Assembly (NCBI GenBank): GCA_942159475.1
Contig: OW804096.1
Coordinates: forward strand, 40,113,744 to 40,177,743
Direction of reading: 5' to 3'
Source: Sthenelais limicola
Lineage: Eukaryota > Annelida > Polychaeta > Phyllodocida > Sigalionidae
Length of the DNA: 64,000 nt
Shown here: piece by piece, positions 1 to 64,000 of the stretch
Position numbering within the stretch: position 1 is the stretch's first letter
Layout: each line of letters starts with the position of its first letter
Translations under genes and position numbers: made by a program
Notes under the pieces: model-generated
The model's database searches: none
Told to the model about the DNA's origin: nothing
The model's input: only the letters and a program-made list of their open reading frames with translations

Positions 1-1185
1 TTGATCGGTAAACTAAAAGCGTGGGAGGAGAAGGTGGCAAATGGAAGGTGGATCAATTTTTGTTTTAAACCTTAAGAGATTAAATCCGATCAAATTGTGC
101 ACAAAATATTTGCATGAATATTCGGTTGTCCTTTAATTAATGAACTTGCACAACACACCCAGGATTCTATTTTTAAAAAAAATATATATACAAAATTGGA
201 AGAGGACACATCTGATTGATTGTAATTCATCATTTGACAAAGAGATAGATATAATATAGCACATGTCAATCTAGGCCGACATTTTATTTGGGAATTCTTT
301 CCTTCTATTTAAATTCAGGTTTATACATGGCTATTTTTAGATTTCAGTTTAGCATCTAATGTATCATTAATTTTGTACTGCTCTCGATTCCATAAAACCT
401 GATATTTGGGGTGGGGTGGGCGGGCCAAGTGAGATGTGGGGTATTTTTTTAAAAAATCAGCTTTAAGTTCAGCTCATACAGCTGGTCTTTCCCATGTGTC
501 AGTGGGAGGAGATGGAACTGCAACTATACCAGGATTCAAACCCAAAATATTCTCATCAGGCCTCTGAAGCTATACATCAAGAAATAGGGGAAGATGACTG
601 CAATATCTTCTAACTTTCACATACGTACATATATGTGCCCACCTTTCTACACACCAATGATTCCTCTAATGTGAACTAATGTGATCAACATTCTCAATTT
701 ATTTAGAACGCAGTATAAATATACATCCAAGCCCCAAGCATAGACCTCAGTCGACCTTCGTGGCCCAAACGCTACACAGACACTTCCACATATTAACATG
801 TCAACATATACACACAGCACAGCACCATCATTACAATAATAATACACCAGCATGAAACACATCCTTTGATAGCATTCCAACATTTTATGACTTTTTTCTT
901 ACACCTATTGAATTTTCCTTATGAAGTGGCCACAACCTGTGACCTTCTACTTGGGTCATTGACCTACTAGGTTCAAGTATTTAATAACATAATGATAAAG
1001 TGTCACATGCTTAATTATATGTAGATCACAGGCCAAGGAAAACATGCCCTGAATAGAGCGCAACGCTTTAGGAGGAAACATTAAGCCTTCTCAGGTAATA
1101 AATACTGTAGGTATGTACAGCAGTTTCCTGACTTTTCTCACACTATACCTATCTGTATATTACGCCTATGAAAATACATTCTTTC
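1..1185. other. AT-rich intergenic sequence, nothing recognised
   Basis: No open frame with recognisable protein similarity and no RNA gene could be seen on either strand. The longest frames are under 80 codons and show no conserved motif. A short G-rich tract lies near 408-424. Confidence 0.5.
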
Positions 1186-1346
1186 AGTCTAGGCTCAAAG
1201 CCTATCAGATCCCCTCAAACTAAGGGAAACTGATCACAAAATCCCATTAAACTCCTATTAGGACGGTAGTGGTGGGCCAACTCGAGGGCCAGGAAAGCCA
1301 TTGACTTACAGATCTTATCTCATCTGATAGGCTCTGAGCCTAGACT
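1186..1346. mobile_element. Short inverted-repeat element (MITE family A, copy 1)
   Basis: The element begins AGTCTAGGCTCAAAGCC and ends with the near-complement GGCTCTGAGCCTAGACT, giving terminal inverted repeats of about 25 bp around a ~110-bp core. The core contains a 'cctcaaactaagggaaa' motif shared with the copies at 8,249, 11,789, 12,340 and 13,280. There is no coding capacity, so it is a non-autonomous DNA transposon. No clear target duplication was found, and the superfamily is unknown. Confidence 0.7.
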
Positions 1347-4300
1347 ATCTTCCAGGTCTTCCAATTTGTACTGTACCTGCTTAAAACTAATGATAGGAAC
1401 TAATCTAAATGCATAAGGTTTTACTATATGAGATCCAGGTAATCATCAAAGTTCGGATAAAGACAGGTTGTGGTGCTACAAGAGCAGATTAATATTCATT
1501 TAGATCTCTATTCTAGACTAGCAACTCTTTACTTAGTCAAACTAAGAATTAGATAATTGTAAAACGATGTGAATGGATTAAAAGTAAGTGATAATAATTA
1601 ATCCCCTTTATCTCTCCCTCTGTATAAGGCTCTATGCCCCAGTTCTCCTACTTGTTTACCATGTATATTACTGTCAGGTCGTAGATAATGATCCATTCAG
1701 TGCAAACCTATCAACAAATCACTATATATTATACACACAATGTATAGAGCCATGGAACACTGTGGTCGGCCATAAAATGCCTTATTAAAATATCTTGAAA
1801 TAAGGTACAATGCAGTCGATGGTTCAAAGGGGAAGCCCCCCGGGGGTGGGTGGGGGTGGCGGGAGTACTAAGGGAACCCTTGATCAGAAATTGTGTTCAT
1901 CGTAGAACACACACAAGAATGGATTGTTTTTTAAAAGAAATATATCATTAAAATAACCTAAATCCCAACCAGATTTGTTTACTTAAATATAACATCTTAC
2001 ATGATTAAATTATGGGTACACCAATGTGGAACTTATCCCACTTGTCAATGGTCGGAACACAGAACCATTGGTTCGTTACGGTTCACCAGGTAAAACATAT
2101 AATGCACAAGGCTGTGAACTTGAATTTGAATGTAATGTGTAATCAAGACACGAGCCTGGTACAATTATAGCATACCTATACAATGAGTCAGGAGCTATGA
2201 ATTCTGTAGAAGAAATATTAAACTGAAGAGGTTATAAATTGTGATATAAGTGATGGTGTTGATTAACTATCCATTCAAGAAATGATCTGTGTGAGTGATC
2301 GAATTTTCTACTGTAATAAAACATTTGAAACCCTCAATTAATAGGAAAACTTAAAATTGTTTGAGATAAAAGAAAGATTGTTTGAAATAATCAAGGTATT
2401 GTGGAATTTGCCTGATAATGCATCAATCTAAATTGTCAAATAGTATTCCCATCTGTTTCCTTCGTAGGCATTGTTTTTAACTCTGTACTAAATCCTTTTA
2501 TTTTCAGAGTTGGTTACAATGTTGCTGTTCTGGAAGAACCTGCTTTGAGATGCACCGCAAAATAACCAGTACCTATTCATTACATTTGTTATCTTTATTA
2601 CAATTAAAAAGCTGATTTTCCGGACCCGTGTTCGCTATGAGATTGGAATCCAAAACTACACAACACCTCGCAGATATCTATCAATCACAGAACTATCCCA
2701 GAAATACAGGGAGCTTACTCGTTACGCTCCACAACACATGTGAAAAATGAATGCTCCTGTTTTTATTTACTTCTGCAAGCTACATGTTGTCACTGTCTTA
2801 TTTATAGCTCATGTCCATTTGAATACATTGTGTGGACAATAATAATTGTGCATGAGATGACATGTTTCATGTAATTCTATTACATGTATTTCAATAGCCA
2901 AGAATTTGTATCCATTTATACACGATATTTACATTAAGTTTGTTCGTTCATTAGCCTAATCTTAAGGTTATTAAGTGTAAGAGGTCGGGCGCTTATTGAT
3001 AGAACAGAATAAGCAATCCCGTTTATACCTAGTGTCCACAATAGGTGAATAATGATCTGCTGAAAGATTTACCTCAACAGAATCTGAGCCTCTATCAATC
3101 ATAAAACTTCCTGAGCTCCGGTGAACATTATCAAATAGGCAACAAATATTATAATCGGGTGGAAGAAAACAACTTCTGAATCATTTAACAGTTAAAAATT
3201 AATTTGATGTGGGATTTTTTAGAATAGAATTTGTATAATAAGATTCAGAGAAATTAATACAAACCTTCTAAAATTAAACTGTTAAATTTGCAACAAAAAT
3301 AAAGAGATTATATGATGATGACTGAAATAATGAATGTGAAGGCCTACTTAAAAGCAGGTCAATAAAAGGTGTAAAGTACTTTAGTTGTCCAACATAATCA
3401 GCACATTATCGTAAGTAAATGAGAGAGAAATTGAATGGTGCTCGGTCAAGTAGCAACTACCAAAACAACAATTCACATAATCATCATGACCATTCGCCGA
3501 TAAGTACAATAGGGGATTTGCATAGCCGCGATTTTGAATCTTGATTCGCATGGAATTATGGGACTAATGCCTAAATGGTACAGTATAAAATCTATAGAAA
3601 ACATGTCATGTTCAGCATGGTATATTTGTCAGGGCTCTTATGTCAATATCCACGAGTTACATATGGTTCTTCCATAACATAGTCCTCTATAATATCCCAT
3701 CATGCATTTGGTGTTCATAGATCATTTATAAAGCTATAATATTGGGGAAAACATTCTTGCAAATTTCGATAAAAATGTTGCCAAATATGGAATGTCAGAT
3801 TTCATCAGAATCCACCCCAAGATGCATTGTAACATACATGCACAGTGGCCCATGCAAATCCCATATTGTAAACACAGTAAGGGATAAGTAATTTTGTAAT
3901 CTTGAATAAGACCTCAGGATTGTAATAAACAACTTGACATGAATCCATGTTATCACCTTTCTTGTTAAATGATATGGCTATCTTGTTGAGGTGTATATCA
4001 CTCATGACTAAAGAGACCCGAGTATAGCAATTTATCGCGCCTCCTAAAATGGCTGTCTTGCTTATATTATAATGATTTCATGCAACTCTTGTCTAAATTC
4101 CATAAATGATAAAGGCAGTGGGAACTCTAGAATAAGGTCACGAACCAGATCCTAGGGTATTGAACCACTATCATTTGAGGTAGAAGCTTTGTCCTTTTAA
4201 TTTGTGGGCTATTTTTTAAGCCATTTGGTTCCAAATTCATCTGTTAGAAATGGACCTTTGCGCTTTCCTCTCCGGTTCCATTTTTAGCTTTTCCTACTAT

Positions 4301-7300
4301 AGTATTGTTATAAATTGAGGGCTTCAATGTATATCAGATTATAGGCTACTTAGATATCTCTTGTCCACTCTCCTTCTCCAACTCTACCTCCCTCTCCATC
4401 TAAATATCTCTTCTCACTTTCTCTCCCTCCCTCCCCGCTTCTCTACATCGTTCCTCCCTCCCTCTGCTTCTCCATCTCCCTCCTCCTCCACCTCCCGACC
4501 CCGCCCCTGCCTATACACGCACCGCATCCCACCTGTTACGTTCTCTCTGCTCCTGCAGTTAGGTAAGATCCACCAAGTTACCTGAATATCACGGAGACGG
4601 GCATATAAACACCATTAACCTCATTTTACAGTGTCAGATTCCTTCTCTTGCTACTCCTGCTGCAGTGTACTTCACCAAAACAAGGCTCCAGGCCTGGGCA
4701 GAGGCAAATCTAAACTTAATTGATCCTGTTTTTAATTGCACAGTTTCTTTCACAGGTGTTCTGGGTTAAATAATAGGGGACTTGCATATTCCACTTCTGT
4801 CTATTACAGAGCATACTGGGATGGTTTCAGTTCAAATCTGACATACCAATACATAATATATGGCGAAACTTTTATGGACAAAAAATGGGCAGAATACTCT
4901 CGCTAATAGGCTTGGTTGTATTCACCATGAATAAATCCATGACATTCAAATGCATGATGGGAGGGATGAAAATCCATGCGATAACACTGACCTATAGATC
5001 TACATGTCAACACTGATAAATAATCCATGCTATACGCAGTTCTAATTGTTTTCCATAATGTTTACCCTGACAAACAACTCCCATAGTTTCATGTGAATCA
5101 AGACGGTGCATATAAGTCCCCTATTGATCCAGTTTTAAGTGAACTTCCCATATTTTTAATTACAGTGCAATCGATATGTGGGAAAGAAAGCTGCACCCTC
5201 AGCATGTTTCAATCGAAACATAAAATGTCCTTTTACAAGTTTTTAGTGCATTCTTTTACTGCCCATCTGACTATAAATCTGTCAATTTAAAATATATATA
5301 GAGAGAGATTTTGCCATGTTCTACGTGGTTTGGGCCAGATTTTTGCTATTTCTGCACATATATGTGGTGATATCTTACGTTATTATTTCTGAGACTTCAC
5401 ACCCTCTTGCCTATGTCCGTTATTGCCAATCTGAGGGATGCGTCCAGAAAATCAGGACAAAAATCCCCCAACTGTCCAAAAAATATTTCAAAAATCTTAT
5501 GAATTCCTCTGACATTCTCGTCTACAAATTTCAAGAGAAATATTGCGGAATAAGAAATGGAAATGACGTAAATATTGATGTAGGGGGAAAACATCGAAGA
5601 TATGAATGACGATATTGGACTTATTCGTCCTTTTCGATATCAAACTTCTGATTGAAACTTTGGCACTAAGAATCATATTATGTACGAATTGCGAAAAACA
5701 TTTTATTTTCCTTTTCGCTGAGGATGCAGTTTCAATCTAAACGACTCAGATGTCTCTGATAAGCAGGAAAGAATTTCACTTATGTCGCTAGGACAATTAT
5801 ACAAAGATATGATCTTTGTCAGTATTTCCAAAGATATCATTATGTCTGAACTACGAAACGCACACCATTCATATAATATAGAAAAGGGAGCGGGTATAAC
5901 TGTCCATAATGGCGACGTTTTCCAGATAACTATTATTTGCGTCATGGGATTTCAGAACGTTTGACATATTATTGTTTAGCATCAACTCAACTACTCAAAA
6001 CGCATTTACAAACAAGCCATCTCGTATGTAGTGGTGTGAGTGAAATCATAGCCAAGGAGTGATTTAATGATCCAACCTTACACATATTAAGCCGCAGGGC
6101 TATTTATAGGTAGATCCTTGAGCTTGTTGTGCGTATGTATGTAAGTACGCAATAGACTAATACAAAACCCCAACCTTATCAAATAACCTATCTGTCTTAG
6201 GGAGGATATTTTGTACCACTACATCCAGGCTTCCCCATTCATAACATTATACGGTTAGCTCCACCAAGAAGTTTATAATCATGTATGATCAGGAAACATA
6301 GCGGAGGGGAATTCAAGTCAGTTCGAATCTCAATGTTAAAAGACTAATCATTTGTTTTATACGTCGTTCGCTTTGCGGTGCAACTACTGATCTGAGATAA
6401 CGCTCAAGATCTACGTGACGTCATAATCTAAGACGGATTAATTACCACAGAACGTTCACGTACAGGATTAGCTAGGATTATCAGTAACTATTATCATAGA
6501 TACTTCACTAGTAGGGTACTCTAGTATTGACCACATTTTTTTATATAAAAAAAATAAGACTAATCACTTGCTTTAATTAATCTTCGATCTTTTATTAAAC
6601 CGAAATTTTAAAGAAAAAGATCTATCCTATTAGAATCACTACTTAACTTAATATTAGAGTCAATCACCCAAGACTATTATAATACATCAGTGTATGGGAA
6701 GCACTATACCTGCACTATGGCCCGTCTTTGGAGATGAGGAGTCTACAATTTTAACTGAAGAGGGGGACAAGCAATTCCGGTCAAAAGTGGGGTTGTCTTG
6801 AGCTTCTACTTCCCCAAACAGGTCCTATCAAGGGAGCTCGATAATAACGAATTTCTCTTTCTTTTTTTATCTTCATATTTTATTTTCATCCTTTATCTTA
6901 TTTTATTTTTTATCTTCTTATTTTTTTAAGAGGAAGGGGAGGGGAGGAGACAAAAGACAAGAAAGACAGATTGTGTAGAAGATTGTGGATTGAAAAGTGA
7001 ACAATATTGTGGAATGATCCTCAGCAGCGGGTAAACATATATCTCACTGTCTCTTGGTGATAAACATGGTGTCATCACACTTTTTTCCCATCAATATAAA
7101 CACTCCCATCAGATCAAAATATCATGCTAATCTCAAACAATTCTTCTAGAATTTCGGATATATATAGCTATAAGCTTTAATTATAAACAGTCCCTGGGAT
7201 CAAATCTAGAATGTTTTTTTAGGTTTTAAAAGGTGAAAGGGAAAGGTTTTGAGGTGGTGTGAAGCCAAGAGCATCAGCTACACGACCCTAAAAGTTCACC

Positions 7301-8248
7301 CATATTCTCCTCTCCGCACCTCCCATCCACCCACTTTCCACTGCTACCCTTTCTGTACTTAATTGTTCTTGTTCCTTCGCGACACCCCTAAACGTTCTAG
7401 AAACGTCCAGGCCACATGGTGGTCCTTTGGCAACGCCACAAATCATTAGAACCTAGATTGGAGTCAGATTACAGTAAGGAGCCACGACCTACACCTATGA
7501 GCTTGGCTCTATAATATCACACTGCCAATGCCAATGGGAGGATGTATAATATATTCCTCCTACCGCGATGGACCCATGTATAAGTCATATTATATCAAAT
7601 CTTAGTAAAAAAAAAAGTATATCGCATTTAAAAGAGGGCTGGATGATGTCCATGGTGATGAATATGTTTTGTTTTTACGTGAGATTGTTATGAAAAGGCG
7701 TTAGCTGCGTACTTTATTTTATCAGTCTTTTCCTTTCATATAAAAGATCCCATGTAAAGAATAGAGTATTAGATGTGCTGAGAAAGGGTGGCAATGGGAC
7801 CCGAATCCGAAGCTAGAAATACATCTAGGTAAGATCTGCCAGGAGGTATTTGGCAAATTCCGAACCTCTAATGATTCGCCAGTTAAAATTTAGGAACCAG
7901 TGGATGGACCGTCCCCTACTATGAATGAGATGTAATGCCATGCTATCTTGTTTTCAGTCTGAATTTAATCTAAGTTAATTTTATTTTTTAAAGTCTGGGT
8001 CAATTGCCAGACTTTGATTCGGGGGTTTCGAACATTAGTGTGGGGCTATTTATTTAACTGCCTGACATGTCTAGACATTTTTCGTTTATTTTCTCAATGT
8101 CAGCTTCCTACTGTGGGACTTAAAAGAGGCAGGAAGAAGGTTGGTTGATCACTAAAAGAATGAAAATAAAAAAGCTAAGAGGAAACCTTAGAGTAAAGGG
8201 AAAGAGAAACACACAAGATGGGAATTCGTGTGGGGAATATAGAGAAAC
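1347..8248. other. Long gene-poor stretch
   Basis: I see no convincing gene in these 6.9 kb. A pyrimidine-rich tract (about 4,360-4,560) gives serine/proline-rich low-complexity frames that are not believable proteins. A 97-codon frame at 5,316-5,609 (plus) has a hydrophobic start but no family resemblance. A full CRE octamer TGACGTCA lies at 6,416-6,423 without an evident promoter around it. Confidence 0.45.
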
Positions 8249-8457
8249 AGTCCAGGTCCAAACGCTCAGATCAGATAAGAATGGTATGTCAGTGACTGGA
8301 CGCCTACTGCGCTTGTGGCTTTCCTGGCCCTGGGGTTGGCAGCTTGATGGGATTTTGAGGTACCGTATGAATGGGATTCTAATGGTATCTTGCGGTTTGA
8401 AGCCTCAGTTCCCTTTCCCTCAGTTTGAAGGGACTCTCTCAACTTAGAGCCTAGACT
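8249..8457 (+). mobile_element. MITE family A, copy 2
   Basis: The copy starts AGTCCAGGTCCAAACG and ends GAGCCTAGACT. It carries the family core: an ATCTGATC-type motif near the left end, 'gactggacgcctactgcgc', and 'cagtttgaagggactctctcaac' near the right end. It lies in the opposite orientation to the copies at 11,789 and 13,280. No coding capacity. Confidence 0.7.
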
Positions 8458-8489
8458 GAATAGAGAAAGAGGAAGGGGAGGAGAGGAGA

Positions 8490-8591
8490 GAGGGTGCTAC
8501 AATTGATGGGGGAGCATGAACACCCAGAAAACGCCATCAAGAGGGTGCTACAAAAGATGGGAGAGCATGAACGCCCAGAAAACGCCGCTCT
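8490..8591 (+). repeat. 51-bp tandem duplication
   Basis: Two head-to-tail copies of a 51-bp unit beginning GAGGGTGCTACAA, at 8,490 and 8,541. The length is a multiple of three, so a plus-strand frame repeats a 17-residue segment (MGEHE.PENA). No protein family is recognisable and coding is not claimed. Confidence 0.8.
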
Positions 8592-8994
8592 GCGCGCCTA
8601 TTTATGGCAGAACGCAGAAGCGCGCGCTCCTCTCCACACCTGTTGTGGGACGCCCTATAACAGAGGTCACATTTAGGTCACGGTCAGCTGGGGTCAATCT
8701 GAGGTCACATACCAGTGGATGTATGTATGCTCGGTCCGCATGGCCAGCGCGGCCGGAGAGACGGGTGGTAGGCACGGTGGCAGCAGAGAGGTGATGTGCA
8801 CACACACCTCAAAATCTGGACAGAAAATCGTGCCAAACGTATATGAGTGTTGAACTACCCACTACCTTTATATATTGGGTATTAGTTTTTGTATTATTAT
8901 TATTTGAATTATTTTACACTCAAGTGGCGTATATGATGTATCTAATGCCAAAGATGGATACTAGTTTTTCAACTAGACTCTGCATCACTTGAGT

Positions 8995-11788
<2,794 letters not shown>

Positions 11789-11996
11789 AGTCTAGGCCCA
11801 AAGATGAGAGTCCCTTCAAACGCAGGGAAAGCCTCTCGCCTCAAACCGCCAAGTACCATTATAATCCCATTATGACCGCAAAATGACATTATATTTCCAT
11901 TAGAACGCCTAGTCTTACGCCAGAAAACTGAATAGCGAAGTAGGCGTCCAATCACTGAGATATCATTTTTATCTGATCTGAGGGTTTGCAACCCAG
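11789..11996 (-). mobile_element. MITE family A, copy 3
   Basis: The left end is AGTCTAGGCCCAAAG. The internal order (gagagtcccttcaaac, cctcaaaccgccaagta, taggcgtccaatcactgag, atctgatctgag) matches the copy at 13,280 nearly throughout. The right end decays (GGGTTTGCAACCC), so the boundary is approximate. Confidence 0.7.
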
Positions 11997-12339
11997 CGAG
12001 TTGCCTCGAAAAAAAACTTGATATTAAATCACCTTACTGCTAACCAGGTGAGTATCAGGTAAGTAAACGTCTTTAAATATCCTATATCTTGTCAACTATA
12101 TATTTTGTCAAAACAAAGCCATCATAAATGGAACCTTCGCAGAAGATTAAAATTAAATCAGATTCTGGGAAGGCAGTTGCGATGGATAAAAATTCAATAT
12201 TAATGCAATTATTTTAAAATGCAATTACTTCTCAATCGTCTTTATTTAAACGATGGAAAATATCAAAACATATATAGATGCTATTATATCCCGAATAACA
12301 GATATATATATATGGACAGTGGTACACATGGATACATAT

Positions 12340-12429
12340 TCTGTTTTGGAAATAATGATATTTTGCGGTGGTTTGGAGCCAAAGGTTTTCCCTGTTTGGA
12401 GGGACTCTCTCAACGCTGAGCCTACACTG
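12340..12429 (+). mobile_element. MITE family A, copy 4 (one end only)
   Basis: Only the right part of the element is recognisable: TTTTGCGGTGGTTTGGAGCC, then GGAGGGACTCTCTCAACGCT and a terminal GAGCCTACACT. It matches the right half of the copy at 8,249 in the same orientation. The left boundary is not defined. Confidence 0.6.
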
Positions 12430-13279
12430 TGTACAATTTTGCCATTTGGGGAACTAAATTTCCAACAATGCGTCGGGAATAACCGCTCAAAATGGCGTTA
12501 GATTATATCGCCTATATATTACAAATATGCCCCTAATACTACGTAACTTCACGCATGAGCAAAGACCAATCCCTAATCCTTAAACTTACATACGTTAACA
12601 ATGCGTAGTCAACAATACGAACTGAAATGAGCGCTGCGTATTAACAACGGGGATTACACATTGTGCATCAAAGGTAGTTTCATAACTTTGCCCGTTATTT
12701 ATGGCATATCGATTACAACTTAAACACATGTGACTTCTAGCCAATTGTGTTGCGTTCTTCGGAAATAATCACTCCATATGGCTCGGTTCAATTCGACCCA
12801 ATCCAATTGAAGAGATTAAAAAAGGGTAAGGATGATTCCATTCAGTTTCCAGCAATAAATTATGAAATGTTTTTATCTCAATATCAATACTATTCAGTGA
12901 CCTGTTTTTAAGTGACTTGACTCCCTCTCAAGTCGTACATAAGGAGTTACAAAATATGCTGGAAAAAAGCTATAGAAATCCACGATAAAAGGCTGACTGG
13001 TCCGGTTGAAAATATGTCTCTCATGCTCATATTTTAACCTAGTTAAGGGAAGGAAAGAAGTCAGACCAACGACAGGTCATAACAAAGGCTTTTTCACATA
13101 ACTTCCCTTTGAAGTTTATGCTAATGGAGAGTCTGGAATCTTTTTGAAGTCATCTCTTTATATTATATTCCTTTATAGAGAATTTTAACATTGACAACTT
13201 CATTTTCGATTCAGCATAACTTTTAAATTTCCTGACAAGCTCGATAGATGTTTACTCGATGGCTGAAGCGGAAAAAGTG

Positions 13280-13461
13280 AGTCTAGGCTCAAAGTTGAGA
13301 TTCCCTTCAAACTGAGGGAAAGCCCCTCGCTCCAAACCGCTAAGTGCCATTACAATTCCATTGAGACCGCCAAGTCCTGGGCACGGAAACCCATCAGCGC
13401 AGTAGCGTCCAATCACTAAGTTGCCATTCTTATCTGATCTGAGAGGCTTTGGGACTAGACT
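13280..13461 (-). mobile_element. MITE family A, copy 5
   Basis: The left terminus is AGTCTAGGCTCAAAG and the right terminus is CTTTGGGACTAGACT, giving well-matched inverted repeats. The 182-bp body shares its internal motifs with copy 3. The flanks read ..agtg/gtgctgg, so a 3-bp GTG duplication is possible but not demonstrated. Confidence 0.75.
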
Positions 13462-16400
13462 GTGCTGGAAAATCAATGGTTCTCCTGGGGTAAGGTAGAA
13501 AATTAAGCTAAGAAAAGTTTCACAAGGTGGACAGATGATTGATATACAATATCTATGAAACCTAATTCATGAATAGAACCTAAGAAAGAATGTTTATTTG
13601 TGGTAAAATTAACAGCACTTGGTAAAAGTAACAAGGTTAGTTGAGAGTAACTTTAGTGATATGAGATAAAATACTACGATCTCATCATTTGAATCAAACG
13701 TTCAAATCGAAATCCAAGGAAATCTACCACATTGGTGGTGAAATTGAGAATATATTTAATGAGCACCAGGTTTAGTTGAGAATAGAATCGATATGATGTA
13801 ACATTACGATGACGTGAATAAACAAGTTTAAATCTATATAAACAAGTACAGGTGGATACGTAGGTGGTAAGGATAGTGGAGTGACTACGTAGTCCAATAA
13901 GGACAGCCACGCATCCACACAAAGCGTGGTATAGAGTAAAGGGAGATCTGTTGCGTAACGTTATCATCAGTGTGGTTACACAGCCTTGCCCAATACCAGA
14001 GTCGCTGTTATCATCAAGCCACGTAAGTGGAGAAACAGACCCAGAAGTGACGCAAGATGGGCGTCTTTTGCTTATAAATACAATTATATTCTGCATATAT
14101 TTTGCTTGATCTTAAGGGTAATATCCAAGTCTATATTACTCGATTTGCTATAATAGAGCTATTGGAAATATTAGAACATCTTTTCACATTAAAAAATGCG
14201 ATTATGAAAGCTTTCATAGATTACTGTGTAATTCGGGAGGAGACTGGAACACTCAAAGTCAAATAAAGAATTCTTTTAAGTGAATTATATTTTTAATGTG
14301 CTTTCCTTCTGCTAAGTTTAGAGTATACTTTTGACCCAAGAGGAATGTTGTGATAACCTCAAAAACCTTTAACTCGTTGAGAATGTTTACATCTCAACGT
14401 TTAGATACTGAAAGAATTAAAGCCCTGTCATTTTCTAACCAGCCTTCTCAAACTTAAACCCAAGAAAAATAAATCGTTGAAATAATCAGATATTGGGGGA
14501 AAATTTCTTTGAAAGCTAAACCTAATGATTGCGGTTATGTATTCAACTAAACCCAGTGACAACACATTCCGCAAATATGATCAACCAGCTGATGACATCT
14601 AAATATGCTCTCAGTCAATAAGATTAGCTGTTTCCTACACTTTCTACATAAATAATATACAGCCTTGACCCACATCTCCAGCGAAATCAGCTGCTGGTGT
14701 TCAAAAAAATATATTTACCAGAGATTTACGATACAGGTTTTATATTACATACTCTTGGTAGAAAGGGAACTACGCTTTAGCATTCACGAATTATATCCAG
14801 TGGTAGGGCATGTTTGCGTGCCCTAAACCCATACACAACATACCAGAAGGGTGACTCACCAACCCTTTCAAAGTGAAAGATCTATACCCTAAAGGGCAAG
14901 GTCAAAAGGCTTGGAAAGCGGTTTAAAAAGTCCAATTCCCAACTTAATAGTTTAAAATTGTCTTTTCAGGAATTCGTTTTCGGGGGTATTTTGTCAAGCA
15001 GTTTAAATAAAGCCTTTGGTTCAAGTCAAGAACTGCTTTGAGGGGGGTGGGCTTATGACACCATTCTCGGTCAATCTATACACATAATTATCGTGGTGAC
15101 AATATAATACACTTTATCTATAAATTAATATGTCTTAGGCCAAAGAAATAAGTGTACCTGCTGTTTACCTTAGAAACTGCATTTGAATTGAATTGAAAAA
15201 TTGCTTATTTGCCAAAGATAAACGTACATACGAGAGTTGACAAGCTTGTGGAAATGTCATTGATGACGTAAAATAAATCATCATTGTTTACCTCTCCTCG
15301 GGGACTATTATGGTTAGTAAGTTTCTTTAAATGGATATTTATATCTTTATAAATTAACAATTTCTTAAGGAGTTGCACAAGGGTATCCTCTAGGACAAAA
15401 CAGGAACACATGCATCTTTATAACAATTTCTTACGGTATTGCACAAGGTCAAGAGTATCTGCTTGGACAAAACATGCTTACCAATATATGCATAAGCTAG
15501 CCAAACCCTGTTATTAATGTCTTTCTTTAAATGAGTAATAAATGTCAAGCCGAGTTATAGTGAAATTACCCGGTTTCAAAAGCCACATAAAATACATTGA
15601 TACACATGTATAACAAAATGAGAATACCAAAAACCCAAACGAAATCAAAATTATCGAATAACCAAGAAGTTGAGTCCAGATCAAAACAGATGCTTGAATT
15701 TCAAAATAATAGTAACCTGATCTGAGCAAAACAATTCGACATCCTGAATGAATGATGTTTTTATTCCCTAAAACATTGTATTTAAAGTGTCGTACAGTCG
15801 ATAATTTGATACCGATAGTATCAATAATATTGTGGTCCATAAAATAAGCAATTTGTAAGTTTTTGTAAATTCGTAGTCATGATCTCAACTTCGACGTAAA
15901 CAAACTCGATGTGCATAAAGTTCCCAAACCAAATTGTAAATTTATGATAATGAGTGTGAGTTGGGGGGGGGGGGGGGGTCACGAGAGGACCCGCAGAAAT
16001 GTTAATTTTATAACTTAAATAGTTAACAAGCTCTAAGGAAATAGGCAATAAAATCAACAACTTGAGTTACCCTATTCATAATCTACAACTCTTCAGATTG
16101 TCAAGCTGTTGACAATTTCCACTAGCAAAACTTTACAAAATTAGAGATTAAATCTTTTTCACCATTATTCTTTTAACCAGCACACAGTATACACCTCTAT
16201 CAAGTCATAAGAAATGGACTGTAGGATCCGACTAACATGGAGTCTATTGTAGCACTCATTCGCTGACTTTCACAGAAACCTCTCACAAAGCCGCAACTTT
16301 CTCCTCCCAGACGATGGAATATGAATAGTTATGGATCAGCAATATCTATCCATCACAGCTTTCCCATTCAACCCGCCACAAACACCTCGTACCATCAGCA

Positions 16401-16649
16401 CAAGACTACACTCTATCCAAATACAGGCTACACTTGTGAATGCTGTCTTGTATTGCCAATAACATCTTTTCCATAATAACAGAGATCAGAAGAAGCTAGT
16501 AGATATTCAGATAAATCACAAATGGAAGATTTCATTTGTTACTCATAACTTGAATGCCTCTGAAAGATTCCCATTTGCATACACTTGTTATGTAATGAAA
16601 ACCAGCGGGTGGTAATGATGTAAAGTACATCCATCTGTATAAATTGTAA
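13462..16649. other. Gene-poor sequence with an unassigned 140-codon frame
   Basis: A minus-strand open frame at 13,674-14,096 (140 codons) is longer than its neighbours but shows no recognised family, signal peptide or splice context. Other frames here are under 110 codons. A G homopolymer sits near 15,963-15,978. Confidence 0.35.
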
Positions 16650-16711
16650 AGACTCACTTCAAATCTCAATTCCCTTTTGAGTTGTACAGAAGGGAATACT
16701 TTAGTGAGTCT
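16650..16711 (+). other. Imperfect 62-nt hairpin
   Basis: The left arm reads AGACTCACTTC..AATTCCCTTT. The right arm, read as reverse complement, is AGACTCACTAAAG.ATTCCCTTCT. They pair over roughly 25 nt with internal bulges around a ~9-nt loop (GAGTTGTAC). The shape resembles a microRNA-type hairpin or a tiny inverted repeat. Expression cannot be judged from sequence. Confidence 0.35.
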
Positions 16712-18872
16712 AACTACACAAGGATGTCTGAGATGATTGATAATACCTAGTCAGCCTGATCTCAATGTATTCATGTGAGTGTTTTTCTTTCCCTTTCTAT
16801 CTCCATCTCTCTCTCTCTCTCCCTCTACTAAGCTATGGTGGAATGGATAATGCAAGATATGACAATCACATCCATCAGGACTTAACTATCACAGGAGCGA
16901 CTACCGTAAAATTAGTAATTAGAAGAGTTTTGGTTTGATATGGCAACATTTTTGTAAACAAGACTACTGTAGGAATGGCTACCATAAAATGTGTAAAAGA
17001 AACCCACATCAACACAAATTAATTCTTGTAGCAGCACTAGTCTAGGGATATATTTAAGTGTATAGATGGTCTGGATGTACCAGGAGTGATGTAAAGTATA
17101 ATCTTTGTATTTAGCAATATTGTCAACAAAGCATACCAAGATAAAATGGTATAATTTCGGCGTGATTTCATTAGGAGCTTCAGCATGAGGAATTACGGTA
17201 ATCCTGCCGCGTGTAGAGATCGGCGTAGATGTGTTGTTATTCAACTCTCGTTGCGATAATAGCATAATAACAATGGATAACAACATCAACAACAATAAGA
17301 CCATATCACTGATATCCGAGCAAATACAATCACATGGTCGCCACCATTGGCAGAACTTAGATAGGGAAATAGAAGAACTTCATCAAACAATGGATCCAAA
17401 GGATTGGCATGGGACTTGCATCAGCTACTAAGTATGTTGCTGTCTCCCCATTCAATTTCTTTCCATAAACCAGAATTTACGATTCAGTAATAAAATGAGA
17501 AACAAAACTTTAGAAATGTCGACCCTGTGATGCCACTTCCTTTCTTCATTTCTGTGTTCGGTTAATGAATGAATACCAGTATTTGTCGTGTGTGTATGAA
17601 CACACTCAGTAATATAGCTATTATACATATTTTACAGGTAAGTGATACAAATTATCTCATTTTAAAGCAAAGAAAAGAAAGAGAGATGGGGCAAGAGAAA
17701 GTCCGCTGATTGAAGAAAGGGAAGATGTAATGATTGTGTTTCCGGCTTGTCTTAAAAACGAAGACGCAATATAAGAGATTATCTGGGTCAGTTTCCGGAG
17801 AGAGGGCGGTTGGACTGACACAGCAAAGGAAACATCATTTAGCGTGTATCTGGAGGTAAAAACGCAGGTAAATGGCTATAGCTCTTCATAGCAAATAGAG
17901 GCTCTTATTGAAATAAGCAAAGATGATGCAATTTGGCTCCTAATTAGTTAATGTACGAGAGATCGTTCAGATAAAATCTACCATCAAATAATAATGGTTA
18001 TATAAAACAAATAAGAACAAACATACCAAAGAACTGAACAGTATAGTATAACATGTTTTAAATTCTCATCCCTCTTAAGGGCTCGCTGTTATAAAATCAA
18101 TGTCAATGTTATTTTCATGGGATATATGTTTTCCTCCCTCCATCTGACTTCACTAGCACAAGTAACTTATTTGTATGTCGTATTCCCAGTTTCCATTATC
18201 ATGTTTCAAAAGAGGCAGCATTTGATTTGATTTGCACAAAACAACATGAATCAAGTCGATTCTTTGAATTTAGTAGGTGCTGAGTTATGTCTATCTAAAC
18301 ATGTGTTGAGCCTGATAAAGATCACATTATTGGCTGGGAGCAAATTAGTTTTCATTCCTGGGTGATTGATTGAACAGAACATGTGGGGATTTAGTTTCAT
18401 GACATTTTATATGGTAGATCCCAGAGTTGGTCCATAAAAATAAAGGCTGCCATTGGGACATGACATGGCCTAACTGTTGACCAAAGTGTTTTATACATAA
18501 AGCTACGTGCTAGGAGTCATTTTCCAAAATAAACATCGAATAGAAGCACATAAACCAGAGCGATGTCATCTCAAACCAAGAAAGCATAAAAAACTAACAC
18601 CTGACAAGTGAATGAGTGTCATATTTATAAATGATTAATTGGGCAGTGTTCAAGTACGCACCAGCAAAATGGGGACCTAATTACCGTCGGAAAATCACAG
18701 GTGACTCTATACTATGAGGTATCAGAGCACATCATTATATTCATTCACTTTTTAATGACATTTCCGTCATTGAGATATAATTATTATTTTCGGGGAAAGG
18801 AGAGATTTTATGTTTATGTGGTGGCGGAGATTGGTGTTTAAATGACAAAGAAACGTGGCAAATAAACAGCGG
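16712..18872. other. Gene-poor intergenic sequence
   Basis: I see nothing recognisable in this stretch. There is a short CT repeat near 16,800-16,828, and the 130-codon minus-strand frame at 16,912-17,304 matches no family known to me. Confidence 0.45.
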
Positions 18873-18966
18873 GAGAGAGAGGAAGGAGAGCCTGAGGAAA
18901 GAGTGACAAGCGACAGGGAGAGAGGAGTGAGAGAGAGGGAAGGGAGAGGGGAGAGAAAGAGGGAGG

Positions 18967-19004
<38 letters not shown>

Positions 19005-19118
19005 CGGAGGGAGGCAGAGAAGAAGAGATAAAGAGAGAGGAGAGAGAAAGAAGAGAGCGAGGAGTGACACAGAAAGAGACAGAGAAGAGAGAAAAGAGAG
19101 AAAAGAGAGAGTGAAAGA
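18873..19118 (+). repeat. Purine (GA)-rich low-complexity tract
   Basis: About 245 bp consisting almost only of G and A on the plus strand, with a (GA)n core near 18,968-19,000. Three overlapping minus-strand Ser/Leu frames over it are artefacts of composition. Confidence 0.9.
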
Positions 19119-19873
19119 TTTTGAAGCTGGAGGGGATGGATGTTGTCAACTCGGAACATCTGTGTGAGTGAGCACTGGCACAAATGCAGCAAAAGTAGGC
19201 CAGTGATAAAAACATATATATCTAGCCAAGAAGTAAAACAGGGTCAGCTCTAGCACTCAAATACCAGCGAGCAAAAAACACAAGACCTCAGATTGGGTAA
19301 CAAATCGGTCAGATAAAAATGGATAGTGTGGGCAAAAGAGATGAGCATGGTAGAGAGGGAAGGATTGAATGGGTTTGGGAGATGATTTGATAACATTAAA
19401 AGTAACCAATACCGGGATATACCACCAATGGCAATGATATCATCATATATCATGTTATCTGATCATTAAGTAACAGCATGGATAATAGTTCTGAGATCAA
19501 GAAACATGTGTGGACTGGGACTACTACAGCTTTTTACCTTGGCCTCGCTATGTCGAAACTTTCCTTTAAAGATTCCTCTCAAAAATTGACAATGGTTAAA
19601 ACGTATGCCTCTTAGAAAGCTGTTTTAACCTTACAAATCTGATGTTTCAGGCATTAGTTTTAATACTCAATAGATTGGGAAAAGGTAAAACATGGACTGG
19701 CTTCCTTCAAATCCTTCACCAATGCCCGCAATGGCAATATTTTGCTATACACATTACAAGTAAGGGGGCCAAGCTTTGAACATTGGCTGAATGGCTTGAC
19801 ACCACCACTCCAATACACATCCAATGTGAGACAAAATATCATCAATAAAGATAAACAAAAAATGGTACATTAC

Positions 19874-19940
19874 CTTGACGTAAGTCCATGCCTAAGCACT
19901 GTATGAAGAGGTAGAAAAGACATGCTGCCGATATCCACAT
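19874..19940 (-). CDS. Candidate signal-peptide first coding exon
   Basis: On the minus strand an ATG at 19,940 opens 22 codons, MWISAACLFYLFIQCLG followed by MDLRQ, and ends in phase 1 at a consensus donor CAAG|GTAATG (19,874/19,873). The sequence has the shape of a secretory signal peptide: a short N-region, a hydrophobic core, and a small residue (G) at a plausible cleavage point. An in-frame TAA lies 18 codons upstream. A possible acceptor (TTTATATCCAG) lies upstream near 20,050, so the exon may also carry 5'UTR. No matching downstream exon was found at lower coordinates, so the gene cannot be identified. It could be chance. Confidence 0.3.
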
Positions 19941-21436
19941 GACGGACCATGTGGGCTGCCCCGGTCGGCCGACGGGCACGGGTGGGAAAATTTATAGGAT
20001 AATTCCTTTCACTTCTTTCACACTAACAACTGTCAACCCCACCTGGATATAAAATGGAAAGAGAGAACTATGTTAAAGATGGGTTGCATGATAACAAACG
20101 ATTGGCAATTGTTAAAATCTTCACAGTAATTTATAATCGGTTAAATGGTGCTGGGTTTTTAAAAAGAATACTGAGGAAAATGTTGATTTAGTTTGTGATA
20201 GATAGTGAAAAGTACTCGTGATATGTTCATAGGAACTTTAAGAGTACCGTAGGCCTAATATATAGGAAACCATGCCACGGCCAAAACTACAAGTTAAAAC
20301 TGGTATTTAGGCTATATTAAAAGCTTAGCATTTCATGGTAATACAACTCGTGAAATTGCCACTGACGATTCAGAAAAATAAGAAGAAAACATACCATTCA
20401 TAAAAACAGGAATTGTATCAGAATAACCATGGCATGGGTATAATAACGGTTATAAAACTAAAGCATGGCCATGAGGACCATATAGCCTATAATATATCGG
20501 AAGAGGCGCGAAGCATAAACATGACAATGATAGTGTTGAGAAGAAAGCATGGGATATTGAACCAACATCGAACCACCAACATAGTAGTGGTCAGTCCGTC
20601 ATGCTGAAAACAGGATGACCAGGAGCGGCACCACTGTTCAGTCTATGCAAATCGGGACCAGCAAGGGCACCACCACCAACATCAGTACTACTTCATCCCT
20701 CCTCCTCCTCCTCCTCTCCTCCTCCAACACACGTCCCTACAACTAAGCTATCCAGCTGCTTTCAGCACCAAACCGTCCTACATCGCTATAATTTATTCCC
20801 ATTTCAGCTGGCAAACCTCCCCCGGTTCACAATATTCAAGATTGGCGATGTGTTGTGGCTAGCATTGGCTATTAACCAACTGCAATCTCAACAACACGTT
20901 TGCCTCATTCTAGGGTCACAGGCAAACAAAGATGGCGAATATGCCCCCCTGCCCTCAAAACTAGGTTAGCTAGCCAGTAGTAGAGTCCCCTTTGCGAGCA
21001 TTCCAATATTCCCGGCCATTTTTTGAACCGTGATCGTTCGCCGAAGAACGCTTTCTCTGCCGGCTTGACAGTGTCGGATGGCAGCAAGAGGAAAAGGTTT
21101 ATTGGTTATAGGAAAGTGAGATATATATACATATATGCAAGCTTACCTCCCAACCTCCCTGCTGAGAGAACTACAGCGCGCAGTGACGACCGGGAACCCG
21201 GGTTTAAGCTCCGAGGTACACCCAAAGTTTCCACGGAAAATACAACGTAATCCTAAATAATTAAGTCCTAATAAACATCCAGCGGCATTCACGGGTAGTT
21301 CACCATCGTGTTCGTATAGGTCTTGATACGCGTAAATCCAATATTGTTGAACAGAAACTAGGGAAAGCTGTGAGTTGTATTGCCTCTCGCTATGTTATTA
21401 TTGTTGCCTTATTTGCATTACCTAAATAAGGCGCTC

Positions 21437-21444
21437 TGACGTCA
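21437..21444. promoter_or_regulatory. CRE octamer in CpG-containing region
   Basis: A perfect palindromic TGACGTCA is embedded in CpG-rich sequence (gcgctcTGACGTCAcacgatcgcagcgacg). It is about 1.5 kb upstream of the candidate signal-peptide exon on the minus strand. This is the classical CREB/ATF site. Promoter function is inferred only from motif and composition. Confidence 0.3.
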
Positions 21445-24400
21445 CACGATCGCAGCGACGCCATACACCAGGTGCCCGAACTGCCACCATCAACAACAAA
21501 TACACACCCTACCCTACCGCATGTTTACAAGATTTCTGCAATATTTTCGCGCCTAATTCACGCAAAATCATTGGCATTCCAATCTAGGGTGTCTCTTGGA
21601 AGGAATCTGTTTATTTCAACCGGCGATGTCATATATTTTAGCGGGAAATCGTCCTTACATTTCTGACCACGATGGACCCATGAGGGCACAAAAACTGCTC
21701 GTCATAAAAAGCAGAAGTAGGTCAGCGAAACGCTGGTAGTACATCACGTCCCTGTGATGATTATGGCGATCCGATGGAAGAGCATGCTATTTTTTCATTG
21801 AGTGCCAACACCCTGTCCGCCCATTTTTCTTTCAATGCAAACATGTCTAGACTAGTTACATTCGGTAGCAAATACTGATATCAATATTTCTCTTCGTGTT
21901 CCTCCCGCGTTGATATGCTCTGATTTATTTTAGCATTCCCAAACAATAATGCTGAAGATTTATTGCCTTAATTTTTTATAGGTAGGCAGTTCATATGGTG
22001 CGTTTTTTTTCTATTCATGAACCGTTGGTAGGGTGGTTAGATATTAATGCCCAATATTTCGATTACAAATTAAATTATCTCTTTTGGCACCGATCCAATA
22101 TGTCAATAAGGGGGCGTGTCCCATGATGCATGGGAAAGTATTCATACGGTGGTAGGATGGGCGGGGCGGGGGATAGATTCAGAGAAACAGCAACAAGGGG
22201 AGGGGGGAGGGATAGGAGGGAGTGCAAAGGACAGAGGGAATGATGACAGGAGGATAGGAGGTCTAGAGATCGCAGGAGAGACATAATTGTGCCTCTCGTA
22301 GCACAAATTTGTAAGGGATGAATAAGATGAAAACATCTGCATATCGCCTGTGATTACAAAAAAAAATGTTCTTATTAGCTTTAAAATTGTGATGCTCATC
22401 AATGTAATATTTTGGCCTACATCAGTAGTATAGGCTACTACATGTACAACGGTGATGGTAAATTGACAGATAGAGGAGAAGTGACCGTGCTGGAGAAAGA
22501 ATGTTAGTTCGAACGATTTATGAGAAATGGAATCCTCTGCATATAGGCCTAACTGTGAAAAAATGTTCTCACCATTAAAACATTAAAATGGTGTTCTCAT
22601 CAACTTCATTCTGATGTTTTCCTTATCAATATACTATTTTTACATTTAGAAAAGTGATGGAAAATGTGGTACGGGGAGAGATGACAGGGGTCGTCAAATA
22701 GGAGAAGAACCTCAGCTCACGCAAACGAATTTTGACAAAGCTATTAGCCTATGCCCAGGATGATATGCATAGCATAATCACATTCGAATTTAGATAGTAC
22801 CACGTGCATGTGTTTGTTTGGCAATCTAGCACGTGACGAACTATGCTGGTTTTATCTTGTCACGATTATATCGGGGATTATATAGATCACAGATTAACCA
22901 TTGTCCAACAAAAGAATAATTTTAAAACGCCATACCATCACCAATTATTTTGTTCTGATTTAATGATAGGGGGCAGTGAACATTATGAAATCCATGAGAG
23001 CGTTTATTCAATATTTGCACAATATAGCCTAGGCCTATATATCTTCAAGTACCAGTACCTGTACGGTATTCAAAATATTACAATACTGATATCTATTATT
23101 CTATGAAATTCAAAAGTATATATTGATTAGCACATTGTCATTGTGTTCTATTGGGGTAAACAAATGTCGACAAGCTTTCTTTTAATCTGACGATAAAAAC
23201 AAAAAATAAATAAACGTAAAATAGAAATTTTGAAACGCATACACGTACAAATGGATTTAAGCCTATATGGTGTCCACACCCTAGTTTTATCAACGGAATA
23301 TAGGCGTTTGAACAACATATCCATGTCTATATATTGGTTACGTTGCTTATTTTAGAAAATGTGGAATATGTAACGGTCTAAATCACTTGAATCACGGAAA
23401 TACGACAATAATTTAGCATATAATTATCTGATAGCTGCATATATGAATTGATATCAAAAGGCAATAGGAATAGGAATTGTTTATCAAAGAGGCTACCGGA
23501 AGCTTAGGGTTATAAATAGCGTTAACTCTTTTGACAGTAGATGTGGTTGATTTACACTGGAAATTCATCGATTTATTCGGGAAAATAATAAAATAACATC
23601 TAGGGTAGTCAGCTATCCTAGTTATTGAATTGTTTTTGAAATTTCTTTTATTTGTCAGTAGTATCATAACAGGTACAATTTAGGGGGAAAATGACAAATC
23701 GGTCTACAGACTTCTGGGATAGTCCCAGTTCTTCCAGTCGTTACCATTTTTTTGGAAGAATATTAACATATAACTAAGCTAGAGGTTAATAAATGGCAAG
23801 TTTGCGTATAAAACAAGAGTAAATATGTTTCTAGGCCCACAATAATTAAATACATAATTATGTGTTAACAGTTAAAGCTATCTTAATAAAAACTGAAGTT
23901 ATAAAAACTGAAGTAATTTAACACAATTATAATGAACATTTTTATGTATTCTATAGGCCTAAACAAAAAATAATATTGTAACTGATAATAAGGATAATAA
24001 TCATAGGGTCAATTCCGGTATAGGCCTACAAAATGAGATCATATCTGCTATTTGAGCTCAGGCTAGAGATTAGAATTTATGTGTGGAAACATAATCATTT
24101 TGAATAAAAGAAATATTAATTTTAATAATACGATTAAAATCATAAAACGTAACAATGATAATGAGTTTGTATTCGAGGTGCAAATGTGCATAATAAAATA
24201 ATGAAACTAACAACACTACAACAATCGAGATGTTAGCATTAAAGTTAACCCAGGCGGGTCAACCAGCACACCCACGACACATCCGCCATCTGGTGGATTT
24301 ATCTGAATCGCAGAGAATCACTCTCTTCTACGGTAGATGGCGTGTGCGCTTGTGAGCCCGATTTCAACGCCATGTGCAACTAGAAAGCGGAGGTTCCATC

Positions 24401-24480
24401 CCGTTATTTCATGGGCTTGAACTGTCAGAGGGCGCCACTTGGACTACTCCTATTGTAAATAGGAGAGGGTATGCAACTCG
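21445..24480. other. Gene-poor intergenic sequence
   Basis: AT-rich with scattered TAGGCCTA octamers (22,544; 23,030; 23,954; 24,021). A purine/pyrimidine-skewed patch near 22,150-22,280 yields spurious Ser/Pro frames. No gene was recognised. Confidence 0.4.
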
Positions 24481-24683
24481 AAGACATGAGAGCACTCTTC
24501 CATGAGCTACCTAATGGATTTTCTCTATTACACAATGAAATATATTGAAATAAAAAAGTGGCATGGTATCAAAGCCCTATTCCTAAGAGATTGGCCGTTA
24601 TAGATGTAAACAGAAATGTCCAAAAGTGGTCATTTCCAAAATGTTTGCAAATTTACGCAAAGACATGAGAGCACTCTTCCATG
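24481..24683 (+). repeat. Direct 24-bp repeat pair
   Basis: An identical 24-mer beginning AAGACATGAGAGCACTC occurs at 24,481-24,504 and again at 24,660-24,683, 179 bp apart. The intervening sequence is not repeated. Confidence 0.85.
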
Positions 24684-26730
24684 GCCCTGAATGAATGTGG
24701 TCATGTGACCAGAAGCCACACAGGGTACTCCTATCTGGCCACGCCCCCAGACACTTCCCTCTCTGGTTCAGGCTTTATTACTAAACATAGATAGTTGTCC
24801 CTTGTTGAAACTGACATTATAACTATTTCCTATAATGTATTTACTATTTGGGATTACTGTCATATGATATATCAATGGTACAAGAGCTTTCTGGAAAATG
24901 GCAGGGCATTGTTGACGATATTCACTAAAGGGAATTCCCTGCTACTTCTGGTTGTTCATTGGCTATGGCTAGCCACATGACATAGACTTGAGGCCATGAG
25001 GGGTGTTTCTGAAAAGAGGATGTGTAATAGTAGGCTATGAGTAAGGGTAGGCCTAGGCACCGTACCGTAGTGGTCCGTTCACAAGAGCCTTCGGCTGAGG
25101 CCCCTCTATCAGAAAAACAGATCACATCTTTAAAAAAGTATCCGAAGAGAGATCAATTAAAGGATTAAATTAATTAGAAACCTACATGTAGGGATTGAGA
25201 GCTTATAGTTTTAAATAATTTTATTATTAAAAGGTTTTGACCAGGAGTAGTGGATGCCTTGTAAAATATTTATTTAAATAATTTAGAAATTAGGCTTATA
25301 GCCTTAGTTTTTTTCATTGTTTATTTCTCAGCCTTCCCTTTGGCGGCCGGCGATAGACACAATAGCACTAGCAAAAATTGTATGGATGGTCACAGGAGTA
25401 ACAAATATGAAAAGAGTATATTCTCAGCTATCTGTAGGTATAACATGTTATGTATTTGAAAGAGTATAGCCGGAGCAATGACTGTAGGAGTACAGCGGGA
25501 GTGCTAATTAAGTTTCGACTTTTCACCCACTGCAGCAGGCCTGGTGTGCGTAGCTAATGTTATTTAAGGGTTCACTTATTCATGATTTGCTACAGAAAAT
25601 ATGCACCCACATTTATAAAGATTGAATTTTGTGTGAGGGATTTTGAAGCTTTTGCGTGTGAGCTTGAGATAATGACTAATTGTGTGTGACTCATGCAAAA
25701 TGCATAAGACTTGGGAGCTTTGTGTATGTAGCTAGGCCTACTCTGTACTCTCAATCCTTCAATGCTGATCCCACTCTAGCTCTCTCTCTCTACCACTTGG
25801 ATTGTAGAGCCAGTTTTTCCGACTTCATGATATGAATCATTAACGTTTTGTTTTTTTGTTTTTTAAAAAAAAAAAAAAAATGTAGGAGATGTTATTTTTA
25901 TCGCCACTTCTTGGGGCAGTTATATGTAACAACAATGATAAAATTAACCTGCAATAGGGGTAATTATGATATGCATATAAAGCCAATATATATAATATTC
26001 ATTAAAGAAAAGATAATCAAACTTGTGTAGTGTCCCGATTAATTACTTATGGTAGACAATTACTTTTGAAAAGAAATAAATTTTGCTAAAATCTGCATGT
26101 CGGGGTACAATTTGTTCAGCCCATGAAAAATAAGGTTTAAGTCGAATTGATGCTGGGAGTAACATTCATCTAATCCTAAAGTACTCTAATATAGAATCCG
26201 GGGGCAAATTAGCTTACTCATTTGCCTCGATGTTATAACAAATATTCTGATCTATTAAGTAATACTATTGAATGTTTTATTCACAACAGTTCAAATTACT
26301 TAATACAATTTTACAATGCTCCAACCGTTCATTTAAAGACTGGTTCTTCAAGTCATATTCTAGGCAAAATCACATAATCTGTTATATTTTCTATATTTCA
26401 TTTGGGATGTTGATGGAAAAAGACAACAAAATAATTTCAAAGTGCATACAAGTAGGCTTTATTTCTATTCTTGGAGGTATTTACAAATATGCCGTTTATA
26501 TAGGTAATGTATCAAATTGAATTGTCATCTACAATTACTGTAAATTCTAAGCAGTGCCGATTACATTAAAAAAATGATATTAATGATATCACATTAAAGA
26601 TCAAAAATAGCCCATACAATTAACCATACCGGTGCTGCCCCCTATCATAAATATCTCGCATATGGCACTGAGCCTTATAAAAATTGCTAATATATTATAA
26701 ATGTACTCGCAAATGTATAATTTAGTGTAA

Positions 26731-26851
26731 CAGGACTCTCTGGAAGATCTATGGCTAGCATAGATGCAAGCACCTATCTCCAGGTGCTATCGTATATTTT
26801 CACACTATGTAATTGTTCTGTCTGGACATAAACAATATCAATCAATCAATT
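26731..26851 (+). mobile_element. Probable 3' tail of a CR1-like LINE
   Basis: The block (aggactctctggaagatctatggctagcatagatgcaa.., then gttctgtctggacataaac) ends in a short AATC-type repeat (caatcaatcaat). The 3'UTRs of many invertebrate CR1-clade LINEs have this form: a conserved stem segment, TGGACATAA, then a 4-bp microsatellite. No reverse transcriptase sequence precedes it, so it would be a heavily 5'-truncated copy. The family assignment is from memory. Confidence 0.35.
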
Positions 26852-28041
26852 ATATTATTTTAAACAGGAGAGAGTGTATTGGGGAAAGATTATCTCATAG
26901 TTCTTTTATTTCTCATCAATATAATTATGTGGGTTCCTAATGTGCATTCAATCACAATTACATCTCCCATTTTTTTCTTTTATTATATCATTACATCAGG
27001 CTAAGTACATGTACATGTACACCATACCCAACGTTTTCTAACTTTACTATATATGCACCTTACTATACCAACCTCTAGAAGGCCTTAGTTTTTTTAGTTT
27101 TTTTTAAGATTTAACATTTTTAATGTAGTTTGTAGCTCATCATTTTCCTCCAACAGCAATCCAATACATCCAGCAAACTCAGCAGATCGAGAAGTATGTA
27201 ATTATAGGTACACACTTGTAGAGACAAAGTTATATATGAGGTTGATTTCCATATGTGTCTTTTTCTCTTTCGATAGTTGCCCTCTGGGATGCTGTAATTC
27301 AATAGGATAGTAGTGTGTATAGTTACAGAAATCTTTAAAACAACATACATAATTCCCATATGATGCATTAGAGCCTATCCAATATTGTTTTTTTTACGTA
27401 GGAAAGTATCATTACTATGATTTAAAGTTAGTTTTGCTATGTGACTAATTAAAGTCAACCATATTTTTTCCAAATGGTCAGAGCACCAATTCCTTATTAT
27501 AAAGTTTTTCAATGGGGGGATATATTATAAATGAATGTACCTAATACACCTAGTCTCTATTTCCGAAAAATAAAGAGAGTTCCAAATATTCTTACATTAT
27601 TAAGAATAAAATGCTTTAAATACTGGAAAACCTGGCCAGCTGGGTGGGGCCCAGAGAGGCCCAATAGCAATGGTGGATAGGGATTGACGTCAGCTTTCCT
27701 ACACAGCAGTCATCATACACTAAATATATTCTAAATATATTGATATTGTTGTGCATCCAAACGACTGGTGTGGACTCCTCCAAAGGCTGTTTGATCCCTC
27801 CTTCATTGTTCGGATCCCTCCCTCATTGTCCATGCTGAAAATTACCAAAAATAAGAGTATCAAACCAGTCATCATTTAAAAATATGGTCTCCCATAGTAA
27901 CTGGGCATTTGCATTTTCCCTGCAAAGGAATAACAGAAATTCCCTGTTCTTGGAGTAGAAAAAGTAGGAATAATTAATACATCTTACCCTGTACTGGGTA
28001 AATTCAGATACCGTAATGAGGAAATAATGGTAGAGTTTGAA
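26852..28041. other. Gene-poor intergenic sequence
   Basis: I see no gene here. The first solitary CCCTGTACTGGG core of the following arrays appears at about 27,989. Confidence 0.45.
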
Positions 28042-28470
28042 CCCTATACTGGGTATAAATATATATGATGGATTGAACCCTATACTGGGTATGAATATAA
28101 TTATGATGAGTTGAACCCTATACTGGGTATGAATATAATTATGATGAGTTGAACCCTATACTGGGTATGAATATAATTATGATGAGTTGAACCCTATACA
28201 TGGGTATGAATATAATTATGATGAGTTGAACCCTATACTGGGTATGAATATAATTATGATGAGTTGAACCCTATACTGGGTATGAATATAATTATGATGA
28301 GTTGAACCCTATACTGGGTATGAATATAATTATGATGAGTTGAACCCTATACTGGGTATGAATATAATTATGATGAGTTGAACCCTATACTGGGTATGAA
28401 TATAATTATGATGAGTTGAACCCTATACTGGGTATGAATATAATTATGATGAGTTGAACCCTATACTGGG
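28042..28470 (+). repeat. 38-bp tandem array (12 units)
   Basis: The unit begins CCCTATACTGGGTATGAATA and continues ATAATTATGATGAGTTGAA. Unit starts fall at 28,042, 28,078, 28,116, 28,154, 28,192, 28,231, 28,269, 28,307, 28,345, 28,383, 28,421 and 28,459. The first unit is degenerate, the unit at 28,192 carries one inserted base (tacatggg), and the last is partial. The other units are essentially identical, which points to recent expansion. Minus-strand frames through it are not believable proteins. Confidence 0.95.
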
Positions 28471-28573
28471 TAAATTGGGCATTATGGTGCATCCTTTTCC
28501 ACATTGTGCGAAATGGAAACGGCCCTGTACGGGGCTTGTAAAATGTCCCTGTAAATCGATATACAAGAAATAA

Positions 28574-28693
28574 TCCCTGTACTGGGAGTGTATAGGAGAT
28601 ACTCCCTGTACTGGGAGTGTATAGGAGATACTCCTTGTACTGGGAGTGTATAGGAGATACTCCCTGTACTGGGAGTGTATAGGTGTAGGAATA
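28574..28693 (+). repeat. 29-bp tandem array sharing the same 12-bp core
   Basis: The unit CCCTGTACTGGGAGTGTATA plus GGAGATACT is repeated at 28,574, 28,603, 28,632 (CCTTGTAC variant) and 28,661. Further solitary cores follow at about 28,709 and 28,757. The core differs by one base from the 38-bp array's CCCTATACTGGG, but the spacer is unrelated. Confidence 0.9.
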
Positions 28694-28814
28694 ATTTTTA
28701 CATTGAACCCTGTACTGGATGAAGTATGGTACAGTTTTAGGAGATGAGATAAGTGGTCCCTGTACTAGGAGTGTTTGATTTTGATTTTTACTTCGTAAAT
28801 ACCTTATTTGCAAA

Positions 28815-29920
28815 GATTATTACATACAGGAGGAAGGATTGACCAAAAGGTATAGATATGCTTCGATCTGGAGTAGTAACCAGGTCTTCCTGCTGTTCCC
28901 GTAGAGGTGATAGTTGACCTCACCGACTAGAGTTGACAAAGGTTATTACATATGGTAAATTACAGCTTGGTGGGTATATAATGTAACCATACACTTAATA
29001 TATATAGGCCTATAGGCCTAGGCCTAAAGTACAGTACAGTACTATGTACTAAAACCTTTCAAGTTAAAATCCACAGTTTACCATTGTGCTTTTTAATAAA
29101 AATGAAATAAGTAAATATAGTAGAATAATATAGTTCCTACCTGAATATAAACTCTCATCGCCAATATCGCAAAATCAGTGATGTCTGTTCCTATATAGGT
29201 TTGAATAGAATATTATTAGATAGGCCTACCGGTACATGATGACACTTACAATGAATTAAAGTGAAATATATAATCTACTCAATTTAAGGGGGGAAATACA
29301 ATTTTGCGCAAGAATTTTTCACAATTCCCCCCCCCCCCCCTCCCGCCCCACACATACAGTGGTTAATTATGAACAGTCCCTACCGAAAGACAGTAATCAT
29401 GACATAAATACTAACATAGGCATAGCCTCATAGGCCTACCATGGCCTACCTGATATAACAAGTCACTTCCATCGACTACTTTGTCATAGGCAAGTCCTGT
29501 AAGATACTAGGCCTACAGTTCATTACATTATCCTTTTCGTTTAGCTCTTTTTCTATTTGTTTGGCCATGTAATTAAAATATTCCTAACCTTATAGCTGCC
29601 GGCTCTGTTTCTCCGTCATCTTGGCAAATGGCCACTATCCAGTACCTACGTCAATGTATGTAAATAAGAGAGGGATATCCTCACTCTAATTATACCAACC
29701 AATCCAGCAAGAGGGATTGGGAGGAGTCGTTGGTTTGGGGTACTGATGGGGTGGCACAGATAGAGTATTCGGATACCAGGTTAAAAGCACTTAATAATTT
29801 GAAACTTATATCAACAAATCATGACTATTCACAGAACTTCTTCCAAAATAGTTGTATTGGATTCCATCATCATTCCATTTTTTAAAATTTTGCTCCTCAT
29901 CATTTACTGCGGCGTAACCA
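28815..29920. other. Gene-poor sequence upstream of DUSP12
   Basis: Contains overlapping TAGGCCTA copies (29,005-29,026) and further copies at 29,221, 29,431 and 29,508, plus a C homopolymer near 29,328-29,341. No gene was recognised. Confidence 0.4.
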
Positions 29921-29925
29921 TAACA

Positions 29926-29938
29926 GCCGCCATCTTGG
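29926..29938 (-). promoter_or_regulatory. YY1-type site, possible DUSP12 promoter
   Basis: GCCGCCATCTTGG (CCAAGATGGCGGC on the other strand) is a consensus YY1 motif, a class that sits close to transcription starts of housekeeping genes. It lies about 1.1 kb upstream of the DUSP12 start codon and about 220 bp upstream of a consensus donor (GTGGTG|GTAAGTG at 30,158/30,159) that could close a non-coding first exon. Confidence 0.35.
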
Positions 29939-30654
29939 AATTGGAGTTTCATACACTCTCCTATTACATAGGAGCAGTCAAGCCCACATCTATGCCAGTT
30001 CACGCACATGCGTTATTTAAACTGTTGACAAGTATTGGTGAGTATTCAAAGTTAAATTCTAAGTAGTGGTGCAATAGGTTTAAAAAACTCTTCTATTCTG
30101 TCGGTGATACGCTTTGACAGTTCGCGCAATCTCCAGGAATGACGAAACAAGCGTGGTGGTAAGTGAAGGGGGACGATAATAGAGGCTTTTCCCGTTGCAG
30201 TGTAAGTGAAACTCAAAGGCAAGATTTAGATGGGGAAATACTCAGCCAGCATTGGTAGGATATTCTGTATTAATATAGCTGGGGTAAAGAGCCTAGAAGC
30301 GAATTCGACATAGTGGAAAGTAGGCCCATAGCTAGGAATTTCAGGGACAGGCGAGTGAGATTATTTAGACTACTACGTCACGTGTCCCAGTTCCCCATCC
30401 CTTTTATCTATCCCAGTTTCCCCATCACTTCATCCCGTCAGAGTGCAATCATGCGGTCAGGCTCCGTGCCCCTAAACCCAGGGATTTAAACATAGGCATG
30501 ATAGGAACAATGAACTCTTCACGTTAATATTGAACACGTTCGATCTTTATTATGGATATCGATTTCGGATTATTCATTTATTTATCTTATCCGATACGGT
30601 ACGCCGGATAACATATTATATATAAACAGTTCCTGTCTGTCGATCTGGGGTTCT

Positions 30655-30732
30655 CCGATGGTTAAGATCGTTGTCTTATTTTGATTAATTCTACCGATGG
30701 TTAAGATCGTTGTCTTATTTTGATTAATTCTA
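30655..30732 (+). repeat. 39-bp tandem duplication
   Basis: Two identical copies of a unit starting CCGATGGTTAAGATCGTTGT, at 30,655 and 30,694. They fall in the presumed 5'UTR intron of DUSP12. Confidence 0.9.
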
Positions 30733-31021
30733 CCTACTACATCACTTGCATGTTAAGAAATGTATTGTAAACTAGTCATAAGGCCAGATAAGCCCTGATG
30801 GTACCAGGGCAAATCTTAGCACGTGCTCAGGTCAGGAGTCAGATTTTGTTTCTTCTAGTACGGTAGTGATTCTAACGACATTTTTAATGAGATTTCGCAC
30901 GGTTTTTTTAAAAACAAAAGTTTATGCATACTATCCACATTAAATTACCTGCCCTCTGTCACTATTATAATGTCTTTTTCATGTTATTTGCAGAAAGTCG
31001 CTTTTGGAAAGAAACTGAAAA

Positions 31022-34000
31022 ATGGCGATGAGTTTTATCCTCGATGGTTTATATCTGGGCAGTATGGACGATGTATATGCTTCCAAAAAGTTAAAAGAAG
31101 CCGGTGTCACGCACATTCTCACCATAGAAAGCAAGCCTGTCCCCAGGGAATTTTCCAAGGGACTGACCACAAAGTTTGTCCACGCGTTTGATATGGATGG
31201 TCAAGATCTACTCTCTCAAATGGAGGAAAGTTTTCAGTTTATAGACCAAGGCAGAGCAGCGGGTGGTGTCCTAGTTCACTGGTGAGATTTATTCTATTGT
31301 AGTTGTCCTATTTCTTTTTTTAAGGGCCTTGTCTTATGCCGACATTCAGCGGAGGAGTCATCCCTATAGCTTTGATACTTTTCCACGGAGGTTTCTCTGA
31401 GTGACTGTGAGGAAATCTGGAAAACATGTATTTTGCCGTCCCCTTGATGTCTGTTTAGTAATCCTCCACAGACACTAAATCCCAAATCATTTGTCATGGG
31501 TCATGTTATTATTCGGGGAGACACGTTGTTCTGTCAGGTATGTTGACATGATAGGAAGGGGAATCCCAGAATTCTGACATCACTTTTTTTTTACTCTACC
31601 CAAGGGACGGTATTACTTTGCACGTGGCAATGTTGACAAGTCTGGGAGTCGGCACCTCTTTTGTGACGTAAGACAGTGTAGTCTGGGAGTCGGCACCTCT
31701 TTTGTGACGTAAGACAGTGTAAGACAGTGTGACGTAAGCCAGTTGACAGCTCTCCGCTCGGCCGGTTGAAAGTAAAAGTAATGGCAAATGGAATCTGAAT
31801 GAAGGAAATGGAACGGAATTTTTTTGGGTGTTTCTGCATCTTATAGAAATGGTTGAAAGTAAAAGTAATGGCAAATGGAATCTGAATGAAGGAAACGGAA
31901 CGGAACTTTTTTGGGTGTTTCTGCATCTTATAGAACTGGTTGAAAGTAAAAGTAATGGCAAATGGAATCTGAATGAAGGAAACGGAACGGAACTTTTTTG
32001 GGTGTTTCTGCATCTTATAGAAATGGTTGAAAGTAAAAGTAATGGCAAATGGAATCTGAATGAAGGAAACGGAACGGAACTTTTTTGGGTGTTTCTGCAT
32101 CTTATAGAAATGGTTGAAAGTAAAAGTAATGTGATAAATCATGTTTTAAATATTTAGATGTTTATTAGCAAATATAAATGATTCGATTTAGGGAATTTTA
32201 TGATTATTAAAGTTGTTTAAGAACAAGCTGGATTAAACCATGAGGCTTTCATTTTTTTTACGAACGACTGACTTTTACGACCAACTTTTTTTTCGACCAA
32301 CTTTCAACTCTTTTTTTCCGACCAACTTTCAACTTTTTTTTTCGACCAACTTTCAACTTTTTTTCCGACCAACTTTCAACTTTTTTTTCAAAAAAACTTT
32401 CAACTTTTTTCCGGCCAACTTTCAACTTTTTTTTCAAAAAAACTTTCAACTTTCAACTTTTTTTCCGACCAACTTTCAACTTTTTTTTCAAAAAAACTTT
32501 CAACTTTCAACTTTTTTTCCAACCAACTTTCAACTTTTTTTCCGACAAACTTTCAACTTTTTTTTGACAAACTTTCAACTTTTTTTACGACCAACTTTCA
32601 ACTTTTTTTCGACCAACTTTCAACTTTTTTTACGACTACCCTCCCCCTTCTTCATCCTTCCCCCTACTCCTCTTCTCCCCTTCCCTCTTCTCACCTCTTG
32701 CTTTAAGTTATCATTTTCCTCCGTTTTAACTCCATAACGCCACAACGATTGAATACTATTACTTATGCCCCAAAAACGATTGAAAGCCCATACTTCAATT
32801 AATTCAGAAAGTTCAACTGTTTATAAGTAGATCTGATCTATCTGTCTGATAGATATCATATTAAAAAATGCGACTAGTATCATGTACCACACAGTCAAAC
32901 TAATAAATCTGACACCAATTGATATGGGGGAATATGAACTGGACAGAGGAAAAGGCTGATAAAAATGACATGAGGGCAGCTGTATGGTCGACCCGAATGG
33001 GGTCGGTAGACCCTTCTCAGGAATGTTAATACAAAAACCGATTTCATGCTGTCTTGTAATGTAATGAATGAAAGGGCCTTAATTATGCAATGCTAAAAAA
33101 ACATGTTAATATACAAGTGACTGATCCCCGTTGCGTCATGTCGTAGCATCTTCTACCTAGGTTTCCGTATTGACAGCAGCTAATCTCTTACAGTGGTTTC
33201 TATCCATATTATTTGGAAGAGGGGAGTTTAGTAGCCATCATCAGAATGAGCATGAGTTTGATCAACATACCCCAGTTGATCCGTATCAAGTTACTCGACC
33301 GGTCACCGGCACCCAATACGGACGTTGCCTCATCCGTCAAGCTATGTTTATATCTCGAACATATTCTTTTTCAGTTTTGTTGGACAGTCAAGAAGTTCTA
33401 CTGTTGTTCTAGCGTATCTCATGCAAAAATTAGATATGACTTTAGAGGATGCTACAGCCATGGTCACAAAAATTAGGCCATATATCAAGTAAGTTCATTA
33501 CATTTTGTAATGTGTTGTATTACGTTTTACCAGGCTGTTTAATTCAGATTTTAATTTATAGATCTTATAAATTAATAATGATACATCAGACGTGAATGTT
33601 GGTTTTTGCAGGCCCAATCCTGGTTTCAAATGCCAGCTTGAGCTATTTGAAACAATGGGCAATACAATCGATAGAACTAACATGGAATACAAGATCTACC
33701 GCCTCAACTACCTAGCAGAGCGCATGCAAGAAGGTAAAATATTGTATTTGTAATTCATTGCTGCTTCTGTGATCAATTAACGTATCACCAGCGCGGCCGT
33801 AGCCACGCCTCCACGGTCACATGACCCACTTTTGGGCACAGTCCCACAAACAAGCCCTCCCGCGTGGTAGACTCAATGCATAACAGTAGGAAATGTACCA
33901 TTTTCCTGAGGCCGGGAAGTGATAAAAGGGGGCAAAATAATTTGGAGAAAGATATTTTTAAAGTATAGGAACATGTTGGAGGTATATATACATCATTTCT

Positions 34001-37000
34001 TAAGACATGTATGAACTTTTTTCTGTGTGAATGGTGTTTATTTCAAGGTAGAGATGTATGAACTTGTAATGGAAATGTACTGTCCTAAACAGTCGTCGGT
34101 GACACTGACAGAATATTCAATGTAAGTCATCAAAGTATATGATACAGGTTATAACTATACAATTCTACTACTCCTTCCTCAATAACATATATGCTGCTTC
34201 ATAAAGAACAAAATAGAAATCTTTATCAAGGAACTGACTGCCCTTGTCTCACTGTCCCAAACCAGTCATAATCGGACTATTATTGTTGCTGGGTCAACGA
34301 TTTGCACAGATCCCGTCCCAGTTCAGCAAATTATTTTGTCCATATCTCAGTCTAATCTTCTTTTTTTTTATAAGTAAAAGGAAAACTCACTTGCTACGAG
34401 AAACACGGTCGTTCCCATTGAACCAGTTGGTATGTCCAAGATTATTAAAATTTAAAAAGTTACTCCACTATATTACCAAATGGCCCTAAGGCTAATCTTT
34501 ATATATGCTTCATAACGGGTAATCGACTCTTCTTTTAATCTTTTTACAAAGCAGTCCCGATCATTCTCAGTCCTCAACATGAATGGTAAACTATTCCACA
34601 GCCGTCTCCCTTTAATAAAAAACACTTCCCCGGAAATGATACCCTTAGCTATTACCCTGTAGTGAAACGGCAAGATAAATAAGGGAACCTATCATGTAAT
34701 CCAGGTCCAGGGACCTGGAAAACATGACTTACCTCACATTTTAATTCAATTCCTCATTTGCAATTATAAAAATCCGGAGAAATCCAGTTGTTATTGTCTG
34801 TGTACATGTGTAGTCCTATAGCACTCCTCACTGGAGAGACCAGTGAGTGACCCTTGTTTGTGGGACTGTTTGGGTCAGGGCGATCGGACGCACACGTGGC
34901 GGTCATCTGTTTATGGTTTTAAGGTATGTGATTGGTCAACCCCTTCCTGCGCTCAGTGGCCGGCGATACATTAATTGCAGGGTTCCCGCGGGTCTTAAAA
35001 AGTCATTAAAAGTCATGAATTCTGAGTTTGGGTTTTTAAGGGCCTTAAAAGTCATTAATTTTCACTGTGAGTCATTAAAAAGTCATGAAAAACTATCTGA
35101 GTCCCCTCCCTGACCATATTCTGCATTGAAAAAGTTGTGCAGCCAGCTAAAAATCCTAAATAGCCACCTTACACAAAACTTAGTGACATCCCTGGATCTG
35201 CTAAGTAGAAGTGAAAAATCTATAAAATTGTAGCACTGAAGTGCACTGAAGTCTCTAAGGAAATTATGCTGAAAATACACCAAAGCCACCATTCTTCATG
35301 TAAAACTAAAAGTAAAAAATTGTAAAAGTACAAGTCTATATTTCTATCTTTTATGTGAATCAAAGTCAGAAGTTTATATTATCATTTGGACAATATTTAA
35401 CCCCCAAAAATGCTGAAAATGCACTAGAGCAAAGAAAACCCTCTGGCTTCTGGGGCCCTAAGCAGGCCCCAGACCCCACGCTTTAATGGCTGAGATAGTG
35501 TCTCGCACATCTGACTTAAAAAAGTTGGCATCTACATTGTATTCAATACAAGTATTCATTGTTTTAAGAAATGTATTCATTGATTTTGAGGAGATTACAT
35601 TGATATGTTTAAAAAGGTCATAAATAATCGGCTAACATGACTTCATTTGGTCATTAAAAAGTCATTAAAAAATGGCGGAATTGGTCATTAAAAGTCATGA
35701 AAAATGATGGGCTCTGGGCCGCGGGAACCCTGAATTGTGATCTACCTTTCATGATTATCTCACTGATTTTGGACATAAATCAAAATAAATAACTATTGTA
35801 AACATCACATAGTGATTTCGATTCATACATTCCAAGTGCCGTATCCTAAGGAAGAGAATACCGTCTTTATTTTGTCTTATTACAATTTCATGTTATATAC
35901 ATGAAAGAGTATTCAATTAAAAGAAATATTTAAAAAAAAAACCGTTAGGCCAAGACCAGCAAAATGCACCATACTTTTGTGGGAGTAGCCTATCTCATCT
36001 CATTGAGCCCCATTGTCGTGATTATGACTGAGACTTACAGCCAGCGTCAAACCATCCACTATCGCTGGTATGAGAGGCGGGCCTACCCTAAACCATTGAG
36101 TGGAGGGGAGGGCCTGATATCTACCTCCCTACTTATTGCAACCACTCCCTTTTCTCTGATAGCTCACCTTCAGACCAGTGTCCCGGAAGATATGCTGTCA
36201 GCCGATCCCTTACACAACCAAGCGGGACACGGAGAAGGTTTCTTCAAGTGCAGAAAATGCAGGTTTGTCAATTTGTTGTTGTTGATACTTTTATTCATTG
36301 AATAATATTGATACGATCGGTGGGCCTAATCTCCCTACATAGGGAGGGTTCCAAGTCCTACCGGACACATTGTTCTACAAATAATGGTAACAATACAGCT
36401 GAGATGGGAAAGATGATATGATGATGATATGATGGGAAAGATGATATCTTCGACTTGTGTTATGGAAACAAGTAAAAGACATGGCTATTGACATTAGAGC
36501 ACCAACAAATATTCCATGCTGAAAATGCCATGTTTTCTATAGATTTTACACTACTGTTAGTCACATAATTCCATGCGAATCAGGATACTGGCTGCGCAAA
36601 TCCCCTATTCGTATTTCTTTGCTCATGCATACTTACTTCATTCATTGCAGGAGACCACTATTCAAGGCCTCCGCCCTCCTCTCTCACCTGACTGGCCGTG
36701 GTGGAGCAGCGTTTGACTGGAGATCAAGGCTATCTGCTGAAGAGCTTGGTTTAGACAGCAAAGATAGGGATGAGTGTAAACAATCCTTGTTCATCGAACC
36801 TGTACAATGGATGGGTTCCTATATCATGCAACAAGCAGGCAAAGTGAGTCCTTACACTGATTTACAGCAGGGAACTTGATTCGATTTGATATGCATTTAT
36901 TTAATCTCTCGGTATTGGACAAGAAGAGTCAGTTATCTCCAACCAAGGGAGGTTTTCAATACCTCCTGATACTTTACAATGTATATTTTTCTGAGATGGA

Positions 37001-38304
37001 CAATACCACGAGCCGCTCCATGTATACGTTTTTTTTACGCAGTTTTCCAGTAGAAGGCTGACACGACGTCTTAGCTCATACAAATCCAAATTGTTGGTCG
37101 TTCTGGGGAAAAGTTTCACAAAATCTTAAGATGTATGTTGTACCTATTCTACCGTAAAACATGTACTTGAGGACACCTCTAACCCAAACAACTCGCCCAT
37201 ATGGATTGTTTCAGCCAATTTGTATACTGTATATTAGCAGAACTACTCATACATTGTATATAATGTCAGGAATGTGTGGGAAACTGTACTATATTCAGGA
37301 AGGTAAAAGTAAAAACACATCCCTGCTGTAACATTGCCACATAATGAAATTCGTTTCGTGGTGAGACTGATCTGTTACTGATCGTATGGATCTAACCAAA
37401 TGCATTTTGCTTTCAGTTAAGCTGTCCAAAATGCAACGCAAAACTAGGTTCATTTTCTTGGTTTGGTAAGTTTCACTTGAGATATTCAACAAGTAGTTCT
37501 GTTTAGCCAATATAGGATCACACTAAAAACCCATTTCCACTGAACTCATTTCATATCCATAATATTGAAGCATTTTTCTTATAATTGGCTAAACTTTCAA
37601 ATGTGTTTTCTATGGATATTAGACCACATTAATTCCTAATAATATAAATGACTAAATCATAGATCTGCAGAATATCATTAAAAATGAACTAACCACCTGA
37701 TACAATGTTAGGCCCCGAAAAAGGAGGGTGGGTAATTTTTTATCTTTTTTGTCTTGGGAGAGCCACCATGCAGGAACTGATGAAATCCGTTTTCTGTCTA
37801 TTTCATAACGTGTAGTTGTTTCAAACATAAGAAATGTACACTTTAAGAGTTTTCTGGTTAGGAATGAAGACGTGTTTTCCTACCTTTATTAGCTTTTTGT
37901 AAAAAAAATAAAAAAATTTAGGGACGGTCAAAACAAGTTTTAGGTGGGGTAAGTGTTTTTAGGTGGGGCGGGGGTAAATTAGAAACAAACCTATTTTTTT
38001 GGCCTTGGAAACTAAACTCTAAAGTTTCTCATTGCTCAACGCTTCTTGCCCTCCAGGTGAGAACTGCCCGTGTGGAACCTGGATCACTCCCGCCTTCCAC
38101 GTCCAGCCTTCCAAAGTAGACGAATGTAAACCCAGACTCGTGGCACCACCTGTCGCATTATGTAGGAAACCTGCTGCTGCTGTTGCGCCACTAACGTCAG
38201 ACGTAAAAACATTATCGACCCAGGATCTGCCTCCCACCTCTGACGACACTTCAGTCCACGATAAATCCGGTCTAGTAAATGATATGTCAAACCTTAAGAC
38301 ATGA
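31022..38304 (+). CDS. DUSP12: Dual-specificity protein phosphatase 12 orthologue (7 coding exons)
   Basis: Coding exons: 31022-31281, 33375-33488, 33612-33733, 36163-36262, 36651-36843, 37417-37465, 38057-38304. All have GT..AG borders and agreeing phases, and together they give 361 aa (human DUSP12 is about 340). The N-terminal phosphatase domain starts FILDGLYLGS. It has a candidate general acid Asp57 and, across the exon 1/2 junction, the signature HCFVGQSRS with catalytic Cys87 and Arg93. The C-terminal zinc-binding region shows FFKCRKCRRPLF, the conserved FIEPVQWM, CPKCNAKLGSFSWFG and CPCGTWITPAF, all hallmarks of DUSP12/Yvh1. An in-frame TGA at 31016 and the AAAATGG context fix the start. 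A 5' acceptor (TTATTTGCAG, exon from 30,994) implies a non-coding first exon. Yvh1/DUSP12 proteins dephosphorylate Tyr/Ser/Thr and act in late 60S ribosome maturation; this role is from family knowledge. Confidence 0.93.
31640..31722 (+). repeat. 41-bp tandem duplication in DUSP12 intron 1
   Basis: GTCTGGGAGTCGGCACCTCT, followed by tttgtgacgtaagacagtgta, occurs at 31,640 and 31,681. A shorter echo (aagacagtgtgacgtaag) follows. Confidence 0.85.
31764..32131 (+). repeat. 87-bp minisatellite in DUSP12 intron 1
   Basis: About 4.2 copies of an 87-bp unit starting GGTTGAAAGTAAAAGTAATG, at 31,764, 31,851, 31,938, 32,025 and 32,112 (partial). The copies differ at very few bases. Because 87 is a multiple of three, frames on both strands stay open through the array (29-residue repeats). 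It lies wholly within intron 1, so translation is not expected. Confidence 0.95.
32280..32636 (+). repeat. Degenerate CAACTTTCAACTTTTTTT array in DUSP12 intron 1
   Basis: Roughly 16-20 irregular copies of a ~20-bp unit (CGACCAACTTTCAACTTTTTT), with variants ccgacc, aaaaaa and gacaaa. The T-run length varies between units. The Phe/Asn-rich frame read through it is a repeat artefact. Confidence 0.9.
34978..35732. mobile_element. 755-bp inverted-terminal-repeat DNA transposon in DUSP12 intron 3
   Basis: The element starts CAGGGTTCCCGCGG and ends with the exact complement CCGCGGGAACCCTG. It is flanked on both sides by AATTG (34,973-34,977 and 35,733-35,737), a 5-bp target-site duplication. Subterminal regions carry many copies of GTCATTAAAAGTCATGAA-like repeats on both sides. 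There is no coding capacity, so it is non-autonomous. The CAGGG terminus suggests a cut-and-paste family (hAT-like is possible), but a 5-bp duplication is not the usual 8 bp, so the superfamily is left open. Confidence 0.8.
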
Positions 38305-39540
38305 TTGCATGTGTAGTACTTTGTCATTATTTTTTTAATCTCTGGTTCTCCTGATTCTGAGAGCACCCCTATTGTTTTTTTTCAGGAACAACTGTGGATC
38401 TCATGTAGAATTCTGTATCTGTTTAAAGGCTAAAGCATGTGCTCCACTGGGGCGGTATGTAGTGCGATAAAGGTGCCGCGTGCGAAATATAAAGGATGGG
38501 TTAATTCTGAACCCTTGAATATAAAGGATGGGTTAATTCTGAACCCTTAAAAAAAATATGGATTTCCAGGAAGGGATATAAATAACTGTATCACATGTAT
38601 GATGTTCAACTAATTGTACGTCATACCGCACCAGTGGAAAATCTTCTATATATGTGAATATGTGGTCTACAATCCACATCCATGGGTTATGTACATGAAT
38701 CTTAAATTATACCGAAATCTTGTAAAATTTGATCTGGATTAGAAGAGATCACGTGAGAAGTAGGGCATGCGTCAACCACTCTTTTACAAAACGAAGCAAG
38801 TCATTATTGAGAGGCTACTAAAGTCAACGAGTTTGAAATATCATGCGCATCATATACATCATTGTGATCGACAAACTCCTTAATAAGGCTTACTAGGACA
38901 TGAATTTTCTCTGTACCTTACCTCAGCATTAACATCTCCCATGAATATCAGCTCGTCATACACTAGGCCTTCAATACAATTTTCCAACTCTAGTATTAAT
39001 ACATCGCTTTGTTTGTGTTGTTAGTCTGCTGTAAACGGAACAAATGGACGAAGCAAATGCGTGTACTAGCTGTATACGAATTTAATTCCCTCTATGGACA
39101 AAGCACTAGATCATGTTACTTCATCCGTCCTCCCCCCCCCCCCCATGTCACCCTCACCCCACCATCACACCTCATCCACTCACAAATCCTAGATAAAGGA
39201 AAGTCTTAAGTTTGTCACACACAAACATTTATCCTAGATGTATAACAAATAATTCAGGGTGCGGCAGAAGACCCGGGTCTCACCCGAACTGCATTAATCT
39301 TGGCCAGAGCCATACTATTAACCTGAATAAAATTCGTTTTGAAAAAACACATTTACTTTGTCAAACTGTAAAATGAGATAGCCTGATTGTGAAGCACCAA
39401 GGAAGCTACTATTGGTGAAGTTGACAGGGGGGTCCATTATGAGGAGTGAGTAATAAGGATTACGTCTGGAGGCAAGAATAGCTTGTAGTAGACTGTTTAA
39501 TATCGGGTGAGTTGCTCAGTACATATCTAAGCTCGGGGCT
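38305..39540. other. DUSP12 3' flank
   Basis: No coding sequence was seen. An AATAAA at 39,325-39,330 is the first canonical poly(A) signal I noticed downstream of DUSP12, but a UTR of 1 kb is only a guess. A 32-bp tandem duplication (aatataaaggatgggttaat..) lies at 38,486-38,549 and a C homopolymer near 39,130-39,143. Confidence 0.4.
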
Positions 39541-39556
39541 TCCACCCCAGAAGCAT

Positions 39557-39593
39557 GCCCCTCTTGATTGGCACCTTGCCAATCAAGAGGGGC
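39557..39593 (+). repeat. Perfect 17-bp hairpin at the end of the DIRS remnant
   Basis: The left arm GCCCCTCTTGATTGGCA (39,557-39,573) and right arm TGCCAATCAAGAGGGGC (39,577-39,593) are exact complements around a 3-nt loop. A T-run (ctcttttt) follows. It sits about 80 bp beyond the DIRS RNase H frame's end, consistent with a terminal structure of that element. Confidence 0.85.
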
Positions 39594-39676
39594 TCTTTTT
39601 CTTTAGAATTATTAATACCGTTTACGTTCTGAAATATAGAGATTATGTCTCGTCCATCACATAGTGATCCGAGACT

Positions 39677-40474
39677 CTACGAGATGTACGCGCATGCGCG
39701 ACACACACCAGTCCAATCTGCTTGGACGTTAAGTTTCCCTGGCACATGGGCTGCCACCAGCCAATTGTTTGATTCCTCAGCCCAGTTCCAAATTCTCTTC
39801 GCTATCTTTTGACATTCTCTCGACTTCACACCTCCCATTTTGTTTATGTATGCTACCGTGACTGTATTATCCGTCATTACTTTTATACAAGCGTGGTTTA
39901 CTTTGCACAGGCTCAGCAGGCCTAGGTGGACTGCCGCTAACTCTTTAACATTTATGTGCCAGAGCAACTCTGAGTCTTTCCATCTTCCATTAGCTTTACG
40001 TTCTTCCACTACTGCTCCCCATCCTGCATTTGATGCATCGCAGTACATGAGTAAGTTCGGTTCAATGCTCCTGATATTTCTTAAGGCTAAGTTAACATTG
40101 TCTCTCCACCAGAACATGTTCTCTCTCCCCTCCAACGAGGGGGTCATGTGCGCTGCAAAGTTTCCCTTTGATCGTTTCAATGCATCTATCTTGTCACACT
40201 CTAACTCTTAGATATGGTTTCCCCCGTATTCTGCTGCTACCGCATAGGCTATCATCGACCAATTATCCCTGCCACTTCCTTTATGGAAGCTGAGTCTTCC
40301 TTTTCCTTTCCCTCTGTAGTTGCCTTTTCCCCTGGGGGGAGGCTTTTCAAGTTTCCTTTTGACTTTGAAAGTCGCATCACTCTCGTCTAACGACTCTTTC
40401 AGATTTCCACCCATTAGCCACTCCGGGGTAGATGGGGTGGAGGCCGAGAGAAGGTCCCTGTATCTGTAATCCAC
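39677..40474 (-). pseudogene. Internally deleted DIRS retrotransposon: gag tail joined to RNase H
   Basis: On the minus strand, 40,474-40,208 encodes a gag-like tail with a basic GKGNYRGKGKGR stretch. After a stop it runs directly into 40,180-39,677, a DIRS-type RNase H: MYCDASNAGWGAV (first Asp), HINVKELAAVHLGL (Glu), MTDNTVTVAYINKMGG (Asp) and HVPGKLNVQAD (final Asp). This cotton-like order is the DIRS/Ngaro RNase H signature. The reverse transcriptase that should lie between is absent, and the frame is lost just after NVQAD, so no methylase or tyrosine recombinase remains. It is a dead copy. Confidence 0.75.
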
Positions 40475-40551
40475 GTTAGACTTAAGATTTGGTGATGATT
40501 TGACAATGGCGAGTCAGGCCCAAAGAACACCAATGTTTGGTATCTTCAACC

Positions 40552-40923
40552 TTAGACAAGCTTAGTGGACTGTAGTTCGTCTGCCTTAACAAAGGTGGCA
40601 GAGCAGTGTCTTAACAAAAGCTTGCCACAACCAAGGGGCACGACGGTAGATGGAGTGGAAGGTCCTCGTTTGGTATGAGGGGAAGAAGCGTTTCTTGCCC
40701 CCTCAAAGATAGGTAGTCCACTGCTCTTGATAGAACAGTACTGTGCCAGGCCTGCTCTGGCTAGTCGGGCATTACGAGCACAGCTCTGCACTGGTCTTCG
40801 GAGATCTTTCGTTGGCACCGATCTATGATTTAATCTCAGATTAATATCTTTGGTAATAGATGTAACCCATTGTGTCCGCAGGGTTTGCCATCCACAAAAA
40901 CATTTCCTTCTCTTGGAAAACAT
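40552..40923 (-). pseudogene. Upstream fragment of the DIRS-like remnant (unassigned frame)
   Basis: A 123-codon minus-strand frame lies directly upstream of the gag-like tail in the same orientation. It is basic and Ser/Arg-rich with no motif I can name. Position suggests it is a rearranged part of the same element. Confidence 0.25.
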
Positions 40924-41415
40924 TTTCAGGTATTTAGATCTCTAGCTCTTCTTGCCGCGTATTCAGCCTTGGATAATCTGTCTCGTAATTTTTTAGGAAG
41001 ATCCTTTTTAATCCACACTTTGTAGATTGCTACATGGATGGATGTAGATAGTTAATTACCATACACAAACTAAAATTATCAAGTACATAATTTAGAAGGC
41101 TACTTTCCTTTAACTGCCAGATCAGAGAAAAGTGAAATGATGGGGTTTAAAAAAACCAGCTTTACTGGTGCATACAATATATTCGCAACCCGTGTCCTCA
41201 CCTCATCCCCCTGTATCAAAAGAGACTCACCAACATTGATCAAACACGCTCTCTATCAAAACTCATCCGAACACCAAACAAAATGGTCTCTGTTTGAAAA
41301 TGTCATTTCTCACACCGAGGGGTTTGTGCCCTTTCTCTTATTGAACTAATGACAGGGATCCTCTCCTTCCTGGAGGTTGGCCTGACTGCTATTAGACAGG
41401 TTTAGCAACTCCAAC
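40924..41415. other. No gene recognised between transposon remnants
   Basis: A 70-codon plus-strand frame at 41,137-41,349 has no recognisable family. The sequence otherwise looks like degraded repeat. Confidence 0.4.
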
Positions 41416-41931
41416 CTATTGCCGCTCAATGCTCAACACTAACCTATCCTGATCGATGGAGATAGGTTCAAACATACATTCAAGAAGAGATTCTTGATTA
41501 AGGGAAGTGGAGATACGTTCAGTGCTAAACCTCCCTATTGACAAATCAACCTCCGCAACATCAACCCATTCCATCTGACCGCCAGCACTCTTGATGAGGA
41601 CCTCATCCCTTCTCTGTCTGATGATAGTTGTGACCTTTGTTTTTTTGGAGTTTCCCGGATACACATTTTTTCCCCTTGTGGATTAAGTTATGCTGTTTTG
41701 AGTGCCTTTTTGGAAGACTACCCACAAGCATTGAATGTACACTGGCAGATCATTTTGCCGCCACTGAAGGGCAATATAGGTCATAAGGTATTTTTGTAAT
41801 GAGATGATGCTCTCGGCTTGATGAATGACAGAGCCATCTGTTGCAACAAACTTCCAAACTGGGGAACAATTTCGATGAGGTTCATTATGTTCTGATGCAA
41901 CAAGACCATTTTGACTCTTCCTTTGTTTCAC
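41416..41931 (-). pseudogene. Degraded fragments, probably tail of the expanded-family element
   Basis: Two 82-codon minus-strand frames (41,931-41,683 and 41,664-41,416) follow the HEEADTRI/TNAPGRSAFN-type sequence in the same orientation. The second begins MYPGNSKKTKVTTIIRQRRD. Neither has a motif I can assign. Continuity of orientation is the only support for grouping them with their neighbours. Confidence 0.25.
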
Positions 41932-42000
41932 TGGAACTGGTCCAGGAAGGAATCACTAATCAGGCAGCATTAATTTCAAACTGCTATGCAATGAGTGCTA

Positions 42001-43100
42001 CTTCTCGTGCAGGTATGAATGATGCTACAGCTGGATGACCATCAATGACTGTTTGGTCCACACATCTGCTGGGATTTCTCCAGCCTTTGTAACATTCTTC
42101 TTATCAAGTTCCTCATCAAAGGTATTATGTGATGCATCCAAATGCGATCCAAAATGATCATGAGGTAAGATGAGCCCTGCCATACCATGGCTCAATGGAG
42201 TCATTGTACGCTCAACTGGGTTGTATCAAAGATTATAGTATGTTTCTCTGGTTCTCTTTTCCCTTGCAGAAAATGCTTATAACGGAGTTCATTTATCGAG
42301 GTGAAGTTCTGTTTGTCATCATAGAGACGGCAGGTAAATTCTTCCACTTCGACCATGATTTTCTCAGTCAGGCTTTCAGAGTGCAAACCATCCAGTGATT
42401 GTAGACCGGCAATAATAAATGATGTGGAACTGAATGATATCAATTGGAAAACGCTTATAATATTTCACATTTTCAAAGAAGTTCATTTTTCATAGTGAAA
42501 TTTCAATGACTAATTAAAACTATACCTTCCATGTTGACTTCTTTCCAAGGCCTCAAAACTGGCTGACAGTGTCACAACCAGTCATTGCATGGTAGGCAGG
42601 GAGGTTATTTCATGTTCATTTAGTGTGATATCGTGCACTGCCACAAACTTAGGTTGTTTGGAGGTCCCAGATCGTTACCACAGCTCCGTACTTAGCTCCT
42701 GTGCAAAGTAGACTAGGAGAACTAGCACATCAGTATCCCTGGCTGCTATGATTACACGTTCATATCCATTGCTTTTTAGCACCTTGGCGTGTAAGATAAT
42801 ACGTGTATCTGCTTCGTTGTGGTTACAATTGAGTTCTTGTACATTGACCCTATTGGAAGATGCAACATATGTCCTCTGGGGAAATGCTCCAGATACAATA
42901 GCTTCCCTAGATTTCTCCTTGGCTCTGACAAGAAGTTCATTACTATGGAAATGAGCCAAGTCTGCCTTGTTTGCTGGGTGGTGAATGAAAGTGTTCCAAT
43001 TCATGGGGAGTGGTACATCACCATTAACGATCTCACGGCGAATGCTCTTGACACCTGGCTCTTCGATGGTGATGGAACTTGCTGTCATTGTGTGTGTCAT
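42001..43100 (-). pseudogene. HEEADTRI/TNAPGRSAFN-type expanded-family gene remnant
   Basis: Minus-strand segments in order: PLPMNWNTFIHHPANKADLA, then HNEADTRIILHAKVL and ARDTDVLVLLVYFA (43,100-42,675). Next is a shifted HAMTGCDTVSQF-like region (~42,600), then VEEFTCRLYDDKQNF (42,443-42,201). Last is a GLILPHDHFGSHLDA, DEELDKKN and KAGEIPADVW stretch (~42,190-42,060). These are the landmarks of large uncharacterised families repeated in cnidarian, echinoderm and mollusc genomes. Several frame changes and stops separate the pieces. The first frame overlaps and is shifted relative to the end of the MULE-like frame upstream. The biochemical role is unknown. Confidence 0.55.
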
Positions 43101-43938
43101 GGAAGGGCATGGGTTCGTCTATAAAATGCATTATCACAGCCTTTTTGCTTCCATCCCCCATCAGGAAAAACCTTTCTTGAGGCACAGAAAACCTCTGGAA
43201 GTCTTCTGTTAGACGCCACTCCCCCATTCCCAAAAGTGCCATTCTAGTCTGTTCCTGTTGGAGCTGGATAAAGAGCTCGATCTTCTCCACACATTCTTGT
43301 ATGGAGTGTTGTTTGTGGAGTCCTCTCTTAAAAGTGTTATTTAGGGCTTCACTAGCATTTTGATTATAACTAATTGGCGGGAAGCCTAACCCACACATGG
43401 CACGCACATCTGCCGTCATGTGGCCCTTTATTAAAGGGGCCTTCTCCTCCCGGAAGTATTTCAAAAACCGTGTACCCATGTGGTGCCTGTACACCCAGGT
43501 TGCCTCTAGCTCTTGTAGTTTTCCATCAAAGTCATCTGGACTTAAACAGTCTACAAGTCCAGGTTCTTTTTCACTCCCAATGACATGACCAAATATGTCA
43601 TTTATGTAGATGCTGCTCACTCCACTCTGTATTTGTAGTTGGGTGAGTTTTGATTTGATATTATCTGTCATGTGTATGTCACACAGGAGACGGAAAGCAT
43701 TGGGAAAATTCCTTGAAAATGCATTTTGTAAGTTTTGCTCCCCATCAGTTCCATAAGCTAAGAGGCCTTCCAACTTTTCATTATATTTAACAATCTTGGA
43801 GGGCAACTCCTAGTAAGAAGAATAAAGTTTCCTGTGGTGTATTGGCACCGGTCCTATCATAATTGGGTGTATTTTATTACTGTTTTGTAACTTCAGATTC
43901 CTGTAAACCGTAAAAGTAACATAGTATTTTCCTATGCA
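43033..43938 (-). pseudogene. MULE-like transposase module, copy 1
   Basis: Minus-strand frame of 257 codons with the second catalytic region [40 protein letters not shown], a Trp-containing ELEATWVYRHHMGTRFLKYF, and LGFPPISYNQNASEALNNTF. The latter matches the SN..E..N..LKR segment after the MULE DDE core. DNA similarity to the copy at 48.1-48.8 kb continues upstream to about 43,938 (through a stop at 43,810). It then ends abruptly, so the first Asp (VDATFN) region is missing here. Fold assignment rests on motif order. Confidence 0.6.
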
Positions 43939-44470
43939 TTACGAGTTCCCTTGCAGTAGCCCACTTATTGTGGCTGTCTTTGAGTCATGGCTGATACCAG
44001 CTTTTTATTGGTGTTAGATTGATTCGTACATAAGTATACTCTGAAGGCGTCGGACGACCACCCTCCTGGTTGTTTCACTTCCGTTTCAGAGGCACCTTGG
44101 TCAGAGACCCTCCAATACGTATTGGACTGTCTCTGCCTTGGTTGAATGCCACCGTGGCGGCCGATTTTTGGAGGCTATGTAGTGACAGGCGAGCTGTGTC
44201 AGTCCTGTGGCTCGCTAAGTGTTCTTTCCATTTTCTGGCTATTTATGATGCTGGTATTGGTCTCAACGTTCCTCTGAAAGTGATGAGGGGTTGACTCGGG
44301 CTGACTGTAGGTTCAAGCTTTAGTAGTGTCTTGATCCTGTTGACCATGCACAACCTTTTGTCCTCAGCTCGATTGAGGACTATGACTCTCCTCTGATAGG
44401 CGGTCTGCATGTTCTTTGCTGGCTTTATTTTAACTCTCAGCATAATTTAAGGAATTCATCACATCTTTTA
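43939..44470. other. Unassigned interval between MULE-like copy 1 and DUF6589-like gene
   Basis: Relatively GC-rich, with broken frames on both strands and no recognisable protein. It is probably degraded transposon sequence. Confidence 0.35.
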
Positions 44471-46278
44471 TGACCGAATGGTGGCCGAAATCATTCCTTA
44501 ATTGAGCTACGGTTCCCCGTTCAGCAACACTGGCTCCCTTAAAAAGTATATTTACCGTGTCCTGCACAAGAAAAGTATTTACTACTTAGATGTTTTTGAA
44601 TGAATAATTTCTAGGTAAATCACAATTACAACTAATTACAAATATTTCAACTTGTAGTTCTGATAAGACTCATACAATTATCGACATGTTACATGACATG
44701 CATGCTTAATTCCAGTAGGCTCTGTGCATCAAGTTCACTCTTCATTCATCTTATCAACATTGATTAACAAGAAAGGCTTTGATGTTATTTCCAAATGATT
44801 ACTTGTAACATATTTAAGTCCACGGTGATGGAATTCCTGAGGACAGGGTTCCAGACCATCGAGGCGCAGAGTATCAGTATGTTCAGGCCTGTGTGCCCTT
44901 TTGCTGTCGATCATTCGCTCCACTGACAGACCATCACCATGGCAGGGTACAACTCTGTATCTTCCATCAGACCTTCTAGGCACCTCCTTCTGTAATTCAA
45001 GCATGCTGGCTGTCGCCCCGGCTCTGGTAGAGGGATATTCATTTATAATCCCAATATTGACCTGTTCGAATATAATGCATGATGAATATGGAGACTTACA
45101 CTACCTTGATTTCAAACAATTTATCCCAACTACATTTTACCAAATTAACTTCTCAAAATAGGAAATATACACAATATTCGCATTAAAATTAACCATTGAA
45201 TCAGCAAGTAGTATTTATAAGTAAGATTGGAACTAACGATGTCGCTAGCTTGGGTATTTATGTGGTATATGCCAGGTGCACACGTCACCATAATCGCAGA
45301 AGTATTTTAAGTGATGAATAAGTATTCAACCAACAAGGGTTTGCATTCGCTCTTTCAGCATGACTGCATCTTCCCGACTTTGTAGGTAGCAGCTCATGGT
45401 GATATCCCCTGCTGCTATTGTCTGATCATTCATCTTGCGGTCAACGGGATTTACTTGATTCAGCACAGCGAAAGCATTGGCCCACATGTGCATTTTATTG
45501 GCATTGGCCAATGATGAATCACGCGTTAAGGACAACTTTTGTATGTTATCCCATACAAATGCGAATCCTTGGACTGTAAAATATAGATTATACTGATGGT
45601 ATATTTATAGAAATGGGCAAAGGAGAGACACTTGGTGAGGGTAGGAAAGTTGAACGTGAATGTGAGTCAGATGGAGGCTGAGATAAATCTAGAGGAACAT
45701 GCCAAACGAAAGAAAAGATATTCACATCAATACAGTAGGGATTGTTATTGATGGAGTGTGCATGCTTAACTTGTATTTATGTTGGTATAAACCCCTGGAA
45801 TTCTATTGAAATGGGCCGGCCTCATAGTTGGTTGAGGCTTTGGCAGTATGATGGGAAGTATGGCACACTTGTGTGCTGTCACCAGTATTTTGTGCTGATT
45901 ATAATGTTCTATCTATGATATCACACCTCATGGGTGAGGTTTCATATAAATAGAGGCGTACCTCTGTGTCACTGACAAAGAAACATCATAATTCCACAGT
46001 AATTCTTACCTGTCTCGTCAACCAATGTCTTAGTCATTGGGCTTTTGAACCGGAAGGAGTGCAGGCTAGAGTTTATGGATACCATTGAGTCTTCTAGCCA
46101 TGGGAGAAAGTCCTCGTCACTGTCATCATCACTGACATCTGGATATGACACTATGGTGGAAACCTCATTTGCTAGAAGATGATCTGATGCTGTTTGTTGG
46201 GTCACTTTTGCTTCTACTGACTCCTTGCATTTTGTCTTGCGGATGTCAGTCTCATCACAGAGACATAAGATAACAGAT
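44471..46278 (-). CDS. DUF6589-like gene, partial and possibly decayed
   Basis: Minus-strand exons: about 46,278-46,010, acidic (YPDVSDDDSDEDFLPWLEDS), donor ACAG|GTAAGA. Then 45,573 to about 45,330 (GFAFVWDNIQKLSLTRDS, MWANAFAVLNQVNP), acceptor TTTTACAG, phase 1 matching. Then 45,061 to about 44,735 (VNIGIINEYPSTRAGATAS, VVPCHGDGLSVERM, DGLEPCPQEFHHRG), acceptor CGAACAG. Last, about 44,560-44,471 (DTVNILFKGASVAERGTVAQ). Order and motifs (WDN, HGDGLSVER, FH, RGT.AQLRN) recall DUF6589 proteins, a transposon-associated family expanded in marine invertebrates. The donor after exon 2 is weak and the third exon's end is unresolved. The N-terminus is cut by the LINE fragment upstream. Function unknown. 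Confidence 0.45.
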
Positions 46279-46289
46279 AACAGTATTTT

Positions 46290-46404
46290 TCTCATTTTTA
46301 AACAACTCAAAAATAGCTTTGCTTATTTTACTATCACCTAAACCGTTTGCATTGAAAGATACAAATTTAAAGACTACTCTCTCATTGTTGTTTACTTGCT
46401 CCAT
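46290..46404 (-). pseudogene. Start of a second LINE ORF2 (APE endonuclease), truncated
   Basis: An ATG at about 46,404 (minus) opens MEQVNNNERVVFKFVSFNA then NGLGDSKISKAIFELFK. It matches the first APE motif of the complete ORF2 at 54,899 (INFTSLNVNGLNS.EKRKSMFSNLSK) at the same relative place. The frame stops within about 35-40 codons and the sequence passes into the DUF6589-like gene. LINEs usually lose the 5' end; here the 3' part is missing, so a rearrangement is likely. Confidence 0.6.
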
Positions 46405-46439
46405 TTATGTGTTATTCTAAAAAATACATTCTAAACACA

Positions 46440-46990
46440 ATGCTCTATTAGATGTTTTTATGACCCACTCGCTGGATCTTGAGCTTCCATTTCCTCCTCT
46501 TCGTCAATTTCTTCCTGGGGCTGCCCTTGTCTCTGGGCTCTCAGTTCTTCCCTTACTTCCATCCAGGTCTTCCCCAGTAAGTTTCCATTTGGCGGCCAGG
46601 CATTGGTGTTGAAGACTTCTGGGTGCTCAAGGGTGATAGCTAATCCCCAGACCTTATCTCTTGGGGAGGCTTCGGCTATTTCCTTGGTACTGGTATAGTC
46701 ATTGTCACAGTCATTGTCTCTGACTTTAGCTCTTAGAGCAGATAATACAAATTCAGCTCTATGTTTGATCCAATCTTTTATCAGTAATCAGTTACTGCCC
46801 ACATGAACGTTTTGGCGTCCTTGGTGTTGGTTGTGAGAGCCATTTTAGTTTTCTCTGCATCTTGTTTTGGCCCTCTTGTAAAGTAGATACTGCTTCACAT
46901 TGTCGAATTCATACCCCTCACGCCTGAATAGGGTCTAAAAGTGGTTCGATAGTGGGTTATTTTCAGTGAAAAAGGCTACTACTGTTTCAT
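46440..46990 (-). pseudogene. Second LINE ORF1 remnant with NADAR domain
   Basis: Minus-strand pieces read VAFFTENNPLSNHF, an in-frame TAG, FRREGYEFDNVKQYLLYKRA, a frameshift near 46,860, then LRAKVRDNDC, IAEASPRDKVWGLAITLEHP and NGNLLGKTWMEVREEL. Each aligns in order with the intact ORF1 at 54,951-55,916 (FFTRENPLSNQYPSPF, FDHVEQYLAYWRAK, LGEASKNEVWGIGMTLSHP, GNLLGKTWEALRQ). The conserved Glu of the NADAR helix (VEQY) is Lys here (VKQY). The divergence shows an old, independent copy. The ORF ends about 35 bp before the ORF2 start. Confidence 0.7.
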
Positions 46991-47754
46991 TCTCCTTTTT
47001 TGTTAGCTGTGAGGAGTGGGTACATAGGGCTTTGGCAAACATGTTTGGCTTTCCATTCCTCTATCAATTGGGGGCATTTACATTATTTCTCCATACTCTC
47101 ATCATTGGGCTCCACATATTCTGTGACTACTGGGAAAGAATCAATAACAGTGTTTCTCAAGACCTCAGCAAGAATCTGGCCACCATGGCAAAGTTTTTTC
47201 TCCAAATCTTCATCAACTGTCTTGTGTGACAATCCAAATGACTGCCATATATGTGTCATAGGGTAATATCAACCCAGCTAAATCATGGCTTAATGGGGCC
47301 ATGCGCCTTTCAACAGGTTTTTATTTTTTGTTGATAATAAATGAACTTATCCTGTTAAATGTTTGTGGCCAATAAAAATATTGAAAAAAAAAATCATAAA
47401 AATATACATAAATATAAAATAGACCTGATGAAGGGCAATCTTAGCCCAAAAGCTAGTGTAATAAAGAATTGAAACCATTAATTAGGGATTTTTTTCCAAC
47501 CCAAAATAACATCACCACCAAGACAACCGGAATACTCGATATAAAAGCGACTATCTACCTACCTCGATATATAATAAAAATACATCTTTATTCAAGGTCC
47601 CTGCCAACCTTTCAACAAGATTAAAGGCACTTCTTCCTGGAGCATTTGTGCCTACGTATACAGCATCAAGATTATGTTCCTTGAAATGGTGGGCAAAGAC
47701 TGAATACTTTTGGATACCTAGGGTTTCCATCTGGTCCGCCATCAGTTGAAACAA
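46970..47754 (-). pseudogene. TNAPGRSAFN/VERRMAPLS-type family remnant
   Basis: Minus-strand frames give VGTNAPGRSAFNLVERLAGT (47,754-47,551), then PVERRMAPLSHDLAGLILPY (~47,320). After a frameshift come SHKTVDEDLEKK, GGQILAEVLRNTVIDSFPVV and TEYVEPNDE. Finally CPQLIEEWKAKHVCQSPMYP lies near 47,010. These are successive landmarks of the same uncharacterised family as the C-terminal part of the remnant at 42.0-42.2 kb. Multiple frame changes mark it as dead. The repeated VERRMAPLS/VERLAGT motif at two positions suggests a duplicated or mosaic copy. Confidence 0.5.
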
Positions 47755-47955
47755 TAATTGTTGTAATTGGGTTGTTATTGGGAGTGGGTTAATTAATATA
47801 TCTTACTAGATTATTAGAACAAGTAAACATGTGTTGACTCCAGAATGGTGGTAAAGGAATTGAGTCTTACCCATAGTGACTAATTTATTTCTGAGAAGCT
47901 TTGGGCTGTTTGCTATGCCTATGGGTATGCTATACACATATTGCCACCTGTAGGT

Positions 47956-48111
47956 ACAGTTGGTAACTAATATGACATCCCCCTTCTTTTAAAAGTGTTT
48001 TCTTAATGAGAATGTGTATAGATCTAGCCTATTACAGTTGGTAACTAATATGACATCCCCCTTCTTTTAAAAGTGTTTTCTTAATGAGAATGTGTATAGA
48101 TCTAGCCTATT
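47956..48111 (+). repeat. 78-bp tandem duplication
   Basis: Two near-identical 78-bp copies starting ACAGTTGGTAACTAATATGA at 47,956 and 48,034, immediately downstream of the MULE-like frame. Confidence 0.95.
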
Positions 48112-49732
48112 AAGAGGCTTGCTGACACGTCCAGATCTTGTAGTGTAGCCGTTGTCATCACCATTGGATGCATTATGTTTGGTTTTCCTGTGCATTTCCC
48201 GTCTGCCGTCATGTGGCCCTTCATTAAAGGGGCCTTCTCCTCCCGGAAGTATTTCAAAAACTGTGTACCCATGTGGTGCCTGTGCACCCAGGTTGCCTCT
48301 AGCTCTTGTAGTTTTCCATCAAAGTCATCCGGACTTAAACAGTCTTTTTCACTCCCAATGACATGACCAAATATGTCATTTATGTAGATGCTGCTCACTC
48401 CACTCTGTATTTGTAGTTGGGTGAGTTTTGATTTGATATTATCTTTCATGTGCATGTCACACAGGAGATGGAAAGCGTTGGGAAAATTCCTTGAAATTGC
48501 ATTTTGTAAGTTTTGCTCCCCATCAGTTCCATAAGCTAAGAGGTCTTCCAACTTTTCATTATATTTAACAATTTTGGAGGGCAACTCATAGTAAGAAGAA
48601 TAAAGTTTTCTGTGGTGTATTAGCACCAGTCCCATCATAATTGGGTGTATTTTATTACTGTTGTGTAACTTCAGATTCCTGTAAACCGTAAAAGTAACAT
48701 AGTATTTTCCTATGTTAAATGTGGCATCAACGCCCAGAATGCAAAATTTAGTTGGATTTGTGCAAAAACATTCCAGTTCTTCTAACTGTTGTCTGTTACA
48801 CACAAATACACAGTTTGGGTTCATGCGTTAACTCATAGATAAAATTCTCTCGTGGACTGGTTGTAAAGTTATCCATAAGCATTTGTCGCACTTGGTCGTG
48901 ATTTTTTGCGTATATAATTGATTTGGTCTATGTTTCCCATAACACCTCCCATTTGGGATAGCACTTGGTTATATGTGTCTGCATGCTGTGGGACCCTTTT
49001 CTTGAACTGTTCCAATTGCAATCTTCGTGGATTCTTGTGTCCTACAATAGGGTGTTTTTACCTTGCTTTTAGAGTTGCCATGAGGTAAAGGGTTTATGTG
49101 TCTGTTTCCATCTCTGAACCATGGTGTCTACCATGCTGGAATCAAACTTCTGCACCAGAATAACAGTTTTCCGCACAGATTCTTCCGATTTATTAATGTA
49201 GGTTGTTCTTGAAATGAGGAAAGTATTTGGATCACCAAACTTTCGTTCATTTATCACTTCAGTTTTCCCTCCATGTGAAAACAAGAATGTCTTTTTTTAC
49301 CACCATTATTCCTCCAGGCTCCCATACCGTCCGAATATTTTTATAGTGTCCTATGGCTGAGGCACTAATCAGGAAAAGAGCATTGCTACTGATTGCTGAT
49401 GGGACCCGAGTAGCAATATCTTGGTGTTCAGCATTGAGTATCCTTTCTAGAGCCTCTGTTGTCAGAATGCTGCCCTCCTGTCCAGGGAAAAATGGGATCT
49501 CGCTTTGATCCTTAAAGAAGGCCCTCTCGAATACCATATCAACACTTTCACTTTCTTCATCTGTCATGGACAGAGCGTCTTTCTCTATCCTCCCTGTTGG
49601 GCAGCGGGATGCACTGTTTATAGTTGGCCAACATTCTGGATCGCTATCAGAGGATATAACAATGGACTCATTCTCTTGCTGGCTATTGCATTCAGGAACC
49701 TCAGTCAGATGGATTAGGACACACTGAAACAT
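48102..49732 (-). pseudogene. MULE-like transposase, copy 2 (more complete)
   Basis: Reading down the minus strand there is an acidic N-terminal region (49,732-49,259). A shift near 49,280 leads into a frame to 49,069 (NERKFGDPNTFLISRTTY, RWKQTHKP). A broken stretch follows (VRQMLMDNFTTSPRENFIYE), then 48,824-48,102 with [20 protein letters not shown] (first Asp), a partner [20 protein letters not shown] (second Asp), [15 protein letters not shown] and [20 protein letters not shown]. It stops before the NQNASEALNN segment that copy 1 retains. Motif order fits MULE-type DDE transposases of invertebrates. Both copies share long stretches of near-identical DNA (about 43,400-43,938 against 48,205-48,714). 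Confidence 0.6.
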
Positions 49733-50843
49733 GAAAAGTCATACAATTTTTAGTCACTGAGTCAGTCTTTTACTACAAACATCATTGGGAGAAGCGATGG
49801 GGTTTAACATATCTAATAATGAATGATAATGATGAGATCATGGGTGATGACTTCTGAGAGTGCATTTTCTAAATCATATTTTATTTTCTATATGAGTGAG
49901 TGAATGGTGGATACATAACCATATTTACATGAAAGCTAAGAAGCTGGAGCAAAAATATTGAACATTTATTCATACTCGCATTATCCTCGTTTCTCTTTAC
50001 TCTAGCATATCGTTGAGATTGTTCATTGGGGCCTCTCTATGTTTCTTGGTTTCCTCCCTCCTAGAAATAGTGATGTATGCTTATAATTATCATTTAAAAT
50101 CCAAGTGTTAATGATCAAGATTTTATGGATTTTAACTATTTCATGAAACGAAGCAGAAGGTGCCTAATCGGATGTGATATACTTGATGGTGAACGTTGGA
50201 AGCTTTGTTGTTGCATAGTACTGTTCCATAATTCAGCAATAATGTCCGAATTTAGATCTAGGTTGTTATAAGCATTGTATGCATTGCGCCTTTTGGGTAT
50301 GGTAATAAAAGGTCGCAATTATCTGCTTGGAATGGGTGTATATAGCTATTTTTAGCGCAGGCAGTCTAACCATAAACATTCCTTACCTCATGGACATAAA
50401 CTAATTATCTCTTTACCACAAGTCAGTCTCACAAAGCTAAACTATGAATCTTCAAATGAGTGAATTGGTTCTATGATTCACATGAATCAGGCATAATAAG
50501 CTACAACTTACCAACCAGTCAAGGCCCGATGGGGGAATTGACCATATGTAGCGAATGTTACAGGCTTGTATTTTTCTAAGAGAATAAAACCTACCTTGTA
50601 GTAGTTGACATGATATCAGGCAGGTCATCATCAGATTCCTCAGACAGGCTAGATAGCACTTGACGATGCAAGCTTGATGCAAGATTCAAATCCTTTGCAG
50701 AAGATATGTTGCCTCTGGCTACTCGTTTCTTAGGTTGCTCTGATTCATCCCTTGCAAATCTAAAATCAAATGCATACATGAATTTTTTATCTCATGAATC
50801 CTGGTTCAATCAGAGACTAAATACCGTATATACCTGTGTATAA
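49733..50843 (-). other. Sequence between MULE-like copy 2 and the LINE, possible small exon
   Basis: A 62-codon minus-strand segment at 50,779-50,591 (rich in Ser/Glu/Asp, ending SSLSEESDDDLPDIMSTTTR) runs up to a CAAG|GTAGG donor. It could be an acidic N-terminal exon of the element whose transposase follows. Nothing else was recognised. Confidence 0.25.
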
Positions 50844-50857
50844 GCCCTGGCTTATAT
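50844..50857 (+). repeat. LINE target-site duplication, 3' side
   Basis: GCCCTGGCTTATAT, identical over 14 bp to 55,968-55,981. It directly abuts the poly(A) tail of the LINE, which appears as a T-run on this strand. Confidence 0.9.
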
Positions 50858-51160
50858 TTTTTTTTTTTTGTCCAACATCGGATCTTTATTCATTAGAAAC
50901 ATGGGTAAAAACAAAGGAAAACAATACGCATCCGAAGCGTTTTAAAGGTGCCATAAACCCTACATATGTGTGGGAGAAATAGGCCTATGTTGCATCACAA
51001 GAATTGACCTAGTAATAATGTTACAAATAGTGTTACAATAAAGTGGACCTTGGTTTTCTGAAGAATTTTCTTCTTTTGTTATTTTTTTCATAGTTTTCGC
51101 ATTTTCTTCTTTTAGTGTATGTATCACTGGCAGTATGATTCTGTACCTTGGGGGTTTATT

Positions 51161-53956
51161 TTACAATTGTTGGTATATGAATTTCCAAGGCTTGAACAGC
51201 TTTTTGGCTGTATTATTATATTCTGCTGCGATCTTTAGACTACCTAGCCTTTTTTTTAGTTCTGGCAAGAATTGTACATATTCAATGTTATTTGCTCCGA
51301 AGAGCCTTTGGCGGTGGATGTAAGATTTCCCTGCTAGAATGATGAAGTTAATTTGTTGAGTTTTAACTCCTTTACCTCTTAGACCGAAGAAGATCTGTTG
51401 AGGGGTAAAAGGTTGTCTTATAATTGTACTAAACCCAATTAGATTGGAAATCCAATCCTTGATGTCGTTCCAAAAGACTTCTACCTTGTTACATCTTATG
51501 AAGAAGTGCATTATATCGTCACGTCTGCCACAATAGTCACAATCGTTATACAATTTGATGGACATGTGTTTAAGTTTAACATTACAGCAAATGTTACGAT
51601 GAAGGATCTTATATTGTAAGGCTTGTAGCCTCACGTCTATGGTAATTTTATAGGGTAGTTGGAAGATATGTTTCCAAGTTTCCTCTTCGTCTAGGTGATC
51701 ATTTACATTGAGTATTTCTGACCACTTAGCCAGCTTGGGTATATCAATTTTGGTGCCTAAAATAAACATATCGTATAATATTTTCGCGTTGGATTTTAAT
51801 ATATTGACTCTAGTGGCGCCAATTTTCACCATTACTTCTTCGGCAACAACATTTAGTTCTAGAGGATTTATCATTCTTTTCCACTTGTTTGGAATGGCAT
51901 GCATTACCTGTATTCTATCATAAAAATGAACATCAATACCATATCTTTGTTCTAGTTGGTCATGCGACATAAATTTTACATTGTTGTCATATACATCTTT
52001 GACCTGGACGATGTTAGCATCTTTCCAACTGCTGAAATTGATAGTTTTCTTATTACATTTGATATGTGAGTTTCTCCAAATTCTTTCTTTGAGAACCTCT
52101 GCTGATGATTCAGGGCCGTGTTTATAATAAACTTCAGCCCAAACCTCAAACATTTCTTGATAAAATTCATTGTGGAGTTTGCTAGTTTTTTCCCTCGACA
52201 GAAATATATTGTCGATGGATCTATTCTCAATCGTTCTTAACACATCAGACCATTTATCGTTGGGCGCTAAGAGCGCTCTTTGTACCCATCTTAATCTGTT
52301 TACTTTAATTATGTCAGATAAGGATCTCAGGCCCAGGCCACCTCTGTCGATGGTTTGATTGAGCCATTTGGTACCGATTTTGTTGGATCCGTTGTTCCAG
52401 ATATAATTAAGAATTGTGCCTTCGAAGATCTTGACTGTTTCTTTACATATTGTGATACAAGATAGTACATATTGTATTTTAGACAAGAGCAATGTGTTGC
52501 AAATAACAATTTTACCTTTGATTGTAAGGCTTCTGTTGCCCCATGTATTGGCTACCTCTTTGATTTCATCCGATAAGGATTTACAATTTTTTTCCACCAT
52601 TTTGAGGTGCTCGCGAGGGTATGTTAGGACAATGCCTAAGATTTTCATTTCTTGGACCCAATTGATCTCTCTAATCTCGTCATTTAAGCATTGGATGTTG
52701 CCTATATTAAAACCTTTAGTCTTTCTGATGTTTAGGTTCAGGCCTGAGACTTCAGAGAAATTTTGAATGGTTTCTAAAGCTTTTATCAAGGCGTTTTCGT
52801 TCTTTAATGTGAGTGTTATGTCGTCGGCAAACTGTACAAGTTTGCTGAGGTGGGTACCAATGTTAATTCCATCGATTTTGTCATTTAATCTAATCTTTTC
52901 GGCCAATTTTTCTATGACTAGGGTGAATAGGGTAGATGAAAGGGGGTCCCCCTGTTTCATCCCCCTATTGATCTCGAACCATGTCGAGATTGAGCCATTA
53001 TTGCTGAAGCATGCTTTGGAGTTATGGAGTAGGGTTTTGACCCACTTGATGATATATTCGCTAATATTATATGATTCTAAGCAACGGAGCAGAAAATCCC
53101 AATCAATACTATCGTAGGCTTTAGAGAAATCGAGAGACAGAACGAATCCCTCTTGGTTATTCTCCTGCAGCCACCAGATTGTGTCATCAATTCGTCTTAC
53201 TGCGTCACCTATGTACCTATTCTTAACGAAACCATGTTGGTCTTGGTCGATTAAATTTGGAAGAAAGGTATTCAATCTATTAGCTATTACTTTGGATATT
53301 AGTTTGTAATCCGAGTTGAGTAATGTTATGGGTCTCCAGTTAGCGATGTACCTGGAGTCCACCCCTTTCTTGGGTATAACATTTACTATTCCTCTGGATT
53401 GGTCTCTAGACATTTCTTCGTTGTCAATACACTCATTTAACATTTCCATAAAGAGATCTTTGATCTCAGACCAACACGCCTTATAGAATGCTACACCTAG
53501 CCCATCCGTGCCTGGGGATTTGCCAGACTTTGTACTCTTTAGTGCTGAAACAACTTCATGTTCAGAGATATTTCTCTCTAAAAAGGTTTTCTCTTGGTCG
53601 CTTAATTTCTTACTCTCATCGTACTCGATGAAGTTATGTGTGTCAGGGTGGCTCAGTTCCTTCTTAGAATATAGGGCTTTATAAAAATTCATTCCTATAC
53701 CTAGTATTTCTTTCGGTTCTGAGACCGTAACATTATTGTGGATTAATGTTTTTATTACCTTTTTCTCTGCGTTCCATTTTTCTAAGTTGAGAAAGTATTT
53801 TGAGGCCCTTTCCCCATTTACGAGCCAGTTGGCTTTTGACCTCATAAGAGCTCCCCTGGCTTTGTATCTTTCGATACTATCTAATTTGTTTTTTAGAGAT
53901 TCAAATTCCTCTAATTCGACTACATTCATGTTTTTTAGACAATCAAGGTCGTTCAA
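51161..53956 (-). CDS. LINE ORF2, reverse transcriptase part
   Basis: A 931-codon open frame. RT blocks are visible: IANWRPITLLNSDYKLISKV (~204-223), QHGFVKNRYIGDA (240-252), VLSLDFSKAYDSID (272-285, first catalytic Asp), RGMKQGDPLSSTLF (331-344) and LVQFADDITL (373-382, the catalytic Asp pair). A Cys/His motif CDYCGRRDDIMHFFIRC begins near residue 806, like the C-terminal knuckle of L1/Tx1-type elements. The frame continues upstream of its first ATG (LRDRNSDERICRKRLNDLD) and is one reading-frame shift away from the endonuclease frame. A single indel near 54,010-54,030 therefore splits what would be one ORF2 of about 1,250 residues. It copies element RNA at a nicked target site. Confidence 0.92.
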   Translation of the reverse strand: MNDLDCLKNMNVVELEEFESLKNKLDSIERYKARGALMRSKANWLVNGERASKYFLNLEKWNAEKKVIKTLIHNNVTVSEPKEILGIGMNFYKALYSKKELSHPDTHNFIEYDESKKLSDQEKTFLERNISEHEVVSALKSTKSGKSPGTDGLGVAFYKACWSEIKDLFMEMLNECIDNEEMSRDQSRGIVNVIPKKGVDSRYIANWRPITLLNSDYKLISKVIANRLNTFLPNLIDQDQHGFVKNRYIGDAVRRIDDTIWWLQENNQEGFVLSLDFSKAYDSIDWDFLLRCLESYNISEYIIKWVKTLLHNSKACFSNNGSISTWFEINRGMKQGDPLSSTLFTLVIEKLAEKIRLNDKIDGINIGTHLSKLVQFADDITLTLKNENALIKALETIQNFSEVSGLNLNIRKTKGFNIGNIQCLNDEIREINWVQEMKILGIVLTYPREHLKMVEKNCKSLSDEIKEVANTWGNRSLTIKGKIVICNTLLLSKIQYVLSCITICKETVKIFEGTILNYIWNNGSNKIGTKWLNQTIDRGGLGLRSLSDIIKVNRLRWVQRALLAPNDKWSDVLRTIENRSIDNIFLSREKTSKLHNEFYQEMFEVWAEVYYKHGPESSAEVLKERIWRNSHIKCNKKTINFSSWKDANIVQVKDVYDNNVKFMSHDQLEQRYGIDVHFYDRIQVMHAIPNKWKRMINPLELNVVAEEVMVKIGATRVNILKSNAKILYDMFILGTKIDIPKLAKWSEILNVNDHLDEEETWKHIFQLPYKITIDVRLQALQYKILHRNICCNVKLKHMSIKLYNDCDYCGRRDDIMHFFIRCNKVEVFWNDIKDWISNLIGFSTIIRQPFTPQQIFFGLRGKGVKTQQINFIILAGKSYIHRQRLFGANNIEYVQFLPELKKRLGSLKIAAEYNNTAKKLFKPWKFIYQQL

Positions 53957-53987
53957 CCGCTTTCTGCATATTCTTTCGTCAGAGTTT

Positions 53988-54899
53988 CTATCTCTCAGCT
54001 TCCTCTTTGCACATGGTAATAGAATTTAATTTTATGATATATTTGAACAAGTCCCATCGTTCTCTGGCTGGGGCAGTGCCATATTCATTGTTTACCTCTA
54101 CCAAAGTGTCTTTAACCATTGATATGTAATTGGGATCTTCTAGAATTTTATCATTTAACTTCCATAAACCACTGCTTCTTCTGTTGGAAAGTGTACTCAC
54201 ATTGATAGTAACCGTTTTATGGTCAGTAGACTCACATATTTCGGTTTGACATTGGGTGACTCTGTTAATCATACCATTATCTACAAAAATATAGTCTAGT
54301 CTTGATATGGAGTTGGAATTAGCTCTTCTCCAAGTATGAATCGGTTTACCATCTTCTTGTATTTTACATATGTCTACCAAATCGAGCTCTTCTAGCATAT
54401 CATTCAAGACAACTTTGTTTTTAAACTTGTCGCCTTGATCGAGGTCAATGTTGAAATCACCTAAAAGTACCAATCTATCGAAATTAGATTTTTCAATGAT
54501 ATCTCTTATGCTACCTAATACCTTGACCTGGTCATTTGGGTAATTGCTTGTTGGCATATAAGTATTAATGATCAAAAATATTTCATCTTCTATTTTTGTT
54601 CTTACGTATATGATTCTACCGTCAAGGTCTCTACCTTCAGAGTAATTTGAGAATTTTACATCTTTGGTGAATAATATTGCCACTCCTCTGCTATTTGAGA
54701 GACCGTGGCTTACACACATGTGGAATTTCCACTGGCTTTTCCAGATTTCAAAGCCCTCTTTCGTACTATGGGTTTCCTGCAACCCAATGATACCTTTTTT
54801 GATTTTACTGAGATTGGAGAACATAGATTTTCTTTTTTCAATACTATTTAGTCCGTTGACGTTGAGTGAGGTAAAGTTGATGCGGTCGTGCTTATACAT
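53988..54899 (-). CDS. LINE ORF2, APE-type endonuclease part
   Basis: A 303-codon frame starting 51 bp after the ORF1 stop. The apurinic-endonuclease fold motifs are intact and in order: INFTSLNVNGLNS (Asn), IIGLQETHS (catalytic Glu), NSRGVAILF, LIINTYMPTS, LVLLGDFNIDLD (Asp, Asn), SRLDYIFVD and STDHKTV (Asp-His). The enzyme nicks the target to prime reverse transcription. The frame ends MCKEEAER then TAG because of a 1-base shift into the RT frame. This could be a real inactivating mutation or an assembly error, since the rest of ORF2 is clean. Confidence 0.92.
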   Translation of the reverse strand: MYKHDRINFTSLNVNGLNSIEKRKSMFSNLSKIKKGIIGLQETHSTKEGFEIWKSQWKFHMCVSHGLSNSRGVAILFTKDVKFSNYSEGRDLDGRIIYVRTKIEDEIFLIINTYMPTSNYPNDQVKVLGSIRDIIEKSNFDRLVLLGDFNIDLDQGDKFKNKVVLNDMLEELDLVDICKIQEDGKPIHTWRRANSNSISRLDYIFVDNGMINRVTQCQTEICESTDHKTVTINVSTLSNRRSSGLWKLNDKILEDPNYISMVKDTLVEVNNEYGTAPARERWDLFKYIIKLNSITMCKEEAER

Positions 54900-54950
54900 G
54901 ATGGTGTGAATAGTCTAGTTCAATGAGGTTTTATATTAGTTGGTCATAGT

Positions 54951-55916
54951 TTAATCGCTTTCTTTGGGTTGGTAGAGTTGCTCTACGTTCTTCTTGTTGA
55001 GTACTTGTCTGAGGGCTTCCCAGGTTTTCCCTAGCAAATTACCCTCTGTGACCCATTTCTCGACCTTTAGAACGTCGGGATGGCTCAGGGTCATCCCGAT
55101 GCCCCACACTTCGTTTTTGGAAGCCTCTCCTAGTTGTTTTTCTCCCGTGTTTAGAAGGTACTGTCTGACAACCTCGTTCTGTTGGACTTTCGCCCGCAGC
55201 CCTTTGGTTAGCAGTTCAGCCCTCCTCTTTTCCAATGTTTCGTCGACCTCTCCTCTTTTGAACTCGTTCAGTACTTCCTTGGCTCTGGCTGGGTCTTTCT
55301 GTCTCATAACGAATTCCGCTTTGAGGGGATCTTTTGCTATCTTTGCCCTCCAATAGGCAAGGTATTGTTCGACGTGGTCGAACCGTCTCTTGTCTAGATT
55401 GAAGGGGGACGGGTACTGGTTTGACAAGGGGTTCTCTCTCGTGAAAAAGACGAATGCATACAAGGATTCTTTCTTGGAGAGAAAGCTAAGCGTGAATTTA
55501 GTTGGGAGCGTTTCCAAGCAGTTATGTGCATACGTGACATTTCCTATCTTGACATTGCCATTGTTGTTAAAGGCTTTCTTGCCTGCTGCTCGTGCGGTTT
55601 TAACAACAATGTTGGCCCTATGGATCCTCTCTCTTAACATAAGGGGGAGATCCTGTTTGACATAAAGCGGCTTTTTTCCATCTACTTTGTCCTGATTTTT
55701 TAGATTAGCGCGTTTGTCCCATACTTCTAGTGCGTGATCGACGGTTTCGAAGACAACCTTTATGGGGGCTTGGGCTCCTTTCCCCATTCTGAAGACTTCG
55801 GAGATGCCTTCGCTTTCGGCGCCCATTATTCCGCGAAACACGTCTTCTTGTAACCTATCTTCTATTTTGGCTTCAGCCCCTTGCACAAGGGCCTGGAAGT
55901 CCTTGTCATCTTTCAT
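54951..55916 (-). CDS. LINE ORF1: RRM-like region fused to a NADAR domain
   Basis: 321 codons from the first ATG inside the insertion. Residues ~35-115 resemble the RRM-type nucleic-acid-binding part of L1/Tx1 ORF1 proteins: VFRMG, APIKVVFETVDHALEVWDK, LYVKQDLPLMLRERIHRA. Residues ~140-310 match the NADAR/YbiA family: FVFFTRENPLSNQYPSPFNL (the FSNF..F segment), FDHVEQYLAYWRAK (the conserved [T/V]EHY helix with its Glu), VVRQYLLNTGEKQLGEAS, NEVWGIGMTLSHP and GNLLGKTWEALRQVL. NADAR proteins cleave N-glycosidic bonds in riboflavin intermediates and ADP-ribosyl-guanine adducts. The conserved Glu is present, so activity is possible. No coiled coil is seen upstream; the 5' end is probably truncated. 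Confidence 0.85.
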   Translation of the reverse strand: MKDDKDFQALVQGAEAKIEDRLQEDVFRGIMGAESEGISEVFRMGKGAQAPIKVVFETVDHALEVWDKRANLKNQDKVDGKKPLYVKQDLPLMLRERIHRANIVVKTARAAGKKAFNNNGNVKIGNVTYAHNCLETLPTKFTLSFLSKKESLYAFVFFTRENPLSNQYPSPFNLDKRRFDHVEQYLAYWRAKIAKDPLKAEFVMRQKDPARAKEVLNEFKRGEVDETLEKRRAELLTKGLRAKVQQNEVVRQYLLNTGEKQLGEASKNEVWGIGMTLSHPDVLKVEKWVTEGNLLGKTWEALRQVLNKKNVEQLYQPKESD

Positions 55917-55967
55917 TACTGCCCCTTCCTTCAGGGCTCTAATATCTGCGTCCTGTCTGTTATCCCT

Positions 55968-55981
55968 GCCCTGGCTTATAT
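55968..55981 (+). repeat. LINE target-site duplication, 5' side
   Basis: GCCCTGGCTTATAT, a perfect match to 50,844-50,857. The target lies in a short region with several GGCTTATAT motifs (55,974; ~56,014; ~56,029), so the insertion site itself is repetitive. Confidence 0.9.
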
Positions 55982-56129
55982 TAATTTCAAATGGTGAATT
56001 GACCCGGCTTATATTCAGGGTGGGCTTATATTTCAATAACTGAAAACTAATAGATTTAATACAGTAGCCCTGCCACACTTGTACACAACAGGGATTACAT
56101 ACAGTAGTAGCCCTGCCACACTTGTACAC

Positions 56130-56840
56130 TTAACTGAAACTCATTTTTATTTTCATCTTCATTCATTGCTCTTGTTTTCGTGTTTCAAACTTCAATTCAA
56201 CAAAAAAAACCACCCCTCTCCCCATCACAAACATTTTCCCTCCCACCCACCCCAAACCCTGATACACATGCTCACCCCAACTATCTTGTCTCTAACCTAT
56301 TCTCTCTCTTCATGCCTCTGTAAGTTTTTTTATTCTCTACTTTTAAATCTCTATTTCAACTGGGTTAAATATATCACCTAATTGTGGGTTTTGCAATGTG
56401 ATGGGAGTCCTTTTTTCTCTGCCCTTTACACCCTGTCTGTCAGCCCTTTCTTTTCTGAAATACATTTATCCCTCCCACTTCCTCATGTGTTCTCCTTTCA
56501 ATATCTAAACACCCTTGCAACTATTTGTGTCCTATTATTTTAATTGCTCTGTATCCTTCTTTCATTTTCTCTTGTCCCCCTTTTCTGTCTCCTTTTATGC
56601 TTCTGTTTCTGATTGCATCCCCTGTTCTGCTGCCCCTCTAACCCTTTCCAAATCCTTTCCTGATTCATTCTCTCTAATAGTTGTGATAATAACTTCTACA
56701 AATACAATTAAACAGATTTTTCCTTTTATCTACTTCCATGTGCCTCTGCTCTACTCCTTCCCTATTTTCAACACTCCCCCCTCCCCCTTTCTCTGTCCAC
56801 TGTTGCCTGTTATTTCCTTGCCTCTAGTCCACTAGACTAT
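56130..56840 (+). repeat. Pyrimidine-skewed tract
   Basis: About 700 bp strongly enriched for C and T on the plus strand with few G, but not a simple repeat. Plus-strand Ser/Leu/Phe/Pro frames here (56,079-56,381 and 56,515-56,835) reflect composition and have no family resemblance. Confidence 0.7.
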
Positions 56841-57240
56841 CTTCTACTAATGCATGATTAATGTCATATCAACAAATGACCCTATCTAAAAGATCTTCCA
56901 CCCTAGCAAAATGTGACTAAGTCATTTATTAAGGATATAAACACATCATTTTTATCCAATATTGAGTATTCATTTGTTGATAGAAATGTGATATGGCTCC
57001 AACATAGTGTTCGGCTAAATTTTACACCTATTTCAGTAAGCCAGGAATTTGGTGATTATTATTTGATTGCTGAAAATTACCTGGGTCAGGATTCGATGGG
57101 ACCACTATTCAATTTGAAAATTAGATATAACAATAACCTACTTTAACAACAAAAGGAGTGACCCATGCAAAAGTGTACTTTACTGTTCAAACCTTGTGGC
57201 TTGTTGAAGGATGGGATTGAGAAAACAGTCATTAAATAGA

Positions 57241-57330
57241 GTGAGTGAGTGAGTGAGATTGGTGGCTTTACGCCCTTATCAACACTTTAAAGTGTTATAT
57301 CAAGGGCGGGAGAGCTGAGAGGGAGGCAGT
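57241..57330 (+). repeat. (GTGA)n followed by a palindromic interspersed-repeat-like block
   Basis: A short GTGA repeat leads into GGTGGCTTTACGCCCTTATC, the perfect 16-bp palindrome AACACTTTAAAGTGTT (57,281-57,296), and then ATATCAAGGGCGGG. CGCCCTT and AAGGGCG pair outside the palindrome, giving a nested hairpin (57,271-57,307). It resembles 'ggttttacgcc..' SINE-like repeats of marine invertebrates. Confidence 0.5.
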
Positions 57331-57639
57331 TTATGATCATACCCAGGAAATAGAGATAGAGAAGAAGGGAGAGAGACAGAGAAATAAAAAATAACATCAA
57401 ATATTTTTAAATTGCATATTTAAGAACATACATATTCCCAAAATATGCACTACAATGTGATGAATGCCTCTTGACATGAAATATATACATATATGACTCA
57501 GCATTGATAATGTTTAAATCGGGCAATTATAAATAGAGAATGAACATGTTTTCTTTACCTGCTTGCCAAGGTGACATGACCCTTCCATGCTCCTGACGCC
57601 CCCCAAAATGGGGTCCCTGGCCCCCTAGCTTATTTATAA

Positions 57640-58040
57640 TAAATATTTATTAACATTGCACAATTAATGACACCAGTTATGTGAAAACAGGATAATTACT
57701 ACCATAGTTATAGCAGTTTGAATATGCTCACCTTACATGTAATGGTGGACTGAGCACTGCTAAAAAAAAAGGGGGGCCCCAAGCCCCCCCCCCCTATCTT
57801 AATTTGATTGCAAATGATGCAGTTTCCAAATTAAACATTTAATGACACCAGTTATGTTCAAATCAGACTAGTATTACTAAAGTTCTAGCAGTTTGAACAT
57901 CTTCACTTATAATGGTCTGTAATGGTGAATGTACCCATGTCCCGGAAATGGGGGGGGGGGGCCTTACTTTAATATTATTTGCAAATATATGATACTGTGG
58001 CATCATTACAAATTTAATAATACAAGATATGTTCAAATTA
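57640..58040 (+). repeat. ~175-bp tandem array, left part
   Basis: A landmark AATGACACCAGTTATG recurs at 57,667 and 57,841, and in degenerate form (aataatacaagatatg) at 58,016, giving a period of about 174-175 bp. Each unit also has 'aaagttctagcagtttgaa' and a C- or G-homopolymer segment. Confidence 0.75.
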
Positions 58041-59122
58041 AATTCTTTCACGGTATCTTCTCTTGACCTTTGAGAGCGTCAGAAGCTTGAGCTAGTGCTG
58101 ATAGGGAGTTCATCAGGAGTGCTTGGATTGATTGAAGGTCGATGTCTCTTTCTTTCCCTCTCTTGGGGAGTTTACCCCCAATTCCTTCATTGACCCTTGG
58201 TACTTTTATCTCAGGGCAGTTACCCGGACGCTTGTAAAGCTCCTTAAATACTGCAATTTCATCTCTGGATGTGAAATCTGTTTTATTAGCACAATTTGTG
58301 GTGAAAAGAGCGATCTCATGGTGAACGTCACTCCCCGCGAGGGGGTCTTGTTCCGCTCGGATATTATATAACAGAGGGGGAACGACTGCAAGTGTTATCT
58401 TCGTCGTTATCTTGTCCGGAATCATTTTCGGAGCGAGGCTTTTTGTTCTCCAGTACGCTAGCTAGAAGCTGCTTCATGCAGTCGTTATTTTGCTGGATTG
58501 CATCAGTTTGATTTTGCATGGCTCTTGAGATTAGTCTTAGGGCTTTGGATTCACCGACGGATTCATCGTCTTCGGATTCATATTCATCTCCGCTATCCTC
58601 TTCGGGTTTGTCATTATCGGTATTCTCTTTTTGTTTTGCGGCCCGATCTAACTTCATTTGTTTGACTTTTTCTTCAGCCTCTCGAACTTTTGCTGCCCTT
58701 TCTGCATTTAATCTGTCATCTTCCTCTCTCTGGAGTCTGGCCTTCTCTAGCTCAGATGCCCGTATCTGCGCCCGACTCAACTGAGTTTCGGCACGGGAGT
58801 CCCCCATCTTAGATTGTGTCACACGTGGTGGCCGTCTGGGGGTTAGAAAGAGATAAAATTCATTAAATAAAAGAAAAGAGAGATAATAAACATAGTCCCT
58901 ACGGGATCTATATGCATTGGTAGGGCACACCACAACTTTTTGTAAAACATAATTGAAGATTGTTAGTATAAAACAACTTACATTTTGTTCTAGTCGGACG
59001 AGTGAAAAAATGGCGGATCACGCGGCTGTTGACTTCTCGTAGACTGACGAAACGGTCACGTGGCACGACGCTTCCGATCTCCTATGTGCTTGCCGCCTCC
59101 TGACGAGAATGAAGTGAAGCAT
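58041..59122 (-). mobile_element. DIRS-gag-like element inserted in the ~175-bp array
   Basis: The tandem-array sequence stops at about 58,040 and resumes at about 59,123. Subtracting this ~1.08-kb interval restores the array's period (about 172 bp between landmarks), so it is an insertion. It contains only gag-like coding sequence on the minus strand. Its high-coordinate end (58,995-59,110: gtgaaaaaatggcggatcacgcgg..ttgacttctcgtagactgacgaaa) is repeated at 63,858-63,965, defining a family terminus. Exact edges and duplication are uncertain. Confidence 0.6.
58048..58807 (-). pseudogene. Gag-like ORF of the DIRS-type element, frame-broken
   Basis: From ATG at 58,807 (MGDSRAETQLSRAQIRASEL) the protein is a highly charged coiled coil (KAR..EREEDDRL.., EEKVKQMKLDRAAKQKEN), then an acidic GDEYESEDDESVGES region. 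The frame ends at about 58,364. A second, shifted frame (to 58,048) carries CPEIKVPRVNEGIGGKLPKR and DLQSIQALLMNSL, which match the 'CP..VPRVN..I...L......D..LQ.IQ..L' segment typical of DIRS gag-like proteins. The two frames overlap and appear to be one gene split by an indel. Confidence 0.5.
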
Positions 59123-59560
59123 AATTATAATTACCAAAGTTCTAGTAATGTGAAGTGTATACCTTATATATTGAGGTATTTTGAGCCCCCTCCCCCCAAA
59201 TCGGGGATCCAGGTCCCCCCTAGCTAAACAATACTTACTAATATAGTTACATGTCTTTATTCGAAAGATAATGACACCAATTATGTTCAAATCGGACCAT
59301 TATTTCAAAAGTTATGATATTTTTACTTAATCACTGAAGGGGGTTCAGCCCCCAATTATAATTGCCCCCCACGGCCCCCCTGGCGGGATGATCGTTGTAC
59401 ACTCGGACCAAAATTGTTGCTGAGATCCTAAGCTTTCATTTGGTACCAAAAAGTAAACTTTACACGACTTTGAACTGACTGCCCCTCCAGGCACCCCACT
59501 AGAATACTCGTTGTGTACAATTGTATATGACAAGTAAATAAAGTTTTATGTTTTTTTTAA
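59123..59560 (+). repeat. ~175-bp array, right part, and degenerate flank
   Basis: Resumes with 'attataattaccaaagttctagtaatgtgaag', the middle of a unit. The next landmark AATGACACCAATTATG is at 59,272. Homopolymer-rich blocks (gccccctcccccc, cccccac) continue the pattern, then decay. Confidence 0.65.
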
Positions 59561-59926
59561 AAAAAATCTGTCTTAATTTATTATAACCTGGCAAAAATAA
59601 TTAAGAATTCGTCGAATCACATAATAATTAACCCTTCTAAATATTGACACAAAAATGCTTAGTTACACTCCCACTGACACTTAATTATTATTATGCAGAA
59701 TATTTTTTTCATTTACTCAATAACGTTTCTTAAAACATATAGAGTATTATACAAAGAGAAATGTCCAATTAGCAATGTTACTATCACATTCGGGCAGTTT
59801 AAGGGCATCTAGCACAACAGTCATTTTTACGTCCTCTCTCTTCTCTGGTTTTCAGGCACGCCAAATAAACTGAAATAGGCAATAGTGACAAAATTATTGG
59901 TTATTTATAAAATTTATGTCATATAT

Positions 59927-62792
59927 TTATAAAAGGTAAATTATTGAAATATCAATGAAAAAAAAATGTGAATATTGTAAAATAAGAATGGCATTGTACC
60001 GGTAAATGACCTGTGCACGTCGAGCGCGACCAGCTCCGTAGCGTGAGTGATCTACAGCATAGTCTCTTGATGGTTGTTCAGTACGGTCATTTGGGGTGGG
60101 GTGCAGTGTCTTGCGCCTCAAACTCTCTTGGACGTTTGGGTCCGGGTCAGTGAGGTTCACAGGGAAATCGTCAAGGCTAGCGTCAAGGCATATATTGTGC
60201 AATATACAGCACGCGGTGACAATGCTGCTAGCATTCTCTGGATTCTTTAGCATGACACCACCTCCTTCGCTAAATTGAACAAAACAATCGTTATTAAAAG
60301 ATGATTTTTTTGGTATTTACATCGGGATAACAGAGAGGAGAAGATAGAAATAAAAAGGTTGTCTAAGGAAATTTAAGAATATGATATAACAATATACAGT
60401 AATGTATGTACAATGTCATGTAATAATGCTTAAAACCATACATATAACATAAAATCCATGCATCTCCCATATTATGATAATAATATTATATCTTACCTCC
60501 AGCGCCTCTTGAGTTCCCCAAACGCACGCTTGATAGTGTTACGCACCTATGTATGGCGTTCTTGGTAACGCGTTCTGCATGGGTGAATGGACCCATTGCC
60601 GGAAATGGTATCAGCATGTAAGGAGTCAATGCGTACCGGCAACAAACCAGAATCAGTTAATTTACACCATATACACATTTGAACCAGGCATGAGCAGGGC
60701 AAAAGAGCGGGTTAAGTGCAATTTTCACAAAAACAAAAAAAATTACCGGTATGTGTAATTGCCACATTGCACGAATAAAAGTTGATGCTGGCTTGGATTA
60801 AATAGGGAAGTAGAGTCAGATTTTCCTATCTCTATTCATTATGCTCTAAGATACAAGTCAATGTAGGATATGATTACTCACCCTCCATCGCCCAGGAGAA
60901 AATACTTCTTTGGTAGAAAAGTAGGCGACGCAACAAATGCACAAAGGGTTGTTTGCTCCCAAACATACTGATCATGATGGGTGCTCCCAAAGCTGGGTTC
61001 GATGAACCAGAAACTCGCATTTGCATCACAAATGGCCTGAAACAAAAATGTAGGGATGAACCTGGGTAATACATAATGAAAGTGGGTCCAAAGTGACACA
61101 AAATGTTAGATGTCAATGCATATATATGCATATTGTGTATGAAGTATGATTGAACAGTTCAGTGAAATAATGAACATGAAATGCACTATCACACAAACAA
61201 TTCTGTTTACTTACCAGCACATTAAGGGAGTGATAGCCATGTCGTGAAATAAAAGTCTGTTCTTGAAGCAGCGGTTTTGTGATGGCTATGTTGGTGCCAT
61301 CCACACAGCCAATGGTGTCCGGAAACCCATGTAGGGTGGAAAAATCAGCCGATAAACGGGCTAGGTCAGTCCTGAATAATGGTACATTTACAATAATGAT
61401 AACATTAAGTGGCAATGGCTCGATACCTTTCCAAGAATATGTCAATGATATTAGTAGTAAAACAACCAACCGTGGTGCAGAGCAGCCTTGTATTATCGCC
61501 CACAGGGTGTTACTCAATGTGGTGCAACACCCTCAGGTGTCACTGTCAACAGACAGTGATAAGTGACAGTGACAGCTCTGGAAAGTAGTGATAAGTGACA
61601 GTGACAGCTCTGGAAAGTAGCGTGGGTGGGAGGGTGGGAGTGTTACACCCCCACCCACCCGTAAACGTGTGATGTCTTCGACGCATAGGGAAATTCTGGG
61701 ATTAGATAGATTCCACACTTGATTCGATGTTTTTTCGGTGAGCAGGTACAATACGAGCACAAATTCAGAGTTGAAGCGGTGGATAAGATACAAGAAATCA
61801 GTAAAATACGTAAAACCTTCGAGGGTTCCATTTTGCCGACTCTTTCTTTCTGCCAACTTTTCTGTAGATCGTTTAGACTTTAGTCCAAGGAGCGTCAAAA
61901 CGAAAGCCCTAGTAAAAAGGCGCCAGACGAAATAAGGATTACCTCCGTACACATTCAAAAATAACAAATATCCTATTTTTCGGTTAAACATTTTATTTTA
62001 ACTTTAAAAATATAAATTATATTTTAGAAGATAAGATGCCACTATTACGCGGAAAATAAAATATAATGATTGCTAAAAAAAAGTGGGGGTGGGGGGGCCA
62101 AATGTTGGTTGTTCAGCTCATCAATGCTAAAAGGATGCATGTCCATAGCCTTCAATTAAGTTCATACATAACATACCTAGATTGTTATGTCCACCACTTA
62201 AAGCAGACTATGCATAGCGTAGTACTAGTAGGACTTCTGGACACTTGGTCAGTAACTCAAATTACTTCCACATTTAAGCTATGAATGTATATAAAAATTA
62301 ATTAAAAGAATTCTCTTTGTTAGATTATTCAAATAGTGTTTCCCATAAGTGCATTTCTTACTTTGGGTGGCTTGATGTACTTTCGTTTACGTTCAAGTAT
62401 TCCACAAACGCGTCCACACTTTGATTAACTGTAGCCCTGGACACTCCCTGGGTGTCATCGATGATCTTGTAATCCGCACCAGTGGCCAGATACCAAAGGG
62501 TTAGACAAACCTTCAAAGCAATAGTGATACCGTACAATAGGTAAACACATGCGATGATACATGTAGGTAATAATTATTAAATGAACGGGTAACGGAACGG
62601 GTAACTAGAGTTTGAATGTTACCTTGTCTTCTGGTGAAATGGCACCCCCACGTGTCTCAGTTGGTATTCCACGATAGGAAGGACTGGCTGCAAACAGGGC
62701 AGCAAGGTGATGTAATTCGGTAACCGGTATCGGGAAATGAAGTCATGCGGTCGTTGCCATTCTTCCAAAGGGCTGATGCGCCTACGGTAGAT
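59927..62792 (-). pseudogene. HARBI1-like PIF/Harbinger transposase gene, two frameshifts
   Basis: Minus-strand exons: 62792-62623 (RRRISPLEEWQRPHDFISRY.., after a shift TETRGGAISPEDK), 62510-62362 (VCLTLWYLATGADYKIIDDT, VSRATVNQSVDAFVEYL), 61371-61215 (GFPDTIGCVDGTNIAI with the first catalytic Asp, RHGYHSLNVL), 61036-60882 (AICDANASFWFIEP, STHHDQYVW with the second Asp, FLLGDGG), about 60,660-60,497 (RYALTPYMLIPF, shift, RNTIKRAFGELKRRW with the catalytic Glu region) and 60269-59927 (IVTACCILHNICLD). Most junctions are consensus with agreeing phases. Frameshifts near 62,665-62,690 and 60,545 and a missing acceptor for exon 5 suggest decay, or assembly indels. No terminal repeats were found, so it is either a dead transposon or a decayed domesticated HARBI1 paralogue. 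Confidence 0.75.
61557..61620 (+). repeat. 32-bp tandem duplication
   Basis: Two copies of GTGATAAGTGACAGTGACAG plus ctctggaaagta, with starts 32 bp apart, lying inside an intron of the HARBI1-like gene. Confidence 0.9.
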
Positions 62793-63857
62793 CTGAAATA
62801 TTATAAATTCATGGGTTATACAAGTGTAATGATTTGTCAATGTCAGTATGTGCACCCCGTTATGAAACAGGGGATGATCAAGTTAGGGGCTCAATATGTC
62901 ATTAGGAGGATTTAGATGACTGTTAGCACATAAGCGGGAATTTAAATGTTGTTTTTGGTCCGAAATAGAATCAGTGCAATGCACTCCCATTTGTAGAGGT
63001 TTGTCAAAAGATATATCTATGATGTCTATACCAATAATGACAGTTTGTGGTATTTTAAAGATGGAAACGCTTTTATCAGAAAGGTTTTCACTATAAAATA
63101 TCTCATCGAACATGAACTGTCAACCTTAGCCCAATAAATATTACTCTAAATGTCCCTGTAAGACATTAAATCGAATGTTTAAAATACATAGAAATCACAT
63201 ATAAGTTATCACTTATCACATATAAGTTATCACAGAAGTAGTTTCATATAGTTTCTGTCCACTGTATTCCTCCCGCACACCCGGAGCGGGGATGGACATG
63301 AGTACGCTATGCTCGATGCACCCCAAACATTTTGATACCAAACACTTAAGGCATTCCCTAGATGTTACCTTGGAAACGTCATGTGCTCCTAGCTAGCTCT
63401 TAGCAATTCTGCTGGAGGTATTGAAGTTATTAAAAGCTACACAAAGTGTTTTCCCATAATCTCATATTTAAATACTGTAATTCATATAATCTCATATTTA
63501 AATAATTCTGATCTCGTTTTTTAAAATTTGATGGAGGTAATTGAATTACAGTAAGCCATAGTGGCACAGTGCACAAAATTTCCTGCTGTTGGGTGTCCAC
63601 ATAACGAGAATTATTATTTAAGAGACGCAATATCCATGTGGAGAGTGGGGAGGGTTCAAATAAAGGTATTGATATTGAAAAAAATTTGTTTTGTATGATT
63701 CATTAGCCAGACTTGCTACTAAATGTATTTACTGGTATGTATCAAAGTTAGAAATACACGTATTTGTATTTTTGTCTGGATGTCTTCATTTGTGTTCACA
63801 ATAAGTATACTTGTATGTGTGTATGTCTGTGCAAGTATAGCATATAGGAGCGGGGGG
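62793..63857. other. AT-rich flank, nothing recognised
   Basis: Short direct duplications only (atcacatataagttatcac near 63,195-63,235; ataatctcatatttaaata near 63,458 and 63,486). No gene was found. Confidence 0.45.
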
Positions 63858-63965
63858 AAAAATGGTGGTCACGCGGCGTGTTGACTTCTCGTAGACTGAC
63901 GAAATGGTCACATGGCACAATGCTTCCGATCTCCTCTGTGCTCCGCTCCTGACAAGATGAATGAT
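63858..63965 (+). repeat. Second copy of the DIRS-gag-element terminus
   Basis: AAAAATGGTGGTCACGCGGC, then GTTGACTTCTCGTAGACTGA and cttccgatctcct, matches 59,006-59,110 with scattered substitutions and small gaps. The element body would lie at lower coordinates but was not found; the region to the left is unrelated. It is either a solo terminus or a diverged truncated copy. Confidence 0.75.
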
Positions 63966-64000
63966 CGTATCCTCAGAAATGCCTAGAGTGACTCGGGAAT

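Follow-up and report, generated by a model that had tools for sequence, protein, structure and literature searches.

A NADAR domain fused to the ORF1 protein of an L1-superfamily LINE family in the annelid Sthenelais limicola

The window analysed here, a stretch of 64,000 nucleotides from Sthenelais limicola, carries on its minus strand the remains of a LINE whose first open reading frame (ORF1) ends in a NADAR domain (Table 1). In its longest reading ORF1 spans 56129..54951 and encodes 392 amino acids, the start lying in flanking DNA outside the inserted element; from the first ATG (55916) it yields the 321 amino acid product given in an earlier note on this DNA. A plus-strand reading of 54951..55967 was ruled out by 11 stops within these coordinates. 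Residues 231 to 377 match Pfam PF08719 (NADAR) at E=4.3e-19 and 69.8 bits, against a curated cut-off of 35.1, and TIGR02464, a profile whose name denotes an N-glycosidase acting on riboflavin intermediates, scores 70.8 bits, slightly below its cut-off of 73.7. The best PDB sequence match is the NADAR protein of Phytophthora nicotianae (8bau, E=4e-10), and PDB and predicted-structure matches both place window-type ORF1s in the NADAR fold. The earlier note had proposed this domain identity, and the profile match, the fold and the conserved glutamate, any of which might have been missing, were each found.

Table 1. Features of the LINE copy in the window (strand relative to the window; P. nicotianae NADAR numbering for residues).
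Feature	Position	Strand	Basis
NADAR domain	54999..55439	-	
ORF1 remnant, first ATG 55916 (321 aa)	54951..55967	-	ORF reading and element borders
L1-type RRM, ~30 residues deleted in frame relative to intact relatives	55644..55907	-	VIA-align, RRMs at model residues ~39-126
L1-type ORF1 C-terminal domain (CTD)	55491..55643	-	human L1 ORF1p trimer match, model residues 18-184
Glu, E43 equivalent	55368..55370	-	alignment; model residue 218
Conserved W89 position, Leu in window copy	55233..55235	-	alignment; all 17 other family ORF1s have Trp
Glu, E125 equivalent, YbiA-subfamily marker	55125..55127	-	alignment
Inserted LINE copy, 5'-truncated inside ORF1, 3' poly(A) tail ~50857-50869	50859..55967	-	blastn to L009, L010; flanking duplication
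Target-site duplication, 5' copy, 15 bp	55968..55982	.	exact 15-base repeat flanking element
Target-site duplication, 3' copy, two-base overlap with poly(A) tail end	50844..50858	.	exact repeat
ORF2, AP-endonuclease part	53988..54899	-	Pfam Exo_endo_phos E=8e-9
ORF2, reverse transcriptase part and zinc-binding region	51161..53956	-	RVT_1 E=2e-42; zf-RVT E=5e-5, slightly below cut-off

Within the same genome, blastn aligns the window copy to locus L009 at 98.0% identity over 4988 bp and to L010 at 98.7% over 3562 bp. Homology to both starts exactly at 55967, which the earlier note had taken as its upper coordinate and which is the exact 5' end of the inserted element, the 15 bp duplication starting at 55968; homology to L009 stops at about 50857. 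The shared border, the exact 15 bp repeat and the poly(A) tail indicate that the window holds one target-primed insertion that was 5'-truncated within ORF1. As previously claimed, 51 nt separate the ORF1 stop from the AP-endonuclease ORF, which is followed by the reverse transcriptase ORF out of frame with the endonuclease part. Set against its relatives, the copy is about 30 RRM residues short, its ORF2 frame is interrupted, and Leu stands at the position of a conserved NADAR Trp. Since the 5' end is truncated, the RRM partly deleted and the ORF2 frame broken, the element is not intact: the LINE context proposed in the earlier note is correct, with the reservation that this copy has a truncated 5' end and a broken ORF2. 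The window copy is dead and contributes nothing to function.

The front half of ORF1, earlier described as RRM-like, is assigned by its predicted structure to L1 ORF1p, as an L1-type RRM followed by a CTD; the description thus gains a second domain, and the RRM itself is damaged in this copy. Compared with a type II ORF1 (coiled coil, RRM, CTD), the coiled coil of the window copy is truncated as well. In the ORF1s scanned, Pfam, with E allowed up to 1, gave no RRM or CTD match, and a PDB profile search with A2 as the query recovered NADAR but not L1 ORF1p. Structure prediction gives the ORF1p of intact relatives the order coiled coil, RRM, CTD, NADAR. In P0008, a full-length ORF1 from a Logan assembly, Foldseek matched the human L1 ORF1p trimer (E=4e-6) and NADAR (3e-10) within one chain. 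The coiled coil, RRM and CTD of P0008 stand in the identical order in human LINE-1 ORF1p (type II), in which we know of no NADAR domain.

A search of the genome (1.13 Gb, 161 contigs) with the window ORF1 returned at least 149 matches, some of them pieces of one copy (105 were scored of 5038 first-look candidates), at loci on nine contigs and with identities of 38-98%, the window copy itself excluded. Half of the 20 loci fetched (L014, L017, L018, L019, L020, L022, L023, L024, L025 and L027) combine a single-frame ORF1 of 472-525 aa with a single-frame ORF2 of 1239-1254 aa, the two being separated by 51-54 nt in seven loci and by 70, 246 and 428 nt in L027, L025 and L024, respectively. Flanking repeats of 13-22 bp occur at 14 of 16 loci scanned, and of 11 bp at the remaining two; when 3' flanks were compared with the 5' flanks of other loci as a control, 3 of 240 mismatched pairs reached 13 bp. 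NADAR scored above the Pfam cut-off in all eight relatives' ORF1s scanned, and endonuclease and reverse transcriptase were present in all five ORF2s scanned. Among solved chains, human L1 ORF2p is closest to the ORF2 of L018, with residues 5-1144 aligned (E=1.5e-90; best R2 match 2e-17), and because L018 is far closer to L1 than to R2, the element belongs to the L1 superfamily. The other features agree, namely an ORF2 with AP-endonuclease (APE) and reverse transcriptase, a poly(A) tail with target-site duplication and, by predicted structure, a type II ORF1. Some copies of the family moved so recently that a few base changes separate their ORF1s; those of L020 and L047 differ by two synonymous changes.

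An ORF1 profile matched 5521 proteins at E up to 0.001. Among the best 120 of these 5521, almost all of the 40 highest-ranking new ORF1-like proteins (P0004-P0043; E 2.5e-75 to 1.8e-47) stem from Logan assemblies; 18 have at least 450 aa, and in 38 the NADAR domain ends at most 20 residues from the C-terminus. These similar ORF1s, which we call Logan LINE ORF1s (P0002-P0038, P0040-P0043) on protein similarity alone, indicate that the NADAR fusion is not confined to this genome.

Searching the genome with the NADAR profile gave at least 150 matches over the cut-off (5561 candidates, 150 of them scored); the frames range from 162 to 827 aa, and an internal stop shows in two match rows. At least ten of these loci lie outside the window type (L029-L038), with open frames of 574-648 aa in five and 307-520 aa in five; in five of the ten, scanned with Pfam, 73-227 residues lie C-terminal of NADAR. 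The downstream sequence was covered for two of them: an endonuclease/reverse transcriptase frame of 971 aa lies downstream of L031 (as L040), and a 210-aa ORF followed by an ORF2 of 978 aa lies downstream of L033 (as L039). These two ORF2s share 27% identity with each other over 965 aa and 21-26% with the window type over parts, the pair L024 and L040 being unmatched in one direction; against human L1, the reverse transcriptase alone of the L039 ORF2 matches (6.5e-17). When NADAR is left out, RRM and CTD of the window type match those of the other LINE type at 98.7% probability (E=3e-16). A NADAR tree of 77 of the 150 domains after thinning, built with no outgroup, contains a cluster of the window type, Logan ORF1s and P0093 (100/95), one of the other LINE ORF1s (99/96) and one of 40 further proteins (98/87), with long branches leading to L033, P0039 and P0044. 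Given three clusters, no outgroup and long branches, the tree cannot separate one NADAR capture followed by ORF1 exchange from two captures onto related ORF1s, and fits either. ORF1 evolution has been described as reticulate, with type II ORF1s in CR1 and L2 (PMC4120745).

Several smaller observations concern these NADAR loci. An ORF beginning LSDSRG or IITDSRG stands right after the NADAR ORF1 at L039:304-936 (+), where it precedes ORF2, at L033:2492-3199 and at L036:2631-3281. The 210-aa ORF of L039 has a weak GDSL/SGNH match (E=0.0086, below cut-off), and no Pfam family was found for the similar-looking ORF beside L036; the ORF of these other-type LINEs is possibly esterase-like. P0039 and P0044, NADAR proteins of 301 and 427 aa with an N-terminal extension on contigs of 139 kb and 40 kb, branch beside the LINE NADARs, and P0044 has a weak, sub-threshold match to phage gp30.3 (E=0.00028). 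At C1:94855254-94855679, C1:89380390-89380815 and C1:66983187-66983612, NADAR matches fall in frames that each measure 162 aa, less than the ORF1 frames.

An alignment to 8bau supplied the numbering of active-site residues (two subtracted from the chain number), and the eleven side-chain residues tested agree with the letters in PMC11543638. In the window-type set of 18 ORF1s, which includes the window copy and leaves out L009 (a near-duplicate of L010), L011 (5'-truncated) and L028 (frame broken before NADAR), E43, E125, W133 and K75 are invariant; E43 is the conserved glutamate to which the earlier note had pointed. R93 is kept in 14, W89 in 17, the sole exception being the dead window copy (Leu), and position 50 is Arg in 15 and Lys in 3. 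Glu rather than Asp or His at 125 is a mark of the YbiA subfamily (PMC11125620, PMC11543638), to which E43 and the basic residue at 50 also point. For comparison we took 81 other NADARs, which are those most like the LINE query and not a fair sample, and which include P0039, P0044 and P0093 from near or among the LINE NADARs in the tree. With an alignment register that is uncertain by one residue around R79-D86 and D130, position 79 is Arg in 73 of these 81 and in none of 69 LINE domains (0/18 in the window type), position 84 is Phe or Tyr in 78 of 81 against 0/18 window-type and 0/41 Logan ORF1s, with Phe in 4/10 of the other LINE ORF1s, and position 130 is Asp in 78 of 81 against Asn in 15 and Gln in 3 of the window type. 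L010 reads Glu/Glu at positions 79 and 84 in one alignment and Asn/Gly in another, with Arg or an aromatic in neither register. The Logan ORF1s (n=41) have E43 in 41, E125 in 40, W89 in 41, and at 130 Asp in 10 and Asn in 31. All ten other LINE ORF1s, of which about six are independent (L029, L031, L032 and L037 are 97-100% alike, L033 and L034 99%), have E43, E125, W89, W133 and D130, and six have Lys at 50.

R79 and Y84 touch ADP-ribose in the Phytophthora NADAR (PMC11543638), and E. coli YbiA likewise lacks an aromatic at Y84 in the PDB-search alignment. A K50 Arg mutant of an E. coli C7 enzyme hydrolysed its substrate in vitro and did not rescue cells (PMC11543638). From these alignments, the window family keeps E43 and E125, with the adenine and pyrophosphate contacts and D130 apparently changed. 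The LINE domain differs from P. nicotianae NADAR (8bau) and E. coli YbiA (2b3w) at R79, Y84, D130 and usually K50, and of the three it alone is fused to an RNA-binding retroelement protein. Functional information comes from SNA-3, a nematode trans-splicing protein with three NADAR domains that acts in RNA metabolism; mutating its active-site homologues, including an Asp homologous to a residue critical for YbiA activity, is reported to impair function (PMC9303266). This Asp corresponds to D130 by its spacing from W133 (an Asp-x-x-Trp pair), and the apparent loss of D130 from the window family speaks against catalysis of the ordinary kind there. SNA-3 resembles the LINE proteins as an animal protein working on RNA in which NADAR active-site homologues matter, but it is a host gene, said in the cited text to be confined to nematodes, and not a retroelement (PMC9303266).

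Selection was assessed on 27 ORF1 coding sequences, of which 20 pairs have dS under 1.2; dN/dS is under 0.2 in all 20. In eight pairs sharing no sequence (three from one subfamily, change counts derived from rounded values), NADAR has 31 synonymous changes over 850 sites and 16 nonsynonymous over 3107 (dN/dS 0.14), and RRM plus CTD has 31 over 735 and 11 over 2703 (dN/dS 0.10). When all pairs are taken together, most of them with saturated dS, the median pN comes to 0.287 in NADAR, 0.314 in RRM plus CTD (351 pairs each) and 0.435 in the coiled coil (325 pairs). NADAR is under purifying selection, with a constraint about that on the RNA-binding core.

A NADAR-LINE ORF1 fusion is already in print. 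NADAR-like ORF1s, whose role is called unclear in the part of the paper that concerns them, have been reported in Tx1 LINEs of the oyster Crassostrea gigas, with processing of RNA intermediates as the suggestion (PMC12477816, 2025). The oyster elements share with ours a LINE ORF1 with a YbiA-family NADAR domain; new relative to that account are the domain order, the intact copies, the active-site survey, the selection analysis, the predicted structure and NADAR in LINEs with different ORF2s. The clade name Tx1 is that of the oyster paper. A search mainly of open-access literature found no other report of NADAR in LINEs; the earlier note, which knew of no characterized example, is borne out on characterization, though not on occurrence. 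The oyster paper also describes NADAR domains in the N-terminal region of Pol in Ectocarpus Gypsy elements (PMC12477816), again on a retrotransposon, but on an LTR element and in Pol rather than a LINE ORF1. An enzyme domain within a LINE ORF1p is otherwise known from the ZfL2-1-type esterase, an enzyme unrelated to NADAR, and this ORF1p type has been called unique among ORF1ps for its enzymatic function (PMC3905857).

That the fusion and the NADAR fold are real is practically certain: the window copy is dead, yet its intact relatives retain a good part of the active site, and the fusion recurs in many subfamilies, in intact two-ORF copies with flanking repeats, with conserved NADAR glutamates and under purifying selection. 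A chance fusion, a hitch-hiking host gene or a misassembly at one locus, for which the broken window copy would be the sole support, is scarcely credible, being contradicted by diverged loci on nine contigs, by an unchanged ORF order and a spacing of 51-70 nt in eight of ten intact loci, by the flanking repeats and by similar ORF1 proteins in other public assemblies. E43 and E125 together with selection imply activity, an implication weakened by the loss of D130; we consider that the domain is probably an active enzyme, an estimate that was lowered after position 130 was re-checked and in view of the SNA-3 mutation data (PMC9303266). Our preferred explanation, to which we give a probability of roughly 45%, is that the NADAR carried by ORF1p de-modifies nucleic acid of the element and so guards it against host modification. 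ORF1p would coat and package the element RNA, as L1 ORF1p does, and bring NADAR along into the ribonucleoprotein (RNP), where it would act as a ribosyl-N-glycosidase, most likely stripping ADP-ribose or a related nucleotide adduct from guanines of element RNA or cDNA; such removal would protect the element from host nucleic-acid modification. That de-modification of nucleic acid is the main task of the domain we put forward tentatively. N2-ADP-ribosyl-guanine is a NADAR substrate, and guanosine-ADPr was hydrolysed by the NADAR/YbiA proteins tested (PMC11543638, PMC11125620). Clam CARP-1 is an animal enzyme that makes this adduct; that a NADAR erases CARP-1 products is put forward in the literature as an assumption. 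The earlier note had suggested a possible role against PARP- or DarT-like modification. DarT was considered in two roles and rejected in both: no linked DarT accompanies the window ORF1, which is followed by APE and reverse transcriptase ORFs rather than forming a DarT-NADAR toxin-antitoxin pair, and a search for a host DarT as counter-player, made with the single profile PF14487 on individual exons, gave no match in the genome.

The main rival to de-modification of ADP-ribosylated guanine is an active N-glycosidase with a changed substrate, either another ribosylated nucleotide or an RNA end, in RNA processing or repair. The replacement of R79, Y84 and D130 and the mostly Arg position 50, with E43 and E125 retained, would suit it, as would the processing of RNA intermediates suggested for the oyster (PMC12477816), the place of SNA-3 in animal RNA processing (PMC9303266) and the near-threshold TIGR02464 score with its riboflavin-intermediate name. 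The absent Y84 aromatic is less telling, as E. coli YbiA also lacks it and the tested NADAR/YbiA proteins nonetheless hydrolysed guanosine-ADPr (PMC11125620), and we regard this reading as rather unlikely. The same three replacements could instead mean that the domain is non-catalytic and was repurposed as a nucleotide-binding or protein-contact module; we doubt this more strongly, since E43, E125 and W133 are invariant, W89 fails in the dead window copy only, and NADAR is constrained like RRM plus CTD. Lower still we place the destruction of soluble ADP-ribose-type immune signals, as proposed for phage NADARs (PMC9503650), in place of nucleic-acid adducts: its attachment to an RNP protein that binds RNA suggests a substrate held in the RNP, and the same paper favours macromolecular targets for the NADARs of eukaryotic RNA viruses (PMC9503650).

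A wider proposal, which we hold to be doubtful, is that in one genome LINEs of at least two ORF2 clades have in common an enzymatic RRM-CTD-NADAR ORF1, exchanged or ancestral, with which the retrotransposons would counter a host defence by taking ADP-ribose, or an adduct related to it, off their own nucleic acid. If it were true, many of the NADARs reported in animals would be LINE ORF1 domains, host genes such as SNA-3 aside. A NADAR present on many LINEs and under purifying selection suggests a concrete, testable role as an enzyme on the retrotransposon RNP, which would then join the esterase ORF1s as a second type of enzymatic ORF1. It also provides a lead that hosts may use nucleic-acid ADP-ribosylation against retroelements, and the replaced ligand residues offer a natural test of NADAR specificity.

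Other mobile-element sequences lie near the window copy and its relatives. On the minus strand of the window, the ORF at 48102-48824 encodes a MULE transposase domain (E=3.9e-8), the one at 61113-61517 matches DDE_Tnp_4 weakly and under the cut-off (E=0.008), and no family match was found for 59927-60253; by eye the latter two resemble a Harbinger-type transposase, of which they are presumably a remnant. The NADAR LINE copy L010 has to its 3' side a 994-aa ORF (L010:172-3156, minus strand) that by eye belongs to another LINE, and the similarity between L010 and L009 stops about 100 bases short of it.
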